DNA from: Niabella soli DSM 19437
GTDB taxonomy: Bacteria; Bacteroidota; Bacteroidia; Chitinophagales; Chitinophagaceae
DNA: 64,000 nt
Reading direction: 5' to 3'
Assembly (NCBI RefSeq): GCF_000243115.2
Contig: NZ_CP007035.1
Location: forward strand, 3,596,001 to 3,660,000
Both the position numbers and the translations under genes were made by a program. Below are positions 1-64,000 of this stretch, piece by piece. The notes beneath the pieces were generated by a model. The model was not told where the DNA came from. It saw only the letters and a program-made list of their open reading frames with translations, and did not search any database. The number at the start of each line of letters is the position of its first letter. Position 1 is the first letter of the stretch.

Positions 1-282
1 CAACTGTTTCTTTCGGGTTTTCTTTTAAATACGCTGAACCCCGGGGTCTTTATTTTTTGGCTGACAGCTTCCACCACTTTTATCACACACACAATTAATG
101 AGCGTATTGTGATTTTTGTAACGTGTTTATTATTTGTTTTGGGGACCGATATCGCTAAGGTGATGCTGGCTAATAATATCCGCAACCGGCTTACGCCGCG
201 AAATATTCATCTGCTGAACCGCATCAACGGGTTTGTGCTGATGTGTTTCGGGGTAGCATTGGTGATTCGGTTATTGGTTTAA
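1..282 (+). CDS. LysE/RhtB-family translocator, C-terminal part
   Basis: Frame 1 is open from the first base to a TAA at 280-282 and encodes the last 93 residues of a membrane protein whose start lies outside the window. It begins with a run ending NTLNPGVFIFWL, which resembles the NPK/NPG-x-x-x-F-W signature of LysE/RhtB amino-acid exporters. Two more hydrophobic stretches follow (around residues 38-55 and 78-93), with a basic loop between them. In this family the protein is a small inner-membrane exporter of amino acids or related metabolites; the substrate cannot be read from this fragment. It lies 29 bases upstream of mtgA on the same strand, so the two may be cotranscribed. Confidence 0.7.
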   Translation, partial: QLFLSGFLLNTLNPGVFIFWLTASTTFITHTINERIVIFVTCLLFVLGTDIAKVMLANNIRNRLTPRNIHLLNRINGFVLMCFGVALVIRLLV

Positions 283-311
283 AAAAAAGCAACCGGCAGA
301 TGATTTAAAAG

Positions 312-1007
312 ATGAAACTTATTAAACGGATATGGAAGTGGGGCCTTCGGTTATTTGTTGTTCTTTTTATTGGACAACTTATTTATATTGTTGTATTGAA
401 GTGGGTAGCCCCTCCCATCACCCTGACCCAGATAGGAAGCGTTCTTTCCGGGAGAGGGTTCCACAATAAAAACATGCCCTCCTCGGCAGTATCAGAAAAT
501 GCACGCCTGGCCGTAATTGCATCGGAAGACCAGTTGTTTCCGGATCATAACGGGTTCGACTGGAAGAGTATTCAAAAAGCGATGGAGTACAACAGGAAAA
601 AGCCCGGCCGGGTGCGTGGGGCCAGTACGATCAGCCAGCAAACGGCAAAAAATGTTTTTTTATGGCAGGGCCGGAGCTGGATCCGGAAAGGGTTGGAAAC
701 GTATTTTACTTTTATGATCGAAAACATCTGGGGAAAAAAAAGGATCCTGGAAGTGTACCTGAACGTAGCAGAAATGGGTAAGGGGATATTCGGGATCGAA
801 ACAGCAGCGCAAACCTATTTTAATAAGCCGGCAAAGGAACTGACGCAATATGAAGCCGCAGCAATAGCCGCCATTCTTCCCAATCCTTTAAAACTCAATG
901 TCAAACCCATGTCGCCCTATGTTTCTTCCCGGGCACGGGCTATTGTACAACAAATGAATTTTTTAAGACCCGACCGGGACATTCAGCGCATCATTCAGGC
1001 AAATTAA
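312..1007 (+). CDS. mtgA: Monofunctional biosynthetic peptidoglycan transglycosylase
   Basis: This enzyme polymerises lipid II into glycan strands at the periplasmic face of the inner membrane (glycosyltransferase family 51, without a transpeptidase domain). One membrane anchor is visible at about residues 13-32. The GT51 motifs follow in order: [15 protein letters not shown] (catalytic Glu and the conserved His-x-Gly), then [12 protein letters not shown], then the region around [15 protein letters not shown]. At 231 residues it has the usual MtgA length and appears complete. The start ATG follows an A-rich stretch and leaves a normal anchor. The family assignment is firm; its contribution beside bifunctional PBPs cannot be judged here. 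Confidence 0.95.
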
Positions 1008-1026
1008 CTAAAGCGGTCTTTTATTT

Positions 1027-1428
1027 TCAGGTAGTTGCTACTTTTAAATCAGAAACCTCATTTTCCAGGTTAAGGATAAGGTCACTCCAAAAGCGCATAT
1101 CTACCCCGGCGGCTTCAACCGTCGGCATCATTTCAGCCGCATTGGCAATTTCTTTATACAACAGGTGGTCGGGGCCTAAGGGAGAAAAGGTCGACTTAAT
1201 GCGATGCAGCAGCCGTTTCATTTCTGCAATGTTTCTGCTCAGTACCGCGGCGGCCAATTCGCGGGCATCATCAGCCCACTGGTCTTTTATTTCCCGCACA
1301 ATATCCTGCATTGCCTGGGTATCATTACCTAATAAATCTCTCAGATAATCGAGATTGTTACACATTGGGTCCGGATTTTTGATAATCGGTTTTGCCATTG
1401 TTGTCAGCATTTTAGTTGCATTAATCAT
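1027..1428 (-). CDS. HPt (histidine phosphotransfer) domain protein
   Basis: A 133-residue, mostly helical, soluble protein. His75 in LLHRIKSTFSPLG fits the HPt signature (H-x-x-K-[GS]-S/T), the phospho-accepting histidine of phosphorelay intermediates. There is no kinase, receiver or membrane segment, so it is a stand-alone HPt. It lies 58 bases downstream of the LytTR response regulator on the same strand and probably shares its transcript, suggesting that it phosphorylates or drains that regulator. Two Met codons (residues 7 and 11) could be alternative starts. The HPt call is good; the pairing is inference. Confidence 0.72.
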   Translation of the reverse strand: MINATKMLTTMAKPIIKNPDPMCNNLDYLRDLLGNDTQAMQDIVREIKDQWADDARELAAAVLSRNIAEMKRLLHRIKSTFSPLGPDHLLYKEIANAAEMMPTVEAAGVDMRFWSDLILNLENEVSDLKVATT

Positions 1429-1486
1429 TTAAAGGGCTTCCTGCAAAGGGCGGCAGTATTTTCTTTTATAAATTGTTCAAAGGGCT

Positions 1487-2203
1487 TTATAAAAGATCCA
1501 ATTTCGAAAGTAATAAATCTTTATAACTCTCAGATACCGGTATGGGCTGATTTTTAATATACACCAAACGGTCTTCAATATATTCCACTTTGTCAATTGC
1601 AATAATATAACTGCGGTGTACGCGAATAAACTTATCCGACGAAAACTTATCCTCTATCGCTTTAAGACTTCCATGCACCATATACGATTTGCCGGGCAGG
1701 TTAAACTGTACATAGTCCCCTTTGGCTTCCATCCATAAAATATCATCCAGATTGATCTTCCGGATCACCTTGTTTTCCTTAATAAAAAGCTGCTGTGCGC
1801 TTATCGCTTTTGTTTGGTGCGATTGTTTAAATTTTATTAATTCCTGCACTTTATCCATCGCGGCCAGTACCCTGGACAATGTAAAGGGCTTTACCAGGTA
1901 ATCCACTACGTTCAGCTCAAATGCCTCAACTGCGTAACTTTTTTTTGCTGTGGTTAAAATGGTGTGCGGGCGCCGGGGTAATAACCGCAGCAATTCCAAA
2001 CCGCTCATTTCGGGCATTTCCACATCCAAAAACAGGATGTCCACATGATTATCCTCCAGGAACACCTTTGCATCCAATGCATTTTCACATTCGCCTACCA
2101 CCTCTACCGTACCTAAGTTTCTAAGAATTTTTTTTAAAGTAAGCCGGGCTACTTTATTGTCATCAACCAATAAGCATATCAGAGGGCCTTTCACATTCAT
2201 CAA
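1487..2203 (-). CDS. LytTR-family response regulator
   Basis: A two-domain transcription factor. The N-terminal receiver (about residues 8-125) has the acidic pair Asp14-Asp15, the phosphorylation site Asp60 in FLDVEMPEMSG, and Lys105 in DYLVKPF. The C-terminal LytTR DNA-binding domain (about 140-236) has the usual FIRVHRSYI and ending PVSESYKDLL. LytTR regulators bind direct repeats as dimers and usually pair with a membrane histidine kinase of the LytS/YehU type. None is adjacent here; instead an HPt gene follows. At 238 residues the length is standard. Confidence 0.9.
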   Translation of the reverse strand: MMNVKGPLICLLVDDNKVARLTLKKILRNLGTVEVVGECENALDAKVFLEDNHVDILFLDVEMPEMSGLELLRLLPRRPHTILTTAKKSYAVEAFELNVVDYLVKPFTLSRVLAAMDKVQELIKFKQSHQTKAISAQQLFIKENKVIRKINLDDILWMEAKGDYVQFNLPGKSYMVHGSLKAIEDKFSSDKFIRVHRSYIIAIDKVEYIEDRLVYIKNQPIPVSESYKDLLLSKLDLL

Positions 2204-2517
2204 TCTTAGTGTTGTTAAAGATAAGAAAACTTTCTATATGCAAGGAGTCGGGGCAATTCAAATTTTCGCCATCGTGCTGCCGATCCGCAGCCGGCTGGAA
2301 TACCTCTCATTAAAACAACAAAGACTTCTTGTTGACACCCGAAGCGATGGGTTTAAAAAAGCAGTTGTTTTAAGCGAAAATTTTAGGAACGCCCCAAATC
2401 AGTTGCTTCGCGAATATATAATAATGTTTTAATAAGTTTTCAATTGTTTTATAATTGATTGTATAAAAAAAGCTGTCCTTTTGGGACAGCTTCAACTATT
2501 TAGTAACTCCTGTTATT
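2204..2517. other. Intergenic region between the LytTR gene and atpA
   Basis: About 310 bases without a convincing gene. The part next to position 2203 must hold the promoter of the LytTR/HPt unit, but I see no clear TAnnTTTG element. The part near 2465-2492 is the atpA terminator. A short open frame on the + strand has a composition unlike the neighbouring genes and overlaps the regulator start. Confidence 0.5.
2465..2492 (-). terminator. Rho-independent terminator of atpA
   Basis: A perfect 9-bp stem, AAGCTGTCC paired with GGACAGCTT, with a five-base loop, lies 25 bases beyond the atpA stop. Read on the minus strand the stem is followed by a run of T. The position and polarity indicate that atpA transcription ends here, so no further atp gene is cotranscribed downstream. 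Confidence 0.88.
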
Positions 2518-4098
2518 TTATTTTTTATACTGGGGAATGATCGCATTGGCCAAATCCACCATTTGCTTCAGTCCCTCATCAGGAAGGTTTCCTTTTTTGA
2601 ATTCGCCTAAAACTTCGGGGTATTTGTTCTCCATTTCCAGCAGGAACTGCTCTTCGAATTCCTTCACCCGGTTCACCGGTACATCTTTGATCAGACCGTT
2701 GGTACCCAGGTAAATGATCGCTACCTGTTTTTCTACCGGGTAAGGAGAATATTGCGCTTGCTTCAAAATCTCCACGTTACGGGCTCCTTTGTCGATTACG
2801 TTTTTAGTAGCCGCATCCAGGTCGCCCCCGAATTTAGAGAAGGCTTCCAACTCACGGTACAGTGCCTGGTCCAGCTTCAGCGTACCGGCAACCTTTTTCA
2901 TGGATTTGATCTGTGCATTACCTCCCACACGGCTTACCGAAATACCTACGTTGATCGCAGGACGGATACCCGAAAGGAATAAGGAAGATTCCAGGAAGAT
3001 CTGACCGTCGGTGATAGAGATTACGTTAGTGGGGATATAGGCTGATACGTCACCCGCCTGGGTTTCGATGATCGGCAATGCCGTTAAGGATCCACCGCCT
3101 TTTACCAGATGTTTGATGGAAGCAGGCAGGTCATTCATGGTCTTAACGATCTCGTCGTTGTTGATCACTTTCGCCGCTCTCTCCAGTAAACGGCTGTGCA
3201 GGTAGAATACGTCACCCGGGTATGCCTCACGGCCCGGTGGGCGACGTAATAACAGGGATACTTCACGATATGCTACGGCCTGTTTGGAAAGATCATCATA
3301 AATGATCAGTGCAGGGCGGCCGGTATCACGGAAGAATTCTCCGATAGCAGCACCCGCAAACGGCGCGTAGAACTGCAGCGGAGCCGGATCAGAAGCAGAA
3401 GCTGCAACGATGGTAGTATATTCCATTGCGCCATTGTCTTCCAGGGTTTTCATAACGCCTGCAATGGTAGAAGCTTTTTGCCCGATGGCTACATAAATAC
3501 AATAAACAGGTTTTCCTGCTTTGAAAAATTCTTTCTGGTTGATGATCGTATCGATCGCGATGGCTGTTTTACCAGTCTGGCGGTCGCCAATGATCAGTTC
3601 CCGCTGGCCACGGCCGATGGGGATCATGGCATCAATCGCCTTGATACCGGTTTGCAGCGGTTCTTTTACCGGCTCCCGGAAAATTACCCCGGGCGCTTTA
3701 CGCTCCAACGGCATTTCATACAATTCTCCGGCAAGGGGCCCTTTTCCATCAATGGGCTGCCCCAATGTGTTTACCACACGGCCGCTCATCCCTTCGCCCA
3801 CTTTAATAGAGGCGATCTGGTTGGTACGACGCACTTTGGAACCTTCTTTAATGTCTTTTCCTTCACCCATTAATACCACGCCCACATTATCTTCTTCAAG
3901 GTTCAGGGCAATGGCGCGTACGCCGTCTTCAAACTCCACCAACTCACCATACCTTACATTTCCAAGGCCATACACACGGGCGATACCATCACCCACCTGT
4001 AATACGGTACCTATTTCCTCTAAATCGGCCTGAGCATTAAAATTGCTGAGCTGCTCCCTTAGGATGGCACTTATTTCGTCTGGTTTTATTTCCGGCAT
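2518..4098 (-). CDS. atpA: F1F0 ATP synthase subunit alpha
   Basis: Alpha subunit of the F1 catalytic head, which couples proton flow to ATP synthesis at the cytoplasmic face of the inner membrane. It carries the Walker A motif GDRQTGKT (residues 171-178), the alpha-subunit segment [18 protein letters not shown] with the conserved SRVGG arginine, and [20 protein letters not shown]. At 526 residues it is full length. Its context is unusual. The next genes upstream on the strand are a pterin dehydratase and an IPExxxVDY protein instead of atpH/atpF, and a strong terminator follows directly instead of atpG. The remaining subunits must lie elsewhere. Confidence 0.98.
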
Positions 4099-4295
4099 AA
4101 ATAACGATATTTAATAATTTGATGGAAAGAAAAGGAGCTAACGCTCATTTTCAGGCTGCAAAAGTAGGACATACAGCTATCATAACAAAAAAATAAACGG
4201 CTGTAATTTTTAAGTTTCTGCTTGTTTTTTCATGTTTTCTACGGGAGGAGGTTTCCCCTACCGCTAAAATGATAAATAACGGTACAAAAGTGTAG

Positions 4296-4526
4296 TTACA
4301 GGCAACTATCGATCTTTTTTGCCAGTTTCCTATCCTTTTCTGTAACAATATCCCCGGCGTCATGTGTAGAGAGCCAGAACTCCACTTTGTTATAGGTGTT
4401 CGTCCAGGTAGGGTGGTGGTCCATTTTTTCGGCAACCAGTGCCACCCGGGTCATAAAGCCAAAAGCCTCATTGAAGTTACTAAATTCAAACTTGCGGTAT
4501 AATGTATTGTCTTTTTCTTCCCACAT
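4296..4526 (-). CDS. 4a-hydroxytetrahydrobiopterin dehydratase (PCD/DCoH family)
   Basis: A 76-residue protein of the pterin-4a-carbinolamine dehydratase family, which recycles the hydroxylated pterin formed by aromatic amino-acid hydroxylases. The family signature is intact: [17 protein letters not shown] followed by [15 protein letters not shown]. The HHP and the later His-Asp positions are the known active-site residues. It lies between the IPExxxVDY gene (10 bases upstream) and atpA (197 bases downstream) on the same strand. The family also contains members without pterin partners, so its metabolic role here is not certain. Confidence 0.85.
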
Positions 4527-4536
4527 AACATGCCAT

Positions 4537-4980
4537 TTAAAAAATGAGGTAATCCTTATTTTTAATCTTTTCGTTCGTAAGCTCGGTAATCAGTTGCACG
4601 CCGGGGATCTCCCGCAGCCATGCTTTTACCTGTTCCAGGTAGTCGTCCGTTACCGTATCGTTCTTCATCAGCCATAAAAAATCGAGGTGCTTAAATTCGG
4701 GCAATAAAAACTCCCCGTCATGAAGGTTATTATACAAATAATGGCAAAGGGAACTGTTGGGGTCGCGATATTCGTAGACCGAGAAAAAATACAGGCGGCG
4801 TTTGCGTTTTAATTTGATCTCAATTTCATGGTTGATCCGGAAATCCAGCTCTAAAAGATTGTTCAGGTTCCAGCAAAATTTATAATCTTTTACCGTAGTT
4901 ACAATACCCAGTAGTTTTGTGTCTTCAAAAAACTCCTCGGTGATCTGATCTGTATTTAAAGATAATTTTACGGTAGCCAT
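4537..4980 (-). CDS. IPExxxVDY-family protein
   Basis: A 147-residue soluble protein of a small family that I recognise from Bacteroidota genomes and that has no assigned function. It starts [13 protein letters not shown], has a central acidic/basic strand region ([19 protein letters not shown]) and a C-terminal part with a conserved [13 protein letters not shown] stretch. No signal peptide or membrane segment is visible. It lies 10 bases upstream of the pterin dehydratase gene and is probably cotranscribed with it. Confidence 0.6.
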
Positions 4981-5016
4981 TGCTTTTGTAAAGGTAATAA
5001 ATAATGCCGCTCCCGG

Positions 5017-5388
5017 TTATGCGAGTATCGGCCGGTATCTTTTATAATTATCAAGGATCATCCATATATTAATAAGCATCAATGTTCCGGCGAGCACAAT
5101 AGTATCAGGGGCCAGGGTAATCCCATGCACCAATATGCCCGTCATCACCGGTAAAATAACCAGCGCGCCCAATGCTCTTGTTTTAGGAAAAATAACCAAC
5201 AGGCCGCCCAAAATTTCTATGGTTCCGGTTAAGGGCATCAGCCATTTTATTTTTACTACAGCCCCCATTAGTTCCATTTGCTCGGGCGTCATTTCCGGCG
5301 CCGGCATATAATGGAAGAATTTGCTAAGCCCTGCGTTGAGGAATACCAGGGCAAAAAGTGTAAAAACGATTTGTTTGACGATTTTCAT
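5017..5388 (-). CDS. DoxX-family membrane protein
   Basis: A 123-residue integral membrane protein with four hydrophobic segments (about residues 5-22, 46-66, 72-90 and 96-113) and the family's early LNAGLSKFFHY pattern with a GLSKF turn. DoxX-like proteins include a quinol oxidase subunit and many uncharacterised redox-related membrane proteins. No partner gene that would define a role is next to it. Confidence 0.75.
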   Translation of the reverse strand: MKIVKQIVFTLFALVFLNAGLSKFFHYMPAPEMTPEQMELMGAVVKIKWLMPLTGTIEILGGLLVIFPKTRALGALVILPVMTGILVHGITLAPDTIVLAGTLMLINIWMILDNYKRYRPILA

Positions 5389-5454
5389 GTTTGCTTGATT
5401 TAGTGGATCTTTTTTTTAAGCAAAAACCGTACTACAGGCGTTCTGTGGGTAAGA

Positions 5455-5600
5455 ATTAACATGAATTAACGCGAATTCGATAGGCAAATAATTGAATATT
5501 ATAACGAAAGTTTTTTGAAACATTAAGGTATTAAGCTCATTAAGAAAACGGCTTCTTAACCTCTAATGATTTATCGTTTGTCGTCTCTCGTTTGTCGTTC
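5455..5600. repeat. Degenerate intergenic repeat cluster
   Basis: Between the DoxX gene and the isomerase gene lie two copies of GAATTAAC (about 5454-5469), an imperfect inverted repeat around 5521-5567 (CATTAAG ... CTTCTTAA ... TAATG), and a short tandem TCGTTTGTCGT (about 5573-5598). These resemble the decayed repeat modules seen elsewhere in this window. No gene is present. Confidence 0.45.
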
Positions 5601-5632
5601 CCCAGCCAAGCAGTGGGTCTTCATTGATACCA

Positions 5633-6397
5633 CTATCGTTGCTGTTTTTCAAAATATTTATAACAAGCAGCTATCCGCTCTAAACCATTGATGGCGGCTG
5701 ATGGGGTTTCTATAATTCCATACACAAAACCTGCCTCTTTTTTGTGCTGAAACAAGGATTGAAAATCAACGATGCCTTCCCCCGCATTCACTGATTGCTT
5801 TCCTTGATCCACATCCCGTAAATGCCACAGGGGGAAGCGGCCGGGATAATTCCTGATAAATTCAAGCGGATCGTTTCCCGACTGAACCACCCAACCCATA
5901 TCCATTTCAAAAACAACCCCCTCCGGATCGGTATTATTTAATAAAATCTCAAGGGGCTTTTCCCCGCGCAGCGGCTCAAATTCAAAATGATGATTGTGGT
6001 ATCCGAATTGGATGCCCGCCGCCTTTGCTGCAAGCCCTATATGGTTGTATTGTTCCGCTATCCTGCGGTAGTCATCCGGCAGGCGGTTTGCATCGGGGTA
6101 CATGGAACAAACCAGGTATTTTATCCCGGTAAAAGCAAAATCATCTAATATGCGCCCGATATTTTCAGGCGATACCGGAGCGTGCACACTTACCAGGTTT
6201 AAACCAAAATGCTCCAGTTTATTCCGGAATATTTTAGGAGCCATACCAAAAATGGTCCGGCTTTCCGGATCATAACCGGCTGCTTCCACTACGCTGAAAC
6301 CCATATCTGATATGGCTTTCAGCGTGGCATCCACCTCTTTGGCCAGATCGTTTTTTACAGACCAGAGCTGCACGCCTAATGGAAAACTATTTGCCAT
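5633..6397 (-). CDS. Sugar phosphate isomerase/epimerase family protein
   Basis: A 254-residue TIM-barrel protein of the xylose-isomerase-like superfamily. The C-terminal faces of the strands carry the typical metal and substrate positions: GYHNHHFEFEP, VFEMDMGWV, LWHLRDVDQ and YGIIETP. There is no signal peptide, so it is probably cytoplasmic. It belongs to a run of carbohydrate genes with two exported Gfo/Idh/MocA oxidoreductases upstream, a combination common in Bacteroidota for inositol, keto-sugar or modified-glucose catabolism. The exact substrate cannot be assigned. Confidence 0.82.
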   Translation of the reverse strand: MANSFPLGVQLWSVKNDLAKEVDATLKAISDMGFSVVEAAGYDPESRTIFGMAPKIFRNKLEHFGLNLVSVHAPVSPENIGRILDDFAFTGIKYLVCSMYPDANRLPDDYRRIAEQYNHIGLAAKAAGIQFGYHNHHFEFEPLRGEKPLEILLNNTDPEGVVFEMDMGWVVQSGNDPLEFIRNYPGRFPLWHLRDVDQGKQSVNAGEGIVDFQSLFQHKKEAGFVYGIIETPSAAINGLERIAACYKYFEKQQR

Positions 6398-6491
6398 ATT
6401 CCAACTTGTATTATATCAATCAAAAGTTGACAACTATGTGACGTTTTTTGGCCCGATACCTTACTAGTGCTATGTCAAGCATATTTTATTA

Positions 6492-6550
6492 GGCCACAAA
6501 GGCACTAAGCCACTAAGTTATTCTTCTTGGAGTCTTCGTGTCTTCGTGGC
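6492..6550. repeat. Imperfect palindromic intergenic repeat (CACAAAGGCACTAAG type)
   Basis: The left arm GCCAC (6493-6497) continues as CACAAAGGCACTAAG. The right arm reads CTTCGTGTCTTCGTGGC and ends at 6550, giving an imperfect hairpin that matches the pattern of the widespread 'CACTAAG ... CTTCGTGGC' intergenic repeats. It lies between the isomerase start and the 3' end of the upstream oxidoreductase and contains no ORF. Confidence 0.6.
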
Positions 6551-6577
6551 ATCAGACATTGTATACCTGACTTAACC

Positions 6578-7855
6578 CTAGAATTTTGTAAAATCCCAGG
6601 GCCCGCGGTAGGGTCTGCTGCGCATCATGTTAGCGTATTCATTATCAAACGCCTCTTTTGCCGGATCCCATTTTAATTCCCGCTGTAGTTGATAGGCAAT
6701 ATTTACTGCATTACAAACCGTAGCGGTGCGATGGCCTACTTCTACGTCGCAAATAGGTTTGGAGCGTTTCTTTATGGCGTTCACCCAATCCTGGTAGTGG
6801 TTATCGCTAAAGTATAAACGTTTATCACCTGTTTTAAATTTCAATTGCGCCAGGTTTTCCGGAGTGGTCCGCAGGAAGCCCCTGCTTACCTCGATCTTTC
6901 CTTTATCACCGATAAACTGGATGGCATTGCCCTGGCCCCAGTTTTTATGGTTCACTCGTATGCCATTGGCATATACGAATGAAAGTCCTTCCTTGGCCCC
7001 GGGCTGAGGGGGTGGAATAAATTTTACCGGGCCGGACTGATCCATGCCTAATGCCCATTGTACAATGTCAAACATGTGGGCGCCCCAGTCAGTAATATAA
7101 CCACCGCCAAAACCAGCATAGCCGCGCCACCAGGCCCATTCTTTGGCTTCCAGTTCCGGAGCCAGTATGGCATTATACCCCCGGTAAAAAGAGGGGCCGA
7201 TCCACAGGTCCCAGTCAATATAATCAGGAGTGGGTTGTGTGGGAAGATCACATTGTTTTACGGGTTCGCCTACAGAAACATTGATCTCGCTGATCTTGCC
7301 AATATAGCCGTTGCTGACCAACTCTGCTGCCTGGCGGAAGTTATAGGACGAGCGTTGCATACTGCCCGTTTGAAAGACCCGTTTATATTTCCGTGTTGCG
7401 TTTACCATTGCGCGCCCTTCGGCAATCGTTAGCGACAAAGGTTTTTCGCAATAAATATCCTTCCCGGCTTTGGCTGCATCAATGGCAACCTGTGCATGCC
7501 AGTGATCGGGTGTGGCAATAACAACCGCGTCAATATCTTTTCGCTCCAACAGTTCGCGGTAATGTTTATATCCCTTTACTTCTGTTGCTACTTTTTTTTC
7601 ATTGGCTTTTTTAGCCAGCTCAATAAAATGGTCCAGTTTTTTGCTGTGCACATCGCATGCGGCCAGTACCAACGTTTCTTTGGGCCCGTTGATGGAGTTT
7701 ACCAGCCCGTAGGATTGTTTGCCATTTCCAATATAACCCAGGTTGATGCGATCGCTGGGGGCTACATATCCCCGTCCGCCTAAAACAGATCGGGGCACAA
7801 TCGTAAAGGCCAACGCACCCATGGCCGACTGGCCGATAAATTTTCTTCTTTTCAT
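6578..7855 (-). CDS. Exported Gfo/Idh/MocA-family oxidoreductase
   Basis: A 425-residue NAD(P)-dependent dehydrogenase-like protein with a Tat-type leader (MKRRKFIGQSAMGALAF), so it is probably exported folded with its cofactor. The Rossmann region follows (RINLGYIGNG, VVIATPDHWHAQ), with the family's EKP triad in YCEKPLSLTIAEG and the C-terminal alpha/beta domain (GGGYITDWGAHMFDIVQWALG). Substrate binding probably involves the DWGAHMFD histidine. It lies 130 bases downstream of a second paralogue. Bacteroidota members often act on glycosides or inositols in the periplasm, but the substrate here is unknown. Confidence 0.85.
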   Translation of the reverse strand: MKRRKFIGQSAMGALAFTIVPRSVLGGRGYVAPSDRINLGYIGNGKQSYGLVNSINGPKETLVLAACDVHSKKLDHFIELAKKANEKKVATEVKGYKHYRELLERKDIDAVVIATPDHWHAQVAIDAAKAGKDIYCEKPLSLTIAEGRAMVNATRKYKRVFQTGSMQRSSYNFRQAAELVSNGYIGKISEINVSVGEPVKQCDLPTQPTPDYIDWDLWIGPSFYRGYNAILAPELEAKEWAWWRGYAGFGGGYITDWGAHMFDIVQWALGMDQSGPVKFIPPPQPGAKEGLSFVYANGIRVNHKNWGQGNAIQFIGDKGKIEVSRGFLRTTPENLAQLKFKTGDKRLYFSDNHYQDWVNAIKKRSKPICDVEVGHRTATVCNAVNIAYQLQRELKWDPAKEAFDNEYANMMRSRPYRGPWDFTKF

Positions 7856-7985
7856 ATTTTAAGTATTTAGCTTAGCAGCTCGTTAAATATTATGACAGGT
7901 AAATATACGGCAGTCTGGTTTTATATATAAAAGGCCGGAAATCCAATGATACTTTTTGGTTGACACAACACTGGTTTCAGATCCC

Positions 7986-9332
7986 TCATACCCTTGGTTC
8001 CCAGCCCGGCTGATAGGTACGTCTCCATAACTTTTGCGCTTCAGGGTCGTTGAGAATATGGCCATCTGTTGCACTGATCTTCAGATCACGTCCTACCCGC
8101 CATGAAATATTTCCCAACTGCATAGCCATGGTACTTTTATAGCCCGTTTCAACATCGCAATGGGGTTTCCGGTTTTCGCGGATGGCTCCAAGAAAATCCG
8201 CTACGTGCAAATTATCCAGGCTTAAGCTCGGACTGGAAGTATTACGTCCGTCGATTTTTTCTGCAGCCTGCGTCGATTTTACTTCTTTTATCTGTTTGCC
8301 GTTCAGGTCGTAAACCGTATACGCATCTCCGCCGGTATCCAGGCTTCCGTTTTCACCGTAAAAAATAACGCCACGGTCGAGCCCCTCTATTTTCCGGCCG
8401 TTGGAACTGCGGTTTTCCCAAACGAGCATGACCCGCCCGGGATATTCGAGCGTGACGATTTGCGTATCCGGGGTTTCCCAATCGTCTTTATAATTATACC
8501 GGCCACCCATGGATGAAACGCGTTCGGGAAAATCGACGCCCAGCCCCCAGCGGGCCACGTCCACTTCGTGGGTGCCGTTGTTAAGCGCTTCGCCGGTGCC
8601 CCAGTTCCAGAACCAGTGCCAGTTATAATGGATCAGTCCGTCCTTATAGGGCTGCCGGGGTGCGGGTCCCTGCCACAATTCGTAATCGAGCCAGGCGGGA
8701 ACGCTGCCGGGTTTTAAAAAGTTTGTTTTGCGCGTATTGGTGTACCAGGTTTTGGCCATATATACCCGGCCGATGATCCCGTTATGCAAGGCCTGAATAC
8801 CCTGGGTCAGCACTGGTGCCGAGCGCCGTTGTGCGCCCATCTGCACCACTCTCTTGTATTTCCGGGCGGCGGCAACCGCCAGCTCGCCTTCATGCGGATT
8901 ATGACTCAGTGGCTTTTCCACATACACGTGTTTACCCGCCTGGCAACCCATAATGGTAAGGGGCGCATGCCAATGGTCGGGCGTGGCGATATAAATAGCG
9001 TCGATGGCTTTATTTTCAAGAAGCTTGCGGCAATCTTTTTCTGTTTTTGGGGTTGATTGCTGACTGCTGGTTGCAAGCGTTTTTATTGCTTTTGCGAAAG
9101 TGCGGTCATCCACATCGCACAAAAAACCGACCTCGGTATTTTTCTGATCGGCAAATGTTTTAGCCATCCCGTTCCCTCTTCCGTTAATACCGATACAGGC
9201 CATAAGGATCCGGTCGTTAGCTCCCATAATATTCCGGTAGCTTTTGGCGCTGAAGTTGAATACTGACGGACCAAGACTGACGCCTGCCGCGCCTATCCCC
9301 ATGCTTTTGATAAAGGTTCTTCTGCTGGACAT
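7986..9332 (-). CDS. Exported Gfo/Idh/MocA-family oxidoreductase, second paralogue
   Basis: A 448-residue protein with a Tat-type leader (MSSRRTFIKSMGIGAAGVSLG) and the Gfo/Idh/MocA architecture: Rossmann core (ILMACIGINGRG, IYIATPDHWHAP), EKP motif in YVEKPLSHNPHEG, and a C-terminal domain with the conserved NNGTHEVDVARWGL. Tryptophans are dense around residues 210-260, as in glycoside-acting members. It is transcribed ahead of the 6578-7855 gene and the isomerase; the three probably form one catabolic unit. Substrate unknown. Confidence 0.85.
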   Translation of the reverse strand: MSSRRTFIKSMGIGAAGVSLGPSVFNFSAKSYRNIMGANDRILMACIGINGRGNGMAKTFADQKNTEVGFLCDVDDRTFAKAIKTLATSSQQSTPKTEKDCRKLLENKAIDAIYIATPDHWHAPLTIMGCQAGKHVYVEKPLSHNPHEGELAVAAARKYKRVVQMGAQRRSAPVLTQGIQALHNGIIGRVYMAKTWYTNTRKTNFLKPGSVPAWLDYELWQGPAPRQPYKDGLIHYNWHWFWNWGTGEALNNGTHEVDVARWGLGVDFPERVSSMGGRYNYKDDWETPDTQIVTLEYPGRVMLVWENRSSNGRKIEGLDRGVIFYGENGSLDTGGDAYTVYDLNGKQIKEVKSTQAAEKIDGRNTSSPSLSLDNLHVADFLGAIRENRKPHCDVETGYKSTMAMQLGNISWRVGRDLKISATDGHILNDPEAQKLWRRTYQPGWEPRV

Positions 9333-9783
9333 GTTGCTCTATTTTAATATTAAAATTCTGAGATTTATAAGTATGAGCATTCGTTTAGTTACTGATGCAG
9401 CATCCCTTATAGCCTGCTAAAGGGTTCTGTCAATTATGGCACTCAACTAAAAGTATAAAAGAGGCAGTGAACTGCTTCGAATATCTGCGAAAACGTTTTA
9501 GCATAAAATGCTCCAACGTTGATCAAAAATTATCATCGCATAATTTGAAAGCGCACGGCCTCTTTCGCTCATAAAGCCGCGGTACGGGAACCTGTGCACC
9601 TCGACCCTAATATGCGGAACCAACAGCCTGTAATCCGATCCGGGATTTTTAATACGGGAAGATATGCGTTTTTATGCATTTTTATTATAACTTCCTGTCA
9701 TGAAACAGCAATAATATGCATAAAGTATTTCCATTATATATCACTTGTTGTTCCGGCATAATCAAAAAACAGCTATCGGTAGT
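9333..9783. promoter_or_regulatory. Divergent control region with a LacI-type palindrome
   Basis: A 451-base gap between divergent genes. It contains the perfect 10-bp palindrome AAAACGTTTT (9490-9499), which resembles the core of LacI-family operators, followed directly by a small hairpin AGCAT-AAA-ATGCT (9500-9512). No LacI regulator gene is in the window. The rest is AT-rich with no coding signal. The region should control both the oxidoreductases (minus) and the GH9 gene (plus). Confidence 0.5.
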
Positions 9784-12288
9784 ATGGTCTTTTTAAAATC
9801 CTTTTTTCTTTTTGTCTTGTTGTGCTGCGGCATTGCAATGAAGACACTTGCCGCCGGCGAATGGATCCGCATCAATCAATTAGGCTACACTCCCGGGGGG
9901 ATCAAGGTTGCCGTGTGGGGCTCAAAGAATAATACGGCGCCTAAAACTTTTCAGTTGGTGAATGCACAAAATAACTCGGTGGTCTTTTCGGGGCCTGCCG
10001 GAGTTCCTTTCGGCGTCTATGGGCCGTTCTCCCAAACCCTGCGTTTAAATTTCTCCCCGTTCAGCCGGCCCGGCTCCTATTACCTCGTTTGCGGAGATGC
10101 CCGGTCGCCGGTTTTCAGGATTGGAGACGACGTATATGCCGGGATAGCAGACTTTGGCCTCCGTTACTTAAGACAGCAGCGCAGCGGGTTCAATCCCTTT
10201 CTAAAAGACAGTTGCCATACGCACGATGGGTATACGATGTATGGCCCGATGCCGGATACCACCCGTATTAATGTTTGGGGTGGCTGGCATGATGCTACCG
10301 ATTACCTGCAATATGTAACTACTTCAGCAAACGCTACCTTTCACCTGCTGGCAGCTTACCGTGATTTTCCCGGAGTATTTCCCGATCATTACCAGGCAAA
10401 CGGCCTTGAGGGGAGTAATGGAACAGCAGACGTGCTGGATGAAGCGCAGTGGGGGCTCGATTGGCTGCTGAAAATGCATCCCCGTGCAGACTGGATGTTT
10501 AACCAGTTGGCGGATGACCGCGACCACCATGGCTTCCGGCTGCCGGATAAAGACTCAGTGGACTATGGCGTGGGCCCGGGAGCAGGAAGACCTGTTTACT
10601 TTGCTACGGGGAAACCACAGGGCCTGGGGCAATATAAAAACCGTACTACAGGTGTTGCTTCTACCGCAGGTAAGTTCAGCAGCGCTTTTGCATTAGCCGC
10701 AATCATTTACAGGAATAACCCCTCATTAGCCTCCCTGTTCAGACAACGGTCCCTCTCTGCCTATGCAATGGGCCTTGCCAAACCCGGCGCCTGCCAAACA
10801 GCACCCAACCGGGAGCCTTATTTTTATGAGGAAGATAATTGGGTAGATGATATGGAACTGGCGGCAGCAGAACTGTACCGGCTCACCGGCGAAAAACAAT
10901 ACGCTACCCAGTCGATCCGGTATAGCAAAGACGAAAAAGTAACACCCTGGATGGGGCAGGACACGGCCCGGCATTATCAATGGTATCCCTTTCACAATTT
11001 CGGGCATTATGAGTTAGCCGCGGAAACGGCGGCTTCGGAAAAAGCGGTCCTGACTGGATACTATAAGGAAGGCATTGAGCGGGTATGGAATAAAGCCAGG
11101 AAAAATGCTTTTTACCGGGGCGTTCCTTTTATCTGGTGCTCCAATAATCTCAACACCTCTTTTGCCATTCAGTGCCTGCTGTATAAAAAAATGAGCAGAG
11201 ATGGTCAGTTTGATGAGCTGGGCCAGGCTTGTTTCGACTGGTTGTTTGGCTGCAATCCCTGGGGCACCAGCATGGTATACGGGCTACCGGCGAATGGCGA
11301 TACACCTGCAGACCCTCATTCCTCTTTTTCAAAACTGAAACACTATCCCCTTGATGGGGCAATGGTGGATGGGCCTGTGTACGGCAGCATTTTTAAAAAC
11401 CTGAGGGGATTAAAATTGTCCCATGAAGATCCTTATGCGGCCTTCCAATCGGACTATGTCGTATACCATGATGATGATGGCGACTATAGCACGAATGAGC
11501 CCACTACCGACGGAACGGCCTCCCTGGTTTACCTGATGGCGGCAAAAGAATCGGAAGCGCAAGATTTTTTTGCTCCCACTTTTACCCTTTCCCACGGAGG
11601 AATTATAAGAGGCGACACCCATAAAAAAAATATTGCCCTGGTTTTTACCGGGGATGAATTTGGAGACGGCATTCTTTCGATCGCCCGCACCCTGCAGCAG
11701 GAAAAGATCCACGGCTCTTTTTTTCTTACCGGGAATTTTTACCGGAACCCGGCTTTTAAAACAGGCATACAGTTGCTGCAAAAGAACGGTAATTACCTGG
11801 GCTCGCACTCTGATAAACATCTTTTATATTGTGACTGGACCAACAGGGATAGCCTGTTAATTTCGCGTAAACAGTTTTTGAATGATTTAACGGCAGCGTA
11901 CCGGGAATTAAAAAAATGGAATATTACCCCGCAGCAGGCCTCTTATTTTTTACCTGCCTATGAATGGTATAATGATTCCATTGCCGCCTGGACAAAGGAC
12001 TTCGGTCTGCAGTTGGTGAATTTCACACCCGGCACGCGGAGTAATGCAGATTATACCTTTCCCAAAATGGGGGAAAAGTATGTGCCCGGCGATACGATCT
12101 ATCAAAGCATTCTTCGTTATGAAAAAAAGGATCCTTCCGGTTTAAACGGGTTTATACTGCTGGTACACATCGGCACCGACCCGGACCGCACCGATAAATT
12201 TTACAACCGGCTGCCGCAGTTGATTGATACCCTCCGGAAAAACGGGTATCATTTCCTGCGGGTTGATGAATTGTTAAACCAGAAGTAA
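9784..12288 (+). CDS. Secreted GH9 glycosidase fused to a polysaccharide deacetylase (CE4-like) domain
   Basis: The ATG at 9784 is preferred because it puts a hydrophobic signal peptide (MVFLKSFFLFVLLCCG) at the N-terminus; an in-frame ATG at 9745 would add 13 polar residues. Mature domains in order: an Ig-like CelD-N domain (about 20-105, WIRINQLGYTPGG), a GH9 catalytic domain (about 110-590), and a NodB/CE4-like domain (about 610-830). The GH9 part shows GGWHDATDYLQY with both Asp residues and DDDGDYSTNEPTTDGTA with the general-acid Glu. The deacetylase part keeps HSDKH (HSxxH metal site) and LLVHIG, but motif 1 reads TGDE instead of TFDD. The protein probably acts on a beta-glucan or acetylated glycan in the periplasm or outside the cell; the substrate is inference. 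Confidence 0.85.
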   Translation: MVFLKSFFLFVLLCCGIAMKTLAAGEWIRINQLGYTPGGIKVAVWGSKNNTAPKTFQLVNAQNNSVVFSGPAGVPFGVYGPFSQTLRLNFSPFSRPGSYYLVCGDARSPVFRIGDDVYAGIADFGLRYLRQQRSGFNPFLKDSCHTHDGYTMYGPMPDTTRINVWGGWHDATDYLQYVTTSANATFHLLAAYRDFPGVFPDHYQANGLEGSNGTADVLDEAQWGLDWLLKMHPRADWMFNQLADDRDHHGFRLPDKDSVDYGVGPGAGRPVYFATGKPQGLGQYKNRTTGVASTAGKFSSAFALAAIIYRNNPSLASLFRQRSLSAYAMGLAKPGACQTAPNREPYFYEEDNWVDDMELAAAELYRLTGEKQYATQSIRYSKDEKVTPWMGQDTARHYQWYPFHNFGHYELAAETAASEKAVLTGYYKEGIERVWNKARKNAFYRGVPFIWCSNNLNTSFAIQCLLYKKMSRDGQFDELGQACFDWLFGCNPWGTSMVYGLPANGDTPADPHSSFSKLKHYPLDGAMVDGPVYGSIFKNLRGLKLSHEDPYAAFQSDYVVYHDDDGDYSTNEPTTDGTASLVYLMAAKESEAQDFFAPTFTLSHGGIIRGDTHKKNIALVFTGDEFGDGILSIARTLQQEKIHGSFFLTGNFYRNPAFKTGIQLLQKNGNYLGSHSDKHLLYCDWTNRDSLLISRKQFLNDLTAAYRELKKWNITPQQASYFLPAYEWYNDSIAAWTKDFGLQLVNFTPGTRSNADYTFPKMGEKYVPGDTIYQSILRYEKKDPSGLNGFILLVHIGTDPDRTDKFYNRLPQLIDTLRKNGYHFLRVDELLNQK

Positions 12289-12317
12289 GGTGAGAGGTGA
12301 AAGGTGAGAAGTGAATA
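12287..12317. repeat. Short degenerate tandem repeat (GGTGAGAGGTGA type)
   Basis: Directly after the GH9 gene, GGTGA-type units of 7-8 bases are repeated about four times (GGTGAGAGGTGAAAGGTGAG). It is followed by a plain spacer to the next start codon. No hairpin or coding content is seen. Confidence 0.5.
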
Positions 12318-12367
12318 GTTGCGCACAAAAAACAGACGGGTAAAACGTCCTTCAAAAAAACAAACAG

Positions 12368-13135
12368 ATGAAAAAAATAGTCCTTCTTATAGCAACGGGT
12401 GTTTTAACAACTGCTGCTTGCAGCCAGGTAAAACTGCCGGCAGCTTATCTTAAAGACAGTTTCCCCGTTCTGATTGCCCATTGTAAAGCCGTTCTGGACA
12501 AGGCCTATATGGTACAAAAGCTGGTAGCGACAACCGACACTTTACCTGGATGGGAAGGATATCCGGTAAAACTGTATCAATATGAAACCGGCAAAGACCT
12601 GTACACAGGGCAGCCAAAAACCGGCATGGTGTACCTGCTGAATCCTTCTCCTCAAAAACTGGCAATGTGGATCGCCACCGCCTGCTGGACCGTCAAAGGA
12701 TCTGTCGATAGTAAATACACTGATTCTTTATTAAAATGGATCAACGGTCAGTCCAACGCGCAGTTCCCGGTAAAGGGAGTGGTGTATGAAGACCAGTATA
12801 CCCGGAACTTCCAGGAACCCTATGTTTTCAAGGATGGCGTCACGGTATACGTAAAGGACAGTACTATGTTTCCCAGGGATAAGACCTGCACACTGGCGCA
12901 ACTGGCCTTTTATCTGCGGATAACTAATGACGATTTAAAACCGCAAACGGGCCAATACGCCCGTATCGCAAGCACCCGCCGGGAAGATTATATTTCCAAC
13001 GGGGGAACAGCAGATGTGGGCGATGCCGCCAACCGGAAAATAAAATGGCTGAGCGTGGTGCGCGATTTGTATAAAAAAGCCTGGAACTCCGATGAAAACG
13101 AGCTCATTATCTTATGGGCGAAAGACCATCTATAA
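12368..13135 (+). CDS. Exported protein of unknown function
   Basis: A 255-residue protein that I do not recognise. It starts with a leader, MKKIVLLIATGVLTTAACS, whose TAAC segment could be a lipoprotein box. The mature part has a Tyr/Lys-rich middle, a segment VVYEDQYTRNFQEPYVFKDGVTVYVKD that looks like paired beta strands, and a C-terminal helix with several Trp. Its position 79 bases after the GH9/deacetylase gene on the same strand suggests a link to that enzyme. Its end overlaps the DeoR gene end by 6 bases in convergent orientation. Confidence 0.65.
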   Translation: MKKIVLLIATGVLTTAACSQVKLPAAYLKDSFPVLIAHCKAVLDKAYMVQKLVATTDTLPGWEGYPVKLYQYETGKDLYTGQPKTGMVYLLNPSPQKLAMWIATACWTVKGSVDSKYTDSLLKWINGQSNAQFPVKGVVYEDQYTRNFQEPYVFKDGVTVYVKDSTMFPRDKTCTLAQLAFYLRITNDDLKPQTGQYARIASTRREDYISNGGTADVGDAANRKIKWLSVVRDLYKKAWNSDENELIILWAKDHL

Positions 13136-13903
13136 GATCGTCATATTCTTTTTATAGGCTACTAATTTTTTATCGGAAGGTTTCAGTTCTGTTATCAGGT
13201 AATCGATCTGCTGCGGGCTGCATATTTTCATATTGAACGCGGAGTTTAGTTTTTCTGAAATGGTGATCACCGCCAGTTTATGGCAACACGCGATCATTGC
13301 TTTTTTTACCTGCGCTACATTCCATTCCCTTTCGGTAAGACCCGTTCTGGCATTCAAAGCATTTACGCCAAAAATGCACAGGTCTGCTTTTATCTGGCTT
13401 AGTTCATAAACGGGTTTTTCCCCCAGGGTTATCTGGGAAGACATATCCATCTGGCCGCCAATTAAGATCACCTTCAGTAAAGGATACCTTGCCAGATGCA
13501 GCGCCATCAAAGGGCTTACGGTAAAAAAAGTGGCTTCCAGTTTTTCCGGCAGCATGCGTACCAGCTCCAGCATGGTAGTGCCTGCTTCTATCAAAACCGT
13601 CATGCCCGGTTTTATTAATTCAATCGTTTTCTTTGCAATGCTCTTTTTCTCCTCCTGTGCATATACCTTGGTTTGCTGTACGGGATAATGATAGGATTTG
13701 GAAAGGGCGCCGCCATGTACTTTTATAATATCTCCTGCATCTGCAAGCTCTGCAAGATCCCTGCGGATGGTATCTTCGGAAACAGTCAATTCTTCGCTGA
13801 GCGAGGAGGACAGTACTTTATTATGCAGGTTGATCTGTCTTAAAATATAAGCCTGGCGTTCATTTTTAAACATACCACCGCTGGGTTGCTCCCTGTTTGT
13901 CAT
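13130..13903 (-). CDS. DeoR/GlpR-family transcriptional regulator
   Basis: A 257-residue repressor-type protein. The N-terminal DeoR winged helix-turn-helix (about residues 12-66) contains LSEELTVSEDTIRRDLAELADAG. The C-terminal sugar-phosphate sensing domain (about 85-240) contains VLIEAGTTMLELVRML and DLCIFGVNAL, the isomerase-like fold of DeoRC. The usual effector of the family is a phosphorylated sugar. It is transcribed divergently from the ROK-MFS-SIS operon, with repeated T-rich motifs in between that match the kind of operator this family uses, so it probably controls that operon and itself. Confidence 0.9.
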   Translation of the reverse strand: MTNREQPSGGMFKNERQAYILRQINLHNKVLSSSLSEELTVSEDTIRRDLAELADAGDIIKVHGGALSKSYHYPVQQTKVYAQEEKKSIAKKTIELIKPGMTVLIEAGTTMLELVRMLPEKLEATFFTVSPLMALHLARYPLLKVILIGGQMDMSSQITLGEKPVYELSQIKADLCIFGVNALNARTGLTEREWNVAQVKKAMIACCHKLAVITISEKLNSAFNMKICSPQQIDYLITELKPSDKKLVAYKKNMTIL

Positions 13904-13983
13904 TTAAAAAGCTTTTATTTCGATTGTTTGCTGCCAAAGCTAATTAATTCCCGCCATCAGTAAATACACCGTAAGCCCCAAAA

Positions 13984-14014
13984 TTTTCGTTTCTTTTTGT
14001 TTGCGTTTTTGTGC
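13984..14014. promoter_or_regulatory. Putative DeoR-family operator (direct repeats)
   Basis: Three near-repeats lie in tandem: TTTTCGTTT (13984-13992), TTTTTGTTT (13994-14002) and TTTTTGTGC (14006-14014), at steps of 10 and 12 bases, about one helical turn. DeoR-family sugar repressors such as AgaR and GlpR are known to bind TTTCGTTT-like direct repeats. A related TTTCGATTGTTTGC lies at about 13918-13931, next to the deoR start. The match is by eye. Confidence 0.55.
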
Positions 14015-14076
14015 GAAATTTATATATTAGACAAATAAAATCGGCTTAAAACAGCATATCATAAAAAAACTCCTTT

Positions 14077-15045
14077 ATGGCAGTAATCGGACTGGATTTA
14101 GGCGGCACCAAATTAGCGGTTGCCTTGTTTGCTGAAGACGGCACCCTTCTTTATCAAGAGCGCGTGCCTTTAACACAATTACAGGGAGCGGCGGTTGGGT
14201 CACTGATCATTGACCAGATCGCCGCTATAAAAAGTAAATTCCCGGGGGAAGTCATTTCAGGCGCTGGCATTTGCATACCGGGTATTTATTATGCAAAAAC
14301 GGGAACCGTATGGTGTCCGAATATCAAGGGTTGGGAGCAGTACCCGCTTGGGGAGCAGCTTTCGGCGGCCTGCGGTTCGCTGCCGGTGGTTATTGATAGT
14401 GACCGTGCCTGTTATATTTTAGGAGAGGCCTGGAAGGGAGCAGCACAAAAATGTACCAATGCTATTTATTTATCAGTAGGCACCGGTATCGGCGCCGGTA
14501 TTCTATCCGGTGGTGCCCTTATAAGAGGGCAGCATGATATTGCCGGAGCCATTGGTTGGATGGCATTAGCCCCGCCGTTCCGCGCTCCTTTTAAGCAATA
14601 TGGATGTTTTGAATATTCCGCCTCGGGGGAAGGCATTATCCGGTATGCCCGGGAGCTTTTAACAACAGGAGCGTATACCGGGTCGTTAAAACATATAGAT
14701 ACAGACGGTTTAACAACGCGGCACATTTTTGAGGCTTTTGAACAGGGTGATGCGCTGGCAGCAGACGTGATCCGTCACTGTATTCAGTTCTGGGGAATGG
14801 CAACGGCCAACCTGGTAAGTCTTTTTGACCCCGAACGGATCATTTTCGGCGGCGGCGTTTTCGGACCGGCGCAAAAGCTGATCCCTGAGATCCGGGAGGA
14901 GGCCGCAAAATGGGCGCAGCCGGTGAGCCTGCCGTCCGTTGCATTTGTACCGGGTACATTGGGGCAGGATGCAGGGTTATACGGCGCCGCATCCCTGGTA
15001 TTACAAAAGAAGTCAGAGACGCTAAAACAAATCCATGATCAATAA
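14077..15045 (+). CDS. ROK-family protein lacking the usual sugar/zinc signature
   Basis: A 322-residue ROK kinase-like protein without the N-terminal helix-turn-helix of ROK repressors. The phosphate-binding motif GLDLGGTK (residues 5-12) and the catalytic Asp109 (before the LGE at 115-117) are kept, as is SVGTGIGAGI. The sugar-binding ExGH motif reads AIGW (residues 158-161). The zinc motif CxCGxxGC keeps only its last cysteine (Cys177), with Ala170 and Phe172 at the other two positions. It may be an atypical sugar kinase or a non-kinase. It overlaps the following MFS gene by 11 bases, so it belongs to the DeoR-controlled operon. Confidence 0.85.
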   Translation: MAVIGLDLGGTKLAVALFAEDGTLLYQERVPLTQLQGAAVGSLIIDQIAAIKSKFPGEVISGAGICIPGIYYAKTGTVWCPNIKGWEQYPLGEQLSAACGSLPVVIDSDRACYILGEAWKGAAQKCTNAIYLSVGTGIGAGILSGGALIRGQHDIAGAIGWMALAPPFRAPFKQYGCFEYSASGEGIIRYARELLTTGAYTGSLKHIDTDGLTTRHIFEAFEQGDALAADVIRHCIQFWGMATANLVSLFDPERIIFGGGVFGPAQKLIPEIREEAAKWAQPVSLPSVAFVPGTLGQDAGLYGAASLVLQKKSETLKQIHDQ

Positions 15046-16183
15046 AAAGCTTCTTTTCAGTGCTGCCTGTGCCGGTATGCTTTTCTTTGGCGTTTGCCTG
15101 ATAACACTTGGTGCCGTTGTGCCGGATCTAAAGGATACTTATGGGATCAGCGACCTGGAGGCCGGTACGCTGTTTTCCATTTTACCCTTCGGCGTGCTGA
15201 CCGGCTCGTTCATTTTTGGTCCGGTTTGTGACCGGTTCGGTTATAAATTCTTATTAAGTATTTCCTGCGTTTGCATGGCCATCGGGCTGGAGGGGATTGC
15301 ATTCGCCCCCACAGTACTGGTATTAAACAGTTGCGTGTTCCTCTTCGGCGCAGGCGGCGGGGCGATCAATGGCGCCACCAACGCCCTGGTAGCAGACATC
15401 AGCCATACCAATAAAGGCGCCAATCTCAGCCTGCTGGGCGTTTTCTTTGGTATCGGGGCGCTGGGTATGCCTTTTATCCTGGGGCTTTTACAACACCATT
15501 TCCGGTACACGGTTATTTGTGCCGCTACCGGGATTGCCTGTGTTGTATTAGGGGCGCTCTATGCGATCCTTTCTTTTCCTGAGTCAAAGCAACAGGAAAA
15601 GAAGACCGGTATAAAAAACAAATACCTCTTAAAAGAATCTTTTTTATGGCTGATAGCTTTCTTCCTGTTTTTCCAAAGCAGTTTTGAAGCTATCATCAAT
15701 AACTGGACCACCACGTATCTCTCCTCACGGATCCAACTGGAGAAAGAAACGGCTCTTTTTGGATTATCGCTTTTTGTAACAGGTATGGCCGTAATGCGCC
15801 TGCTGCTGGGCAGCATTTTCAGAACGGCAAAGAAAGTACGCCTGTTCCCCTTGCTGTTTGGGCTTATCGCTTTAGGCATCCTATGCTTTACTGCCGGTAA
15901 TAATTTTCCATCAGTTGCAACCGGATTAGTCCTTATGGGCGCCGGTCTGGCCGGCGGTTTCCCGTTTATGCTGGGTTATCTGGGAAGCCGTTACCCGTCC
16001 GCCTCCGGTACCGTATTCAGTATTGCATTAACCGTTGCGCTTACGGGTAATATTCTTATTAATTACAGCACCGGCATTATAGTACAGTATTATGGTGTAC
16101 GCCATGTGGCGACAATAGCCGGCACAGAGCTCGTTTTTATGATCCTTCTTTATCTTTTTATAATAAAAAAACTAAAACCTTAA
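15035..16183 (+). CDS. MFS transporter (sugar-type)
   Basis: A 382-residue, 12-segment major facilitator protein. The loop 2-3 signature is visible as GPVCDRFGYKFLL, and segment 4-5 is glycine-rich (FGAGGGAINGATNALVADI). The first nine residues are polar and start inside the preceding ROK gene, an arrangement typical of translational coupling. Its neighbours (ROK kinase and SIS isomerase) suggest that it imports a sugar or amino sugar for them. Confidence 0.85.
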   Translation: MINKKLLFSAACAGMLFFGVCLITLGAVVPDLKDTYGISDLEAGTLFSILPFGVLTGSFIFGPVCDRFGYKFLLSISCVCMAIGLEGIAFAPTVLVLNSCVFLFGAGGGAINGATNALVADISHTNKGANLSLLGVFFGIGALGMPFILGLLQHHFRYTVICAATGIACVVLGALYAILSFPESKQQEKKTGIKNKYLLKESFLWLIAFFLFFQSSFEAIINNWTTTYLSSRIQLEKETALFGLSLFVTGMAVMRLLLGSIFRTAKKVRLFPLLFGLIALGILCFTAGNNFPSVATGLVLMGAGLAGGFPFMLGYLGSRYPSASGTVFSIALTVALTGNILINYSTGIIVQYYGVRHVATIAGTELVFMILLYLFIIKKLKP

Positions 16184-16186
16184 ATT

Positions 16187-16948
16187 ATGTTAGCAACACA
16201 ATGGTTGAATAACGTACGGTCGATTATGACATCAATTGAAGAAACCCAAATGGAAAACATAAGAAAAGCAGCCGCCGTAATGGCCGACTCTATAGGTTCT
16301 GGCAGATGGGTGCATACGTTTGGCTGCGGACATGCCACCCTGCCCATTGAAGAAATGTATCCGCGCATTGGCGGTTTCGTTGGTTTCCACCCCATGGTGG
16401 AGCTACCCCTAACCTTCTTTACCAATATCACAGGTCAGATGGGTGTACATCAGTTTATCTTTTTAGAACGCGTGGAAGGATATGGAGTAGAAATTATGAA
16501 AGGCTATAATTTTGACCAGCGCGATACCATGTGGCTGTTTTCCCACTCGGGTATTAATAATGTAAACATTGATATTGCACTGGAGTCAAAAAAACGCGGG
16601 ATGAAGGTAGTGGTATTCGGTTCCGCAGCAGAAGCAAAAGGAAAACAAACCCGGCATTCCAGCAAAAAAACAATTTTTGAAATTGCCGATATTGTAGTGG
16701 ACACCTGCGCACCAATTGAAGACGCTTCTGTACCTGTAAAAAATCACATCGACAAAATAGGGCCCGTATCCACCATGGCCTTTGTAACCTGTGTGTGGAT
16801 GACCGTTACTACTGTTGCTGAAATACTTGCCGACAGGGGCGTACCCCTATTCATCCACCCTTCGCATAATGCCCCCGGCGCCGGAGACTCCAAGGTACGG
16901 CTGGATGCGGCTTTGGACGAGTATAAGAGAAGGATCAACGGGGTTTAA
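16187..16948 (+). CDS. SIS-domain sugar isomerase-like protein (UPF0309-like)
   Basis: A 253-residue protein with a single SIS phosphosugar-binding fold. The N-terminal helix bundle (MLATQWLNNVRSIMTSIEETQMENI) precedes VHTFGCGHATLP, which has the glycine/Ser-Thr loop position of SIS domains. LFSHSGINNVNIDIALESKKRG is the second half, and KTIFEIADIVVDTCAPIEDA the third. It resembles UPF0309 proteins, often annotated as sugar isomerases and found near ROK kinases. It is not a MurQ etherase or GlmS by length. It ends the ROK-MFS-SIS operon. Confidence 0.8.
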   Translation: MLATQWLNNVRSIMTSIEETQMENIRKAAAVMADSIGSGRWVHTFGCGHATLPIEEMYPRIGGFVGFHPMVELPLTFFTNITGQMGVHQFIFLERVEGYGVEIMKGYNFDQRDTMWLFSHSGINNVNIDIALESKKRGMKVVVFGSAAEAKGKQTRHSSKKTIFEIADIVVDTCAPIEDASVPVKNHIDKIGPVSTMAFVTCVWMTVTTVAEILADRGVPLFIHPSHNAPGAGDSKVRLDAALDEYKRRINGV

Positions 16949-16959
16949 GCTATTTGGGC

Positions 16960-18039
16960 TCATACTCCTGATTGATTCCAGGCAGTGCGCAAAAAACGGA
17001 TCCAGTTACCGTGCATTATTTTTTTGATATCCACTTCACTATAACCGCGTTTCTTAAAAAGAGCCGGTAGTTTTTGCAGGTCAGCGATCGTTTCCAGGTC
17101 ATAAGGACATTGCTCCCTCCCGAAAGCGCCGTCCAGGTCGGAGCCGATGCCGATGTGGTCCGCGTTACCAGCGATCTGGCAGATATGATCTAAATGATCG
17201 ATCATTACTTCCAGGTTGCAATGCATTTGCCGGGGGGTTGATGTGCCCCTGATCCAGCCCGGAACCATCATCCAGGCATCCAGCGCGCCCCCGATTACAG
17301 CGCCCCGGTTAATTAATTCTTTCAATTGCTCATCGCTATACTGGCGGTTATGGTTTACCAGCGCCCGCACGTTATTATGACTGGCCCATACGGGGCCGTT
17401 AAAATGATCCAGCGCTTCCCAGAAACTATCGTCACATAAATGAGTAGCATCCAGAATAATATTCAGGCGTTCCATTTCTTTCAAAAGAGCATGGCCTTTT
17501 TCGCCCATAAAACCCGTGGCGTCGGTGCCCTGTGCATAAATACCCGTACCGTAATGTGCGGGACCAATGGCACGTAGCCCATTCTGGTAAGCTTTTTCAA
17601 GATGTTTTAAAGAAACAATAGAATCGGCGCCTTCGAGGCTTAAAATATACCCGATCGGTTTTTTTATGTCGTCGTTATTTTTCCAGAGGTCCAGGTGTTG
17701 CTCCAATGCGGGCAGGTTTGTTATCTGAACCATCTCGCCTTCTTCTTCCATCGTTTTATACCAGGCCAACTGCCCCTGTGTTTGGGCCCAGGCCTGTTGT
17801 TGCGAATGCCATCCCGGCAAGGGATTACCCGGCGCCACATAGCGCGCGATCTGTGTAGCTACTACCAGGCCGATGTTGCCCCGGCGTAATTCCGGGAGCG
17901 AAACGGTTGCCTTTGCCCGGTCCGGTTTGTCATGGAGCCCCTGCTCGCGTTTATTGAGCTCCGCAACGGGTTGCCGCAGATCGCGGTTCCATTCAAGGGC
18001 ATTCATGCTCAGGTCCAGGTGTGCATCGATGGTAAACAT
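16960..18039 (-). CDS. Membrane-dipeptidase family (M19) dipeptidase
   Basis: A 359-residue zinc dipeptidase. It shows the M19 metal ligands in order: DAHLD near the N-terminus, the bridging Glu in LSLEGADS, His in DATHLCDD, His in VWASHNNVR and the distal GIGSDLDG. The start at 18039 is preferred because it gives the conserved TIDAHLD at once and forms a TAATG stop-start overlap with the upstream gene. M19 enzymes cleave dipeptides and many accept a D-residue at the C-terminal position. Together with the D-amino-acid enzyme, RidA and GntP genes upstream, it suggests release of D-amino acids from dipeptides. There is no signal peptide. Confidence 0.9.
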   Translation of the reverse strand: MFTIDAHLDLSMNALEWNRDLRQPVAELNKREQGLHDKPDRAKATVSLPELRRGNIGLVVATQIARYVAPGNPLPGWHSQQQAWAQTQGQLAWYKTMEEEGEMVQITNLPALEQHLDLWKNNDDIKKPIGYILSLEGADSIVSLKHLEKAYQNGLRAIGPAHYGTGIYAQGTDATGFMGEKGHALLKEMERLNIILDATHLCDDSFWEALDHFNGPVWASHNNVRALVNHNRQYSDEQLKELINRGAVIGGALDAWMMVPGWIRGTSTPRQMHCNLEVMIDHLDHICQIAGNADHIGIGSDLDGAFGREQCPYDLETIADLQKLPALFKKRGYSEVDIKKIMHGNWIRFLRTAWNQSGV

Positions 18040-19145
18040 TATAATGTTATTTTTCTGTCGCGGGCGATGGTTTTCCATTCCTTACCCACGATCCCGTTTT
18101 CTACCAATAGGACTTTTTCATACAACGCAACAGTCGGGCAAACATGCACCGGCATGCCGTAAAAGACGTCGCCGATCCTGAAGGGATGCCCTTCGCCTGC
18201 GTTTAGTTTTAAGTGCTCTTCGCTTTGGCCTTCCACAACAATATCCGGGGCATTGATAAAGTACACCCGGTTACCTAAAGTGTTCTCGGCTGCAATGGAT
18301 TTGTGGCCAAGATCAGTACAAACGGTTGTTGGATCCGGCAAGGAGATCACCCTGGAAACAACCAGGGCGGCCGGCAGAAAATGTTGTTCCCTGCAGGTGG
18401 CGCTATAACCATAATCCCAATATACAAAAGTGCCGGGGCTGCATTCCACTTTTTTTCTTTTGGCATGAATAGGAAAGGTAGGCGACCCGCCGATAATAAG
18501 CACGGGTTCGGTCATGCCCAGATCCATGAGCTTTTTCTTTACCGCCTCAACTGCTGCAAAAGCAGTATCGCTTTGTTTTTTTCTTACTTCAAAAGAAGCA
18601 TCATGAATATGTCCGTCGTAAGCGTGCAATCCTCTTATTGTAAGATGCTGCAGCGGAGCAATACGGGCGTAAAGCGCTGTTGCTTTCTCCGGTAAAATAC
18701 CGGTCCGGTTCATGCCCACATTTACATCTATATATACCGGAATGCTGATCCCTGCTGCATTTGCGGCCTGATCGAGTTCTACAACAATGGCCTCACTATC
18801 TACCAAACAGGAGAAATCCGTTTGCGGGTAGGTCATTATCAGTTCAATAAAACGCTTTATTTTAGGCCCCACCGGTTGATAGGCCAGTAATACATCCGGA
18901 GCCTGCACCATCCCCAGCATTTCGGCTTCGGCAATAGTGGCACATTTAAATTTTGTAACGCCGGCATTCAGCAATAGCTGTGTAACCTCTTTGCTCTTAT
19001 GCGTTTTAACATGGGGCCGTAAACGATCAACAGAGCCCGCCATCGTTATGGCTAACGCAATATTTTGTTTTACCCGGTCCGGATAAACCACCAATGCCGG
19101 GGTGTCCAGGTCTTCTATATTTTTGATGCGATACCAATCATTCAT
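18039..19145 (-). CDS. D-threonine aldolase / D-serine dehydratase-like PLP enzyme
   Basis: A 368-residue fold-type III PLP enzyme (alanine-racemase-like barrel). The PLP lysine lies in LRPHVKTHKS near the N-terminus, and the divalent-metal pair typical of D-serine dehydratase and D-threonine aldolase is in MPVHVCPT near the C-terminus. The start at 19145 gives MNDWYRIKN, matching the usual beginning of the family; an upstream in-frame ATG at 19208 would add 21 residues that do not fit. Between aldolase (glycine plus aldehyde) and dehydratase (keto acid plus ammonia), the RidA neighbour slightly favours a dehydratase. Cytoplasmic. Confidence 0.86.
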   Translation of the reverse strand: MNDWYRIKNIEDLDTPALVVYPDRVKQNIALAITMAGSVDRLRPHVKTHKSKEVTQLLLNAGVTKFKCATIAEAEMLGMVQAPDVLLAYQPVGPKIKRFIELIMTYPQTDFSCLVDSEAIVVELDQAANAAGISIPVYIDVNVGMNRTGILPEKATALYARIAPLQHLTIRGLHAYDGHIHDASFEVRKKQSDTAFAAVEAVKKKLMDLGMTEPVLIIGGSPTFPIHAKRKKVECSPGTFVYWDYGYSATCREQHFLPAALVVSRVISLPDPTTVCTDLGHKSIAAENTLGNRVYFINAPDIVVEGQSEEHLKLNAGEGHPFRIGDVFYGMPVHVCPTVALYEKVLLVENGIVGKEWKTIARDRKITL

Positions 19146-19281
19146 ATTCCTGCCGAGGTTTGATAATGTAGCTAAATGTGTTTCGAATAAAGCGGGAGCT
19201 ATTTTCACCAGAGGCAGACCTCTCCCCCTGGTCGAGGTGACGGCGCATTGTCAGATAACTCAGTGCGCGATTGGGATGGCA

Positions 19282-19752
19282 CTAATCCTGCAGCTCAAAC
19301 ATCGCCTCAATTTCTACCGGTATATTATCGGGCAATGAGCCAAAGCCCACAGCGCTTCGAACGCCGACACCATTTTCTTTGCCCCATACTTCAGCAAATA
19401 ATTCACTGCAGCCGTTAATCACATAAGGATGTTTTTCAAACTCGGGTACACAGTTCACCATGCCCAGTACTTTTACCACGCGTTTTATTTTATCTAAACT
19501 GCCCAGGTGGGCTTTAAGAGTAGCCAGGATGGCAAGTCCTACCTGGCGTGCCGCCAGTTTTCCCTGTTCGATATCGATGTCCCTGCCAATGCGACCCCTG
19601 ATCAGTGCCCCGTCGTCCTGTACGGTTCCATGCCCCGATACATATAAAAAATTGCCCACTACCAAACAGGGTTTATAAACCCCAACGGGGGCCGGCGCCG
19701 GCGGAAGACTTAACCCGGTGGCGGCAAAATTTTGTTCAGCATTTAATTCCAT
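19282..19752 (-). CDS. RidA/YjgF-family enamine/imine deaminase
   Basis: A 156-residue RidA-like protein with the YjgF/Rid core. It contains GVRSAVGFGSLPDNIPVEIEA, with the Arg in RSAVG and the Glu in EIEA where the active site of the family lies. RidA hydrolyses reactive 2-aminoacrylate and related imines made by PLP dehydratases. It lies directly between the GntP transporter and the PLP enzyme on one strand, so removal of an intermediate of that enzyme is a natural role. The N-terminal 30 residues are longer than in classic RidA. Confidence 0.87.
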   Translation of the reverse strand: MELNAEQNFAATGLSLPPAPAPVGVYKPCLVVGNFLYVSGHGTVQDDGALIRGRIGRDIDIEQGKLAARQVGLAILATLKAHLGSLDKIKRVVKVLGMVNCVPEFEKHPYVINGCSELFAEVWGKENGVGVRSAVGFGSLPDNIPVEIEAMFELQD

Positions 19753-19754
19753 AA

Positions 19755-21065
19755 TTAATGAATAAAAATATTTAAAATAAAAACTCCGATTAATCCTGTT
19801 ACCGATACAATGATCTCCATGATCGACCAGGAGCGCAGGGTATCTTTGATGCTCACATTAAAATACTCCTTAAACATCCAGAATCCGCCGTCGTTTACAT
19901 GCGAAAACATTAAACTGCCGGCCCCGATGGATAATACCATAAGATTCGGATCTGTATGAGTTTGCGCTATAAGGGGCGCTATAATACCCGCCGCAGTAAA
20001 ACCCGCCACCGTAGCGGATCCTACGGCCGCCCGGATAATAGCTGCCGACAGCCATCCCAAAAATAAGGGAGACAGATGGGTTTCCTGTAATAACGTTGCA
20101 ATATGATTGCTCACACCACTGTCGGTCAATACCTGTTTCAACCCGCCGGCGCCGCCGATGATCAGTAATATCATCGCTACTTCTTTTACCGCCTCCGCGT
20201 AAATATTCATCACTGCCGGCAACCGTTTGCCTCTTTTTATTCCTAATATCCAGGTACCTGCCGTTAAAGCAATCAGCATTACAATCGATGGCTGCGATAA
20301 AAAGGAGAGCAATGGCGCGTGTTTATCTCCTGTTACAAACGGCAATACCGCCATCAGCGCAAATAATCCCACCGGCAATAATGCCACAAAAAAACTGCTG
20401 AAAGGGCTTGGAAGATTTTCACGGGCCATTGGCTGCGGGCGAAAAGCTTCCAACGGGGCAGAGGGTATTTTTAACAAAAACCTTGAAAATACAGGACCAG
20501 CCAGTACAATTGCCGGGATCGCTACTACAATTCCGTACAGTAATGTTTTCCCCAGGTCGGCATGAAACTGCGACACTAATGCCGCGGGGGAAGGATGTGG
20601 AGGCAGAAACCCGTGCGCCACAGAAAGTGCCGCCAGCATGGAGATTCCCGTGGCCACTGCCGGCAGTTTGTATTGATACACCATGGAAAAAATTAAGGGT
20701 ACCAACAATACAAATCCTGTGTTATAGAACAAGGGGATGCCTACTATAAACCCCACCGCCGCTACGCCCCAATGTACTTTTTTAATGCCTGTTTTATTTA
20801 CGATAGAAGTGGCCACCTGCTGGGCCGCCCCGGTATCGGCAATTAGTTTTCCGAGCATCGCTCCGGCAATAATAATGACGACATTGCCACCCAAAATATC
20901 TCCGATCCCTTTTTCTACCGACTGCGTTATTTTATCCAGCGGGATTCCCAAAAAAATGCCGGCAACTACTGATACAAAAAGAAAAGAAAGAAAGGCGTTT
21001 ATTTTAAAAACACCTATCAGCAATACCAGCAAAACAATTGCCCCAAGAACAATGAGTATATCCAT
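19755..21065 (-). CDS. GntP-family proton symporter (gluconate/D-serine type)
   Basis: A 436-residue permease with about 12 hydrophobic segments. GntP-family features visible are HGFLPPHPSPAALVSQFHAD, the long GGAGGLKQVLTDSG segment and AAIIRAAVGSATVAGFTAAGI. The family includes gluconate permeases and DsdX, the D-serine transporter. The following genes (RidA, D-amino-acid PLP enzyme, dipeptidase) favour a D-amino-acid or short organic acid substrate over gluconate; this is inference. It is the first gene of its operon, two bases before the RidA gene. Confidence 0.9.
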   Translation of the reverse strand: MDILIVLGAIVLLVLLIGVFKINAFLSFLFVSVVAGIFLGIPLDKITQSVEKGIGDILGGNVVIIIAGAMLGKLIADTGAAQQVATSIVNKTGIKKVHWGVAAVGFIVGIPLFYNTGFVLLVPLIFSMVYQYKLPAVATGISMLAALSVAHGFLPPHPSPAALVSQFHADLGKTLLYGIVVAIPAIVLAGPVFSRFLLKIPSAPLEAFRPQPMARENLPSPFSSFFVALLPVGLFALMAVLPFVTGDKHAPLLSFLSQPSIVMLIALTAGTWILGIKRGKRLPAVMNIYAEAVKEVAMILLIIGGAGGLKQVLTDSGVSNHIATLLQETHLSPLFLGWLSAAIIRAAVGSATVAGFTAAGIIAPLIAQTHTDPNLMVLSIGAGSLMFSHVNDGGFWMFKEYFNVSIKDTLRSWSIMEIIVSVTGLIGVFILNIFIH

Positions 21066-21330
21066 TTACAAGCGTTATGAAAGATTCATTGCCTAAGTTA
21101 AGGCAAAATATAGTGCGGACCTGTGGTTGAGCCGTTTTAAATGGAGTAACATTATTCAGTATACCGCTACAGCGCCGCAAAATCAGAGAACTTTTCAGTG
21201 CTTCAGTGGCAAAAGAAAAGTGTTATGTTTATCCGTAGCATAGATAAACATTCGTTTGCACAAGTTTTGCTAACTTTAATAGAAGAAATCGATCACGCCA
21301 TAAAGCAGCACACCTGATCATTACCTTACT
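21066..21330. other. Intergenic region with an inverted repeat
   Basis: A 265-base divergent spacer. It holds a perfect 9-bp inverted repeat, ATGTTTATC ... GATAAACAT (21225-21251, 9-base loop), and TAACTTTA at 21271-21278 as a possible -7 element for the TlpA-like gene. No ORF of interest is present. Confidence 0.5.
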
Positions 21331-22491
21331 ATGAAAAAAAAATTGCTGAACATCCTGTTTGCCTGCCTCTTTGTCCTGTTCGCCTATGCACAGGAGCAGC
21401 CGCCTGTCATCTTGAATATCGGCAACTCCGCTCCGGCGTTAAAAGTAAACACCTGGTTAAAAGGCCAGCCGGTGAAGCAATTTGAAAAAGGGAAAGTATA
21501 TGTACTGGAATTTTGGGCCACCTGGTGCGCGCCCTGCAAAGCTGCGATGCCGCACTTGTCTGCCCTCGCTGAAAAATACCGTTCACAAACACAGTTTATT
21601 GGAATTGATGTTTATGAAAAGAAACAAACTCCTCTAAAAGAAATACAGGCATTTGTAGATAGTATGGGACAGCAAATGGACTACGCTGTTGCAACGGAAG
21701 ATACGGCTGCAACGGTTGCCGACTGGATCGGGGCCACGGGAGAAAAGAATGAAGGCATCCCAATAACTTTTGTTGTAAACCAGGAAGGGCGATTGGCCTG
21801 GATTGGTCATCCTGATGGTCTTGCCGCGCCTTTGGAAAAAATTGTAAACAACAGGTGGGACATCGGCCTGGCGCTTGCTGCGCGTAACAGGGAGAAATAT
21901 CTAACAATGCTGGAAGATTCATTGCGATGGGATCTTAACAAATACGTTTATAACTATAATTATCCCGATCGTCCTGGTCGCCCAGACTCTTTGTTATTAA
22001 TGATCGATACAATTTTGAAAAAAGAACCTGGGTTAAAATATTCCGTGTTAATTGTTAATCACACTTTTAACAGCTTGCTTCAAACTAGTCCCGTTAAAGC
22101 GTATCAATACGGCCGGCAGCTTTTAAATAATACCGATCCGGTAAAGACTCCTCCGTACGACGTACTAGTGATGGATTTCGATTGGTACTCCCACCGGCTC
22201 AACCTGTCTCCGGAGTTGTATCATTTAGGCGCCGAGCTTTACCAGGCCGCTATCAATGGCATCGTCTATCCCGAAATCGTGTCTATGTACTGGTATTATC
22301 ACAAAATGGCCACCTGGTACTGGTGGGGGCATGATCCCGCAAAAGCAGTTGATAGCGAACAAAAAGCCATCGACTGGTTAAAGAAAGAAAAAGGCATTTC
22401 TCCCAGGATCCCTGCTACCTATGCCCTCCGGTTAAAACAATACCAGGAACACGCTCCGGATAAATGGAAACCGGATCCGGCGGGCAATTAA
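21331..22491 (+). CDS. Exported TlpA-like thioredoxin-fold protein
   Basis: A 386-residue periplasmic protein. A signal peptide is visible (MKKKLLNILFACLFVLFAYAQ). A thioredoxin/AhpC-TSA-like domain (about 25-170) has the redox motif in FWATWCAPCKAAMP and the later cis-Pro region in GIPITFVVN. The C-terminal half (about 175-380) is an alpha-helical extension rich in Trp and Tyr with no domain I recognise. The WCxxC motif indicates a thiol-disulfide oxidoreductase or reductant. The upstream GntP gene is divergent and unrelated. Confidence 0.85.
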   Translation: MKKKLLNILFACLFVLFAYAQEQPPVILNIGNSAPALKVNTWLKGQPVKQFEKGKVYVLEFWATWCAPCKAAMPHLSALAEKYRSQTQFIGIDVYEKKQTPLKEIQAFVDSMGQQMDYAVATEDTAATVADWIGATGEKNEGIPITFVVNQEGRLAWIGHPDGLAAPLEKIVNNRWDIGLALAARNREKYLTMLEDSLRWDLNKYVYNYNYPDRPGRPDSLLLMIDTILKKEPGLKYSVLIVNHTFNSLLQTSPVKAYQYGRQLLNNTDPVKTPPYDVLVMDFDWYSHRLNLSPELYHLGAELYQAAINGIVYPEIVSMYWYYHKMATWYWWGHDPAKAVDSEQKAIDWLKKEKGISPRIPATYALRLKQYQEHAPDKWKPDPAGN

Positions 22492-22502
22492 ATACGGAGC
22501 GC

Positions 22503-23369
22503 TTATGCCATCACCGTTGCATCCACATCAATTTCCGGTCTGTTCATACTTTCCCTTGCGGGATGAACTTTTTCTTTTTTTCTGCCATAAGTAAAATAAA
22601 GAGGAAGGGCGGTAAATAATAAAGCGCCAACAATATTTCCCAATGTTACCGGTACCTGATTGTATATCCACCATTCGCCAACACTTACTTTAGCGCCCAG
22701 CAGCATTCCTTCGGGAATGACAAACATATTCACTACTGCGTGCTCAAAGCCCTGGGCAAAAAACATAAATATCGGGATCCAGGCGGCCACTATTTTCCCC
22801 ATAAGGGAAGAAGAGGTCATCGGCAACACAACGGCCATTGTCACCATCCAGTTACATAATATACCTTTTATAAATGCGGTAGCTATTCCCATTCCGCCCG
22901 ACTGGCCATATCCTGTGGTTTTAGACTCGGCTATTTTTGTAATTGCGGGTAGCAAAGGGGATGTATGCGCATTGCCAAAATTGGTAACCGATATCCAGAA
23001 TAAAAGAGCATATAAAAGCGCCCCTGATAAATTAGCAACGTACACTATTGCCAGGTTACGCAACATAACAGGCATCGGCAGACTTTTATGAAACCAGGCC
23101 ATGGGCAACACAGCAAAACTCCCGGTTACCAGCTCCAGTCCCAGCAGTATTACCACAACAAAACAAATGGGAAATAACATGGCGCCTACAACCGGGACAT
23201 TCGTTTGCACGCTGCCTGTTATGGCCAACGTAGTGCCAATGCCCAGCAACATACCGGACAATATTCCCCTGATCAACAGGTCGGCGGTTCCCAGTTTTCC
23301 CTTGTCAATGCCGGATTGGATCAGGAGCGCGGCTACTTCAGCAGGTTTTTTATAATCCATATTAATCAT
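22503..23369 (-). CDS. Formate/nitrite transporter (FNT) family channel, probably NirC-like
   Basis: A 288-residue FNT-family channel with six membrane segments. Characteristic features are LGLELVTGSFAVLP, IKGILCNWMVTMAV and the central-pore histidine in QGFEHAVVNMFVIPEG. FNT proteins form pentamers that conduct nitrite, formate, lactate or hydrosulfide. As the last gene of the nirB-nirD unit it most likely exchanges nitrite with the periplasm. A second ATG three codons in is an equally plausible start. The C-terminal tail beyond about residue 265 is hydrophilic and longer than in classic NirC. Confidence 0.88.
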   Translation of the reverse strand: MINMDYKKPAEVAALLIQSGIDKGKLGTADLLIRGILSGMLLGIGTTLAITGSVQTNVPVVGAMLFPICFVVVILLGLELVTGSFAVLPMAWFHKSLPMPVMLRNLAIVYVANLSGALLYALLFWISVTNFGNAHTSPLLPAITKIAESKTTGYGQSGGMGIATAFIKGILCNWMVTMAVVLPMTSSSLMGKIVAAWIPIFMFFAQGFEHAVVNMFVIPEGMLLGAKVSVGEWWIYNQVPVTLGNIVGALLFTALPLYFTYGRKKEKVHPARESMNRPEIDVDATVMA

Positions 23370-23443
23370 TTTTAGTTTGATGAGTTATTTTGTATACCTC
23401 GCGCCAGGTCGATGATAAAAGGACGTGGAGACGCCAAACTGTT

Positions 23444-23842
23444 TTAAAATTTATACCCGATGCCGGCGCCCACATTCCATTTTCCATTTGCGGCGGCAGT
23501 CTTTGCATTATAGTATAAAGGCATCTGTAATACCAGGTGCTTGTAGGAAGCGCTGAGCCCAAAACCTAATGAAGGAGTAAGGGTTGTATTTTCAGTAGCG
23601 TTATTCGCCACCTTGTCCTCTTTAATACGCAGGGAAGGCAGCATACCCAGGCTGATGCAAAACGGCTTATGGGCCCATTTGACGGCAGGCCCTCCAAAGT
23701 TGACAAAAGCCCCGTGGTCTGCATACCCGGCTACGGCCATTCCATCCCATAAAGAAGCAGCAGTTTGTGCCTGCGCGGACATTCCTTTTGAAAATACCAG
23801 CACTGTAATGATTGCAAAAAGTTTATATTTTTTCTTGTTCAT
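23444..23842 (-). CDS. Small exported protein in the nir operon, unknown function
   Basis: A 132-residue protein with a signal peptide (MNKKKYKLFAIITVLVFSKG then SAQAQ). Its mature part of about 105 residues alternates hydrophobic and polar residues and ends with an aromatic residue after glycine-rich strands (NVGAGIGYKF), like small outer-membrane beta-barrels. I do not recognise a family. The gene starts 20 bases inside the end of nirD and precedes the FNT channel by 74 bases, so it is cotranscribed with nitrite reduction. A role in outer-membrane passage of nitrate or nitrite would fit but is inference. Confidence 0.75.
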   Translation of the reverse strand: MNKKKYKLFAIITVLVFSKGMSAQAQTAASLWDGMAVAGYADHGAFVNFGGPAVKWAHKPFCISLGMLPSLRIKEDKVANNATENTTLTPSLGFGLSASYKHLVLQMPLYYNAKTAAANGKWNVGAGIGYKF

Positions 23843-24206
23843 GTGTTATAGTTGAGGACGATAAAACAGGAGTGGCATTGATGAAGACCGCACCGTTCTG
23901 TATTTTAACAGGATAGATTTTAATAGCGGCGCAGGCGTCATCATTCATGCAATGGCCGTCAATTAATGAAAAGGTTTTCTTATGAAAGGGGCAGGCTATT
24001 TTGGGTTGGCCCTGGCCGGAGCCCAACATACCCCTGCTGAGCGCCATTTGCTGGCGGTGCGGACAAAGATTCTGCGTGGCATACCATTCATCGCGATGCG
24101 TAAAATAATAAAGGGCTATTTGTTCAGTTCCATGTTGAATGCATACTCCGCCGTTATGGGGCATATCGGTTACATTACAGGCGTAGATCCAGCTATTTTC
24201 TGTCAT
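23823..24206 (-). CDS. nirD: Nitrite reductase small subunit (Rieske-type)
   Basis: A 127-residue Rieske [2Fe-2S]-fold protein that pairs with NirB for NAD(P)H-dependent nitrite reduction to ammonium in the cytoplasm. The two cluster motifs are present: CPHRQQM and, about 30 residues later, CPFHKKTF. In many NirD proteins these ligands are missing, but both pairs (C-x-H and C-x-x-H) are intact here. It lies 24 bases downstream of nirB, and its 3' end overlaps the start of the small exported protein. Confidence 0.92.
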   Translation of the reverse strand: MTENSWIYACNVTDMPHNGGVCIQHGTEQIALYYFTHRDEWYATQNLCPHRQQMALSRGMLGSGQGQPKIACPFHKKTFSLIDGHCMNDDACAAIKIYPVKIQNGAVFINATPVLSSSTITHEQEKI

Positions 24207-24230
24207 ACTATTTAAACTATTTAAGGGTGA

Positions 24231-26717
24231 TTACCATGCGGCGGCTTTTTTCTGTTCGCGCAGCGTTTCAAAACTGATGGTAGGATCTTTTGTCTCCGGT
24301 GCATTGATAAAATGTGTGAAGCGTTTTCTTAACTCGGGCGTTTCAACTGCTTGCTTCCATTCGCATTCATAGTGGTCTACCAGGAACTGCATTTCCGTTT
24401 CCAATTCAGCGGCAATGCCCAGGCTGTCGTGCAGCACTACATTGCGCAGGTAGTCGATGCCGCCCTCCATCTTGTTCAGCCAGGTAGCGGTACGGGTAAG
24501 CGGGTCCGCGGTTTTTATATAGAACATTAAAAAACGGTCGATATATTTAATGCAGGTAGCTGAATCTACATCGGAGGCCAGCAATAACGCGTGCTGCGGC
24601 TTGGAACCGCCGTTGCCACATACAAAAAGGTTCCAGCCTTTTTCGGTGGCAATGATCCCAAAATCTTTCGACTGGGCTTCTGCGCATTCACGGATACAGC
24701 CGGACACGGCGGATTTGATCTTATGCGGGGCTCTTAACCCTTTGTATCGATTTTCAATTTCGATGGCGAAACTTACACTATCGTGCAACCCAAAGCGGCA
24801 CCAGGTGGAGCCCACACAGCTCTTTACCGTGCGCAACGCCTTCCCGTAAGCATGACCGCTTTCAAAACCGGCGGCGATCAGCTCCTCCCAGATTGCGGGC
24901 AGATCGTTGAGGTGCGCGCCAAAGAGGTCGATGCGCTGTCCGCCCGTGATCTTGGTGTACAGGTTGTATTTTTTGGCCACCTGGCCGATCGCGATCAGTT
25001 TATCCGGGGTGATCTCTCCACCCGGTACGCGGGGCACTACCGAATAGGTGCCGCCTTTCTGGATATTGGCCAAAAAGCGATCATTGGTATCCTGTGAAGT
25101 AGCATTCTCCTTTTTTATGATGAGGTCATTCCACAAGCTGGCCAGGATGGAACTTACGGCCGGGCGGCAGACTTCGCAGCCATCGCCGCTGCCAAGGGTA
25201 TCCAGCACTTCGTCGAAACTATGCAGGTTCTTTAGTTTTGCAAGATCATAAAGTTCCTGGCGGGAATAATTAAAGTGCTCGCAAATAACATTACGAACAA
25301 TTTTACCTTGTTTTTTTAATGTTGCTGTAATAATATCTTTCACCATCGGTGTACAACCACCACATCCGCTGCCGGCACCGGTGCATTTTTTCACTGCATC
25401 AAAAGATTCGTTCCCCTCGTTGACTGCCTCTGAAATAGCCAGTTTAGTTACTCCCTCACAACTGCAGATCAAGGCGGCATCGGGCAACTCAAAATTGCTT
25501 TCGGTTCCGCTGTCTTTGCCAGGCTTTACAATAAGATCTACCGGTGAAGGGGGGATGGCCAGTTTGTTTACGCAGATCTGTTGTAGCTGGTTATAGGCTT
25601 CGGCATCACCTACCAGTACGCCGCCCAGCAGGGTTTTGCCGTCATTGGAAACATTGATGCGTTTATAAACGCTGTTGTGATTATCATGGTAAATGATGGA
25701 GCGGGCGTCTTCATCTGCAATAAAAGGATCACCAAAACTGGCCACATCAATACCGATCAGCTTGAGCTTGGTGCTCATGTCAAACCCGGTAAAGGTTTTT
25801 GCGCCGCCGGTCAGTTTGTTTACTACTACTTCGGCCATATCATAGCCGGGCGCTACCAATCCGTAGACCATTCCTTCGTAAACGGCACACTCGCCAATAG
25901 CGTAAACCGATGGATCATTGGTTTGCATGTGCTCATTAACAATGACGCCGCCCCGGTGGCCCGTATGCAACCCGCATTTTTTTGCCAGCTCATCGCGGGG
26001 CTTAATACCCGCAGAGATCACCAGCATATCGGTACTTAAGAGGGTGCCATCCGCAAACATTAACCCGGTGATCGTTTCATTACCCAGTATTACGGCTGTA
26101 TTTTTAGTAGTGTGGGTGGTAATGCCCAGGGCTTTTAATTTCTGTGAAAGGATATAAGAGCCGCCCTCATCGATCTGCCGCGGCATCAGGCGGGGCGCAA
26201 ACTCTACCACATGGGTGTCTTTAATGCCCAGGTCCAGACAGGCTTTAGCGGCTTCCAGTCCCAGGAGGCCGCCACCGATCACGACTGCAGATTTAGCCAC
26301 TTTAGCATGCCGCCAGATCAGGTTCAGGTCTTCAATAGTACGGTATACAAACACCCCCTGCTTATCCACCCCGGAAATGGAGGGTACAAATGCAGCCGAC
26401 CCCGTGGCCAGCACCAGCCAGTCGTAAGAAAGCCGTCTGCCTTCAAAAGAGGTGATCGTTTTGTTGCTGCGGTCAATGTCTGTAACGGGATCGCCCAGGT
26501 GCAGGGTAATGCCATTTTCGGGATACCAGCTCATAGGCTTCATACAAAGATCCTGTACCGTTTTGCCTGCAAAATATTCGCTAAGATGCACCCGGTCATA
26601 AGCCGGCAGGGTTTCCTCTCCGAATACCGTGAGTTCCAGTTGTTCCGGCTTTTTAGCGATTAATTTCTCGCAAAATTTTTGGCCCACCATGCCATTTCCA
26701 ATAACAATCACCTTCAT
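24231..26717 (-). CDS. nirB: Assimilatory NAD(P)H nitrite reductase large subunit
   Basis: An 828-residue enzyme reducing nitrite to ammonium with six electrons from NAD(P)H. Domains in order: FAD/NAD module (about 1-400, including VVIGGGLLGLEAA), first BFD-like [2Fe-2S] domain (about 419-465, CSCEGVTK then CTGAGSGCGGC), a second similar Cys region (about 480-535, GCEVC), and a nitrite/sulfite reductase ferredoxin-like half (about 555-620). Next comes the siroheme/[4Fe-4S] part with CVGSTWC (about 634) and CIREC (about 672). All four siroheme cysteines are kept. The length is close to enteric NirB. It opens the nirB-nirD-small protein-FNT operon. Confidence 0.97.
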   Translation of the reverse strand: MKVIVIGNGMVGQKFCEKLIAKKPEQLELTVFGEETLPAYDRVHLSEYFAGKTVQDLCMKPMSWYPENGITLHLGDPVTDIDRSNKTITSFEGRRLSYDWLVLATGSAAFVPSISGVDKQGVFVYRTIEDLNLIWRHAKVAKSAVVIGGGLLGLEAAKACLDLGIKDTHVVEFAPRLMPRQIDEGGSYILSQKLKALGITTHTTKNTAVILGNETITGLMFADGTLLSTDMLVISAGIKPRDELAKKCGLHTGHRGGVIVNEHMQTNDPSVYAIGECAVYEGMVYGLVAPGYDMAEVVVNKLTGGAKTFTGFDMSTKLKLIGIDVASFGDPFIADEDARSIIYHDNHNSVYKRINVSNDGKTLLGGVLVGDAEAYNQLQQICVNKLAIPPSPVDLIVKPGKDSGTESNFELPDAALICSCEGVTKLAISEAVNEGNESFDAVKKCTGAGSGCGGCTPMVKDIITATLKKQGKIVRNVICEHFNYSRQELYDLAKLKNLHSFDEVLDTLGSGDGCEVCRPAVSSILASLWNDLIIKKENATSQDTNDRFLANIQKGGTYSVVPRVPGGEITPDKLIAIGQVAKKYNLYTKITGGQRIDLFGAHLNDLPAIWEELIAAGFESGHAYGKALRTVKSCVGSTWCRFGLHDSVSFAIEIENRYKGLRAPHKIKSAVSGCIRECAEAQSKDFGIIATEKGWNLFVCGNGGSKPQHALLLASDVDSATCIKYIDRFLMFYIKTADPLTRTATWLNKMEGGIDYLRNVVLHDSLGIAAELETEMQFLVDHYECEWKQAVETPELRKRFTHFINAPETKDPTISFETLREQKKAAAW

Positions 26718-26911
26718 AAAATATAATTTTTAGTTATTGATCAGGCAAGAATATTTATATTAAAATATAATAAATATGATATTTACACTGTATAAAACGA
26801 AATAAAATAGATTATTATTATTTAATTATCATAAAAATAAGAGTTAAATTCAAAATAAAGCATAATTTTGATTGTAAAATATAATATATTTATTATAATA
26901 ATATATAAATT
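26718..26911. promoter_or_regulatory. AT-rich divergent promoter region of nirB and cobA
   Basis: The 194 bases between the divergent nirB and cobA starts are strikingly A+T-rich compared with both genes. The best promoter candidate is TAATTTTG (26863-26870, TAnnTTTG type) for cobA, 42 bases before its ATG; no good -33 partner is visible. I found no clear Crp/Fnr-type palindrome. The region probably coordinates nitrite reductase with siroheme synthesis. Confidence 0.55.
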
Positions 26912-27682
26912 ATGTCAAAACTGATCCTGGTAGGAGCTGGACCTGGCGATCCGGAGCTGATCACTTTAAAAGCGATTAAGGCCCTGGCGTCGGCTGATGT
27001 GGTGCTTTATGATGCGTTGGCAAATGATGCCCTGCTGCTTTATGCAAAAAAAGCGGCAGTGATGGAGTTTGTAGGCAAGCGCTTTGGCTGTCATGCCCTG
27101 AGCCAGTCGGAGATCAATGACCTGATCATCGGGATGGGCAGGCAATACGACACAATTGTGCGTTTAAAAGGTGGTGATCCCTTCGTGTTCGGGAGAGCCC
27201 AGGAAGAAATAGAAGCGGCAACCGCGGCCGCTATGGAAGTTACCATAGTACCCGGTATTTCCAGCGCGCTGGCGGTGCCTGCTTCACAAATGATCCCGGT
27301 TACCTGCAGGGGCGTAAATGAAAGTTTTTGGGTGGTTACCGGCACTACCTTATCCGGCGAATTGTCGAAGGATGTGGAGCTGGCGGCCCAATCATCCGCT
27401 ACCGTAGTATTATTAATGGCGATGAGCAAACTGGAGCAGATCGCTGATCTGTTTATGCGCTACGGAAAGGCGGAAACCCCGGTGGCGATTATCCAAAACG
27501 GAACGCTTCCCAACGCGGCAAGGGTAACCGGCAGCATAAAAGATATTGCTTACCGGGCACAACATGCAGGACTGGCCAATCCGGCCATTATTATCATTGG
27601 GGAAGTGGTGCGGCTGAACCGGGAGGTTGCAGAGAGAAAGATCATTGAACAGGTGGAGCAGCTTTTCATTGACGGAAAATAG
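26912..27682 (+). CDS. cobA: Uroporphyrinogen-III C-methyltransferase
   Basis: A 256-residue SAM-dependent methyltransferase converting uroporphyrinogen III to precorrin-2, the first step to siroheme. It has the tetrapyrrole-methylase signatures VGAGPGDPELITLKA (residues 7-21), VRLKGGDPFVFGRAQEE and VPGISSALAVPA. It is a single-domain SUMT, without the Met8/CysG dehydrogenase-ferrochelatase part, which must be supplied from outside the window. Divergence from nirB strongly suggests that it serves the nitrite reductase siroheme. Confidence 0.95.
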   Translation: MSKLILVGAGPGDPELITLKAIKALASADVVLYDALANDALLLYAKKAAVMEFVGKRFGCHALSQSEINDLIIGMGRQYDTIVRLKGGDPFVFGRAQEEIEAATAAAMEVTIVPGISSALAVPASQMIPVTCRGVNESFWVVTGTTLSGELSKDVELAAQSSATVVLLMAMSKLEQIADLFMRYGKAETPVAIIQNGTLPNAARVTGSIKDIAYRAQHAGLANPAIIIIGEVVRLNREVAERKIIEQVEQLFIDGK

Positions 27683-27744
27683 CTCTATTTTTGGGGTGAT
27701 GCAGGATCTGGTGACTTGTAGCGTATACCCCATAAATACAAAAA

Positions 27745-28248
27745 ATGAAAAAACTGATTATTGTTTCCTTTTGTTTGATCATTGGTGTTTTGGCCGTTGC
27801 ACAACCGGTTATTAAGGGAACCTTCGCGATCAAAAATGTGCATACCGGGATGGTGCTGCGTATAAAAGATGCCAATGCGAAAGACGGAACTCCGATCGTG
27901 GCCTATTCTCCCGTTAACTGGAAATGCGTTACCTGGGATTTTAAACATATCGAAGGAAATACCTACCAATTAAAAAACCTTTTCAGCGGAAAAACATTAC
28001 AATCTGCCGATCCGGAGGTCAAAGAGGGCGCTGCATTACAGGAGCAGCCGTTAAGCGACAATGCCCTGCAACGCTATGAGTTTATTCCAGCGGATAAAAA
28101 TAGTTATCTCATAAAGCTGAAGGGAAAGGAATTGTATTTAACACCGGCAGATAAAGACGGAACCGTCAATTCGAAGATTATTTTTGCAAAAAAGGACGGC
28201 AGTAAATTGCAATACTGGACCATTCAAGAGCAGCATCCTACGATGTAG
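27745..28248 (+). CDS. Secreted RICIN-type beta-trefoil-like protein
   Basis: A 167-residue exported protein with a signal peptide (MKKLIIVSFCLIIGVLAVAQ). The mature part has the look of RICIN/beta-trefoil repeats: GTFAIKNVHTGMVLRIKD, YQLKNLFSGKTLQS and YLIKLKGKELYLTPADKDG, each with a G-K-x-L or similar turn, and a final QYWTIQE resembling the Q-x-W motif. Such folds bind sugars or act as adaptors. It lies 62 bases after cobA on the same strand, between the nitrite and Moco genes, without an obvious link to either. Confidence 0.65.
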   Translation: MKKLIIVSFCLIIGVLAVAQPVIKGTFAIKNVHTGMVLRIKDANAKDGTPIVAYSPVNWKCVTWDFKHIEGNTYQLKNLFSGKTLQSADPEVKEGAALQEQPLSDNALQRYEFIPADKNSYLIKLKGKELYLTPADKDGTVNSKIIFAKKDGSKLQYWTIQEQHPTM

Positions 28249-28291
28249 CGGATTATTTGTCATTACGGTACCGTGCGATTTTCTGGTCAGA

Positions 28292-29206
28292 TCACTGATC
28301 ATGCCGGCCACCTTTGGCCACTTTAAACAGGTGCAATACCTGGGGGAAAAGGGCATCCATTGTTTCGGCGGCACCTTTGGTAGAGCCGGGAAGCGTAAGC
28401 ACCAATGTATGGTTGATAAATCCCGCCACTCCCCGTGAAAGCATGGCATAAGGCGTGCGCTGCTGTCCATAGCCCCGCGCAGCTTCCATAATACCCGGGA
28501 TCGTCCGGGTTAACAACGGCGATATAGCCTCCGGTGTTATATCCCTCGGCGAAAGTCCGGTGCCACCGGTAAATAAAAGCAACTGAATGCCTTTTTTCGC
28601 ATAGTCCTTTGCGCATTGTTGTATACGATCAAAATCATCCGGGATGACCTCATAATCAACAGGTCCCACCTCCAATTGCTTTAACTTCTCTACGATTACC
28701 TTTCCGCTGCTGTCTTCTTTTTTACCGGCAAAAACAGAATCAGAGCAAACGATCACCGCGGTATAGATCATTCCTGAAGGAGCGTCATTAAAATCGGTTT
28801 TGCCCCCCTTTTTTGTTTCCAGCTTAATAGACCCTATAGTAATCGCTTTATCGATGGGCTTAAGCATGTCATACATTGTCAGTGCTGTAATAGAAGCCCC
28901 ATGCATCGCTTCTACCTCCACGCCGGTTTTATAAATAGTATGCACTTCTACCTGTATGTGAATATTAAGTCCATCGATATTATAATGGATCGACGCAAAT
29001 TCTATCGGCAATGGATGACAGTCGGGAATAACATCACTGGTCTTTTTTACAGCCAACAACCCCGCTGCACGGGAAAACTCAAACACATCACCCTTAGGGA
29101 CGGTCCTGTTCCCGATGGCCTGGATCGTTTCAAGGCGGGAGACAGTAAGCGTTGCAACGGCAACCGCCTTTCTGAGCGTATTGGATTTATGCGTGATATT
29201 TACCAT
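28292..29206 (-). CDS. Bifunctional molybdenum cofactor protein MoaC-MoaB
   Basis: A 304-residue fusion. The N-terminal part (about 1-145) is MoaC, which makes cyclic pyranopterin phosphate with MoaA; it has [17 protein letters not shown] and ends GGKTDF. The C-terminal part (about 150-300) is MoaB/MogA-like and adenylates molybdopterin before metal insertion; it has [32 protein letters not shown] and [11 protein letters not shown]. It is the last gene of the Moco operon, four bases after moaE. The fused MoaCB arrangement occurs in several Bacteroidota. Confidence 0.93.
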
Positions 29207-29210
29207 TTAC

Positions 29211-29654
29211 TTATTGATTTTGTTTCCATTGATGCGTGTCGTCGTCAAACAGCTCTTTCCCCCAAATGGGCAACTCTTTTTTTATACGCTCCACCGCTTC
29301 GCCACAGGCTGCAATAGCCGCTGCGCGGTGTTTTGAGGAGGTAAATACAAATAAACAAATTTCCCCTGCAGCCACATAACCCAGGCTGTGATGAACATGC
29401 ATGCAGGTAAGCTCGTATTTTTTAAAAAGAGCTTCCCTGATCTCGTGCAGGGTCGTTAATGCCAGCTCTTCATATGCGGTGTATTCAATAGCAGTTACGA
29501 CTTTCTGATCGATCACATCACTCCTTACCTGCCCCAGGAAAATACTATGGGCACCAATAGTTATTTTGGTGCTGTGCTTTTGAATACTTTCAGCAATGAA
29601 TGCTGCGGCAATGGCTCCTGGGGTAAAAATATTTTTGATCGTATGGGTGCTCAT
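29211..29654 (-). CDS. moaE: Molybdopterin synthase catalytic subunit
   Basis: A 147-residue MoaE, the large subunit of molybdopterin synthase, which transfers sulfur from thiocarboxylated MoaD to the pterin. Characteristic segments are FLGQVRSDVID, YTAYEELAL, HHSLGYVAAGE and RIKKELPIWGKELF. In the last motif most members read W-K-[KR]-E. Here the residue after Trp is Gly and Lys comes next, while the two lysines before ELPIW are kept. The gene overlaps the moeB-rhodanese gene by four bases. Confidence 0.93.
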   Translation of the reverse strand: MSTHTIKNIFTPGAIAAAFIAESIQKHSTKITIGAHSIFLGQVRSDVIDQKVVTAIEYTAYEELALTTLHEIREALFKKYELTCMHVHHSLGYVAAGEICLFVFTSSKHRAAAIAACGEAVERIKKELPIWGKELFDDDTHQWKQNQ

Positions 29655-30769
29655 GTGTTCTTTATTTTCTGTTGATCCAGCCAGGCGAGAATACCGCCTT
29701 TGAGACTACGGATCCGGTATGTTGCATTAAATTTTTTTGTTAACTGATGAACCGCCCGCATGCTGCGCTGGCCCGACTGGCAAAATACGACAACTTCTTT
29801 TTCACTAAGAGCCAATAAGCCTTCAATACCCGACATAGGCACCGACTGAGGTTGAAATGCCGTGAGCAGGGGGGGCTCACCGGGTTCCCGTACATCAATC
29901 ACCAGTATTTTTCCCGCTGCCAACAATTCGTCAAATTCGGCAGGCGTTACTTCCTGTGAAGCAGGGCAGGCGGGTGCATAATGCTTTTGCAGAAAAGCGG
30001 CTTCATCCGCCGGTATCAGCTCCCTGGTTTCCGGCTGCGGCTCCATTTCCATTTCATGAAACTGCTGGCAGAGGAAACTATAATTCAATATACGGTTCAC
30101 CAGTAAAACACCGATGCCCGTTATCCATTTTATCGCTTCAGCCGCCATCATACTCCCGATGATTGCAGGGAGCACCCCCAACACGCCCGCTTCATTGCAA
30201 TTAGGCACCAAAAATGGCGCTGGCGGTTCGGGAAACAGGTCCCGGTAATTAGCGCTGCGTTTGCCTCCGGAACTAAGAACATTCCAGACAGCCACCTGCC
30301 CCTCGTACTGTGATACCGCTCCGTAGATAAGTGGTTTGTCTAACAAAACACAGGCATCATTCACCAGGTATCTGGTTTCAAAATTATCAGACCCGTCAAT
30401 AATTATATCGTATTCGTGAAGTATGCAAAGGGCATTTGCGGATGTCAACCTTTCATTGTAGACTGTGATCCGGACCATCGGATTTAACTTTTTCAGATGG
30501 TCCGCGGCGCAAATCACTTTGGGTTTTCCGATATCGTCAGCATTATAAAGTACCTGGCGGTGCAAATTGGAAAGCGCAACTACATCATCATCAATAATAC
30601 CAATGCATCCAACCCCTGCCGCTGCCAGGTATTGCAGTACCGGACATCCAAGACCACCGGCGCCGATGACCAATGCACGGGCATCAAGCAACCGCTGCTG
30701 TGCCGCCTCGCCAAAGTCTTTTAAGATCAATTGGCGCTGATACCGTTCATATACCTCTTTTTCAAACAT
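29651..30769 (-). CDS. moeB: MoeB/ThiF-type adenylyltransferase with rhodanese domain
   Basis: A 372-residue E1-like enzyme that adenylates the C-terminus of MoaD for sulfur loading. The ThiF fold (about 1-255) shows ALVIGAGGLGCPVLQYLAAAG with the nucleotide-binding loop, DGSDNFETRYLVND and the Cys in PNCNEAGVLG. A rhodanese domain (about 275-370) follows with active-site CQSGQRSMRA. The fusion probably lets one protein activate MoaD and deliver sulfur, as in MOCS3-type enzymes. It lies 3 bases downstream of moaD and overlaps moaE. Confidence 0.92.
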   Translation of the reverse strand: MFEKEVYERYQRQLILKDFGEAAQQRLLDARALVIGAGGLGCPVLQYLAAAGVGCIGIIDDDVVALSNLHRQVLYNADDIGKPKVICAADHLKKLNPMVRITVYNERLTSANALCILHEYDIIIDGSDNFETRYLVNDACVLLDKPLIYGAVSQYEGQVAVWNVLSSGGKRSANYRDLFPEPPAPFLVPNCNEAGVLGVLPAIIGSMMAAEAIKWITGIGVLLVNRILNYSFLCQQFHEMEMEPQPETRELIPADEAAFLQKHYAPACPASQEVTPAEFDELLAAGKILVIDVREPGEPPLLTAFQPQSVPMSGIEGLLALSEKEVVVFCQSGQRSMRAVHQLTKKFNATYRIRSLKGGILAWLDQQKIKNT

Positions 30770-30772
30770 AGT

Positions 30773-31003
30773 TTATCCTCCCGAGTAGGGTGGCAGCAAT
30801 GCCACCGTGCACCCATCGTGCAAAACAGTATTACTGTGAATAATTTTTTTGTCAACCGCAACGGCATATTTGAGGTCTTTTAGTAAAGGATATTGCCGTT
30901 GTAATTTTTCTTTGAGCGCGTCCGTATCGGCTACAAGATCGGCACGGCCTGCTGCCCCGGCAATTTCCGAAAGTGATCCAAAAAAAAGTAGCTGTATCGC
31001 CAT
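30773..31003 (-). CDS. moaD: Molybdopterin synthase sulfur carrier subunit
   Basis: A 76-residue ubiquitin-like protein ending LLPPYSGG. The C-terminal Gly-Gly is the site that MoeB adenylates and that is then thiocarboxylated. The beta-grasp pattern is visible (MAIQLLFFGSLSEIAG at the start, NTVLHDGCTVALLPP before the tail). It is packed between the SUOX-like gene (3 bases) and moeB (3 bases). Confidence 0.93.
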   Translation of the reverse strand: MAIQLLFFGSLSEIAGAAGRADLVADTDALKEKLQRQYPLLKDLKYAVAVDKKIIHSNTVLHDGCTVALLPPYSGG

Positions 31004-31006
31004 ATG

Positions 31007-31516
31007 CTAAATATGTTTAATAATGATCTTTTTTAGCCCTTTTACATAGCGTCTTCCGGTAGCACGGTCGGTAGGAGAGATCAATGCGATGCGGTCATTC
31101 ATTTGTTCCAGCTCCTGTCCATCGTGTTGGGTAATGAGCAGTACCTGATCGCCGGTCGATGTATTGAACAATTCATTCCAGGAAAACACTACCGTATAAT
31201 CGTCCGAAGCCACACAAGCAATATAATACCGGCTCAACTCCTTTGGACCTGGACTGGTGATCGTTATCTTACTTAAAATTTCTTTTAATAAAACGCCTTT
31301 TACTTTGTGTAATGCCAATTTCCGTACCATCAGGTGGTTGTAAACAGGAATACTATCAACAAATGAAACCGGGTATTTTTTCAGGTCCGCCCCGGTAAGC
31401 ACCAATGATCGCTTCATAGCTCCTTCTATTGTTATCCTATATGTTGGCACCATCCGCTTCTGAGCGTTGCAACCCAGTGTTGTATAAAAAAGAACAAATA
31501 AAAAATAGAATTTCAT
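31007..31516 (-). CDS. Small exported protein with a SUOX-like molybdopterin-binding fold
   Basis: A 169-residue protein with a signal peptide ending at a possible lipoprotein box (LFYTTLGCNAQ). The mature region resembles the short 'oxidoreductase molybdopterin-binding' domain proteins related to sulfite oxidase: LTGADLKKYPVSF, KGVLLKEILSK, YYIACVASDDYTVVFSWNELFN, then a loop of LLITQHDGQEL and a final strand GRRYVKGLKKIIIK. Its only cysteine beyond the leader lies in YIACVAS, so a Mo ligand is not proven. Its place within the Moco operon, 3 bases before moaD, supports a cofactor-linked function. Confidence 0.65.
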   Translation of the reverse strand: MKFYFLFVLFYTTLGCNAQKRMVPTYRITIEGAMKRSLVLTGADLKKYPVSFVDSIPVYNHLMVRKLALHKVKGVLLKEILSKITITSPGPKELSRYYIACVASDDYTVVFSWNELFNTSTGDQVLLITQHDGQELEQMNDRIALISPTDRATGRRYVKGLKKIIIKHI

Positions 31517-31526
31517 ACGCTATTAC

Positions 31527-32255
31527 TTATACAAAAACGAGCTTGATTGCCGCTACCGCCAGGGCAACCGATAAAATATATTTTAATGTGGATTGCCCAA
31601 ACTTAACCGCGCCAAAGTAAGCCCCGCAAAGGCCGCCTACAAAAGCAACAGCAATATATCCATACATAGCTGCTGTAATATGTATGCCTATCGTCAATTG
31701 CCCCGCCAGCCCGGATATAGAGTTCACAAAAATAAATAATGCGCTGATTGCCGCCGCCTGTTTCATATTGGCCCAGCGTAACAATAATAAAACGGGCGAC
31801 AACAGGATTCCTCCGCCAATGCCGATCAATCCGGAAAAAAATCCTATAGCCGCGCCGATCACCAGGGCTAATGGTGTATTGGGCTTCTTCTGTTCGGTTA
31901 TCTGCACATTGCTAAAACACAGGAACCGTATTACAGAAATGACCAGCAGTATTCCCAGTATGCGTTTGTAAATACCCGGATCAATGGTGATCATACCGCC
32001 CAGGAAGGCCAGTGGAAAAGAGGTGATGATAAACGGAAGAAACAACTTCCATCTGAAATGACCACCCCGGTAATATTGTATAAATGACGTGAGCGATACA
32101 AAAAGATTCAATATTAAAGCGGTGGGCTTCATCGTTTCCGGTGCTATTCCCCAAAGAGCCATTAACGCCAGGTAGCCGCTGGCGCCGCCATGTCCTACAG
32201 AAGCATATAAAAAAGCGATGCTGAAGAGTAAGAAATAAAAAAGCTCTGTATTCAT
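31527..32255 (-). CDS. TauE/SafE-family transporter
   Basis: A 242-residue integral membrane protein with about seven segments and the paired TauE/SafE repeats: AFLYASVGHGGASGYLALMALWG in the N-terminal half and GFFSGLIGIGGGILLSPVLLLL in the C-terminal half. The family moves small anions, mostly sulfur oxyanions or organosulfonates. It lies between moeA and the SUOX-like gene in a tight operon. With no modABC genes in the window, transport of molybdate, sulfate or sulfite for cofactor assembly is a fair but unproven guess. Confidence 0.85.
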   Translation of the reverse strand: MNTELFYFLLFSIAFLYASVGHGGASGYLALMALWGIAPETMKPTALILNLFVSLTSFIQYYRGGHFRWKLFLPFIITSFPLAFLGGMITIDPGIYKRILGILLVISVIRFLCFSNVQITEQKKPNTPLALVIGAAIGFFSGLIGIGGGILLSPVLLLLRWANMKQAAAISALFIFVNSISGLAGQLTIGIHITAAMYGYIAVAFVGGLCGAYFGAVKFGQSTLKYILSVALAVAAIKLVFV

Positions 32256-32350
32256 TCTCGTTTAAAAATTACCTATTAAAAACAGATTGCCGGGAAAAAC
32301 ATATACTTACCGATTTTCTGTCTTGCTGCAAACGCCAGCCGGGGTACTCC

Positions 32351-33532
32351 CTAAGACGGCAATAAGTGAACTTCAACCAATGCCCCTTCTTCAAATTCAT
32401 ACTGGTCTTCATCCAAAACAATAAGACAATTGGCTGTTGCGAAAGACCGCAGCCGGTACGACTCCTGCGCATCTAAAGACAGCGCCGTATTGCCGTCGTA
32501 GTATCCCTTCAGAAAATGAGTCAGGGGGTGCGCTTTGCTGATGCGTTCCTTAGCCGGCACCCTAACACTTTGTAAAGACAGGGGCCGGCCCGTCTGCCCG
32601 CTAATGGCCGGCAGCACATACTCATAAAAACAGGTAAGCGCTGATGCGGGGTTGCCCGGCAGGCCAAACACAAGCCGGCTTTCTTTCTTTCCAAAAAATA
32701 AGGGTTTGCCGGGGCGCTGCTTTATTTTATGAAAGAGTGTATTTACGCTACACGCTTTCGCGGCCTCCGGCACAAAATCAAAATCGCCTACGCTTACACC
32801 TCCTGTCAGTAATACCAGATTGCTTTTTTCCAGAGCATCCTGCAGCAGCTCCGTGACCTGATCCAGTGTATCATCGGCAAACAATACTTCAACTTTTGTA
32901 ATGCCGGCTTTCGATAATGCCGCCTTCAACGCATAGCTGTTGGACTCATAAACCTGGCCGTAAGTTAATGGCTGACCTGGCGGACGAAGCTCTTTCCCCG
33001 TAATGATAATGGAAACGACGGGATCGGGGTATACCGGTACTTCCTGAAACCCGATAGCAGCCAAAAACCCGATGGCAGCAGGAGTGAGCAGTGTTCCTTT
33101 ATCCAAAGCGGGCTGTCCGGACTGTATTTCAGAACCCGGGGGTCTTACATTGGCCCCAGGTTTTAACAACGGGTCTTCAATACTTAACCGGTTCTCCTGC
33201 ACTTTTGCTTTTTCCTGCATGACAACTGTATCGGCTCCCTCCGGAACAGCGGCCCCGGTAAAGATCCGGGCAGCCTGCCCCGGTTGTAATAGCAACTCCT
33301 TCCCGCTTCCGGCCTGTATTGTAGTCATAATCGTTAAAGCAGCACCATTTGTATCCTCATAAGCAAAAGCATAGCCGTCCATAGCCGATTGTGGAAAAGC
33401 CGGAATGTTCTCTGATGCAACAAGCGCTGCCGCCAGTACCTTTCCGGCAGCATCTTTAAGATCGAGCACAACCGGAGGTAAGCGTGTTGCGTTTAAATAA
33501 ATACTGTTCTTTGCTTCGTTAACTGAGATCAT
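32351..33532 (-). CDS. moeA: Molybdopterin molybdenumtransferase
   Basis: A 393-residue MoeA, which inserts molybdate into adenylated molybdopterin. Visible signatures are FPQSAMDGYAFAYED, RIFTGAAVPEGADTVVMQE, LLTGGVSVGDFDFV and FGLPGNPASALTCFYEYV. The four MoeA subdomains are complete and the length is standard. It follows moaA by 9 bases and precedes the TauE gene by 95 bases. Confidence 0.96.
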   Translation of the reverse strand: MISVNEAKNSIYLNATRLPPVVLDLKDAAGKVLAAALVASENIPAFPQSAMDGYAFAYEDTNGAALTIMTTIQAGSGKELLLQPGQAARIFTGAAVPEGADTVVMQEKAKVQENRLSIEDPLLKPGANVRPPGSEIQSGQPALDKGTLLTPAAIGFLAAIGFQEVPVYPDPVVSIIITGKELRPPGQPLTYGQVYESNSYALKAALSKAGITKVEVLFADDTLDQVTELLQDALEKSNLVLLTGGVSVGDFDFVPEAAKACSVNTLFHKIKQRPGKPLFFGKKESRLVFGLPGNPASALTCFYEYVLPAISGQTGRPLSLQSVRVPAKERISKAHPLTHFLKGYYDGNTALSLDAQESYRLRSFATANCLIVLDEDQYEFEEGALVEVHLLPS

Positions 33533-33541
33533 ATTAAAAGG

Positions 33542-34519
33542 TTATCCACCAATAGCGATCATACTTCTGTTATGTAATGCTTCGGCCTCCAGTTGATGAA
33601 AATCATCGAACTGACCACCTAATGCCTTTGCTTTTTTATAAATGCTTTGCTCAATGAGCGGTACAAGAGCCTCGCCGTTACGTAACGGTGTTAAAAGATC
33701 TGTTTCGGATTGAGAGAATAAGCAATTCTTCAGCTTCCCGTCCGCTGTCAGCCGGATGCGGTTGCAATCGCTGCAAAACGGGGCGCTCATTGTAGTGATC
33801 ACCGAAAAACTGCCGGTATGCCCGGGTACCTGGTAGGCTTTAGCCGTTTCATGTTTTGTGTGCGGCAATTCATTAAATACAAATCGTGTTGAAACAGCAT
33901 CCAGGATATCTTTCCAGGTAACCACTTTGTTCCCGTTCCAGCGGTTCCCGTCAAAAGGCATGAACTCTATAAACCGAACATGTACCGGCTCTGTTTTTGT
34001 CCATGCCACAAAATCGTTCACCTCCTGTTCATTAACCCCTTTAATAATCACTACATTTATTTTCACCTTCATATTGCTGCTCAGCATCAGCCGGATATTA
34101 TTCATCACCCTGTTAAAGCTGTTCCGGCGCGTGATCATCCGGAATTTATCGGCATCCAGCGTATCCAGGCTGATATTGACCGAAGAAACGCCAGATTGCT
34201 GCAAGGCATCAGCAAAAACATCCAGCAAAGCACCATTAGTGGTTAATGTAAGCGCAGCGGGCAACTGCCCCAGGGATTTAATAATAGTTCCGGCATCTTT
34301 CCGAACCAATGGTTCGCCGCCGGTGAGCCGTATCTTATTCACTCCCAATTGCACAAAGGTTTGAGCAATGCGAACGATCTCATCCGCCTGCATAAGGCGT
34401 TGTGGCGGGGTAAAACTATCATACCCCTCCGGCATGCAATACAGGCAACGGAAATTACAATGGTCCGTTAAGGAAATGCGCAGGTAATTGTGCACCCGGT
34501 TATGTTGGTCAATAAGCAT
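33542..34519 (-). CDS. moaA: GTP 3',8-cyclase
   Basis: A 325-residue radical-SAM enzyme starting Moco synthesis from GTP. The SAM-cluster motif is CNFRCLYC near residue 22. The second [4Fe-4S] cluster is bound by CSDCNRIRLTADGKLKNC, and the protein ends AIGG with the conserved Gly-Gly tail that enters the active site. The length is standard. It starts the tight run moaA-moeA-TauE-SUOX-like-moaD-moeB-moaE-moaCB. Confidence 0.97.
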   Translation of the reverse strand: MLIDQHNRVHNYLRISLTDHCNFRCLYCMPEGYDSFTPPQRLMQADEIVRIAQTFVQLGVNKIRLTGGEPLVRKDAGTIIKSLGQLPAALTLTTNGALLDVFADALQQSGVSSVNISLDTLDADKFRMITRRNSFNRVMNNIRLMLSSNMKVKINVVIIKGVNEQEVNDFVAWTKTEPVHVRFIEFMPFDGNRWNGNKVVTWKDILDAVSTRFVFNELPHTKHETAKAYQVPGHTGSFSVITTMSAPFCSDCNRIRLTADGKLKNCLFSQSETDLLTPLRNGEALVPLIEQSIYKKAKALGGQFDDFHQLEAEALHNRSMIAIGG

Positions 34520-34574
34520 GGTTTATTTTACATAAATTTTTTATCGATCATAAATAGCTTACACCGCTTCATCC

Positions 34575-36923
34575 TCACAATTGATTGATCCGTTTATATA
34601 TTTCAGGGTCGTGTTTTTTTATCCTGATCTTTACATATTTTGATGCCGGCATATTACTTTCCTTTACCACATTATTGACAGAAACAAGCACATTGGTTTC
34701 GGGAAAATAGGTAACGGTGTTCCGCTCCGGTATCTGGTACGCTACAATAATGAATAGTGGCGCGATACGTTCGATGCCATCATCATAATTGAACAGGTCT
34801 ACCTTATCGCCGGCTTTAAATCCTGCCAGATCAATATCCTTTTGATTCATAAAGATCACCCGCCGCTCATTCTTTATCCCCCGGTACCGGTCGTCTAAAC
34901 CATAAATAGTAGTATTGAACTGATCATGCGTGCGCGTGGTGGCCATCATATATTCATCCGGAGCGAGCGTATTGTCTGGAACCGTAGTTAAGGTAAAAGG
35001 AGCACGATCACCAAATTGCTTTGTAAGGAACTGCCCGTCCCGTGCGGCATTGGGCAGGTAAAAACCATCTTTTTGCCGCACCCGCACATTGTAATTTTCA
35101 AACCCGGGGATGCATTTTTCAATAGCATCCCTAACAGCATCATAGCTATCATGATATAGCTGCCAGTTCACCACAGTTTTGTTACCGAGCGTTGCCATCG
35201 CCATGCGGCAGGCGATCTGCGTTTCATTAATAAGATGATCTGATACCGGTTTCAGCACCCCTTTTGAGGATTGTACCACGCCCATTGAATTCTCCGTGCT
35301 TACGATCTGGTGGGTGCCATTTACCCTATCAATATCGCTGCGCGAGAGGGTGGGTAGTATGATCGCCTCTTTCCCGTGGATCAGGTGGCTCCTGTTTAGT
35401 TTGGTAGAAACAAAAACGGTCAGATTTAATTTTCTCAACGCCTGTGCGGTGTAGGTGGTGTCCGGCGTGGCCGACAAAAAATTTCCCCCCATGCAAAAAA
35501 GGAATTTTACTTTTCCCTCCTGCATGGCTTTAATAGCCCGTACCACGTCATACCCGTGTTTGCGCGGCGGGTTGAACCCAAAAAAGTGTTGCAGCCGGTC
35601 GAGCTGCTCATCGGTGGGTTTTTCATCTATGAGCATGGTACGGTTACCCTGTACATTGCTATGGCCCCGCACCGGACAAACGCCAGCGCCGGGTTTGCCG
35701 ATGCTTCCTTTCAACAACAGCAGGTTGAGGATCTCTTTGATCATATCCACCCCATTGGGTTGTTGCGTAAGCCCCATTCCCCAGCATACGATAATCCGTT
35801 TTTTAAATGCCATCATTTGCGCTGCTTCATACAATAAAGCCGCTGAAACACCAGAAGCGGTTGCCAGCTCCTCCAGGTTATACGCTTCAAATTGCTTAAG
35901 GAACACTTCGTACCCCGTAGTCTTTTCTCCGATGAATGCATGATCGAGAACCTCTCCCGGCGATTTCTTTTCAAAATCGAGCAGCAACAACTCAAGGGCC
36001 TTTAGCAAGGCCATATCCCCATTGATCTTCACCGGCAGGTATAAATCAGCCAGCTTTATGCCATTACCAATGATGCCACTTATTTGCTGAGGGTTATGAA
36101 AACCCAACAATCCTGCTTCGGGCAGGGGGTTGATGGCTATGATCTTAGCCCCGTTCTTTTTCCCTTTTTCCAGTGCGCTCATCATCCGGGGTGCATTGGT
36201 ACCGGGGTTTTGCCCGATGATTATGATCACATCGGTATCATAAAAATCTTCCAGCTTTACCGTGCCCTTTCCGATCCCGATCGTAGGGCGCAAGGCCGTA
36301 CCGGAGGTTTCGTGGCACATATTGGAACAATCGGGCATATTATTGGTGCCATATTCTTTTGCAAAGAGTTGATACATAAACGAAGCTTCGTTGCTCGTTC
36401 TTCCGGAAGTATAAAACGCCGCTTCATCAGGCGTAGCTAATGCATTGAGGTGCGCCGCAATTTTTTTGAAAGCATCGTCCCAACTGATCGGCTGATAGTG
36501 CGTGCCATTTTGCGGCATATACATAGGTTCCGTCAGCCGGCCCATTTTACCAATGGAGTAATCATCCAGTTGGGCAAGATCATAAACCGAGTTTTCTTTA
36601 AAAAACTCCGCGGTGATCTTTTTGGTAGTGGCTTCTTCCGCCAATGCTTTTGCTCCGTTTTCGCAATACTCACCCAGGGGAGACCGCTCGTCATCCGGAT
36701 CGGGCCAGGCACAGCTCGGGCAATCGAAACCACCCACCTGGTTCATTTTAAACAAGGCCCTTGTGCCCCGTATCAATGTCTTCTCTCCAATAAGGTCACT
36801 AACGGCGGCCATTACTGCGGGCACTCCGGCAGCCCATTTTTCCACCTTTGTCAATTTCAGGTCCAGGAGTTTGTATGGATTCTCCGGATCGGGTAGGTGC
36901 TTGTTATTACTATCTTTTTCCAT
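34575..36923 (-). CDS. FdhF/YdeP-family molybdopterin oxidoreductase
   Basis: A 782-residue molybdopterin enzyme of the YdeP branch of formate-dehydrogenase-like proteins. The N-terminal cluster region reads FDCPSCAWPDPDDERSP, with fewer cysteines than classic FdhF. The Mo/MGD domains follow (YTSGRTSNEASFMYQLFAKE, CSNMCHETSG, VIIIGQNPGTNAPRMM), and a C-terminal aspartate-decarboxylase-like domain includes TTRTHDQFNTTIYGLDDRYRG. It has no signal peptide. YdeP-type enzymes are linked to acid or redox stress in enterics, but the substrate is unknown. FdhD, needed to sulfurate such enzymes, is encoded just upstream. Confidence 0.88.
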   Translation of the reverse strand: MEKDSNNKHLPDPENPYKLLDLKLTKVEKWAAGVPAVMAAVSDLIGEKTLIRGTRALFKMNQVGGFDCPSCAWPDPDDERSPLGEYCENGAKALAEEATTKKITAEFFKENSVYDLAQLDDYSIGKMGRLTEPMYMPQNGTHYQPISWDDAFKKIAAHLNALATPDEAAFYTSGRTSNEASFMYQLFAKEYGTNNMPDCSNMCHETSGTALRPTIGIGKGTVKLEDFYDTDVIIIIGQNPGTNAPRMMSALEKGKKNGAKIIAINPLPEAGLLGFHNPQQISGIIGNGIKLADLYLPVKINGDMALLKALELLLLDFEKKSPGEVLDHAFIGEKTTGYEVFLKQFEAYNLEELATASGVSAALLYEAAQMMAFKKRIIVCWGMGLTQQPNGVDMIKEILNLLLLKGSIGKPGAGVCPVRGHSNVQGNRTMLIDEKPTDEQLDRLQHFFGFNPPRKHGYDVVRAIKAMQEGKVKFLFCMGGNFLSATPDTTYTAQALRKLNLTVFVSTKLNRSHLIHGKEAIILPTLSRSDIDRVNGTHQIVSTENSMGVVQSSKGVLKPVSDHLINETQIACRMAMATLGNKTVVNWQLYHDSYDAVRDAIEKCIPGFENYNVRVRQKDGFYLPNAARDGQFLTKQFGDRAPFTLTTVPDNTLAPDEYMMATTRTHDQFNTTIYGLDDRYRGIKNERRVIFMNQKDIDLAGFKAGDKVDLFNYDDGIERIAPLFIIVAYQIPERNTVTYFPETNVLVSVNNVVKESNMPASKYVKIRIKKHDPEIYKRINQL

Positions 36924-36954
36924 GAAATACGTTTATAATCATTACGATGAATTT

Positions 36955-37030
36955 ATTTCCCGCAGATTTTCGCGGATAATGATCTGCGCAAATCTGCGTG
37001 TATTTTATCTGCGCAGAATCTGCGGGAAAT
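36955..37030. repeat. Inverted intergenic repeat (CGCAGATTTTCGCGG type)
   Basis: A perfect 14-bp inverted repeat, ATTTCCCGCAGATT (36955-36968) and AATCTGCGGGAAAT (37017-37030), encloses further CTGCGCAAATCTGCG units that can pair internally. It fills the spacer between fdhD and the fdhF-like gene and could fold as a strong RNA hairpin in that transcript. The same motif family recurs at 48211 and 54751. Confidence 0.82.
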
Positions 37031-37042
37031 CAAAGACCCGTT

Positions 37043-37927
37043 TTACCGGTTACTAACTTCTTCTGCCACCGGCATCTTTACCCTTTCACTCAAATGATAA
37101 ATATTAAAACGGCTCTCTTTCAAAAACCCTAAAAGCGTAATATCAAATTCTTTTGCAAGGTCCACCGCCAGGCTTGACGGAGCTCCGATAGCAGCCACTA
37201 CTGCAATGCCGGCCATGGCGGCTTTCTGGATCAATTCAAAACTTGCCCTTCCGCTGAGCAATAAAATATGTTGGCTCAGTGGCAACAGATCACTTATCAA
37301 TGCACTGCCGATCAGTTTATCCAATGCATTATGCCGGCCCACATCTTCGCGCAGCAACAGCAACTCCCCATCAATAGTAAAAAGGCCCGAAGCATGGATA
37401 CCCCCGGTAGCAGCAAAGCCGCTCTGAGCCGCTCTAAGCTTTCCCGGTAATTGATACAGTGTGTCCGGCACAAGTGTTAAGTAAGACCGGTCTGATTTGC
37501 TAAAAGGACTTACTGTTTTAATCGATTGGATGGAACTTTTTCCGCATACACCACAACTGGAAGTGGTATAAAAATTCCGGTCGGACTGCTGCAGTTGCGG
37601 TATACAATTTTCATTGAGCGCTACTTGTATTATATGCTGACCGGGCAGTGAACGTTCCATTCCCTCTTGATCAGGATCTTCTATATCCCGGCGGGAACCA
37701 ATGATCCCTTCGGTAAATAAAAACCCCGCCGCCAGTTCCCGATCATTTCCCGGTGTGCGCATCGTAACAGAAATATTTTTCTGTTCCCGCATTGCCAACG
37801 GGCCATAGCTGATGCTGATCTCCAATGGCTCTTCTACGGACAACAGGTCTGAAAATAATGAACTGACGGAACCGTTTACGCGCTGCACCGGCACTTGTTT
37901 CGCGGAAGCTGATTGTAGACCCTCCAT
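37043..37927 (-). CDS. fdhD: Formate dehydrogenase accessory sulfurtransferase
   Basis: A 294-residue FdhD, which passes sulfur from IscS to the Mo centre of formate-dehydrogenase-like enzymes. The Cys motif SSCGVCGKSS (the functional CxxC) lies near residue 125, followed by GGIHASGLFTIDGELLLLREDVGRHNALDKLIG and a C-terminal helix-rich half. It lies upstream of the YdeP-type oxidoreductase on the same strand, separated by an inverted repeat, which suggests that enzyme as its client. Confidence 0.94.
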   Translation of the reverse strand: MEGLQSASAKQVPVQRVNGSVSSLFSDLLSVEEPLEISISYGPLAMREQKNISVTMRTPGNDRELAAGFLFTEGIIGSRRDIEDPDQEGMERSLPGQHIIQVALNENCIPQLQQSDRNFYTTSSCGVCGKSSIQSIKTVSPFSKSDRSYLTLVPDTLYQLPGKLRAAQSGFAATGGIHASGLFTIDGELLLLREDVGRHNALDKLIGSALISDLLPLSQHILLLSGRASFELIQKAAMAGIAVVAAIGAPSSLAVDLAKEFDITLLGFLKESRFNIYHLSERVKMPVAEEVSNR

Positions 37928-38009
37928 TCCCTGTAGTTTTAATAAAATTTGATCCCTAAATTTACTAAAAAATCAGGCGCTGAAAAGAACTAAAATTAAG
38001 GTTTAACAA

Positions 38010-38597
38010 ATGCTGGGAGTTGTTTTATGCGGCGGGCAAAGTACCCGTATGGGCAGCGACAAAGGGCTGCTGCCACTGGAGGCGCAAACATGGGCACAGA
38101 CGGCTGTTAACAAATTTATTCTGCTGCAATTACCGGTTCGCATCTCTGTAAATGCCGCACAACAAGCAGCATATGCACAGGTATTTGATTCCACATTCCT
38201 GGTTACAGACAACAACACCATCCGGGTAAAGGGCCCCCTGCTGGGATTATTAAGCGTACACCTGCAGTATCCTGATGAAGACCTGTTCGTACTCGCCTGT
38301 GATATGCCGTTAATGGATCCTTCATTACTCAAAGAACTTTACCAGGCTTTTAGCCCGCAAAAAGCAGACGCTTTTGTTTTTATAAATGCCGGGGCGCCGG
38401 AACCGCTTTGTGGCATTTATACGGCCGCAGGGTTACAAACGATACTGAACCGGGCAAAAAGAAAGGAGTTGCAGCAATTCAGCATGAAATATGTGCTGGA
38501 ACAATTCAAAACCAGTACCATCCCGATCCGTGACGATCAACAACCCAGCTTCCGGAATTTTAATACACATACGGAACTAAACGGACTGCAGGCCTAA
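38010..38597 (+). CDS. mobA: Molybdenum cofactor guanylyltransferase
   Basis: A 195-residue MobA, which converts Mo-molybdopterin to the bis-MGD form that the nitrate reductase and YdeP-type enzymes need. It carries GVVLCGGQSTRMGSDKGLLPL with the nucleotide-binding loop, LLSVHLQYPDEDLFVLACDMPL and EPLCGIYTAAG. It is the only Moco gene on the + strand of this island, divergent from fdhD. Its last 21 bases overlap the 3' end of the rubredoxin-domain gene in convergent orientation. Confidence 0.94.
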   Translation: MLGVVLCGGQSTRMGSDKGLLPLEAQTWAQTAVNKFILLQLPVRISVNAAQQAAYAQVFDSTFLVTDNNTIRVKGPLLGLLSVHLQYPDEDLFVLACDMPLMDPSLLKELYQAFSPQKADAFVFINAGAPEPLCGIYTAAGLQTILNRAKRKELQQFSMKYVLEQFKTSTIPIRDDQQPSFRNFNTHTELNGLQA

Positions 38598-40067
38598 TGA
38601 TGCTTTTTTAATCTCTATAAAATCCGGTTTACCCGACTCGCACAAAGGGCACGCGTAGGTTTCCGGTAATGCTTCAAATGCGGTTCCTGCTGCGATACGA
38701 TTTCCGGGATCTCCGGTATGACGGTCGTATACCGTCAGGCAATTTTTACATTGATGCACCCATTCTTCTTTTTGTACTATAGCTATATCCTTTGGCACAT
38801 CAATGGTGTGAGGCAGTACCGTATTGTTCCTGCTGGTTTTATAGAAATCAAAAACCGAATTCCGCAATGCCCGCCCCAACAGAAACTTCGGCTTATTGCG
38901 ACTAAATACAAATCCTGTTCGCTCATTAGGATTGTACGCCTGCGCGCAAAGAATATCATAAAGATAAAATAAGGCTTTACCCCACAATGCAATAACAGGC
39001 TTACGTTTTACCAGTATGCTGCTAAACACTTCGCTTTTATTTCTGGTTTTTATACCGATGCATAGGCCAAAAGTCCGGGTATCCTGATCGTTTAATTTCT
39101 TTACCAGATATTGTTTTAATGCCGTCGCTTCCCTGTTGCCATCCTCTACCTGAAAATTCAATTCATTAGCGGCATGACGCATATTCAATGCATGCATATT
39201 CAGCAGGTCGGTCCATAAGTGTTTGTCTCTTTCCTCAATGCCTTTTACGATAATGCTTTTCCATGGCGTGGAGCAGAGCTGACCAATCTTTGTCTGCAGG
39301 CAGATCTGGCAAAGGTCTTTTAAAAATGCGATGGAAAACAGTTCATCCCGCCGGTATACGCCCAACCAGTATTTATTGTTATGCCGGTGCAATCCTTCGT
39401 AATATGGCAGGTTAAACTGGGGTAATAATGCCGGATGAACTGCTTTCTTTGTAATGAACTGTTCTTTTTTTATTCGGCTGAAAAGCACCTCCCCACTGGC
39501 ATCTGGCTGATCGTAAAACAGGTGTTTGTTGTTTAAGATCTGTGCCTCCAGTTCCTTCGAGAATCTCGGAATATCATTGGTGTAGAGCAGTTCATCCCAT
39601 TCGTAAATAATGTTGGTTTTTGGAAAACGAACAAACAAATGCCAGAAATGGGGAGACCCGGCAGTTGCCACCCAGTTGATATTGCCCGTTAACGAAGGAG
39701 TAAAACTCTGGTTGCTGTCGCAGATATTAACCTTGAGCCGGGGGATATGATCCATTTCATCAAAAATGTCTTTGTATACTCCTTCACTCAGCCACGTATG
39801 CATAATGAAAATATCTTCCGCAGGGTAGGAGCTGATTATGTTCGGAAAATGATCGGTATCAATTTCATATAAGATCCCAGCACGGCGCAACTGATCTTCA
39901 AGTGCTGCCCCCTGTTTTTTAGTGCCGCTGATCAGGAGTTGCTGCCGCAGTCCGAAACACACCTGCTCTATGCCCGTGCCTTCTGTGATGGAAAGGACCT
40001 GATGCAGGTCGCCCGGCGAAATGATGCCGCCGCGGAAATTGATTTTTATGGTAACCGGTGTGCTCAT
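38577..40067 (-). CDS. Rubredoxin-domain protein with degenerate nitrite-reductase-like part
   Basis: A 496-residue, cytoplasmic, two-part protein. The N-terminal part begins with a ferredoxin-like half-domain of the nitrite/sulfite reductase type (INFRGGIISPGDLHQVLS, then CFGLRQQLLISG). Where NirB has the siroheme CxxxC this protein has NICDSNQSF, and I find no C-x5-C partner, so siroheme binding is unlikely. A cluster of Cys (CQICLQTKIGQLC) lies near 252-265. The C-terminus (about 436-485) is a complete rubredoxin: CKNC, the GDPGNRIAAGT loop and CPLC. Its start overlaps the nitrate reductase stop as ATGA, so the two are coupled. The likely role is electron transfer to the nitrate reductase; that is inference. 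Confidence 0.8.
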   Translation of the reverse strand: MSTPVTIKINFRGGIISPGDLHQVLSITEGTGIEQVCFGLRQQLLISGTKKQGAALEDQLRRAGILYEIDTDHFPNIISSYPAEDIFIMHTWLSEGVYKDIFDEMDHIPRLKVNICDSNQSFTPSLTGNINWVATAGSPHFWHLFVRFPKTNIIYEWDELLYTNDIPRFSKELEAQILNNKHLFYDQPDASGEVLFSRIKKEQFITKKAVHPALLPQFNLPYYEGLHRHNNKYWLGVYRRDELFSIAFLKDLCQICLQTKIGQLCSTPWKSIIVKGIEERDKHLWTDLLNMHALNMRHAANELNFQVEDGNREATALKQYLVKKLNDQDTRTFGLCIGIKTRNKSEVFSSILVKRKPVIALWGKALFYLYDILCAQAYNPNERTGFVFSRNKPKFLLGRALRNSVFDFYKTSRNNTVLPHTIDVPKDIAIVQKEEWVHQCKNCLTVYDRHTGDPGNRIAAGTAFEALPETYACPLCESGKPDFIEIKKASLGLQSV

Positions 40068-43000
40068 ACGAATTGGGGGCTGGGCAAAGCGGGCTGCTCC
40101 TTTTTAATAGTTGTTATTGTTTCCAGTATTTGTTTTACCTCGGGGCGGCAACTGCCACAGCCCATGCCTGCGCCCGTAAGCTGGCAAAGCTGCAGGTGAT
40201 CTTTACATCCTTCTTTAATCTTATTAACAAGATTGCCTTCCCCCACATTATTACAACTGCAAACCAGCTTTCCTATTACGGGCTCCTGCATCTTGCCCGA
40301 TCGCAGCAACTGCAGCCGTTTTTCACTGAGCTCTGTTTTGCCTTCAATTAAAGAACGGTATTCCAGAAATTCATTTTTATCCCCGATCAAAATAGCGCCC
40401 ACCAGGCGGTCGTTATGAATGATGCATTTTTTATAAAAGCGCTTGGCCTTGTCGATAAACACCACTTCTTCATAGGCCGGGTCGTCAGGACATTCCGTAA
40501 CGCCCAGTGAGCACAGATCCGTTCCGTGCATTTTTAAAATATTCATCAGCAGGGAGCCGGTATAAAACCGGGCAATATCCCCGTTGAGGTATTGCGCTAC
40601 AATTTCCGCCTGCTGTTCAGCGGCCGCAGTAATACCGTAAAGCATGCCTTTAAATTCAGCTATTTCACCAATGGCGAAAATGTTTGGATCATTGGTCTGT
40701 AAATAGTCATCCACAATGACCCCTCTGCGGCAGCTCAATCCGCAGGTTTTGGCCAGTTCAATATTGGGTATCGTGCCAATGGCAAATACAATTGCCTGGC
40801 ATTGAATAAAACGGCCGCTTTTCAGGCGTATGCCATCAATAACACCAGTGCCGGTGAAGCGCTCTATCTCATCATTAAAATACAGTTCCACACCTTTATC
40901 GGCCAATTCTTCCTGGAGCAACTGGCTACCCAGGGGATCGAGCTGGCGGTCCATTAAGCGGGAGGAGCGATGCAACAAGATCGCTTCCGTACTTGCTTCG
41001 CGTAAAGAAGCTGCCAACTCCACTCCTAACAAGCCGCCGCCTACAATGACCACTTTTCCTCTCGTGGGCGCTAAATGGTTTTTAAAGGCATCTGCATCTG
41101 TCCTGCTGCGCATGGTAAAAATACCTTTTATTGGGGGAACCTCTTTTAACAATGCAGCACGGCTCCCCGTAGCCAGGATGAGTATATCATAATGATGCAG
41201 CGATCCGTTAGTATCCGTGACGGTTTTGGCTTCCCGGTCGATAGCTGTAATGCTTACGCCTCTGTGCAGTTTGATGCGATACTCCGCTTCTTCTTCGCTG
41301 CTCATTTTGACAAGGTTGCTCCATTGAAGCGTACCCGTAATATAATCCGGCAACAGCACGCGGTTATAAAAAGGGTGATTTTCTTTGCTGAATACTTCAA
41401 TCGTATCTTCAGCATTAAGCTGCCGATAACTTTTTACAAAACCACAGGCGCCCGCACCTGCGCCGATCACAATGATCTTTTGTTTTGGTTTCTGGTAGCG
41501 GTACACGGCCACGGCCGAGAATTTAAAATCCGGTTCCTTGCTTTTAGGGTCTACCAAATTATTGGTGAGATTGTTGGCCCTGTTGCCGTCTTTACCCAAG
41601 ATTTTGCCCCAATGCATGGGTAAAAAAACGACCCCCTGTTTGATGGTGTCGGACAGTCTGGCTTTTATACGTACTTCGCCGCGCCTGCTTTTTATTACTA
41701 CCAGGTCGTTTTCTTTTATCTGACGCGGTGTGGCGTCTTCAGGATGTATTTCTAAAAACGACTCGGAAATATGTTGCTTCAGTTTATTTACTTTTCCGGT
41801 CTTGCTCATGGTATGCCACTGATCGCGGATGCGGCCCGTGGTAAGGATCAACGGATAATCGGGTGATGGCGTTTCAGAATGATTGTCGTCCGGGAACGAG
41901 TGGATCTGCGCCCGGTGAGATGTCGTGTAGAATTGATGGTCTTCAAAAAGCCGGGAGGTACCCTGCTTTCCGGCGGCCTCGGTAAACGGCCATTGCACGC
42001 TGCGGCGCGCTTTCAGCAACTCGTAATTCAGCGCGCTGATATCCATACGTGTTCCAGCCGTTAGTGCGCCATGTTCATTAAAAATTGCTGCTGTATTTTC
42101 AAAATCAAAACCGGTAAATCCCATTTTTTGAGCAAAGCGACAAAGTATTGTGGCATCGGGCAATGCTTCTCCCGGTGCTTCCATGATCTTATTCAGATAG
42201 CTGATGCGGCGTTCTGCATTGGTCATGGTGCCCTCTTTCTCCGTCCAGGCAGCGGCCGGCAATACCACATCCGCGTATGCCAGGGTTTCGGGTTTATTGC
42301 TGATCTCCTGCACCACTACAAATTTTGCTTTCTTCAGTGCGGCTTCCGCCTTGCGGACGTCGGGCAAACTAATAAGCGGATTGGTACAAAGGATCCAGAT
42401 CGCTTTCAGCCGCCCGTCTTCGAGTGCATCAAACATTTCTGTAGCGGTGAGACCGGGTTTGTCTGAAATGGTGCCAGGCCTTATTCCCCAAAAATCTTCT
42501 ACCTCCCGGCGGTGCTGTACGTTAAGCAGGTCCCGATGCGCCGGCAACAGATTACTTAAGCCCCCTACTTCGCGGCCACCCATAGCATTAGGCTGACCGG
42601 TTAAAGACAAAGGGCCGGAGCCGGGTTTGCCAATATGCCCGGTGATAAGGTTGAGGTTGATAAGCGAGAGGTTCTTATTCACGCCCACCACACTCTGATT
42701 GAGGCCCATCGTCCATAGCGTCATGAATCCGCGGGCCCGGCCAATATAATCAGCCACTTGCCTGATGGCTTCTTCTTCAACGCCGCAGACCTGTGCCGCT
42801 TCGGCAATGGTCTTTGAAAAAACCTGCTTCCGGTATTGAGCAAATCCTTCCGTATGATCGTTGACAAAATCTGCGTCGATGTATCCTTTTTCAATCAGTG
42901 CCCGCCCGATGGCATGATGCAGGGTAATATCCGTTCCGGGATGAAGCTGCAGGTGCACATCGGCTATGGAACAGGTCTGGGTTTTCCGGGGATCACTCAC

Positions 43001-43615
43001 AATGATCTTCAGGTCCGGATTGGTTTGCCGCGCTGCCTCCACCCGCCGCCATAAAACCGGATGGCACCAGGCCGGGTTGGCGCCGGCAACAAAAATAACA
43101 TCAGCCACCTCCAGGTCTTCATAACTCACCGGTACGCTGTCTTCCCCCAGGCTCATTTTGTAGCCCACCACCGCGCTGCTCATGCATAACCGGGAATTCG
43201 TATCGATATTATTACTGCCGATGTAGCCTTTTATCAGTTTGTTTACAATGTAGTATTCCTCGGTAAGACATTGGCCGGAGGCATAAAAAGCCACCGAGTC
43301 AGGCCCGTATTTATCGATAAGTGTTCTAAATACTGCAGCGGTTCGTTCCAATGCCATTTCCCATGAAACCCGCTGCCGCGGCAGGTTGCGACTATAACGC
43401 ATTTCGGGGTACAGCAACCGGTCGCTGTAATCGTTCACGGTATAATGGAGGTTCATTCCCTTACTGCAAAGCATGCCTTTGTTAACCGGATAGTCTTTAT
43501 CACCTTCCACCTGCAGCCGCCCCAGTTGATCCTTATGCGCCACAATGCCACAACCCACGCCGCAATAGCAGCAGGTTGTAGTATTATTTTCATGAGCATT
43601 GATTGGGTGATGCAT
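40064..43615 (-). CDS. Assimilatory nitrate reductase fused to FAD/NAD and BFD [2Fe-2S] modules
   Basis: A 1183-residue fusion that should reduce nitrate to nitrite in the cytoplasm. The N-terminal molybdopterin part (about 1-700) has the [4Fe-4S] ligands Cys15, Cys18, Cys22 and Cys50 and the Mo-ligand Cys at about 143 in SRLCMSS, as in NasA/NapA enzymes. From about residue 713 a pyridine-nucleotide-disulfide type module follows (IVIGAGAGACGF, then VVIVGGGLLGVELAASL), like the front of NirB. The end (about 1118-1165) is a BFD-like [2Fe-2S] domain (CSCNNVGEG, CQLTGAGMGCGSC). In NasAB systems the flavin module is usually a separate protein. There is no signal peptide. It follows the narK-type gene by 11 bases. 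Confidence 0.93.
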   Translation of the reverse strand: MHHPINAHENNTTTCCYCGVGCGIVAHKDQLGRLQVEGDKDYPVNKGMLCSKGMNLHYTVNDYSDRLLYPEMRYSRNLPRQRVSWEMALERTAAVFRTLIDKYGPDSVAFYASGQCLTEEYYIVNKLIKGYIGSNNIDTNSRLCMSSAVVGYKMSLGEDSVPVSYEDLEVADVIFVAGANPAWCHPVLWRRVEAARQTNPDLKIIVSDPRKTQTCSIADVHLQLHPGTDITLHHAIGRALIEKGYIDADFVNDHTEGFAQYRKQVFSKTIAEAAQVCGVEEEAIRQVADYIGRARGFMTLWTMGLNQSVVGVNKNLSLINLNLITGHIGKPGSGPLSLTGQPNAMGGREVGGLSNLLPAHRDLLNVQHRREVEDFWGIRPGTISDKPGLTATEMFDALEDGRLKAIWILCTNPLISLPDVRKAEAALKKAKFVVVQEISNKPETLAYADVVLPAAAWTEKEGTMTNAERRISYLNKIMEAPGEALPDATILCRFAQKMGFTGFDFENTAAIFNEHGALTAGTRMDISALNYELLKARRSVQWPFTEAAGKQGTSRLFEDHQFYTTSHRAQIHSFPDDNHSETPSPDYPLILTTGRIRDQWHTMSKTGKVNKLKQHISESFLEIHPEDATPRQIKENDLVVIKSRRGEVRIKARLSDTIKQGVVFLPMHWGKILGKDGNRANNLTNNLVDPKSKEPDFKFSAVAVYRYQKPKQKIIVIGAGAGACGFVKSYRQLNAEDTIEVFSKENHPFYNRVLLPDYITGTLQWSNLVKMSSEEEAEYRIKLHRGVSITAIDREAKTVTDTNGSLHHYDILILATGSRAALLKEVPPIKGIFTMRSRTDADAFKNHLAPTRGKVVIVGGGLLGVELAASLREASTEAILLHRSSRLMDRQLDPLGSQLLQEELADKGVELYFNDEIERFTGTGVIDGIRLKSGRFIQCQAIVFAIGTIPNIELAKTCGLSCRRGVIVDDYLQTNDPNIFAIGEIAEFKGMLYGITAAAEQQAEIVAQYLNGDIARFYTGSLLMNILKMHGTDLCSLGVTECPDDPAYEEVVFIDKAKRFYKKCIIHNDRLVGAILIGDKNEFLEYRSLIEGKTELSEKRLQLLRSGKMQEPVIGKLVCSCNNVGEGNLVNKIKEGCKDHLQLCQLTGAGMGCGSCRPEVKQILETITTIKKEQPALPSPQFV

Positions 43616-43626
43616 AATGAACCGGC

Positions 43627-44931
43627 TTATGAAACAATAGGTTTTAACGTTGTGGTGGCTGATGCGGTCGCCCGCTGTTTTGCAAAACGGGTAAATAAAA
43701 TAATAAATGCTGCTGCGATGACCATAAACCCGATATAACTAAATGCTTCTGCATAACTGATGGTTTCGCTTTTGAATAAAAAGCCAAACAACATACCGCC
43801 GATATTACCGCCTGCGCCCACGATACCACTGATCAGGCCTACATTTTTCGTATTGATAAAAGGAGTCATCGCATAGGTAGCGCCGTTCACCATTTTCAGG
43901 AACAAAGCAAAACTGATCATGGAGACGATAGCCAGTGGCAGCGAACCGGCTTTTGCAAATAGTGCAAGACCGATCCCCTCCAGGAGCAGCATTGCGGCTA
44001 AAAAGAGGCCCTTGCCCCTTATGCCGTATTTACGGCCGATCTTATCGGCAAAAATGCCCCCCAGCGCTCTTGCGAAAAGGTTCATCATGCCAAACATACC
44101 CGCCCAGAAGCCGGCAGCAGCTTGGCTCAGATTAAAGTTTTGTGTAAAATGAAGCGCCGCCACATTATCAAAAGTGATTTCCATACCAAAACCCATGGCA
44201 TATGCCAGGCTCAGCGCCCAGATCCGTCTGTCTTTTAAAACGCTGTAATCTGTTTTAGTACGTACCGCCGGTTGCGCCCGCTGCATTTCATCATAGTTAC
44301 CAGCCGGTGTGTCCTTAGTAAAGCGATAATACAACAATGCGGCAACCAGCATCAGACCGCCCGGCAGGATCATTGCATAACGCCAGGCCTCCTGTTGGGT
44401 ATAACCAAAGCCCACAATGACCGAAAATAACAGCGGCATCACCATGTTGGTTACCCCGCCGCCCAGGTTGCCCCAGCCACCCGCCACCGCATTTGCCGTG
44501 CCCTTGATGTTGGATGCAAACATGACGGATGTATGAAATTGTGTGATCACAAAGGAAGCACCGATGATGCTTATCGCCAGACGAAAGAAAAGAAAAGAAG
44601 TATAGTCTTTGGCCAGGCCCACACACAGGACCGGAATCGCCCCGATGAGCAGCAAGGCTGTATAGGTTTTGCGGGGCCCCCAGGTATCGCAAAGTTTGCC
44701 AATGACCAGGCGGGCTATAATGGTACCCGATACCGATGCGATAACGATATTACCGATCTGCGATTTGGTTAAATGCAGGTTTTCTTTAATGGTCGGCATC
44801 AACGGGGCCAGGCCAAACCACCCGAAAAAACAAATAAAAAAAGTAAGCCAGGTAATATGAAACGTGCGCATTTGCACGCTTTTTATGGAGAAGATATTGA
44901 GTTTAGACAATGGTAAGGGAGTCTCGGCCAT
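43627..44931 (-). CDS. NarK/NasA-type nitrate/nitrite MFS transporter
   Basis: A 434-residue, 12-segment transporter of the nitrate/nitrite porter family. The nitrate signature is visible in segment 5 (GGWGNLGGGVTNMVMPLL), with the loop motif GKLCDTWGPRKTY between segments 2 and 3 and a second glycine-rich signature (GIVGAGGNIGGMLFG) in segment 11. It opens the nitrate operon (transporter, fused nitrate reductase, rubredoxin protein) and imports nitrate, possibly in exchange for nitrite. Confidence 0.93.
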   Translation of the reverse strand: MAETPLPLSKLNIFSIKSVQMRTFHITWLTFFICFFGWFGLAPLMPTIKENLHLTKSQIGNIVIASVSGTIIARLVIGKLCDTWGPRKTYTALLLIGAIPVLCVGLAKDYTSFLFFRLAISIIGASFVITQFHTSVMFASNIKGTANAVAGGWGNLGGGVTNMVMPLLFSVIVGFGYTQQEAWRYAMILPGGLMLVAALLYYRFTKDTPAGNYDEMQRAQPAVRTKTDYSVLKDRRIWALSLAYAMGFGMEITFDNVAALHFTQNFNLSQAAAGFWAGMFGMMNLFARALGGIFADKIGRKYGIRGKGLFLAAMLLLEGIGLALFAKAGSLPLAIVSMISFALFLKMVNGATYAMTPFINTKNVGLISGIVGAGGNIGGMLFGFLFKSETISYAEAFSYIGFMVIAAAFIILFTRFAKQRATASATTTLKPIVS

Positions 44932-45537
44932 AGTTATCGCATTAACGGTTAAAGAATTTGTGTGGAAAGAAGCACGCTGTTAAAAAATAAAATAGCGTTG
45001 GACCACAGGCCGTTTTTGCACCGACGAAAAACCGAAGTTGGTGGATGGTTTATGGTAAAACCGGCATTTTAGTTTGCCAAAACTGCCGCAATTACCCGTT
45101 TTAAGAAGGTGCATAACAGAACATTTTGAGTTAAAAATAGCGGCAGCAATTATTAAATAATTAATATCTATATATGATTTTTTTTGTATAAAATAGTTAT
45201 AAATAATAATATTTTATAAATATAATTGTAAATATAATTAGATATTGCTAATTGTTTATAACAATATTATTAAATTATTCATATAAATATATTATTAATA
45301 TATAAAATATGCATGAAATTAACCTTATGGCTTGGGCAATGGCAATCAAAAAAACATTTAAAATTTTTATACTATGAAGGACTGTTGCATCTGAACCGCT
45401 GTATCGTATAGCAATAGCGTTCAAAAGACCTGCACTTTGGGTTCCGGCGCCGGAATAAGCATGTCAGCGCAAACCGGGCTGCCGGAGGGCTAGGGGCTTT
45501 TACTTCTTTTTGGTAGTGCCTGGCACCTCCTGGTCGA
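44932..45537. other. Long AT-rich intergenic region between the nitrate operon and the ClC gene
   Basis: A 606-base gap with no convincing ORF. The part next to 44932 must hold the nitrate operon promoter. About 45140-45360 is almost pure A/T. Downstream of it lies a GC-rich perfect palindrome, TTCCGGCGCCGGAA (45442-45455), and a small hairpin GTGCC-T-GGCAC (45516-45526) just beyond the end of the ClC gene. A small RNA from here is possible but not shown. Confidence 0.5.
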
Positions 45538-47397
45538 TTAATCTTTACTGCTTTTATGAATCAGTCGTTGTCCCTTCACCAATAATTTAAGGGTCTGGCG
45601 TTTCAGGGAGATATGTGCGGCTTGTTTTTCGTTTTCATTAAGCACGGTTTTGTGGGCTTCAATAATATTTTTATACCCGATGCTTCCGGCAATATTGAAT
45701 TGAGCGTCCACCACGGGCAACACATCTACATTGGCCTGCAGCATTAGCTTTACGGCGGATCGCAGTGGTTCAGTTGGGCGGATCCACACGTTGCTGCGTT
45801 TTATTAAAGAGCCTACCGGTTGATCAGGGTCCTGGTGCTCCCCATAAAGGCTTGAGGAACTGATGAGCCCGGTCAACCCGTTCTCATTATTGGCCACAAT
45901 ATAAAAATTTGCTGCATATTCCGGGTTAGCCGCGATCCAGCTTTTTACCTCACCAATGGTACTTTCCTCGCTGATGGCCAGGCTGTCGGTGTTCATCATT
46001 TCCTTTACATGCACCTGCTCCAGCACATCCGGTTTGTAGGACACGGGTGTTTTTACACCCCGGCGGGCAATTTTTTCCGTCATGATGGTGTTGCTCATCA
46101 GGAAAAGCGACAAAAGGTAAGCCGCTGAACAAGCCGCCAACAGCGCCAGCAATACATTTACCTGGCCCGTGGTTTCAAGGGCAAACAAAATAGAGGTCAG
46201 CAGGGCCCGGGAGGCGCCGGCAAACATGGCCGACATGCCAATTAGGGCTGCCAGCGAAATGGAAATATCGATTCCCGGGAAAAAATGCTGCAAAACAAAC
46301 CCCATCAAGGCTCCGGCAGCGCCGCCAATGGTCAGTAAAGGCGCCAGGGTACCACCGGAAGTGCCGCTGGATAATGCGATAGCCCAGGAGATAAACTTAA
46401 AAGTGCATAATAACGCAATCGCTTTTAGCGGCAATGATCCCGAAAGTACGTCGGTAATATTATTATAGCCCACGCCCAGGGTATTGGGTTGAAAATACCC
46501 TACAATTCCCACTACTAATCCTCCAATGGCCGGCCACCACATCCAGTGGATGGGCAGGTGCTCAAAGATCTCCTCCAGCCAGTAAACGATTTTGGTTACG
46601 GCAACAGACAGCAACCCAATAATAATGCCTTCTATACTCAGCAGGAACAACGCTTTGTTAGAGGGGCTGTCGATCAAATGCGTAATTTCAAACACCGGGT
46701 GGGTGCCAAACAAAAAATGATGTCCCGCCGCCCCGGTAACACAGGCTAAGGCCACGGGCAGGATAGAAGCTGCGGAAAACTCAAACAATAATAATTCAAT
46801 GGCCAGGAAAATAGCCGCAATCGGACAGCCAAATATGGCCGACATACCCGCCGTAGCCCCCGCTGCCAGCAATACCTTTCTTTCAAAATGCGAGATCTTT
46901 AATAATTGCCCGAGTGTAGATCCCATCGCGCCACCCGTAGCAATAATGGGGCCTTCCGCACCAAATGGGCCCCCGGTGCCGATGGCAATGGCTGAGGAAA
47001 TAGGCTTCAAATAAGTAATGGTGGGTTTTATTTTACTGTCGTTGGTCAGGATCTGTTCCATTGCTTCGGGGATCCCATGTCCCCGGATAGCCCTTGAGCC
47101 ATACAATGCCATAAAGCCCACGAGCAGCCCTCCTATAGCGGGTACAATGATCACCCAGGGCCCCAGATGATTTCCTGCAGGGGAAACATTTGCTACTGAA
47201 AACTGCCCGAAAAAAGAAATATTCGTAACCAGGTCTATGAGATAGATCAGCAGTTTCGCAATCAGGCTGATAACAATGCCTACCGTAATTGCCAGGCTTG
47301 AAATATACACCAGCCGCCGGTTATTCTTCCGGTCCTGGTTCTCACTGTTTTCATCATTCATTGTTGCCTGCAGCGTTGGTGATATGGGAATGCGCAT
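45538..47397 (-). CDS. ClC-family chloride channel/transporter with CBS domains
   Basis: A 619-residue protein. The membrane part (about 20-445) has the ClC anion-path motifs: RGHGIPEAM (GxGIP with His at the x position instead of the Ser of ClC-ec1), FGAEGPIIATGG with the gating Glu, and SGGTLAPLL. The cytoplasmic C-terminus (about 460-590) contains two CBS domains (MNTDSLAISEE, LQANVDVLPVVDA). It exchanges or conducts anions and may handle nitrate as well as chloride, as some ClC proteins do. Its promoter carries a Crp/Fnr-like box. The location next to nitrate genes is suggestive only. Confidence 0.9.
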   Translation of the reverse strand: MRIPISPTLQATMNDENSENQDRKNNRRLVYISSLAITVGIVISLIAKLLIYLIDLVTNISFFGQFSVANVSPAGNHLGPWVIIVPAIGGLLVGFMALYGSRAIRGHGIPEAMEQILTNDSKIKPTITYLKPISSAIAIGTGGPFGAEGPIIATGGAMGSTLGQLLKISHFERKVLLAAGATAGMSAIFGCPIAAIFLAIELLLFEFSAASILPVALACVTGAAGHHFLFGTHPVFEITHLIDSPSNKALFLLSIEGIIIGLLSVAVTKIVYWLEEIFEHLPIHWMWWPAIGGLVVGIVGYFQPNTLGVGYNNITDVLSGSLPLKAIALLCTFKFISWAIALSSGTSGGTLAPLLTIGGAAGALMGFVLQHFFPGIDISISLAALIGMSAMFAGASRALLTSILFALETTGQVNVLLALLAACSAAYLLSLFLMSNTIMTEKIARRGVKTPVSYKPDVLEQVHVKEMMNTDSLAISEESTIGEVKSWIAANPEYAANFYIVANNENGLTGLISSSSLYGEHQDPDQPVGSLIKRSNVWIRPTEPLRSAVKLMLQANVDVLPVVDAQFNIAGSIGYKNIIEAHKTVLNENEKQAAHISLKRQTLKLLVKGQRLIHKSSKD

Positions 47398-47420
47398 AAT
47401 GCTGTTTTTTTAAGAAGCTG

Positions 47421-47442
47421 CAAAAGTATGACATAAATCACA
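47421..47442 (-). promoter_or_regulatory. Crp/Fnr-type box overlapping the -7 element of the ClC gene
   Basis: On the minus strand a box with half-sites TGTGA and TCATA (47427-47442; on the + strand TATGA-N6-TCACA) runs into TACTTTTG (47428-47421), a good TAnnTTTG -7 element 23 bases before the ClC ATG. The arrangement is the same, with 21 or more matching bases, as at 48357-48378 upstream of the membrane-protein gene. It is probably bound by the Crp/Fnr protein encoded in between. Confidence 0.72.
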
Positions 47443-47524
47443 TTAATTTGCTATCGATAGTTGCTTTTTATTGCAGCCGGCCGGAAAAATTTTCTCAAAC
47501 CTATGCATTATTTTTGAGCCCGAA

Positions 47525-48220
47525 ATGAAAGAGTCAGTACCCCAGGATATTCAGCGCAGCATTCTTTATAAATATTGTATGCCGGAGTGGTTGCCCGTAA
47601 TCAATGATAATAAAGAGGCTATTGCTATAAAGAAGGGGCAGCCGGTCTTTCGTGAAGCGGATCCGGTAAAAGGTGTTTTTTTCATCCTTGCGGGAAAAGT
47701 TAAGATCCACCAACGCTGGGGCGCCGGCAAAGAGCTGATCCTGCGCTTTGCCAACGACGGAGAAATGATCGGTTACAGGGGACTGGGAAAAGAAAGGATT
47801 TACCCGGTAACTGCTACTGCCCTGGAAGACACCAGGCTGTTATACATCTCCTTATCATTTTTTGAATCGACCTTACGCGTAAACCCGACGCTGACCTACG
47901 CATTGATGGATTTTTATGCCAATGAACTGGAAGAAACCGAAAAACGGATGCGGAATATGGTGCATATGGAAGTGCGGGGGCGTATAGCAGAAGCCCTGCT
48001 GTTGTTGCGGGATAAATTTGGAATGACCGACCAGGGGTTTATAGATGTTAAGCTTACCAAGCAGGATATTGCTTCCTATGTGGGCACTACCTATGAAACG
48101 ATCTCCCGCGTGACCAGCGATTTTGAAAAGGAACAGCTTATTAAATCTAACGGCAAAAGCATCGGCATTTTAAAAGAACGGCGGTTGGCGGGCATTGCCC
48201 GTCCGGAAATTTCCCGCTGA
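47525..48220 (+). CDS. Crp/Fnr-family transcriptional regulator
   Basis: A 231-residue regulator with an N-terminal cyclic-nucleotide-binding-like beta barrel (about 30-125, GVFFILAGKVKIHQRW, ELILRFANDGEMIG), the dimer helix, and a C-terminal winged helix with KLTKQDIASYVGTTYETISRVTSDFEKEQL. The ATG at 47525 gives a normal start; a TTG 54 bases upstream would add residues that do not fit. The protein has a single cysteine, so it is not an Fe-S FNR. TATTTTTG (47509-47516) is a likely -7 element just before the start. The last codons lie within an intergenic-type repeat. Confidence 0.88.
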   Translation: MKESVPQDIQRSILYKYCMPEWLPVINDNKEAIAIKKGQPVFREADPVKGVFFILAGKVKIHQRWGAGKELILRFANDGEMIGYRGLGKERIYPVTATALEDTRLLYISLSFFESTLRVNPTLTYALMDFYANELEETEKRMRNMVHMEVRGRIAEALLLLRDKFGMTDQGFIDVKLTKQDIASYVGTTYETISRVTSDFEKEQLIKSNGKSIGILKERRLAGIARPEISR

Positions 48221-48308
48221 TTTGCGCAGATTGAAACAGGCACGAATTTTCGCTGATGTCTTCTCTGCAGCCTCTGCGCGAAAAGAATCAGCGCTGATCT
48301 GCCGGGAA
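48211..48308. repeat. Degenerate CGCTGATTTGCGCAGATT-type repeat overlapping the crp 3' end
   Basis: TTCCCG (48211-48216) and CGGGAA (48303-48308) bound a region of imperfect units (CTGATTTGCGCAGATT, TTTTCGCTGATG, CTGCGCGAAAAG, AATCAGCGCTGAT) that can pair across the middle. It is a diverged member of the element at 36955. Its first bases encode the last residues and stop of the Crp/Fnr protein. Confidence 0.6.
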
Positions 48309-48356
48309 TACAATCGATAAAAAGCCGGAATAAAGTTGTTGAATATTTTTACAAAA

Positions 48357-48378
48357 TATGATTTATGTCATACTTTTG
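48357..48378 (+). promoter_or_regulatory. Crp/Fnr-type box and -7 element of the membrane-protein gene
   Basis: TATGA-N6-TCATA (48357-48372) is a perfect 5+6+5 palindrome with CRP-like spacing and overlaps TACTTTTG (48371-48378), a consensus TAnnTTTG -7 element. The ATG used by the membrane protein starts four bases later (48383), so the transcript would be leaderless or nearly so. No -33 TTG is at the right distance, which fits a regulated promoter. The same unit lies before the ClC gene in the opposite orientation. Confidence 0.72.
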
Positions 48379-48382
48379 CATT

Positions 48383-48808
48383 ATGATAGAAGATAAATAT
48401 GACAGCCACATATACAAACCGCTGATGGCTGGTCTTTTTGCGGGTTATTTAGCTACCGTTTTGAACCTGATCTACGACGTTGCTTTCCGGGAATATACTT
48501 CGTTTCCCCTGCACGAAATGATCAATGTATCTACCATTATTTTCGCTACGCTGCTGGTATTGGCCGTGGCGGGGTGTATTTATGCGCTGATCGACCGGTT
48601 CTCTAAAAACAGTGCGCCTGTTTACACTATTCTTTCGGCAGTATTTACCCTGCTATTGGTTTACGGAACCCTGCAGGTGCATCGTTCTGATAATTCGATG
48701 CTCACGAGCCAGTTTCACGGCCTTTTATTGGGTATTGTACTGATTACCGGCATATTCGCTACCTTCCTGATTCCTTACTTTGTAAAGCACAGCAAGCTTT
48801 TTATGTAG
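48383..48808 (+). CDS. Small four-segment membrane protein of unknown function
   Basis: A 141-residue protein starting MIEDKYDSHIYKPL. An in-frame ATG at 48365 lies inside the -7 promoter element and is unlikely to be the start. Four hydrophobic segments are visible (about residues 15-32, 45-66, 78-98 and 108-130), with a short basic tail. I do not recognise a family. It shares its promoter design with the ClC gene and lies downstream of the Crp/Fnr gene. Confidence 0.7.
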   Translation: MIEDKYDSHIYKPLMAGLFAGYLATVLNLIYDVAFREYTSFPLHEMINVSTIIFATLLVLAVAGCIYALIDRFSKNSAPVYTILSAVFTLLLVYGTLQVHRSDNSMLTSQFHGLLLGIVLITGIFATFLIPYFVKHSKLFM

Positions 48809-49850
48809 CAAGTGCTGCTGTTAAACGGGACTTTGAGATAAGCATAAAACTATGTTGCTTTCCGTGGTAGTTATTATAAATAACCACCTGGTCTATCGCT
48901 TCCGGCAGTGTTCCTTTTTTGAGCAGCGCTGCCGGGGGTTTGTTGTTCCCGGCCAAATTGGCTGCCAGCCATACGGCGAAAGATACCGCGGTAGGGTATT
49001 CACCCGTTAAATGTTTATAATGCAGCACGGGCAGCGCAACGCATGACGCTTCAACGGCATCGTAAAAGTGCTGGAACCGGGCATCGCCGTTTTCGCCAGA
49101 CAATAATATCGTATTCTTTGTGGGGGGGTATTTGTCCAATAAAGCGCCCAGGCGTGTTGCAACCAACTGCACATCGTTGGTATGCAATGTTTCAATTGCA
49201 GCAATTTTTGCCAATGCGCCTTCCGGTGTTCCATTCAGTAAAAAAAGTGCCGCGCCTTCTCCTGCAATGGTTGCGGTATGATCGTAGGCATAAAGGTCTT
49301 TATTATTTAACGCGGGGTCATACCATCCCGCCAGGCGGTCAATATTATAATTATAGCTCGATATTTCATCCACAGCGCCCACCAGGTAGGTGTTTTCCGG
49401 GTGACGGTTCAAAAACATCTTTGCATCGACAAGTGCATTTTCAAATGCCAGTCCCAGGTGCACATGCGTAGCATTATAATTGCGGTTTTTTTTAATAAGG
49501 CTCAGTTGGCCCGCAATAGCATTGGGGGTGCTTTGTACAAAACTTCCGGGCGTCAGCATTCCTTCATCATAGTCGATGAGCTGGTTCAGGAATTTTATGC
49601 AATCCTCCATGCCTCCATTGGCAGTGCCGATGATGATACCGTCCGGAACCGTATCTGTTATTAAGGGCAAACCCGCGCCAATGCCCATGCGTACCGCCTT
49701 ACTCATGCGGCGCAGCATACCGGGCGGTACGCCTTCCAGCGCTGGTTCTATTGCCACCATTTTCCCATCCGCCGAAGGCGCAATTGCGTCCAACTGAAGA
49801 TCACCGGTGATGGGTTGCGGGGCAATACAAAACTGTTTATGAATGTACAC
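48801..49850 (-). CDS. Beta-ketoacyl synthase-like protein without the catalytic cysteine
   Basis: A 349-residue thiolase-fold protein resembling the N-terminal part of beta-ketoacyl synthases (VPPGMLRRMSKAVRMGIGAG, GIIIGTANGGMEDCIKFL, VGAVDEISSYNYNIDRLAG, KHLTGEYPTAVSFAVWLAAN). At the place of the nucleophile (usually A-C-S-S-G) it has THVHLGLAFENAL, with no Cys. It therefore looks like a chain-length-factor/KS-beta type protein such as those of aryl polyene or flexirubin clusters. No such cluster is here; only an SDR gene is divergent from it. Confidence 0.75.
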   Translation of the reverse strand: MYIHKQFCIAPQPITGDLQLDAIAPSADGKMVAIEPALEGVPPGMLRRMSKAVRMGIGAGLPLITDTVPDGIIIGTANGGMEDCIKFLNQLIDYDEGMLTPGSFVQSTPNAIAGQLSLIKKNRNYNATHVHLGLAFENALVDAKMFLNRHPENTYLVGAVDEISSYNYNIDRLAGWYDPALNNKDLYAYDHTATIAGEGAALFLLNGTPEGALAKIAAIETLHTNDVQLVATRLGALLDKYPPTKNTILLSGENGDARFQHFYDAVEASCVALPVLHYKHLTGEYPTAVSFAVWLAANLAGNNKPPAALLKKGTLPEAIDQVVIYNNYHGKQHSFMLISKSRLTAALAT

Positions 49851-49937
49851 GGGCTCTTTTTGCGGCTAAGATAGGCAGGCTTTAACGATTCCATTAAGAA
49901 AATTGTGTTTACTTCGCAGGAATAAATAAAAAGCCTG

Positions 49938-50636
49938 ATGAATGTTTTGATTACCGGTGCTTCCCAGGGGTTGGGCTATGCCATTGCCGAAGTTTTTGCA
50001 AAAAAGGGAAACAGGGTGCTGCTTTCTTCGCGTAATGAAGTGCGTTTGTATAATGCCCTGGAAACATTGCAGACCCATTATCCCGAAACAGCATTCAGGG
50101 CGAAGGCTTTTGATCTTTCTGTAAAAGAAAACGCCCTTGCGCTGGGCGCCTGGGCGCTTGAGTTTGGCGCTCCTGATGTACTGGTAAATAATGCAGGCGT
50201 ATTTGAGCCGGGAAGCGTAAGTAATGAAGCGGACGGGGCATTGGAAAGTCAGATGGCGGTGAATCTTTACAGCGCCTATTATCTTACCCGCACGCTGTTG
50301 CCTGCCATGAAGGAAAAGAGAAGCGGTTTTATATTTAATATGTGCTCCATAGCCGGGTTGCGCGCCTACACCAACGGCGGTTCCTATAGTATCAGTAAAT
50401 TTGCGCTGAATGGTTTTAGTCAGAACCTGAGGGAGGAATTGAAATCTTCCGGAATTAAAGTGGCTGCTATTTTCCCGGGAGCGGTAAAAACAGCGTCCTG
50501 GGGGGATTTTGACAATAGTGAAAAACGGATTATGGAGGCAGCCGATGTGGCTAAACTGATTGAAGCGGCTACCCAACTGTCTGCAGGGGCCTGTGTGGAA
50601 GACATTATTTTAAGACCACAGTTGGGTGATTTATAA
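49938..50636 (+). CDS. Short-chain dehydrogenase/reductase (SDR)
   Basis: A 232-residue classical SDR. It has the nucleotide-binding TGASQGLG near residue 6, NNAG in VLVNNAGVFE, the Ser of the catalytic set in FNMCSIAGLRAY, and YSISK as the YxxxK motif. It is divergent from the KS-like gene by 87 bases. The sequence does not reveal its substrate; sepiapterin-reductase-like or ketoacyl reductase roles are both possible. Confidence 0.85.
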   Translation: MNVLITGASQGLGYAIAEVFAKKGNRVLLSSRNEVRLYNALETLQTHYPETAFRAKAFDLSVKENALALGAWALEFGAPDVLVNNAGVFEPGSVSNEADGALESQMAVNLYSAYYLTRTLLPAMKEKRSGFIFNMCSIAGLRAYTNGGSYSISKFALNGFSQNLREELKSSGIKVAAIFPGAVKTASWGDFDNSEKRIMEAADVAKLIEAATQLSAGACVEDIILRPQLGDL

Positions 50637-50645
50637 AGCGGACAT

Positions 50646-52085
50646 ATGAATCGTTTATTTTCGTACAGTATGAAAAAGCTAGGATTAGTAGCAGCACTAA
50701 TGGTTGCCACTTTAATTGTTGGTGCGCAAAACAGTACCCTGGAAGCACGCATTAAGAACAATCTTTATCTTAATGTATATGTTAATAAAACCACCTGTTA
50801 TGTAGGAGAGCCAATAGTGGTTACCTATAAATTATATTCTTCGCTGGAATCGGTTTCCTCGGTAACAAAGGATCCGGAGTTTAAGGGTTTTGAGCTTCGG
50901 GATCTTGTTGGGTCGGAAGATGATGTAGTGAGCCGCCAGACCATTGATGGCAAAAGCTTCGATGTACATACGATCCGCAAAGTACAACTGACCCCTACAG
51001 AGGCGGGCAAACTGGTGCTGGATGCCATGGTGTTGAACAACAGGATTAAGCTGATTGATAATTCAGGCAACAGGAGCCCCCTGTTGGATGGCATTGATGA
51101 CAATATTGCGCTGAAGAACGGCGATTACCGGATCTCCATTGCCTCCGTACCTATTAATATAAATGTACAGGAAGCGCCTGCCAATGTGAAGCCCGCAACG
51201 GTTTATAATGGCGCGGTAGGGGATTTTAAAATGAATGTATACCTCTCAAAAGTAAACCTGACACCGGGAGAACAGGGTACCTTACAGATCACCATTTCTG
51301 GAACAGGTGATTTCAGCCAGGTAACACAACCTATTGTGGAATGGCCCTCAGGCGTTACGGCGGCGGCGGCCCAGGTACAGGAGCAATACGATCGCAAAAG
51401 CAAAACGGCTCCCGGGATGAAGGTGTTCAGCATTCCTTTTACCGCCACCAACAAAGGGAGCTATACTATAATGCCTGTAAAATTTTCTTATTTTGACGCC
51501 ACCCGCAACCGGCACAATACCGTCAGCAACCCCCCCGTAACTTTTTATGTAAGAACAGGGGCAGCCGCTCCCACTACTAAAACCACGGCCAATGACCAGG
51601 CGGAACGCAATGATAACTATGGTGCGCTATTGGTAGGATTGGGGATTGTTGCCTTATTGGTAGTGGCAGGTATGCTGATTAGCCGGGCGAAAAAGAAAAA
51701 GCAAGGGCAGCAGCCCGCACAACCGGCACCTTTACGCACGCAACCCGTTTCTCCTGTTCCATTGCCGCATAACCCCAGCCCTGATGTGGATGCGCTGTTG
51801 CAGGCAGCAGAAGAAGCGGTTGCCAAACCGGGCAATTCCTTTTACAGCGCCTTAAGACAAGGAATGATCCATTTCTTTGAGCAGAAATACCAGGTGCCTG
51901 CCAAACTTTTTTACAAATCGACCCTTAAAGATACCATGACGGAAAAAACAGTTCCGGAATACCTGCAAAATGAAGTCTTTCACATGCTTACAGAAATTGA
52001 AATGAGTATCTATTCCGCCGGCGGCTTAACCGGCGACCGGGTAAGGATGTTGGAGAAGACAAAGGCCATTCTGAAAAAATTATAG
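50646..52085 (+). CDS. BatD-family protein
   Basis: A 479-residue membrane-anchored protein of the BatD (aerotolerance-related) family. It has a signal peptide; the ATG at 50670 (MKKLGLVAALMVATLIVGAQ) is an alternative start. Two or three Ig-like beta-sandwich regions follow (about 30-310, with VYVNKTTCYVGEPIVVTYKLYS and NVYLSKVNLTPGEQGTLQI), then one membrane segment (about 328-348) followed by a basic stretch (SRAKKKKQGQQP). A cytoplasmic helical tail ends the protein. BatD acts with BatA/BatB and MoxR-like ATPases, none of which is adjacent. Confidence 0.85.
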   Translation: MNRLFSYSMKKLGLVAALMVATLIVGAQNSTLEARIKNNLYLNVYVNKTTCYVGEPIVVTYKLYSSLESVSSVTKDPEFKGFELRDLVGSEDDVVSRQTIDGKSFDVHTIRKVQLTPTEAGKLVLDAMVLNNRIKLIDNSGNRSPLLDGIDDNIALKNGDYRISIASVPININVQEAPANVKPATVYNGAVGDFKMNVYLSKVNLTPGEQGTLQITISGTGDFSQVTQPIVEWPSGVTAAAAQVQEQYDRKSKTAPGMKVFSIPFTATNKGSYTIMPVKFSYFDATRNRHNTVSNPPVTFYVRTGAAAPTTKTTANDQAERNDNYGALLVGLGIVALLVVAGMLISRAKKKKQGQQPAQPAPLRTQPVSPVPLPHNPSPDVDALLQAAEEAVAKPGNSFYSALRQGMIHFFEQKYQVPAKLFYKSTLKDTMTEKTVPEYLQNEVFHMLTEIEMSIYSAGGLTGDRVRMLEKTKAILKKL

Positions 52086-52275
52086 AGAACCTGTTTGAAC
52101 TTAGCTTCAAACCCTGTCCGTACCGTCCGGGCGAGCACATAGATACCTGGTGTTCATAGCATTGCAATGACTGATTGTTTTATGTATTGCAGAATAATCC
52201 TGCTATCGTCATGCTAAGCGCAGCCGAAGCATCCTTCTGATACCGGACTAACCGGGAATTAAAGACCCTTACGGC
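52086..52275. repeat. Intergenic spacer with GTCATGCTAAGCGCAGCCGAAGCAT element
   Basis: A 190-base convergent spacer. It includes 52208-52234 (GTCATGCTAAGCGCAGCCG continuing AAGCATCC), which closely matches the common 'GTCATGCTGAGC...GAAGCATC' intergenic repeat seen in many bacteria. No ORF is present. Confidence 0.45.
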
Positions 52276-52962
52276 CTAATCCCTTCGGTTCATAAATATG
52301 GAAATATATTGCAATAAAGTTACTACCGCTGCCAGCGCTGCCACCACATAAGTGGTAGCCGCCCATTTTAAAGCATCCTTCGCCATCGGGTATTCCCTGT
52401 TGTTAGCAACATTGGTGTGGTTCAGCCAGTTCAGGGCTCTCTTGCTCGCGTCAAACTCGACCGGAAGGGTTATCAGCGAAAAAACCACAGTAATAGCCAT
52501 TAATACGATGCCGGCCAGCAGCAGCAGGTAACTACCCGAAGCGGCCATGATCAACCCGGCCAGCAATACCCAGTTTACGATCATCGAACTAAATTGCACC
52601 GCCGGAACCAGCCTGCTACGCAATTGCAACGGCGCATACCCGGCGGCATGCTGTACCGCATGTCCGCATTCATGGGCCGCCACTGCGGCAGCGGCCACCG
52701 TGGCGCCCTCATATACATCGGGGCTCAGGTTTACTGTTTTCTTTTCGGGATCATAATGGTCGCTTAAAAATCCCTGCACACTGATCACCTGCACGTCATA
52801 AATGCCGTTTTCATGCAGCATCTTTTCGGCCACTTCCTTCCCGCTGAGGCCCGCAGACAGGGGCACCTTGCTGTAACGGTTGAATTTACCCTTTAAAATC
52901 AGGGACACGATCATACTGACGCCCATGAATAATAAAGAAACCACCCAGATTTCACTCGTCAT
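52276..52962 (-). CDS. Membrane zinc metallopeptidase (YugP-like)
   Basis: A 228-residue integral membrane protein with a leader segment, the zinc motif VAAHECGHAVQHAAG (HExxH) near residue 117, and three further membrane segments in the C-terminal half. YugP-type proteins are conserved in Bacillota and Bacteroidota and belong to the zincin-like peptidases; their substrates are not known. The motif and length are typical. Confidence 0.85.
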   Translation of the reverse strand: MTSEIWVVSLLFMGVSMIVSLILKGKFNRYSKVPLSAGLSGKEVAEKMLHENGIYDVQVISVQGFLSDHYDPEKKTVNLSPDVYEGATVAAAAVAAHECGHAVQHAAGYAPLQLRSRLVPAVQFSSMIVNWVLLAGLIMAASGSYLLLLAGIVLMAITVVFSLITLPVEFDASKRALNWLNHTNVANNREYPMAKDALKWAATTYVVAALAAVVTLLQYISIFMNRRD

Positions 52963-53350
52963 ATTTCCTTTTTTAAAAGAATCCCCGCAATTCTGGAACC
53001 AAAATAAAAATCTTATAACGGAATAAGACTTTTTGTCATGTAGATAAGTTTTTTTAAGAATATTTTAGCGATATATTTAGATTTAAATATTTGATTAATA
53101 ATATTTTACATATATATTAAAGGGTGCTGTTTTGTCCGTTTTTAATTTCTTAACCCAAGGTTCAATTAATTTGATTTTTTATTTCTGTGGCAGATTTGTA
53201 CCTTAGTATCAGAATTTAATGGGTTAGTAAGTATTAAGGTCAGTCGAAAGATTGGCCTTTTTACTTTTAAAACCACTCCTGAGCACTGATTACTGAACAC
53301 TGATTACTGTATACTAAAAACTGAATACTTCATTCTGCTATCTTTACTCC
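52963..53350. other. Intergenic region upstream of radA with tandem GCACTGATTACTG repeats
   Basis: A 388-base divergent spacer. It has an AT-rich block (about 53050-53120) and, at 53281-53330, near-tandem units GCACTGATTACTGAACACT and ACTGATTACTG. Just before radA, TATCTTTA (53339-53346) is a -7-like element four bases from the ATG. No gene is seen. Confidence 0.5.
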
Positions 53351-54736
53351 ATGGCTAAAATAAAAAAATCGTTTTTCTGTCAGCATTGTGGATATGAAAG
53401 TGTAAAATGGTTGGGGCAATGTCCTTCCTGCGGACAGTGGAATACATTTGTGGAAGAGGTAATTGATAAAGGATCAGATAAAACCGACTGGAAAAACTAT
53501 GTACCGGGTACAGATCGTACTAATAAAGTAATTTCCCTACATGATATTGTAAGTAATGAAGAAAAGCGCCTGGCAACCCGTGATGCAGAACTGAACCGCG
53601 TGCTGGGCGGTGGCATTGTAAGCGGCAGCCTGGTGTTGGTTGCCGGTGAGCCGGGTATTGGAAAGAGCACGTTGTTCCTGCAATGCGGGCTGCAATTTAC
53701 CAATACGAAAGTGTTGTATATAAGCGGAGAAGAAAGTGAACAGCAAATTAAAATGCGGGCCGATCGTTTAACCGCCAACAGCAACGCAACAACCAATGAA
53801 AATTTCTTTTTGCTTACGGAAACATCCACTCAAACCATTTTCCAGGAAATAAAAAAACTAAAACCGCAATTGGTCATTGTGGATTCGGTTCAAACATTAC
53901 AATCACCGGTTATTGATGCTTCTGCAGGAAGTATCTCGCAGATAAAAGAATGTGCCGCAGAATTTCAACGGTATGCCAAGGAAACCGGCACACCCGTTTT
54001 TTTAATCGGTCATATTACCAAGGAAGGAAGTATTGCCGGGCCAAAGATCCTGGAACATATGGTGGATGTGGTATTGCAGTTTGAAGGAGACCGCCATTAT
54101 GCGTATCGCATATTGCGCACCTTTAAAAACCGGTTTGGAAGCACTTCGGAGCTGGGTATTTATGAAATGACCGATGTAGGCATGCGTGGAGTGGCCAACC
54201 CCTCTGAAATACTGATCACGCAAAAGGAAGAACAGCTAAGCGGAACAGCTATTGCGGCAACCATAGAGGGCGTGCGCCCCTTACTGATTGAAGTACAGTC
54301 GCTGGTAACACAGTCTGTGTATGGTACGCCACAGCGGACGGCTTCCGGTTTCGATTTAAGGCGGCTGCAATTGCTGCTGGCCGTGCTGGAAAAAAGAGGC
54401 GGTTTTCATTTTGGTGTGAAAGATGTATTCTTAAATATCGCCGGCGGTATAAAGGTAGAAGATCCGTCCATAGATCTTGCGGTGCTTTGCTCCCTGCTTT
54501 CTTCCTATGAAGATGTTCCTTTAGGGCAGGCGATCTGTTTTGCCGGAGAGGTGGGTTTAAGCGGTGAGATCCGGGCGGTAAATAAAATTGATCAGCGCAT
54601 TGCTGAAGCGGAAAAACTGGGTTTTGAAAAGATCATCGTATCTAAATACAACCAATCGCTAAAGAACCTCAGCCGGTTTAATATTGAAGTGATCTGCATG
54701 GGCCGGGTGGAAGAAGTGTATCAGTATTTGTTTTGA
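53351..54736 (+). CDS. radA: DNA repair protein RadA
   Basis: A 461-residue RecA-like helicase/branch-migration protein acting in recombinational repair. The N-terminal zinc finger (CQHCGYESVKWLGQCPSC), the Walker A GEPGIGKST, the RadA-specific KNRFG in LRTFKNRFGSTSE and the C-terminal Lon-like domain (GIKVEDPSIDLAVLCSLLSS) are all present. The start follows a -7-like element by four bases, so the mRNA may have almost no leader. Confidence 0.97.
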   Translation: MAKIKKSFFCQHCGYESVKWLGQCPSCGQWNTFVEEVIDKGSDKTDWKNYVPGTDRTNKVISLHDIVSNEEKRLATRDAELNRVLGGGIVSGSLVLVAGEPGIGKSTLFLQCGLQFTNTKVLYISGEESEQQIKMRADRLTANSNATTNENFFLLTETSTQTIFQEIKKLKPQLVIVDSVQTLQSPVIDASAGSISQIKECAAEFQRYAKETGTPVFLIGHITKEGSIAGPKILEHMVDVVLQFEGDRHYAYRILRTFKNRFGSTSELGIYEMTDVGMRGVANPSEILITQKEEQLSGTAIAATIEGVRPLLIEVQSLVTQSVYGTPQRTASGFDLRRLQLLLAVLEKRGGFHFGVKDVFLNIAGGIKVEDPSIDLAVLCSLLSSYEDVPLGQAICFAGEVGLSGEIRAVNKIDQRIAEAEKLGFEKIIVSKYNQSLKNLSRFNIEVICMGRVEEVYQYLF

Positions 54737-54750
54737 TAGGTGTTTTTTAT

Positions 54751-54816
54751 CTCACAGATTACACGGATTTTCACAGAAGCTATCTAAAATCTGTGTAAGT
54801 CTGCGGAATCTGTGAG
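54751..54816. repeat. Inverted intergenic repeat (CTCACAGATT type)
   Basis: Perfect 10-bp arms CTCACAGATT (54751-54760) and AATCTGTGAG (54807-54816) enclose CACGGATTTTCACAGA and AAAATCTGTGTAAG, which can also pair. It lies between radA and comF, both on the + strand, and may act in mRNA end formation or stability. It is similar in style to the 36955 element but with CACAG instead of CGCAG. Confidence 0.75.
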
Positions 54817-54878
54817 CCATTGCTACTGTGCCCACCCTGTTGCGTTAAATTAACGTATCTTAGTAAAAACACCAACAC

Positions 54879-55580
54879 ATGAATAGCATTGCCTCTATGA
54901 AAAATGCGTTGCTCCATCTGTTTTATCCACACGTTTGCGCCGGTTGTGGAAGTGACGCGCTGCCGCGGGACAGCCAGCTTTGCTTTCTTTGTTTACAGGA
55001 ACTGCCGGTAACCGGTTTTGAAAGGCATTGCAATAATCCCGTTGAAAAGATCTTTTCCGGGCGGTTACAATTTGAAGCGGCCACGGCTTTTTGTTATTTC
55101 TCCAAACAGGCGGCATTGCAACATATATTGCATCAGTTTAAATACGGAGGCAATAGAGCGCTGGGCCGTCAACTGGGAATCGCGTTTGGACAGGCAGTAA
55201 AAAAATCGGATCGTTTCAACACCATTGATGCCATTGTGCCTCTGCCGCTACACAGCGTCCGTGAGCGCAAAAGAGGCTATAACCAGGCGGCTGTGCTTGC
55301 CGAAAGTATCGCTGAAGTGATGGAAGTACCTGTTTGGGAAGACATTGTGCACCGTGTTGCCGCCACAGCCACGCAAACAAAAAAGAACCGGGTGGAGCGC
55401 TGGCAGAATATGCAGGGAAAGTTTTTTATTGCTGAGAATCAAAAAGCTGCCGGCAAACACCTGCTTTTAATAGATGATGTGGTTACCACCGGCGCAACCC
55501 TTGAGGCCTGTGGAAGCGTCCTTTTGAATATGCCCGGGGTGCGCCTGAGTATTGCGGCTTTGTGTTATGCAAGTGATTAA
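54879..55580 (+). CDS. ComF-family protein (phosphoribosyltransferase type)
   Basis: A 233-residue ComF-like protein. The N-terminal zinc-type Cys pairs CAGC and CFLC (about residues 20-50) precede a PRTase domain with VPLPLHSVRERKRGYNQA and the PRPP-binding LLIDDVVTTGATL. ComF is a competence protein in naturally transformable bacteria, with an unclear biochemical role elsewhere. It follows radA by 142 bases. TATCTTAG at about 54856-54863 may be its -7 element. Confidence 0.87.
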   Translation: MNSIASMKNALLHLFYPHVCAGCGSDALPRDSQLCFLCLQELPVTGFERHCNNPVEKIFSGRLQFEAATAFCYFSKQAALQHILHQFKYGGNRALGRQLGIAFGQAVKKSDRFNTIDAIVPLPLHSVRERKRGYNQAAVLAESIAEVMEVPVWEDIVHRVAATATQTKKNRVERWQNMQGKFFIAENQKAAGKHLLLIDDVVTTGATLEACGSVLLNMPGVRLSIAALCYASD

Positions 55581-55703
55581 CAGTTAGCTGAGCAGTGAAC
55601 CGGACGCTGAAGAGTGCGATGCAAGTAAATTTAATAGTAGTGCTGCAGCGGGGCACATAAAAAGAAAAAATCCATTTACCTTTAGGATATAAATAAATTT
55701 GAT

Positions 55704-56222
55704 ATGAAACTATTAGTAATAACACTGGCGCTGATCATGGGTATTGCCGCCGGTTCCATTTACGATTTTAAAGTAGATGGCTTAACAGGAGGAACCATTA
55801 ATCTTAAAGATTATAAGGGTAAAAAAATATTGATTGTAAATACCGCCAGCAAATGCGGCTTTACGCATCAATACGAGGGGTTGGAGCAATTGTATGAAAA
55901 ATATAAAGATAAATTGGTGATCATTGGTTTCCCGGCCAATAACTTTAAGGAGCAGGAGCCGGGCTCCAATGGTGAGATTGCCGAGTTCTGCAAAAAGAAT
56001 TACGGGGTGTCCTTTCCTATGGCGAAAAAGATTTCCGTTAAAGGCGATGACACGGCGCCTATTTATAAATATTTAATTGCCGAAGCAGAGAAAAAAGGCA
56101 TAAAGGACCCGATCAAATGGAATTTTACGAAGTTTTTGATTGACGAGAAGGGGAACCTGGTTACTGTATTCCCTTCTAAAGTAGAACCCATGAGTGAAGA
56201 TCTTTTAAAATACCTGAACTAA
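55704..56222 (+). CDS. Glutathione peroxidase-family protein
   Basis: A 172-residue exported thioredoxin-fold peroxidase. It has a signal peptide (MKLLVITLALIMGIAAGS) and the peroxidatic Cys in NTASKCGFT. The usual FPCNQF block reads FPANNF, but the Gln-Glu-Pro of KEQEPGSN is kept, as are the catalytic Trp and Asn in KWNFTKFLID. Family members in bacteria mostly use thioredoxin; a second Cys in AEFCKKNYG could act as the resolving residue. A good terminator follows. Confidence 0.86.
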   Translation: MKLLVITLALIMGIAAGSIYDFKVDGLTGGTINLKDYKGKKILIVNTASKCGFTHQYEGLEQLYEKYKDKLVIIGFPANNFKEQEPGSNGEIAEFCKKNYGVSFPMAKKISVKGDDTAPIYKYLIAEAEKKGIKDPIKWNFTKFLIDEKGNLVTVFPSKVEPMSEDLLKYLN

Positions 56223-56257
56223 GTTCTATATATATTTTTCCTGCAACAGGTAATTGA

Positions 56258-56287
56258 TGGCCCCGGTTTTGTCGGGGCTATTTTTTA
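56258..56287 (+). terminator. Rho-independent terminator after the peroxidase gene
   Basis: A stem GCCCCG (56260-56265) paired with CGGGGC (56273-56278), extended by a G-T and a T-A pair, with a seven-base loop and followed by TTTTTT. It lies 35 bases after the peroxidase stop and ends that transcript before the amidohydrolase gene. Confidence 0.88.
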
Positions 56288-56307
56288 TATTCGTATAAAT
56301 TAAACGT

Positions 56308-57936
56308 ATGCGCGATTGGTTATTATTTATCTGTGGCGGGTTGCTGCTGGCGGCTTGTACTTCAAAGAAACCAGCAGACCTCTTGGTTTATAACGCCACT
56401 ATTTATACGGCCGATAGCAGTTTTAGTACAGCGGAGGCAATGGTAATAAAAGACGGAAGGATTATAGCCGTTGGGAAAAAAAGCACACTCGAAAATGCAT
56501 ACCAGTCTAAAAGCAGTTTGAACGCGGAAGGGAAATACATTTACCCGGGTTTTATAGACGCGCACGCCCATTTTGCAGGGTATGCAAAGGGTTTAGGAGA
56601 AGTAGATCTTGTAAATACCACCAGTTGGGAGGCCGTGCTGCGGCGGTGCAGCGATTTTAAAACAGAAGGAGATACAATGTCCTGGATCATTGGGCGTGGC
56701 TGGGATCAGAACGACTGGCCGGTTAAAGAATTCCCGACAAATGAGGAACTGAATAAACGGTATCCCAACCGGCCGGTTTATTTAAGCCGCATCGACGGGC
56801 ACGCGGCCATCGCGAATAATAAAGCATTGGAGCTGGCGGGAGTAAAAGCCGGAGATACCATTAGCGGCGGTACTTACCAGGTAAAGAACGGCAGGCTTAC
56901 CGGGTTGCTTGTTGATAATGCCATGGACAGGGTTGCGGCCAAAATACCGGATCCTTCACCAACTGTAATGAAAACACTGGTGCTGCGGGCGCAACAAAAT
57001 TGTTTTGGCGTGGGGTTGACCGGTATTCATGATTGCGGACTGGATTACGAAGCGGTTGATAAAATTGCCGCTCTTCAACAATCTGGTGAGCTGAAAATGC
57101 GTCTTTATATTATGCTAAGCGATGCGAAGAAAAATTATGAATACCTGGCGAAGCACGGCATCATTAAAACCGAACGGTTAAATGTAAGAGGATTTAAGTT
57201 ATATGCAGATGGCGCCCTGGGTTCCAGAGGGGCTTGCTTGTTACATGACTATGCAGATAAGCCCGGCTGGCGGGGTTTTTTATTAAGCAATCCTGCGCAT
57301 TTTGATTCTATGGCGGCAATCATTGTAAAAAATAACTGGCAAATGTGCACCCATGCTATCGGCGACAGTGGTAATCGCACACTATTAAAAATTTATGCAA
57401 AATACCTGGGCGGAAAAAATGACCGCCGCTGGCGGATGGAGCATGCACAGGTGATCAGTCCGGATGATTTTCATTTTTTTGAAGACAATAATATCATTGC
57501 TTCGGTGCAGCCTACGCATGCCACTTCAGATATGTACTGGGCCGGTGATCGTTTAGGAAAAGAGCGCCTGAAAGGAGCCTATGCCTACGAACGATTATTA
57601 AAAGAGAACGGATGGATCCCCTTGGGCACTGATTTCCCCGTGGAAGATATTTCCCCTTTAAAAACATTTTATGCCGCGGTGGTAAGAAAAGATGCGAAGG
57701 GATTTCCTGCCGGCGGTTTTCAAATGGAGAACGCGCTTACGCGGGAGCAAGCCTTACGGGGCATGACGATCTGGGCGGCGCGGGCGGCTTTTGAAGAAAA
57801 AGAAAAAGGAAGCCTGGAACCGGGCAAGTTCGCCGATTTTGTTATTTTGGACAGGGATCTTATGACTGAGCCTGAGGCCACAATGCTTACCACCAAAGTG
57901 TTGAAAACCTATGTGGGCGGGGAGCGCGTATTTTAA
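56308..57936 (+). CDS. YtcJ-type amidohydrolase, exported lipoprotein
   Basis: A 542-residue metal-dependent hydrolase with a lipoprotein leader (LLLAACTSKK, acylated Cys at about 17). The metal-binding motif is DAHAHFAGYAKG. Later features are THAIGDSG, MEHAQVIS and GTDFPVEDISPL (the distal Asp). YtcJ-like enzymes hydrolyse amides or imides of unknown nature; the exported form suggests a periplasmic substrate. It is probably transcribed alone. Confidence 0.87.
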   Translation: MRDWLLFICGGLLLAACTSKKPADLLVYNATIYTADSSFSTAEAMVIKDGRIIAVGKKSTLENAYQSKSSLNAEGKYIYPGFIDAHAHFAGYAKGLGEVDLVNTTSWEAVLRRCSDFKTEGDTMSWIIGRGWDQNDWPVKEFPTNEELNKRYPNRPVYLSRIDGHAAIANNKALELAGVKAGDTISGGTYQVKNGRLTGLLVDNAMDRVAAKIPDPSPTVMKTLVLRAQQNCFGVGLTGIHDCGLDYEAVDKIAALQQSGELKMRLYIMLSDAKKNYEYLAKHGIIKTERLNVRGFKLYADGALGSRGACLLHDYADKPGWRGFLLSNPAHFDSMAAIIVKNNWQMCTHAIGDSGNRTLLKIYAKYLGGKNDRRWRMEHAQVISPDDFHFFEDNNIIASVQPTHATSDMYWAGDRLGKERLKGAYAYERLLKENGWIPLGTDFPVEDISPLKTFYAAVVRKDAKGFPAGGFQMENALTREQALRGMTIWAARAAFEEKEKGSLEPGKFADFVILDRDLMTEPEATMLTTKVLKTYVGGERVF

Positions 57937-57974
57937 AATGGCATCAACTAATCGCCCAAGGCGATAGAATGGAG

Positions 57975-57995
57975 CTGCGAGGCTGCAAGCCTCGC
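57975..57995. repeat. Perfect 9-bp hairpin (TGCGAGGCT type)
   Basis: TGCGAGGCT (57975-57983), loop GCA, AGCCTCGCA (57987-57995). There is no T-run after it on the + strand. It lies between the amidohydrolase and the gnd terminator and resembles short REP-type hairpins. CGCCCAAGGCG just before it (57953-57963) is another small inverted repeat. Confidence 0.55.
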
Positions 57996-58091
57996 ATAGC
58001 ATCGGCACCGCTAAGGCGCGAAGATGTGTTTATTTCCTTTCTCCTGGTGTCATAGCCTCCTGGCGGTTACCTGTTTTGCCTTCCCCACCCC

Positions 58092-58126
58092 AAAATAAAA
58101 AAAGCCCCTCATTTCAGAAGGGCTTT
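58092..58126 (-). terminator. Rho-independent terminator of gnd
   Basis: AAAGCCC (58101-58107) and GGGCTTT (58120-58126) form a 7-bp stem with a 12-base loop. Read on the minus strand it is followed by a T-rich run (from AAAATAAAA). It lies 21 bases beyond the gnd stop. Confidence 0.82.
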
Positions 58127-58146
58127 CTATTATTTGCTACATCAAA

Positions 58147-59601
58147 TTATACATCGTAGGTAGTGGATGCCGTATCGCCGCCGCGTCCGGTCCAGTTGGT
58201 ATGGAAAAACTGTCCGCGGGGTTTGTCGATTCTTTCGTAAGTATGGGCGCCAAAATAATCGCGCTGCGCCTGGAGCAGGTTTGCCGGTAATCTTGCTGAA
58301 CGGTATCCATCGTAATAGTTAATGGCAGCGCTCAGGCAGGGAGCGGGTATGCCGTTTAGCATTGAAGTGGCCGTAACATTCCGCAGTCCTTCCTGGCAGG
58401 CCTGTATCTTTTCGGCAAAATAGGGATCGAGCAGTAAATTAGACAGGTCGGGGTTTTTATCAAAAGCTTCTTTAATATTGCCCAGGAAGCGGGAGCGGAT
58501 GATACAGCCGCCTCTCCACATCAATGCAATATTGCCATAGCTTAATTCCCATCCGTATTCTTTGGCTGCTGCTTTCATCATCTGGTAACCCTGTGCATAG
58601 GAGATCACTTTGGCGGCATACAACGCATCGCGGAGCTGGTTGATAAATGCTTTTTTATCGCCATTAAAAGAAGGTGCAGGTCCGGCAGTAAGCACTTTAG
58701 AAGCAGCTACCCGCTCGTCTTTCAAGGCCGACAGGCATCTTGCGAAAACGGATTCCGTAATGAGTGTTAAGGGAATACCCAGTTCCAGGGCAACGGTTCC
58801 GGTCCATTTACCGGTACCTTTCTGGCCTGCGGTATCTAAAATTTTATCGATAATGGGCGTGCCGTCCTCTTTATAAGCCAGGATATCGCGGGTGATTTCG
58901 ATCAGGTAACTATCCAGCTCGCCCTCGTTCCACTCTTTAAATACCTCATGCATCTCATCGGCCGACAGGCCTAATACCTCTTTCATGATCTGGTACACTT
59001 CGCAGATCAGTTGCATATCACCATATTCAATACCGTTATGCACCATCTTTACGAAATGCCCTGCACCGCCGTTGCCTACCCAATCACAGCAGGGGGAGCC
59101 GTCATCAACTTTAGCAGCTATGCCCTGGAAAACAGGTTTTACATCCGCCCAGGCGCTGGTAGAGCCGCCCGGCATAATAGAGGGGCCTAACAAAGCGCCT
59201 TCTTCTCCACCGGAAACACCGGTACCGATATAGCGTAGGCCTTTACTTTCTACATATTTTACGCGACGTTCGGTATCAGGAAAATGAGAATTTCCACCAT
59301 CGATAATAATATCGCCTTTATCCAGATGGGGGATCAGCAGTTCAATAAAATCATCTACGGGTTTACCGGCTTTGACCATCAGCATTATTTTGCGGGGGGC
59401 TTTTAGCGAAGCCACCAGTTCTTCAATAGAATGCGCTCCGTAAATATTTTTGCCTTTGGCTCTTCCATTTACAAAATGCTCCACTTTATCTACCGTGCGG
59501 TTGTAGGCGGTTACATGAAAGCCCTTGCTTTCCATGTTCAGGATCAGGTTCTCACCCATAACTGCCAGCCCGATTACGCCGATATCAGAAATTTCTTTCA
59601 T
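58147..59601 (-). CDS. gnd: 6-phosphogluconate dehydrogenase (decarboxylating)
   Basis: A 484-residue enzyme of the oxidative pentose phosphate pathway: 6-phosphogluconate to ribulose 5-phosphate, CO2 and NADPH. The Rossmann motif is GLAVMGENLILNM. GTGVSGGEEGALLGPSIMPGG and the catalytic GHFVKMVHNGIEYGDMQ with the Lys-His pair are intact. The length matches the long-chain (dimeric) class. It has its own promoter and terminator. Confidence 0.97.
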   Translation of the reverse strand: MKEISDIGVIGLAVMGENLILNMESKGFHVTAYNRTVDKVEHFVNGRAKGKNIYGAHSIEELVASLKAPRKIMLMVKAGKPVDDFIELLIPHLDKGDIIIDGGNSHFPDTERRVKYVESKGLRYIGTGVSGGEEGALLGPSIMPGGSTSAWADVKPVFQGIAAKVDDGSPCCDWVGNGGAGHFVKMVHNGIEYGDMQLICEVYQIMKEVLGLSADEMHEVFKEWNEGELDSYLIEITRDILAYKEDGTPIIDKILDTAGQKGTGKWTGTVALELGIPLTLITESVFARCLSALKDERVAASKVLTAGPAPSFNGDKKAFINQLRDALYAAKVISYAQGYQMMKAAAKEYGWELSYGNIALMWRGGCIIRSRFLGNIKEAFDKNPDLSNLLLDPYFAEKIQACQEGLRNVTATSMLNGIPAPCLSAAINYYDGYRSARLPANLLQAQRDYFGAHTYERIDKPRGQFFHTNWTGRGGDTASTTYDV

Positions 59602-59641
59602 AATTGTTCAAGATTAATAGTAGTTCAGAATTTAAGAAAGC

Positions 59642-59672
59642 CAAATTTAATCTTATGAGGGATTAAAACCAA
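59642..59672 (-). promoter_or_regulatory. Bacteroidota-type promoter of gnd
   Basis: On the minus strand a TTG (59672-59670) is followed after 20 bases by TAAATTTG (59649-59642), matching the TTG-N19/21-TAnnTTTG consensus of Bacteroidota. The element lies 40 bases upstream of the gnd ATG, leaving a leader of roughly 35 bases. Confidence 0.68.
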
Positions 59673-59727
59673 TTCATTAGCGTCTGTAGCGGCTATTATT
59701 GGAAAATTTATAATTAAATAGCTGTTT

Positions 59728-60777
59728 TCATAACACTTTTTTAAGCAGAACGATATAGGTAGGGAAGTGGTCGCTATAGCCGCCGCGATAGTTGTCGCCA
59801 CTGTAGCTGCGCATGGGGTAGCCTTTATAAGGGCCGATATTTTCGATCATATAGGCTTTTTTGAAAACAGCATTTTTATAGAAGAAAAAGCCTGGCTGCT
59901 TTTTATCGGTAAAGCCTTCTGAAAGGAGTATCTGGTCAAACAGGCTCCAGGCATTCTGATACGCCAGGGAGCCGTTACCAATCTTATATAAGGTATGCCA
60001 GGGATTATACAGTTCGCCCATTTTTATGTCATGTATCTTATCTGTAGTTTTTAACGTTTTTACAATGCTGTTGCTGACCGGTTCATCATTAAAATCGCCC
60101 ATAACGATAATCTTGCTCAGGGGGTCATGGTTGATGAGTGTATCGATAAATTTTCGAACGGCGGCCGCTGCGGCAATACGCCCCGGTTCCGATTTTTTTT
60201 CGCCTCCATAACGACTGGGCCAGTGGTTTACAAAAATGTGCACCCGTTCGTTTTCAAGCAACCCAGTCACCCAAAGAATGTCGCGGGTGTAGGGCGCTTC
60301 CTTGGCGCCCTCCGGCAGGCGCACATAGAGGGGCCTGCTTTTAAGTATTTTAAAATACCGGGGATTATAGAGCAATGCCACATCAATACCCCGGGCATCT
60401 TTCGAATCATAATGAACATAACGATAGCTTCTTTTGGCCAGTAACGGATGTTTTACCAGGGTATCTAAAACCGCATCGTTTTCCACTTCCGCAAGGCCCA
60501 GCACCGCTGGCCCATCGGGATTAGTATTTGTTCCGATTGCCGCAATTACTGTACAAAGATGAAGGACCTTGTCGTTGAAAGCTGCGCTGGTATAGGCCTT
60601 GGTGCCATTAGGAGTAAAACTTTCGTCGTCGTTTTTTCCGTGAAAAAGGGTGTCATAAAAATTTTCAAGGTTATAAAAGGCAATAACGGCTGATCGATAT
60701 TGGCTTGGCTGAGCTGTGGTATTTGTGCCCTGCAAACAAATGAAGAGTGTAATAAAATAAACGGGTATTTTTTTCAT
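59728..60777 (-). CDS. Exported endonuclease/exonuclease/phosphatase-family protein
   Basis: A 349-residue protein of the EEP (DNase I-like) superfamily. A signal peptide is visible (MKKIPVYFITLFICLQG). Core motifs are AFYNLENFYDT, GLAEVENDA, NHWPSRYGG, GDFNDEP and the C-terminal YSDHFPTYIV with the catalytic His. It is divergent from a TonB receptor and DUF5689 gene, a neighbourhood that in Bacteroidota suggests extracellular nucleic acid or phosphoester use. The exact substrate is unknown. Confidence 0.88.
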   Translation of the reverse strand: MKKIPVYFITLFICLQGTNTTAQPSQYRSAVIAFYNLENFYDTLFHGKNDDESFTPNGTKAYTSAAFNDKVLHLCTVIAAIGTNTNPDGPAVLGLAEVENDAVLDTLVKHPLLAKRSYRYVHYDSKDARGIDVALLYNPRYFKILKSRPLYVRLPEGAKEAPYTRDILWVTGLLENERVHIFVNHWPSRYGGEKKSEPGRIAAAAAVRKFIDTLINHDPLSKIIVMGDFNDEPVSNSIVKTLKTTDKIHDIKMGELYNPWHTLYKIGNGSLAYQNAWSLFDQILLSEGFTDKKQPGFFFYKNAVFKKAYMIENIGPYKGYPMRSYSGDNYRGGYSDHFPTYIVLLKKVL

Positions 60778-60943
60778 AGGGTGTATTTATTTAGGTTGCT
60801 TAAAACTACGGCTTATTTTAATAACTCCATAATTTTTCAACATCACAAGGGGTTCCAAAGAGGCGCTGCCAAAAAATATTGGGCACAAGTCTGATAATAA
60901 AAAAAAGTTGTTAACTTTAGGCCAACCTAAAAAACCACGCTAC

Positions 60944-63532
60944 ATGAAAACCGCCTTAACCTTGTTAAGCCTTTGTGCTTGCCTGTTTGCAAAAACGCAA
61001 ACCTATCCGCTTACTTTAACAGACACGCTTCCCAAACAAGATTCCCTGGTTCCGGATGCTGAAGAAGAAATGAAGGATGTTTTGCCGGTTGTTACGCTGG
61101 ATGATAATGCTGAAAATGAAGAGCACCCCGGTGTTTCGTCGATCCTTTCCTCCGGCAGGGATCCGTTCTTATCCGCTGCTGCGTTCAACTTTTTTACTTT
61201 CCGTTTTAGGTTAAGAGGCTATAATAATGGAAATGCGCTGTACCTGAACGGATTGGATCATACGGGTCTTGATAACGGGTTTATTCCTTATAATATCTGG
61301 TCTGGCCTTGCCAATATAATGCGCGCACGGCAGGATGGCTATGGTCTGGAGGCGACGGGATTTGCTTTTGGAACTGCCGGACTGAACACTAATATTGATC
61401 TGCGTGCAGGGGTGCAACGGGCGCAAACGCAGATCGGGTATGCGCTTTCCAATCGTAATTACCGGCATCGTTCTTTGCTTACGCACGGGTCGGGATTTAA
61501 TAAAAAAGGATGGGCCTACAGTTTTATGTTGAGCACCCGCTATGCGGATGAAGGATATATTCCGGGAACTTATTATCGTGGGTTAAGCTATTATGCTGCG
61601 CTTGACAAAAAATGGAATCTGAAAAATACGGTATCACTGATCGCTTTGGGTGCGCCGGTTGAAAATGGCCGCCAGGCCGCAAGTGTACAGGAAGCGATGG
61701 ACCTGGCCGGCACCAATTTTTATAATCCCTCCTGGGGATATCAAAACGGCGCGAAGCGCAATTCGAATGTAGCTACTGCTTTTCAGCCGGCTTTTATGGG
61801 GGTATATGAGTATAAGCCCAATAACCATACTAACTGGACCACAACGCTGGGCTATATTTCAGGGAAGAAAAAAAATTCCGCATTCGACTGGTATAATGCG
61901 CCCGATCCGCGACCGGATTACTACCGGTATCTGCCGGGTTATTATACATCCGGGCAACCAGCGCTGGCTGCAATATTGCGACAACAAATGGTGGATCACC
62001 CCAACCTGTTGCAGGTAAACTGGCCGCAGCTTTATGAAGTGAATCGCGGGAACACGGCAACGGTGCTTAATGTAAATGGCGTAACCGGGAATGATGTTAC
62101 CGGCGCACGTTCTTTATATATCTTATCGAACCGCGTAAATGAGCTGCACCGGATCATGATTAACAGTGTTTACAATACCAAACTGAATAAGCGGATCGCC
62201 TTTACCGCAGGGGCGGATTACCAGCACCAAAGCAACCATTATTACCAGGAGGTAAAAGATCTGTTGGGTGGGGCCTTCTGGGTAAACGTTAATCAATTTG
62301 CAGAGCGGGATTTCCCCAATGATCCCCGTGCGCAGCAATATGATGTGGATCGTCCGAACCAGTTGAAAAAAAAAGGGGATGCTTATGGGTACGATTATCA
62401 AATGAAGGTGGACCGGCTGGGCGGCTGGGTGCAGACAATGCTACTGCTGGATCATTTTGATTTGTTTGTTTCGGGACGATTGTCCTTCACCAGGTTCTGG
62501 AGAACAGGATTGAACCGGAATGGCCTGTTTCCTGATCATTCTTTCGGAGTGTCAAAAAAGGTCGCCTTTTTAAATCCGGAAGTAAAAGCGGGCATTGTTT
62601 ATAAACTGAATGGGCGGAACTATTTTTTTGTTAACGGCGGTTATTTTAGTAAGGCCCCTTATTTTGACAATGTGTTTATTGCGCCCCGGACAAGAAACAC
62701 TTTGCAAAGCGATACCATCAGGAGCGAAATCACCCAAACGATTGAGGGCGGCTACAGGTTAAACAGTCCGCGTGTTCAGTTGAGCATAAAGGGGTACTAC
62801 ACTTCGGTTAAAAACACCTATGATGTGCTGACGTTTTACCATGACCAGTACCAGGATTTTGTGAACTATGCGCTCAGCGGAATGAATACATTGTATTTCG
62901 GTGGAGAACTGGGGGCTACAATAAAGCTTACGCCCGGCCTTAGTTTTAACGGAGCGGCGGCGGTTGGCCGGTATTATTATAACAGCAGGCCCCATGCCGT
63001 GATTACCGTCGATAACAGCGCGGTTGCATTGGCCGCTCAAACGGTGTATCTGAAAAATTTCAGGGTGGCTTCAACACCTCAAACGGCCTACAGTGCGGGA
63101 TTATTTTATCGTTCGCCCCGGTATTGGTTTATAAGCATAACGGGTAATTATTTTGATCATTCATGGTTGTCGCTAAACCCTATACGCCGTACGGCGGCGG
63201 CAATAGGAACCGACAATCCCACATCTTTCGAAGAACAGGAGTCTATTTATAAGATGATCGCACAGGAAAAATTGCCTGCGCAGTTTACCCTTGACTTTTT
63301 TGGGGGCTGGTCGAAGCGGTTGTCCCGGAAACTGATGATACATCATAAACCCGTTTATCTTGTTTTTTATCTGAGCGTGAATAATCTATTAGATAATAAA
63401 AAAATGCGTTCCGGCGGATTTGAACAACTGCGGTTCGATATGGCCGACAAGGACATCAATAAGTTTCCGCCAAAATATTATTATGCCACCGGTCTCAATT
63501 ATACTGCAAGCCTTATGCTTCGATTTAATTAA
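60944..63532 (+). CDS. TonB-dependent receptor
   Basis: An 862-residue outer-membrane receptor. The ATG at 60944 gives a short signal peptide (MKTALTLLSLCACLFAK), while an in-frame upstream ATG at 60908 would add a polar stretch before it. There is no carboxypeptidase-like (SusC) extension. The plug region is at about 75-150 (SILSSGRDPFLSAAAFNFFTFRFRLRG) and the beta barrel from about 160 to the end, which closes with SLMLRFN (terminal aromatic strand). It transports a ligand across the outer membrane with TonB energy; a DUF5689 lipoprotein gene follows. Confidence 0.9.
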   Translation: MKTALTLLSLCACLFAKTQTYPLTLTDTLPKQDSLVPDAEEEMKDVLPVVTLDDNAENEEHPGVSSILSSGRDPFLSAAAFNFFTFRFRLRGYNNGNALYLNGLDHTGLDNGFIPYNIWSGLANIMRARQDGYGLEATGFAFGTAGLNTNIDLRAGVQRAQTQIGYALSNRNYRHRSLLTHGSGFNKKGWAYSFMLSTRYADEGYIPGTYYRGLSYYAALDKKWNLKNTVSLIALGAPVENGRQAASVQEAMDLAGTNFYNPSWGYQNGAKRNSNVATAFQPAFMGVYEYKPNNHTNWTTTLGYISGKKKNSAFDWYNAPDPRPDYYRYLPGYYTSGQPALAAILRQQMVDHPNLLQVNWPQLYEVNRGNTATVLNVNGVTGNDVTGARSLYILSNRVNELHRIMINSVYNTKLNKRIAFTAGADYQHQSNHYYQEVKDLLGGAFWVNVNQFAERDFPNDPRAQQYDVDRPNQLKKKGDAYGYDYQMKVDRLGGWVQTMLLLDHFDLFVSGRLSFTRFWRTGLNRNGLFPDHSFGVSKKVAFLNPEVKAGIVYKLNGRNYFFVNGGYFSKAPYFDNVFIAPRTRNTLQSDTIRSEITQTIEGGYRLNSPRVQLSIKGYYTSVKNTYDVLTFYHDQYQDFVNYALSGMNTLYFGGELGATIKLTPGLSFNGAAAVGRYYYNSRPHAVITVDNSAVALAAQTVYLKNFRVASTPQTAYSAGLFYRSPRYWFISITGNYFDHSWLSLNPIRRTAAAIGTDNPTSFEEQESIYKMIAQEKLPAQFTLDFFGGWSKRLSRKLMIHHKPVYLVFYLSVNNLLDNKKMRSGGFEQLRFDMADKDINKFPPKYYYATGLNYTASLMLRFN

Positions 63533-63559
63533 TACTAACCAGTGAATAAAAACAATCAT

Positions 63560-64000
63560 ATGAAAAAGTCATTTATCCGGATTTGTAAATCAACCGTAAA
63601 ATTCTTATTGCCCGGGATACTACTCTTATTGGCCTGCAATAAGAAGTTTGATGAGCCGCCTATTAATGAAGACCCGGATATTGCAGTAACGATGACGATT
63701 GCCGAACTAAAAGCACGTTATCAGGGTGTGGGCTTTTTTCAGAATATAGAAGAGGATAAGACTATTACCGGAGTGATAACGGCGGACGACCGGTCCGGCA
63801 ACTTTTATAAACAGATCGTGATACAGGATGAAACAGGTGCGATCCCCATTTTGCTGGACGGGACCAATGTTTATACCTCCTACCCGGTGGGACGGCGCGT
63901 TTTTGTGAACCTGAAGGGATTGATGTTGGGAGATTATGGCGGCACGATCCAATTGGGTTTGGATTCCTCAAGATCGGGGGCGGGCTACCTGAATCTTGGC
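63560..64000 (+). CDS. DUF5689-domain lipoprotein, 5' part
   Basis: The first 147 codons of a gene cut by the window end. It starts with a leader MKKSFIRICKSTVKFLLPG followed by LLLLACNKKF, a lipoprotein signal with Cys at about 27. The mature part has VTMTIAELKARYQG, ITGVITADDRSGNFYKQIVIQDE and PVGRRVFVNLKG, the OB-like pattern of DUF5689. It starts 27 bases after the TonB receptor stop; an in-frame GTG 18 bases upstream is less likely. The family is usually found with TonB receptors and secreted nucleases. Confidence 0.75.
   Translation, partial: MKKSFIRICKSTVKFLLPGILLLLACNKKFDEPPINEDPDIAVTMTIAELKARYQGVGFFQNIEEDKTITGVITADDRSGNFYKQIVIQDETGAIPILLDGTNVYTSYPVGRRVFVNLKGLMLGDYGGTIQLGLDSSRSGAGYLNLG

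Follow-up and report, generated by a model that had tools for sequence, protein, structure and literature searches.

A rubredoxin-tailed relative of siroheme reductases without cysteine ligands accompanies fused nitrate reductase and NirB in Bacteroidota

Why should a genome with an intact siroheme nitrite reductase also encode, overlapping its nitrate reductase gene, a protein with a nitrite-reductase-like body and a rubredoxin tail? The question is raised by an open reading frame (ORF) in a 64,000-nucleotide stretch of the Niabella soli DSM 19437 genome (the window). The frame is intact, runs from 38577 to 40067 on the minus strand and encodes 496 amino acids; we named its product RbxNiR. 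Its ATG (40067–40065, minus strand) overlaps the stop codon of the nitrate reductase gene by 4 bases (ATGA), as the preliminary description of the locus had it. Domain matches identify the product of that gene (40064–43615, minus strand; 1,183 amino acids), here called NasFused, as a molybdopterin nitrate reductase joined to a NirB-like FAD/NADH module and one BFD [2Fe-2S] domain. Upstream of it lies a gene for a NarK-family nitrate/nitrite transporter (43627–44931, minus strand; TIGR00886, 318.6 bits against a cut-off of 311.7). The window also encodes NirB, the large subunit of an intact siroheme nitrite reductase (24231–26717, minus strand), with an FAD module, two BFD domains, NIR_SIR_ferr and NIR_SIR, and with both cysteine motifs present on reading, together with a 127-residue NirD-like Rieske protein (23823–24206, minus strand; PF13806, E = 5.8e-27). 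Given the intact NirB and NirD in the window, RbxNiR was rejected as the main nitrite reductase, and intact NirB was likewise found in all 28 genomes of our phylum sample with RbxNiR. By reading of the ORF, a uroporphyrinogen-III methyltransferase of siroheme synthesis is encoded at 26912–27682 on the plus strand; annotated cobA genes adjoin the same gene cluster in other genomes. A gene for a MobA-like molybdenum cofactor guanylyltransferase (38010–38597, plus strand; named by reading) is convergent with RbxNiR, overlaps its 3′ end and is a frequent neighbour of RbxNiR genes. RbxNiR has one match in its own genome (a single 4.7-Mb contig), and its nearest named relative in a close-relative scan of genome contigs is from a Niabella MAG (82% identical).

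We compared the body of RbxNiR with siroheme nitrite and sulfite reductases (NiR/SiR), which are represented in Pfam by NIR_SIR_ferr (PF03460) and NIR_SIR (PF01077). In a Pfam scan RbxNiR scored 17.4 bits for NIR_SIR_ferr (E = 0.0038), short of the curated cut-off of 24, in two stretches, the better of them at residues 6–51. Among the homologues, 36 of the 37 aligned members matched this family at E ≤ 1 (best 1e-10), and 5 of 6 scanned again singly exceeded the cut-off with two stretches; the homologue at locus L042 stayed below it with one. PF01077, the Fe-S domain, gave no match in the 37 aligned homologues at E values up to 1. Profile–profile comparison (hhalign) of 44 homologues against 12 SiR/NirA proteins aligned 395 columns (E = 1.4e-7, probability 94%), pairing RbxNiR residues 5–416 with SiR 72–541; with columns following the first row, the values were 1.1e-6 (local) and 6.6e-10 (global). 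Other comparisons were weaker: the body profile against SiR alone gave E = 0.0018 (probability 15%), and narrower first profiles gave E = 0.0094 against SiR alone and 0.23 against a HEPN-tailed NiR alone. In PDB sequence searches, the best 60 of 63, 69 and 68 matches all fell within the rubredoxin part, and an AlphaFold model built from two sequences had a mean pLDDT of 29.9. Because the profile alignments span about 410 residues, the body (residues 5–416; 38820–40055, minus strand) is most likely a full-length, two-repeat relative of NiR/SiR in which the cysteine ligands are absent. The preliminary description had seen an N-terminal half-domain: the kinship stands, whereas the half-domain does not, the body being co-linear with the full-length reductases.

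The four cysteines that hold the [4Fe-4S] cluster and siroheme in these enzymes (C-x5-C and C-x3-C) are not found in RbxNiR, whose cysteines lie at positions 37, 116, 253, 256, 265, 336, 374, 440, 443, 473 and 476; the earlier remark that it has no C-x5-C was thus correct. SiR C429 and C478 fall in gaps, and C435 and C474 align with L303 (posterior 0.26) and R342 (0.22). The lost loops therefore map near residues 298–303 and 341–346, with residue-level posteriors of only 0.2–0.3. Among the cysteine-rich columns of the homologue alignments, none fitted a set of four centre ligands. We regard the loss of the cysteine ligands as firm and the residue opposite each cysteine as less certain, and we infer from the loss that siroheme itself has gone. 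SiR R108, R144, K207 and K209, which we take to be the basic substrate-site residues R83, R153, K215 and K217 of the Escherichia coli enzyme, align with R41 (posterior 0.996), P75 (0.63), R110 (0.69) and K112 (0.91), so that R41 and K112 are kept and the other two replaced, the SiR lysine pair falling on residues 110–112. SiR T385 aligns with T267 (0.99), and Q388 is replaced by K270 (0.99). The sequence NICDSNQSF, previously proposed as the place of the siroheme site, sits instead just after the first-repeat strand bearing K112.

Across an alignment of 61 homologues (the window protein included; 53 with and 8 without rubredoxin), R41, Q42, W92, Q120, N131, E224, G225, W234, Y238, R240, K270, E302 and K318 are invariant, N295 and H298 each vary once and K112 is kept in 56. 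Some of the invariant residues have no SiR counterpart, such as K270 in place of Q388. Judged on this alignment, conservation of the body is greater than a decaying domain would keep. The C253/C256 pair seems dispensable in some members, since its cysteines are kept in only 56 and 59 of the 61.

The rubredoxin domain (residues 438–483; 38619–38756, minus strand) matches PF00301 with 58.5 bits (cut-off 23; E = 6.8e-16) and has the four cysteines in two CxxC pairs (CKNC...CPLC). These four are kept in all 53 rubredoxin-bearing homologues, even where the stretch between the pairs shrinks to 8–15 residues (L060, L066, L154). Three solved rubredoxins used for comparison have glycine after both pairs. 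In this family, none of the 53 members has glycine after the first pair (Leu in 32 and Phe in 9, from the ungapped list), and 5 of the 53 have it after the second, where 35 have glutamate; L and E occupy these positions in the window protein. Accordingly, a rubredoxin earlier called complete is so in its cysteines and not in its canonical form. The missing glycines could reflect a shifted potential or a structural metal site.

We next determined which genomes carry RbxNiR, using 395 Bacteroidota genomes (the phylum sample) and 147 genomes of the host family (the family sample). A full-length body was found in 29 of the 395, with rubredoxin in 28 and without it in one (G070); in 38 further genomes, matches were confined to the last ~50–110 residues and represent rubredoxins. 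The rubredoxin-bearing gene and NirB occur in an identical set of 28 genomes from 8 families, all of which have NasFused. NasFused, counted here when at least 1,000 residues aligned, was present in 33 genomes, so RbxNiR tracks NirB (28/28 both ways) more tightly than NasFused (28/33). Close linkage alone cannot explain the match with NirB, because NirB lies on a different contig from RbxNiR in some genomes (G330 and G294). The five genomes with NasFused and neither RbxNiR nor NirB (G359, G193, G153, G295 and G319) each have a NirA-like reductase with cysteine motifs near NasFused; by reading, it is accompanied by flavodoxin-like and FNR-like ORFs at three of these loci (L163, L164 and L166) and by an FNR-like ORF only at L165, neither being made out at L167. 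Because the five genomes come from other families, this comparison does not separate ancestry from function. In the family sample, relatives were found in 32 of 147 genomes, 26 with a rubredoxin-bearing gene and 6 only with a gene lacking it. All 25 genomes with NasFused are among the 26; in the remaining one (G025), RbxNiR is close to the start of a contig and immediately follows a PF09655 gene. The preliminary description would have been refuted had the gene been absent beside most fused nitrate reductases; with RbxNiR in 28/33 and 25/25 NasFused genomes of the phylum and family samples, respectively, this was not the case, and the suggested regular partnership is supported. In a search of 33 family genomes, NIR_SIR frames of NirB length (831–859 amino acids) were present in 25 of the 26 rubredoxin-bearing genomes, the miss being an 83%-complete genome (G048), and in none of the 6 without rubredoxin. 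An NrfA-type reductase (PF02335) was rejected as a substitute: 4 of the 33 family genomes had matches, all partial and none covering more than 78 of the 438 positions, and 3 of these reached or exceeded the cut-off.

Beyond Bacteroidota, sampling comprised plasmid, phage and viral records and the close-relative scan of genome contigs. Four plasmid relatives cover at least 80% of the query, all from Bacteroidota (Hymenobacter, Spirosoma and two from Persicobacter) and all beside a fused nitrate reductase. A fifth plasmid record with a fused enzyme, from Nonomuraea (33% identity), had no RbxNiR match. The viral contigs searched held no relative, and the phage records searched held none for most of the body.

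Outside the window, we analysed 60 loci, 52 with rubredoxin and 8 without. At 49 of the 52, the NasFused gene precedes RbxNiR in the same orientation as its upstream neighbour, within 600 bases at 47, of which 11 overlap; intervening genes are PF09655 (L035, L036 and L044) and a 269-residue ORF (L154). Of the three unlinked loci, one (L037) is truncated where its contig ends, and the others (L049 and L050) are extra copies, each accompanied in its genome by a linked gene. Recurrent linkage, together with 61 aligned homologues, shows that the arrangement seen in the preliminary description is more than chance. Over 1,128 pairs, identities of the body and of the NasFused Mo part are correlated (0.90), and the body evolves faster, with median identities of 36% for the body, 48% for the rubredoxin, 63% for the Mo part and 54% for the FAD/BFD part.

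At the 8 loci without rubredoxin, linkage to NasFused is absent throughout; two lie near contig ends, and their host genomes (G070 and G043) had no NasFused match. The 8 proteins form one clade (support 100/100) nested among host-family members in the midpoint-rooted tree, for which a single loss of rubredoxin would be the simplest reading; because homologues were found by searching with the body, any loss of the body would escape these searches. Six of the 8 host genomes have neither NasFused nor NirB-length frames, one of them (G019) giving no NIR_SIR match at all, and the other two (G100 and G141) also hold a linked gene. As this clade left the operon and yet keeps the body, the body seems to be useful apart from nitrate, a point that every proposed mechanism has to allow for.

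Taken together, these findings suggest that RbxNiR is probably a dedicated third component, with NasFused and NirBD, of an NADH-dependent nitrate-to-ammonium system in Bacteroidota. Its partners are of a kind that could serve a rubredoxin: the FAD/NADH module of NasFused consists of Pyr_redox_2 and Rubredoxin_C followed by one BFD domain, and the rubredoxin-reductase C-terminal domain (PF18267) is common to the FAD modules of NasFused and NirB. Rubredoxin reductases of the NorW kind feed rubredoxins in other systems. We therefore favour, at a probability of roughly 0.38, a reading in which the dead body docks the rubredoxin as an electron relay between NasFused and NirB. The body would be non-catalytic and would retain the NiR/SiR surface that meets the electron donor, a part played in this system by the FAD-[2Fe-2S] modules of the two reductases, which are homologous. 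The tethered rubredoxin would accept one electron at a time from one such module and hand it on, either to the Mo/[4Fe-4S] part or to the second reductase. The reductions of nitrate and of nitrite would thereby draw on common NADH electrons, and nitrite would not accumulate. Such a role would resemble that of the Paracoccus ferredoxin NasG, assembled from different parts. The invariant metal cysteines, the rubredoxin-reductase type of both FAD modules, the co-occurrence and linkage of the three genes, the parallel divergence of RbxNiR and NasFused and, by analogy, the NasG precedent all favour this relay, and the fast evolution of the body fits an adaptor.

Several observations weigh against it. 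The redox chain of NasFused is complete with or without RbxNiR: its [4Fe-4S] cysteines (15/18/22/50) and BFD cysteines (1119/1121/1153/1156) are kept in 48 of 48 proteins from RbxNiR loci, and in the five from genomes without RbxNiR the BFD cysteines are kept in all and the N-terminal ones in four, the exception probably being L167, an ORF with an unaligned N-terminus. The idea that RbxNiR is a wire replacing a cofactor missing from NasFused found no support on these grounds. NirD could itself be a NasG-like carrier, one clade dispenses with the rubredoxin and the operon while keeping the body, and the absent second-shell glycines could mean a structural metal site. The invariant residues are also too many for a mere docking scaffold, the co-occurrence is partly inherited linkage, the NasFused-only genomes come from other families, and Nonomuraea has the fused enzyme in a record that gave no RbxNiR match. 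An elaborate version, in which the stripped fold would be a hub tying the two NADH-dependent reductases into an electron-sharing, perhaps nitrite-channelling, complex, with the rubredoxin second shell modified and the remodelled pocket still taking up an anion or a tetrapyrrole that serves as a control signal, we consider unlikely.

The main rival to the relay, doubtful in our judgement and still deserving attention, is that RbxNiR is a maturation factor that takes the role of a NarJ-type chaperone, helping NasFused to fold or to acquire its Mo cofactor or [4Fe-4S] cluster, with a rubredoxin site that holds a metal or senses redox state. NarJ/TorD (PF02613) matched in none of the 28 RbxNiR genomes and in 2 of the 5 NasFused-only genomes, and a body without catalytic cysteines that is strongly conserved at many polar residues would suit such a function. 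In addition, 4 of the 61 genomes searched had a PF09655 (nitrate-reductase-associated) gene, which in every case immediately preceded RbxNiR, with NasFused on its other side in three and a contig start in the fourth, so this slot hosts accessory genes. In Paracoccus, NasC is reported to be matured by NarJ, and a contribution of further chaperones is left open by the authors (PMC6618116). However, neither RbxNiR nor 36 aligned relatives matched PF02613 in Pfam, three of the five NasFused-only genomes lack both RbxNiR and PF02613, the tighter match is with NirB and a maturation factor would not need a rubredoxin.

The exact co-occurrence with NirB, which none of the five NasFused-only genomes carries, would be expected if RbxNiR were instead a carrier or insertion factor that holds siroheme in its NiR-shaped body without a cysteine ligand and hands it to NirB. 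The retention of R41 and K112, whose SiR counterparts presumably belong to the siroheme/substrate site, agrees with this, as do the tetrapyrrole synthesis genes (by reading) adjoining the rubredoxin-less gene at L042 and cobA adjoining in Hymenobacter. We nevertheless think it highly doubtful, because RbxNiR sits with the nitrate reductase, NirB is on another contig in some genomes, rubredoxin-less homologues occur in six genomes without a NirB-length frame (and, in G019, without any NIR_SIR match) and the rubredoxin would have no role. We see only a slender chance that RbxNiR is an active enzyme, with a putative remodelled pocket (R41, K112, K270, R297, H298, E302, K318 and others) that binds nitrite, NO, hydroxylamine or another ligand and is fed electrons by the rubredoxin. 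The invariant charged and polar residues, some absent from SiR, speak for it, and a globin gene, possibly for NO handling, lies by NasFused at L165 in a genome without RbxNiR; on the other hand, the body shows no visible set of metal ligands, C253/C256 being incompletely kept, and a meeting of the invariant residues in one pocket is conjectural. Finally, RbxNiR might be nothing more than a rubredoxin to which the remnant of a decayed NiR is attached, with no role of its own in nitrate metabolism or elsewhere, as the rapid evolution of the body and the annotation of two relatives as rubredoxin could suggest; this is very improbable, given a well-supported clade that lost the rubredoxin and kept the body, and the long list of invariant body residues.

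How does RbxNiR compare with known systems? Siroheme NiR/SiR proteins (NirA, the SiR hemoprotein and the C-terminal half of NirB; PF03460 and PF01077) have the same two-repeat order over about 410 residues and share with it a GG and RQ motif (R41) and an FKI/LKI strand (K112), and the T267–K270 strand of RbxNiR lies opposite the SiR TxNQ motif. RbxNiR differs from them in its missing ligands, the absence of PF01077 matches in the 37 aligned homologues and the replacement of R144 by proline and K207 by arginine. The nearest architecture that we met in print is algal NIRFU, a fusion of NiR, rubredoxin and ferredoxin reductase in Micromonas, Ostreococcus and Bathycoccus, which is reported to be homologous to plant ferredoxin-NiR, with 53% identity to tomato NIR, and is discussed as a nitrite reductase (PMC5344333). 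NIRFU resembles RbxNiR in having a NiR body followed by a rubredoxin with a reductase module as partner, and differs in that its reductase is fused to the NiR, whereas that of the RbxNiR system is on the nitrate reductase. The algal cysteine ligands are assumed to be intact, in contrast to those of RbxNiR. In the flavorubredoxin system NorV/NorW, a C-terminal rubredoxin has as its partner a reductase from the family to which the NasFused module belongs (NorW model against NasFused, E = 1e-51; NorV model against the RbxNiR rubredoxin, E = 4.4e-8); the body of NorV is a flavodiiron protein and, unlike that of RbxNiR, is not NiR-like. PF09655, which we take to be NarM of cyanobacteria, is an accessory gene found directly before RbxNiR in four genomes; it belongs to a different Pfam family and coexists with RbxNiR without replacing it.

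RbxNiR appears to have been overlooked because annotation calls it plainly a rubredoxin, as in the NCBI records of its Spirosoma and Hymenobacter relatives. The accessible part of an Aquirufa species description mentions a rubredoxin in a nitrate-assimilation operon (PMC12528234), which may possibly be the same protein. We found no functional account of RbxNiR in the literature searched, mostly papers available without subscription, and no paper came up in one narrow search for siroheme-reductase pseudoenzymes. RbxNiR suggests that nitrate assimilation in a large phylum has a near-obligatory part that had been missed, and because its distribution coincides exactly with that of NirB, the matter is amenable to a clear genetic test. 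The closest functional parallel to the proposed relay is the Paracoccus denitrificans protein NasG, a ferredoxin of the Rieske type. NasG is described as mediating electron flux from NasB to NasC and NasB, and the NADH-oxidizing site is said to lie in NasB and to be absent from the nitrate reductase, unlike in NasFused (PMC4724949, PMC6618116). On that account, NasG, like RbxNiR, is a redox protein encoded with NADH-linked nitrate and nitrite reductases and proposed to spread electrons between them, and, unlike RbxNiR, it has no NiR body. If RbxNiR does act as an electron hub, it would represent another answer, reached independently, to the task proposed for NasG in Paracoccus.

Pseudo-NiR proteins that lack the rubredoxin form a clade found in Chitinophagaceae genomes (L039–L043 and L045–L047). 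These proteins are ~420–430 aa long, counted from the conserved start, and at all 8 loci their genes are located apart from nitrate genes. Both NasFused, the nitrate reductase fused to a NirB-like FAD/NADH module and a BFD domain, and NIR_SIR ORFs of siroheme nitrite reductase large-subunit size were missing from 6 of the 8 host genomes. The clade member at L042 is divergently oriented to a gene in the same genome encoding a 709-aa HEPN-tailed NiR/SiR, with the PF05168 domain at its C terminus (L091:1138-3264).

Fused nitrate reductases were also found where RbxNiR, the rubredoxin-bearing pseudo-NiR, is absent, with a NirA-like reductase close by (L163–L167). Flavodoxin-like and FNR-like ORFs are neighbours at L163, L164 and L166, and L165 has a neighbouring FNR-like ORF as well as a globin (PF00042; 5504-5950).

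Where RbxNiR is present, the gene immediately ahead of it encodes a PF09655 nitrate-reductase-associated protein in 4 genomes (L035:2819-3334, L036:8505-9008, L037:68-580 and L044:6458-6976). Second rubredoxin-bearing copies, with no adjoining NasFused, occur at L049 and L050 in two related genomes, G009 and G109. Nitrate clusters including RbxNiR are also plasmid-borne (L173 and L176), both plasmids being typed as non-mobilizable; the gene table of the Spirosoma oryzicola plasmid with such a cluster contains nirB, and the incomplete gene table of the Hymenobacter volaticus plasmid lists nirD and no nirB.

In the window, a molybdopterin oxidoreductase (34575-36923) and an FdhD-family protein (37043-37927) are encoded between the nitrate cluster and the Mo-cofactor genes. 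In the closest named relative, a Niabella MAG (L001), the NasFused homologue upstream of position 8001 is split into two ORFs of 939 and 241 aa, which may reflect a sequencing error or a genuine break.
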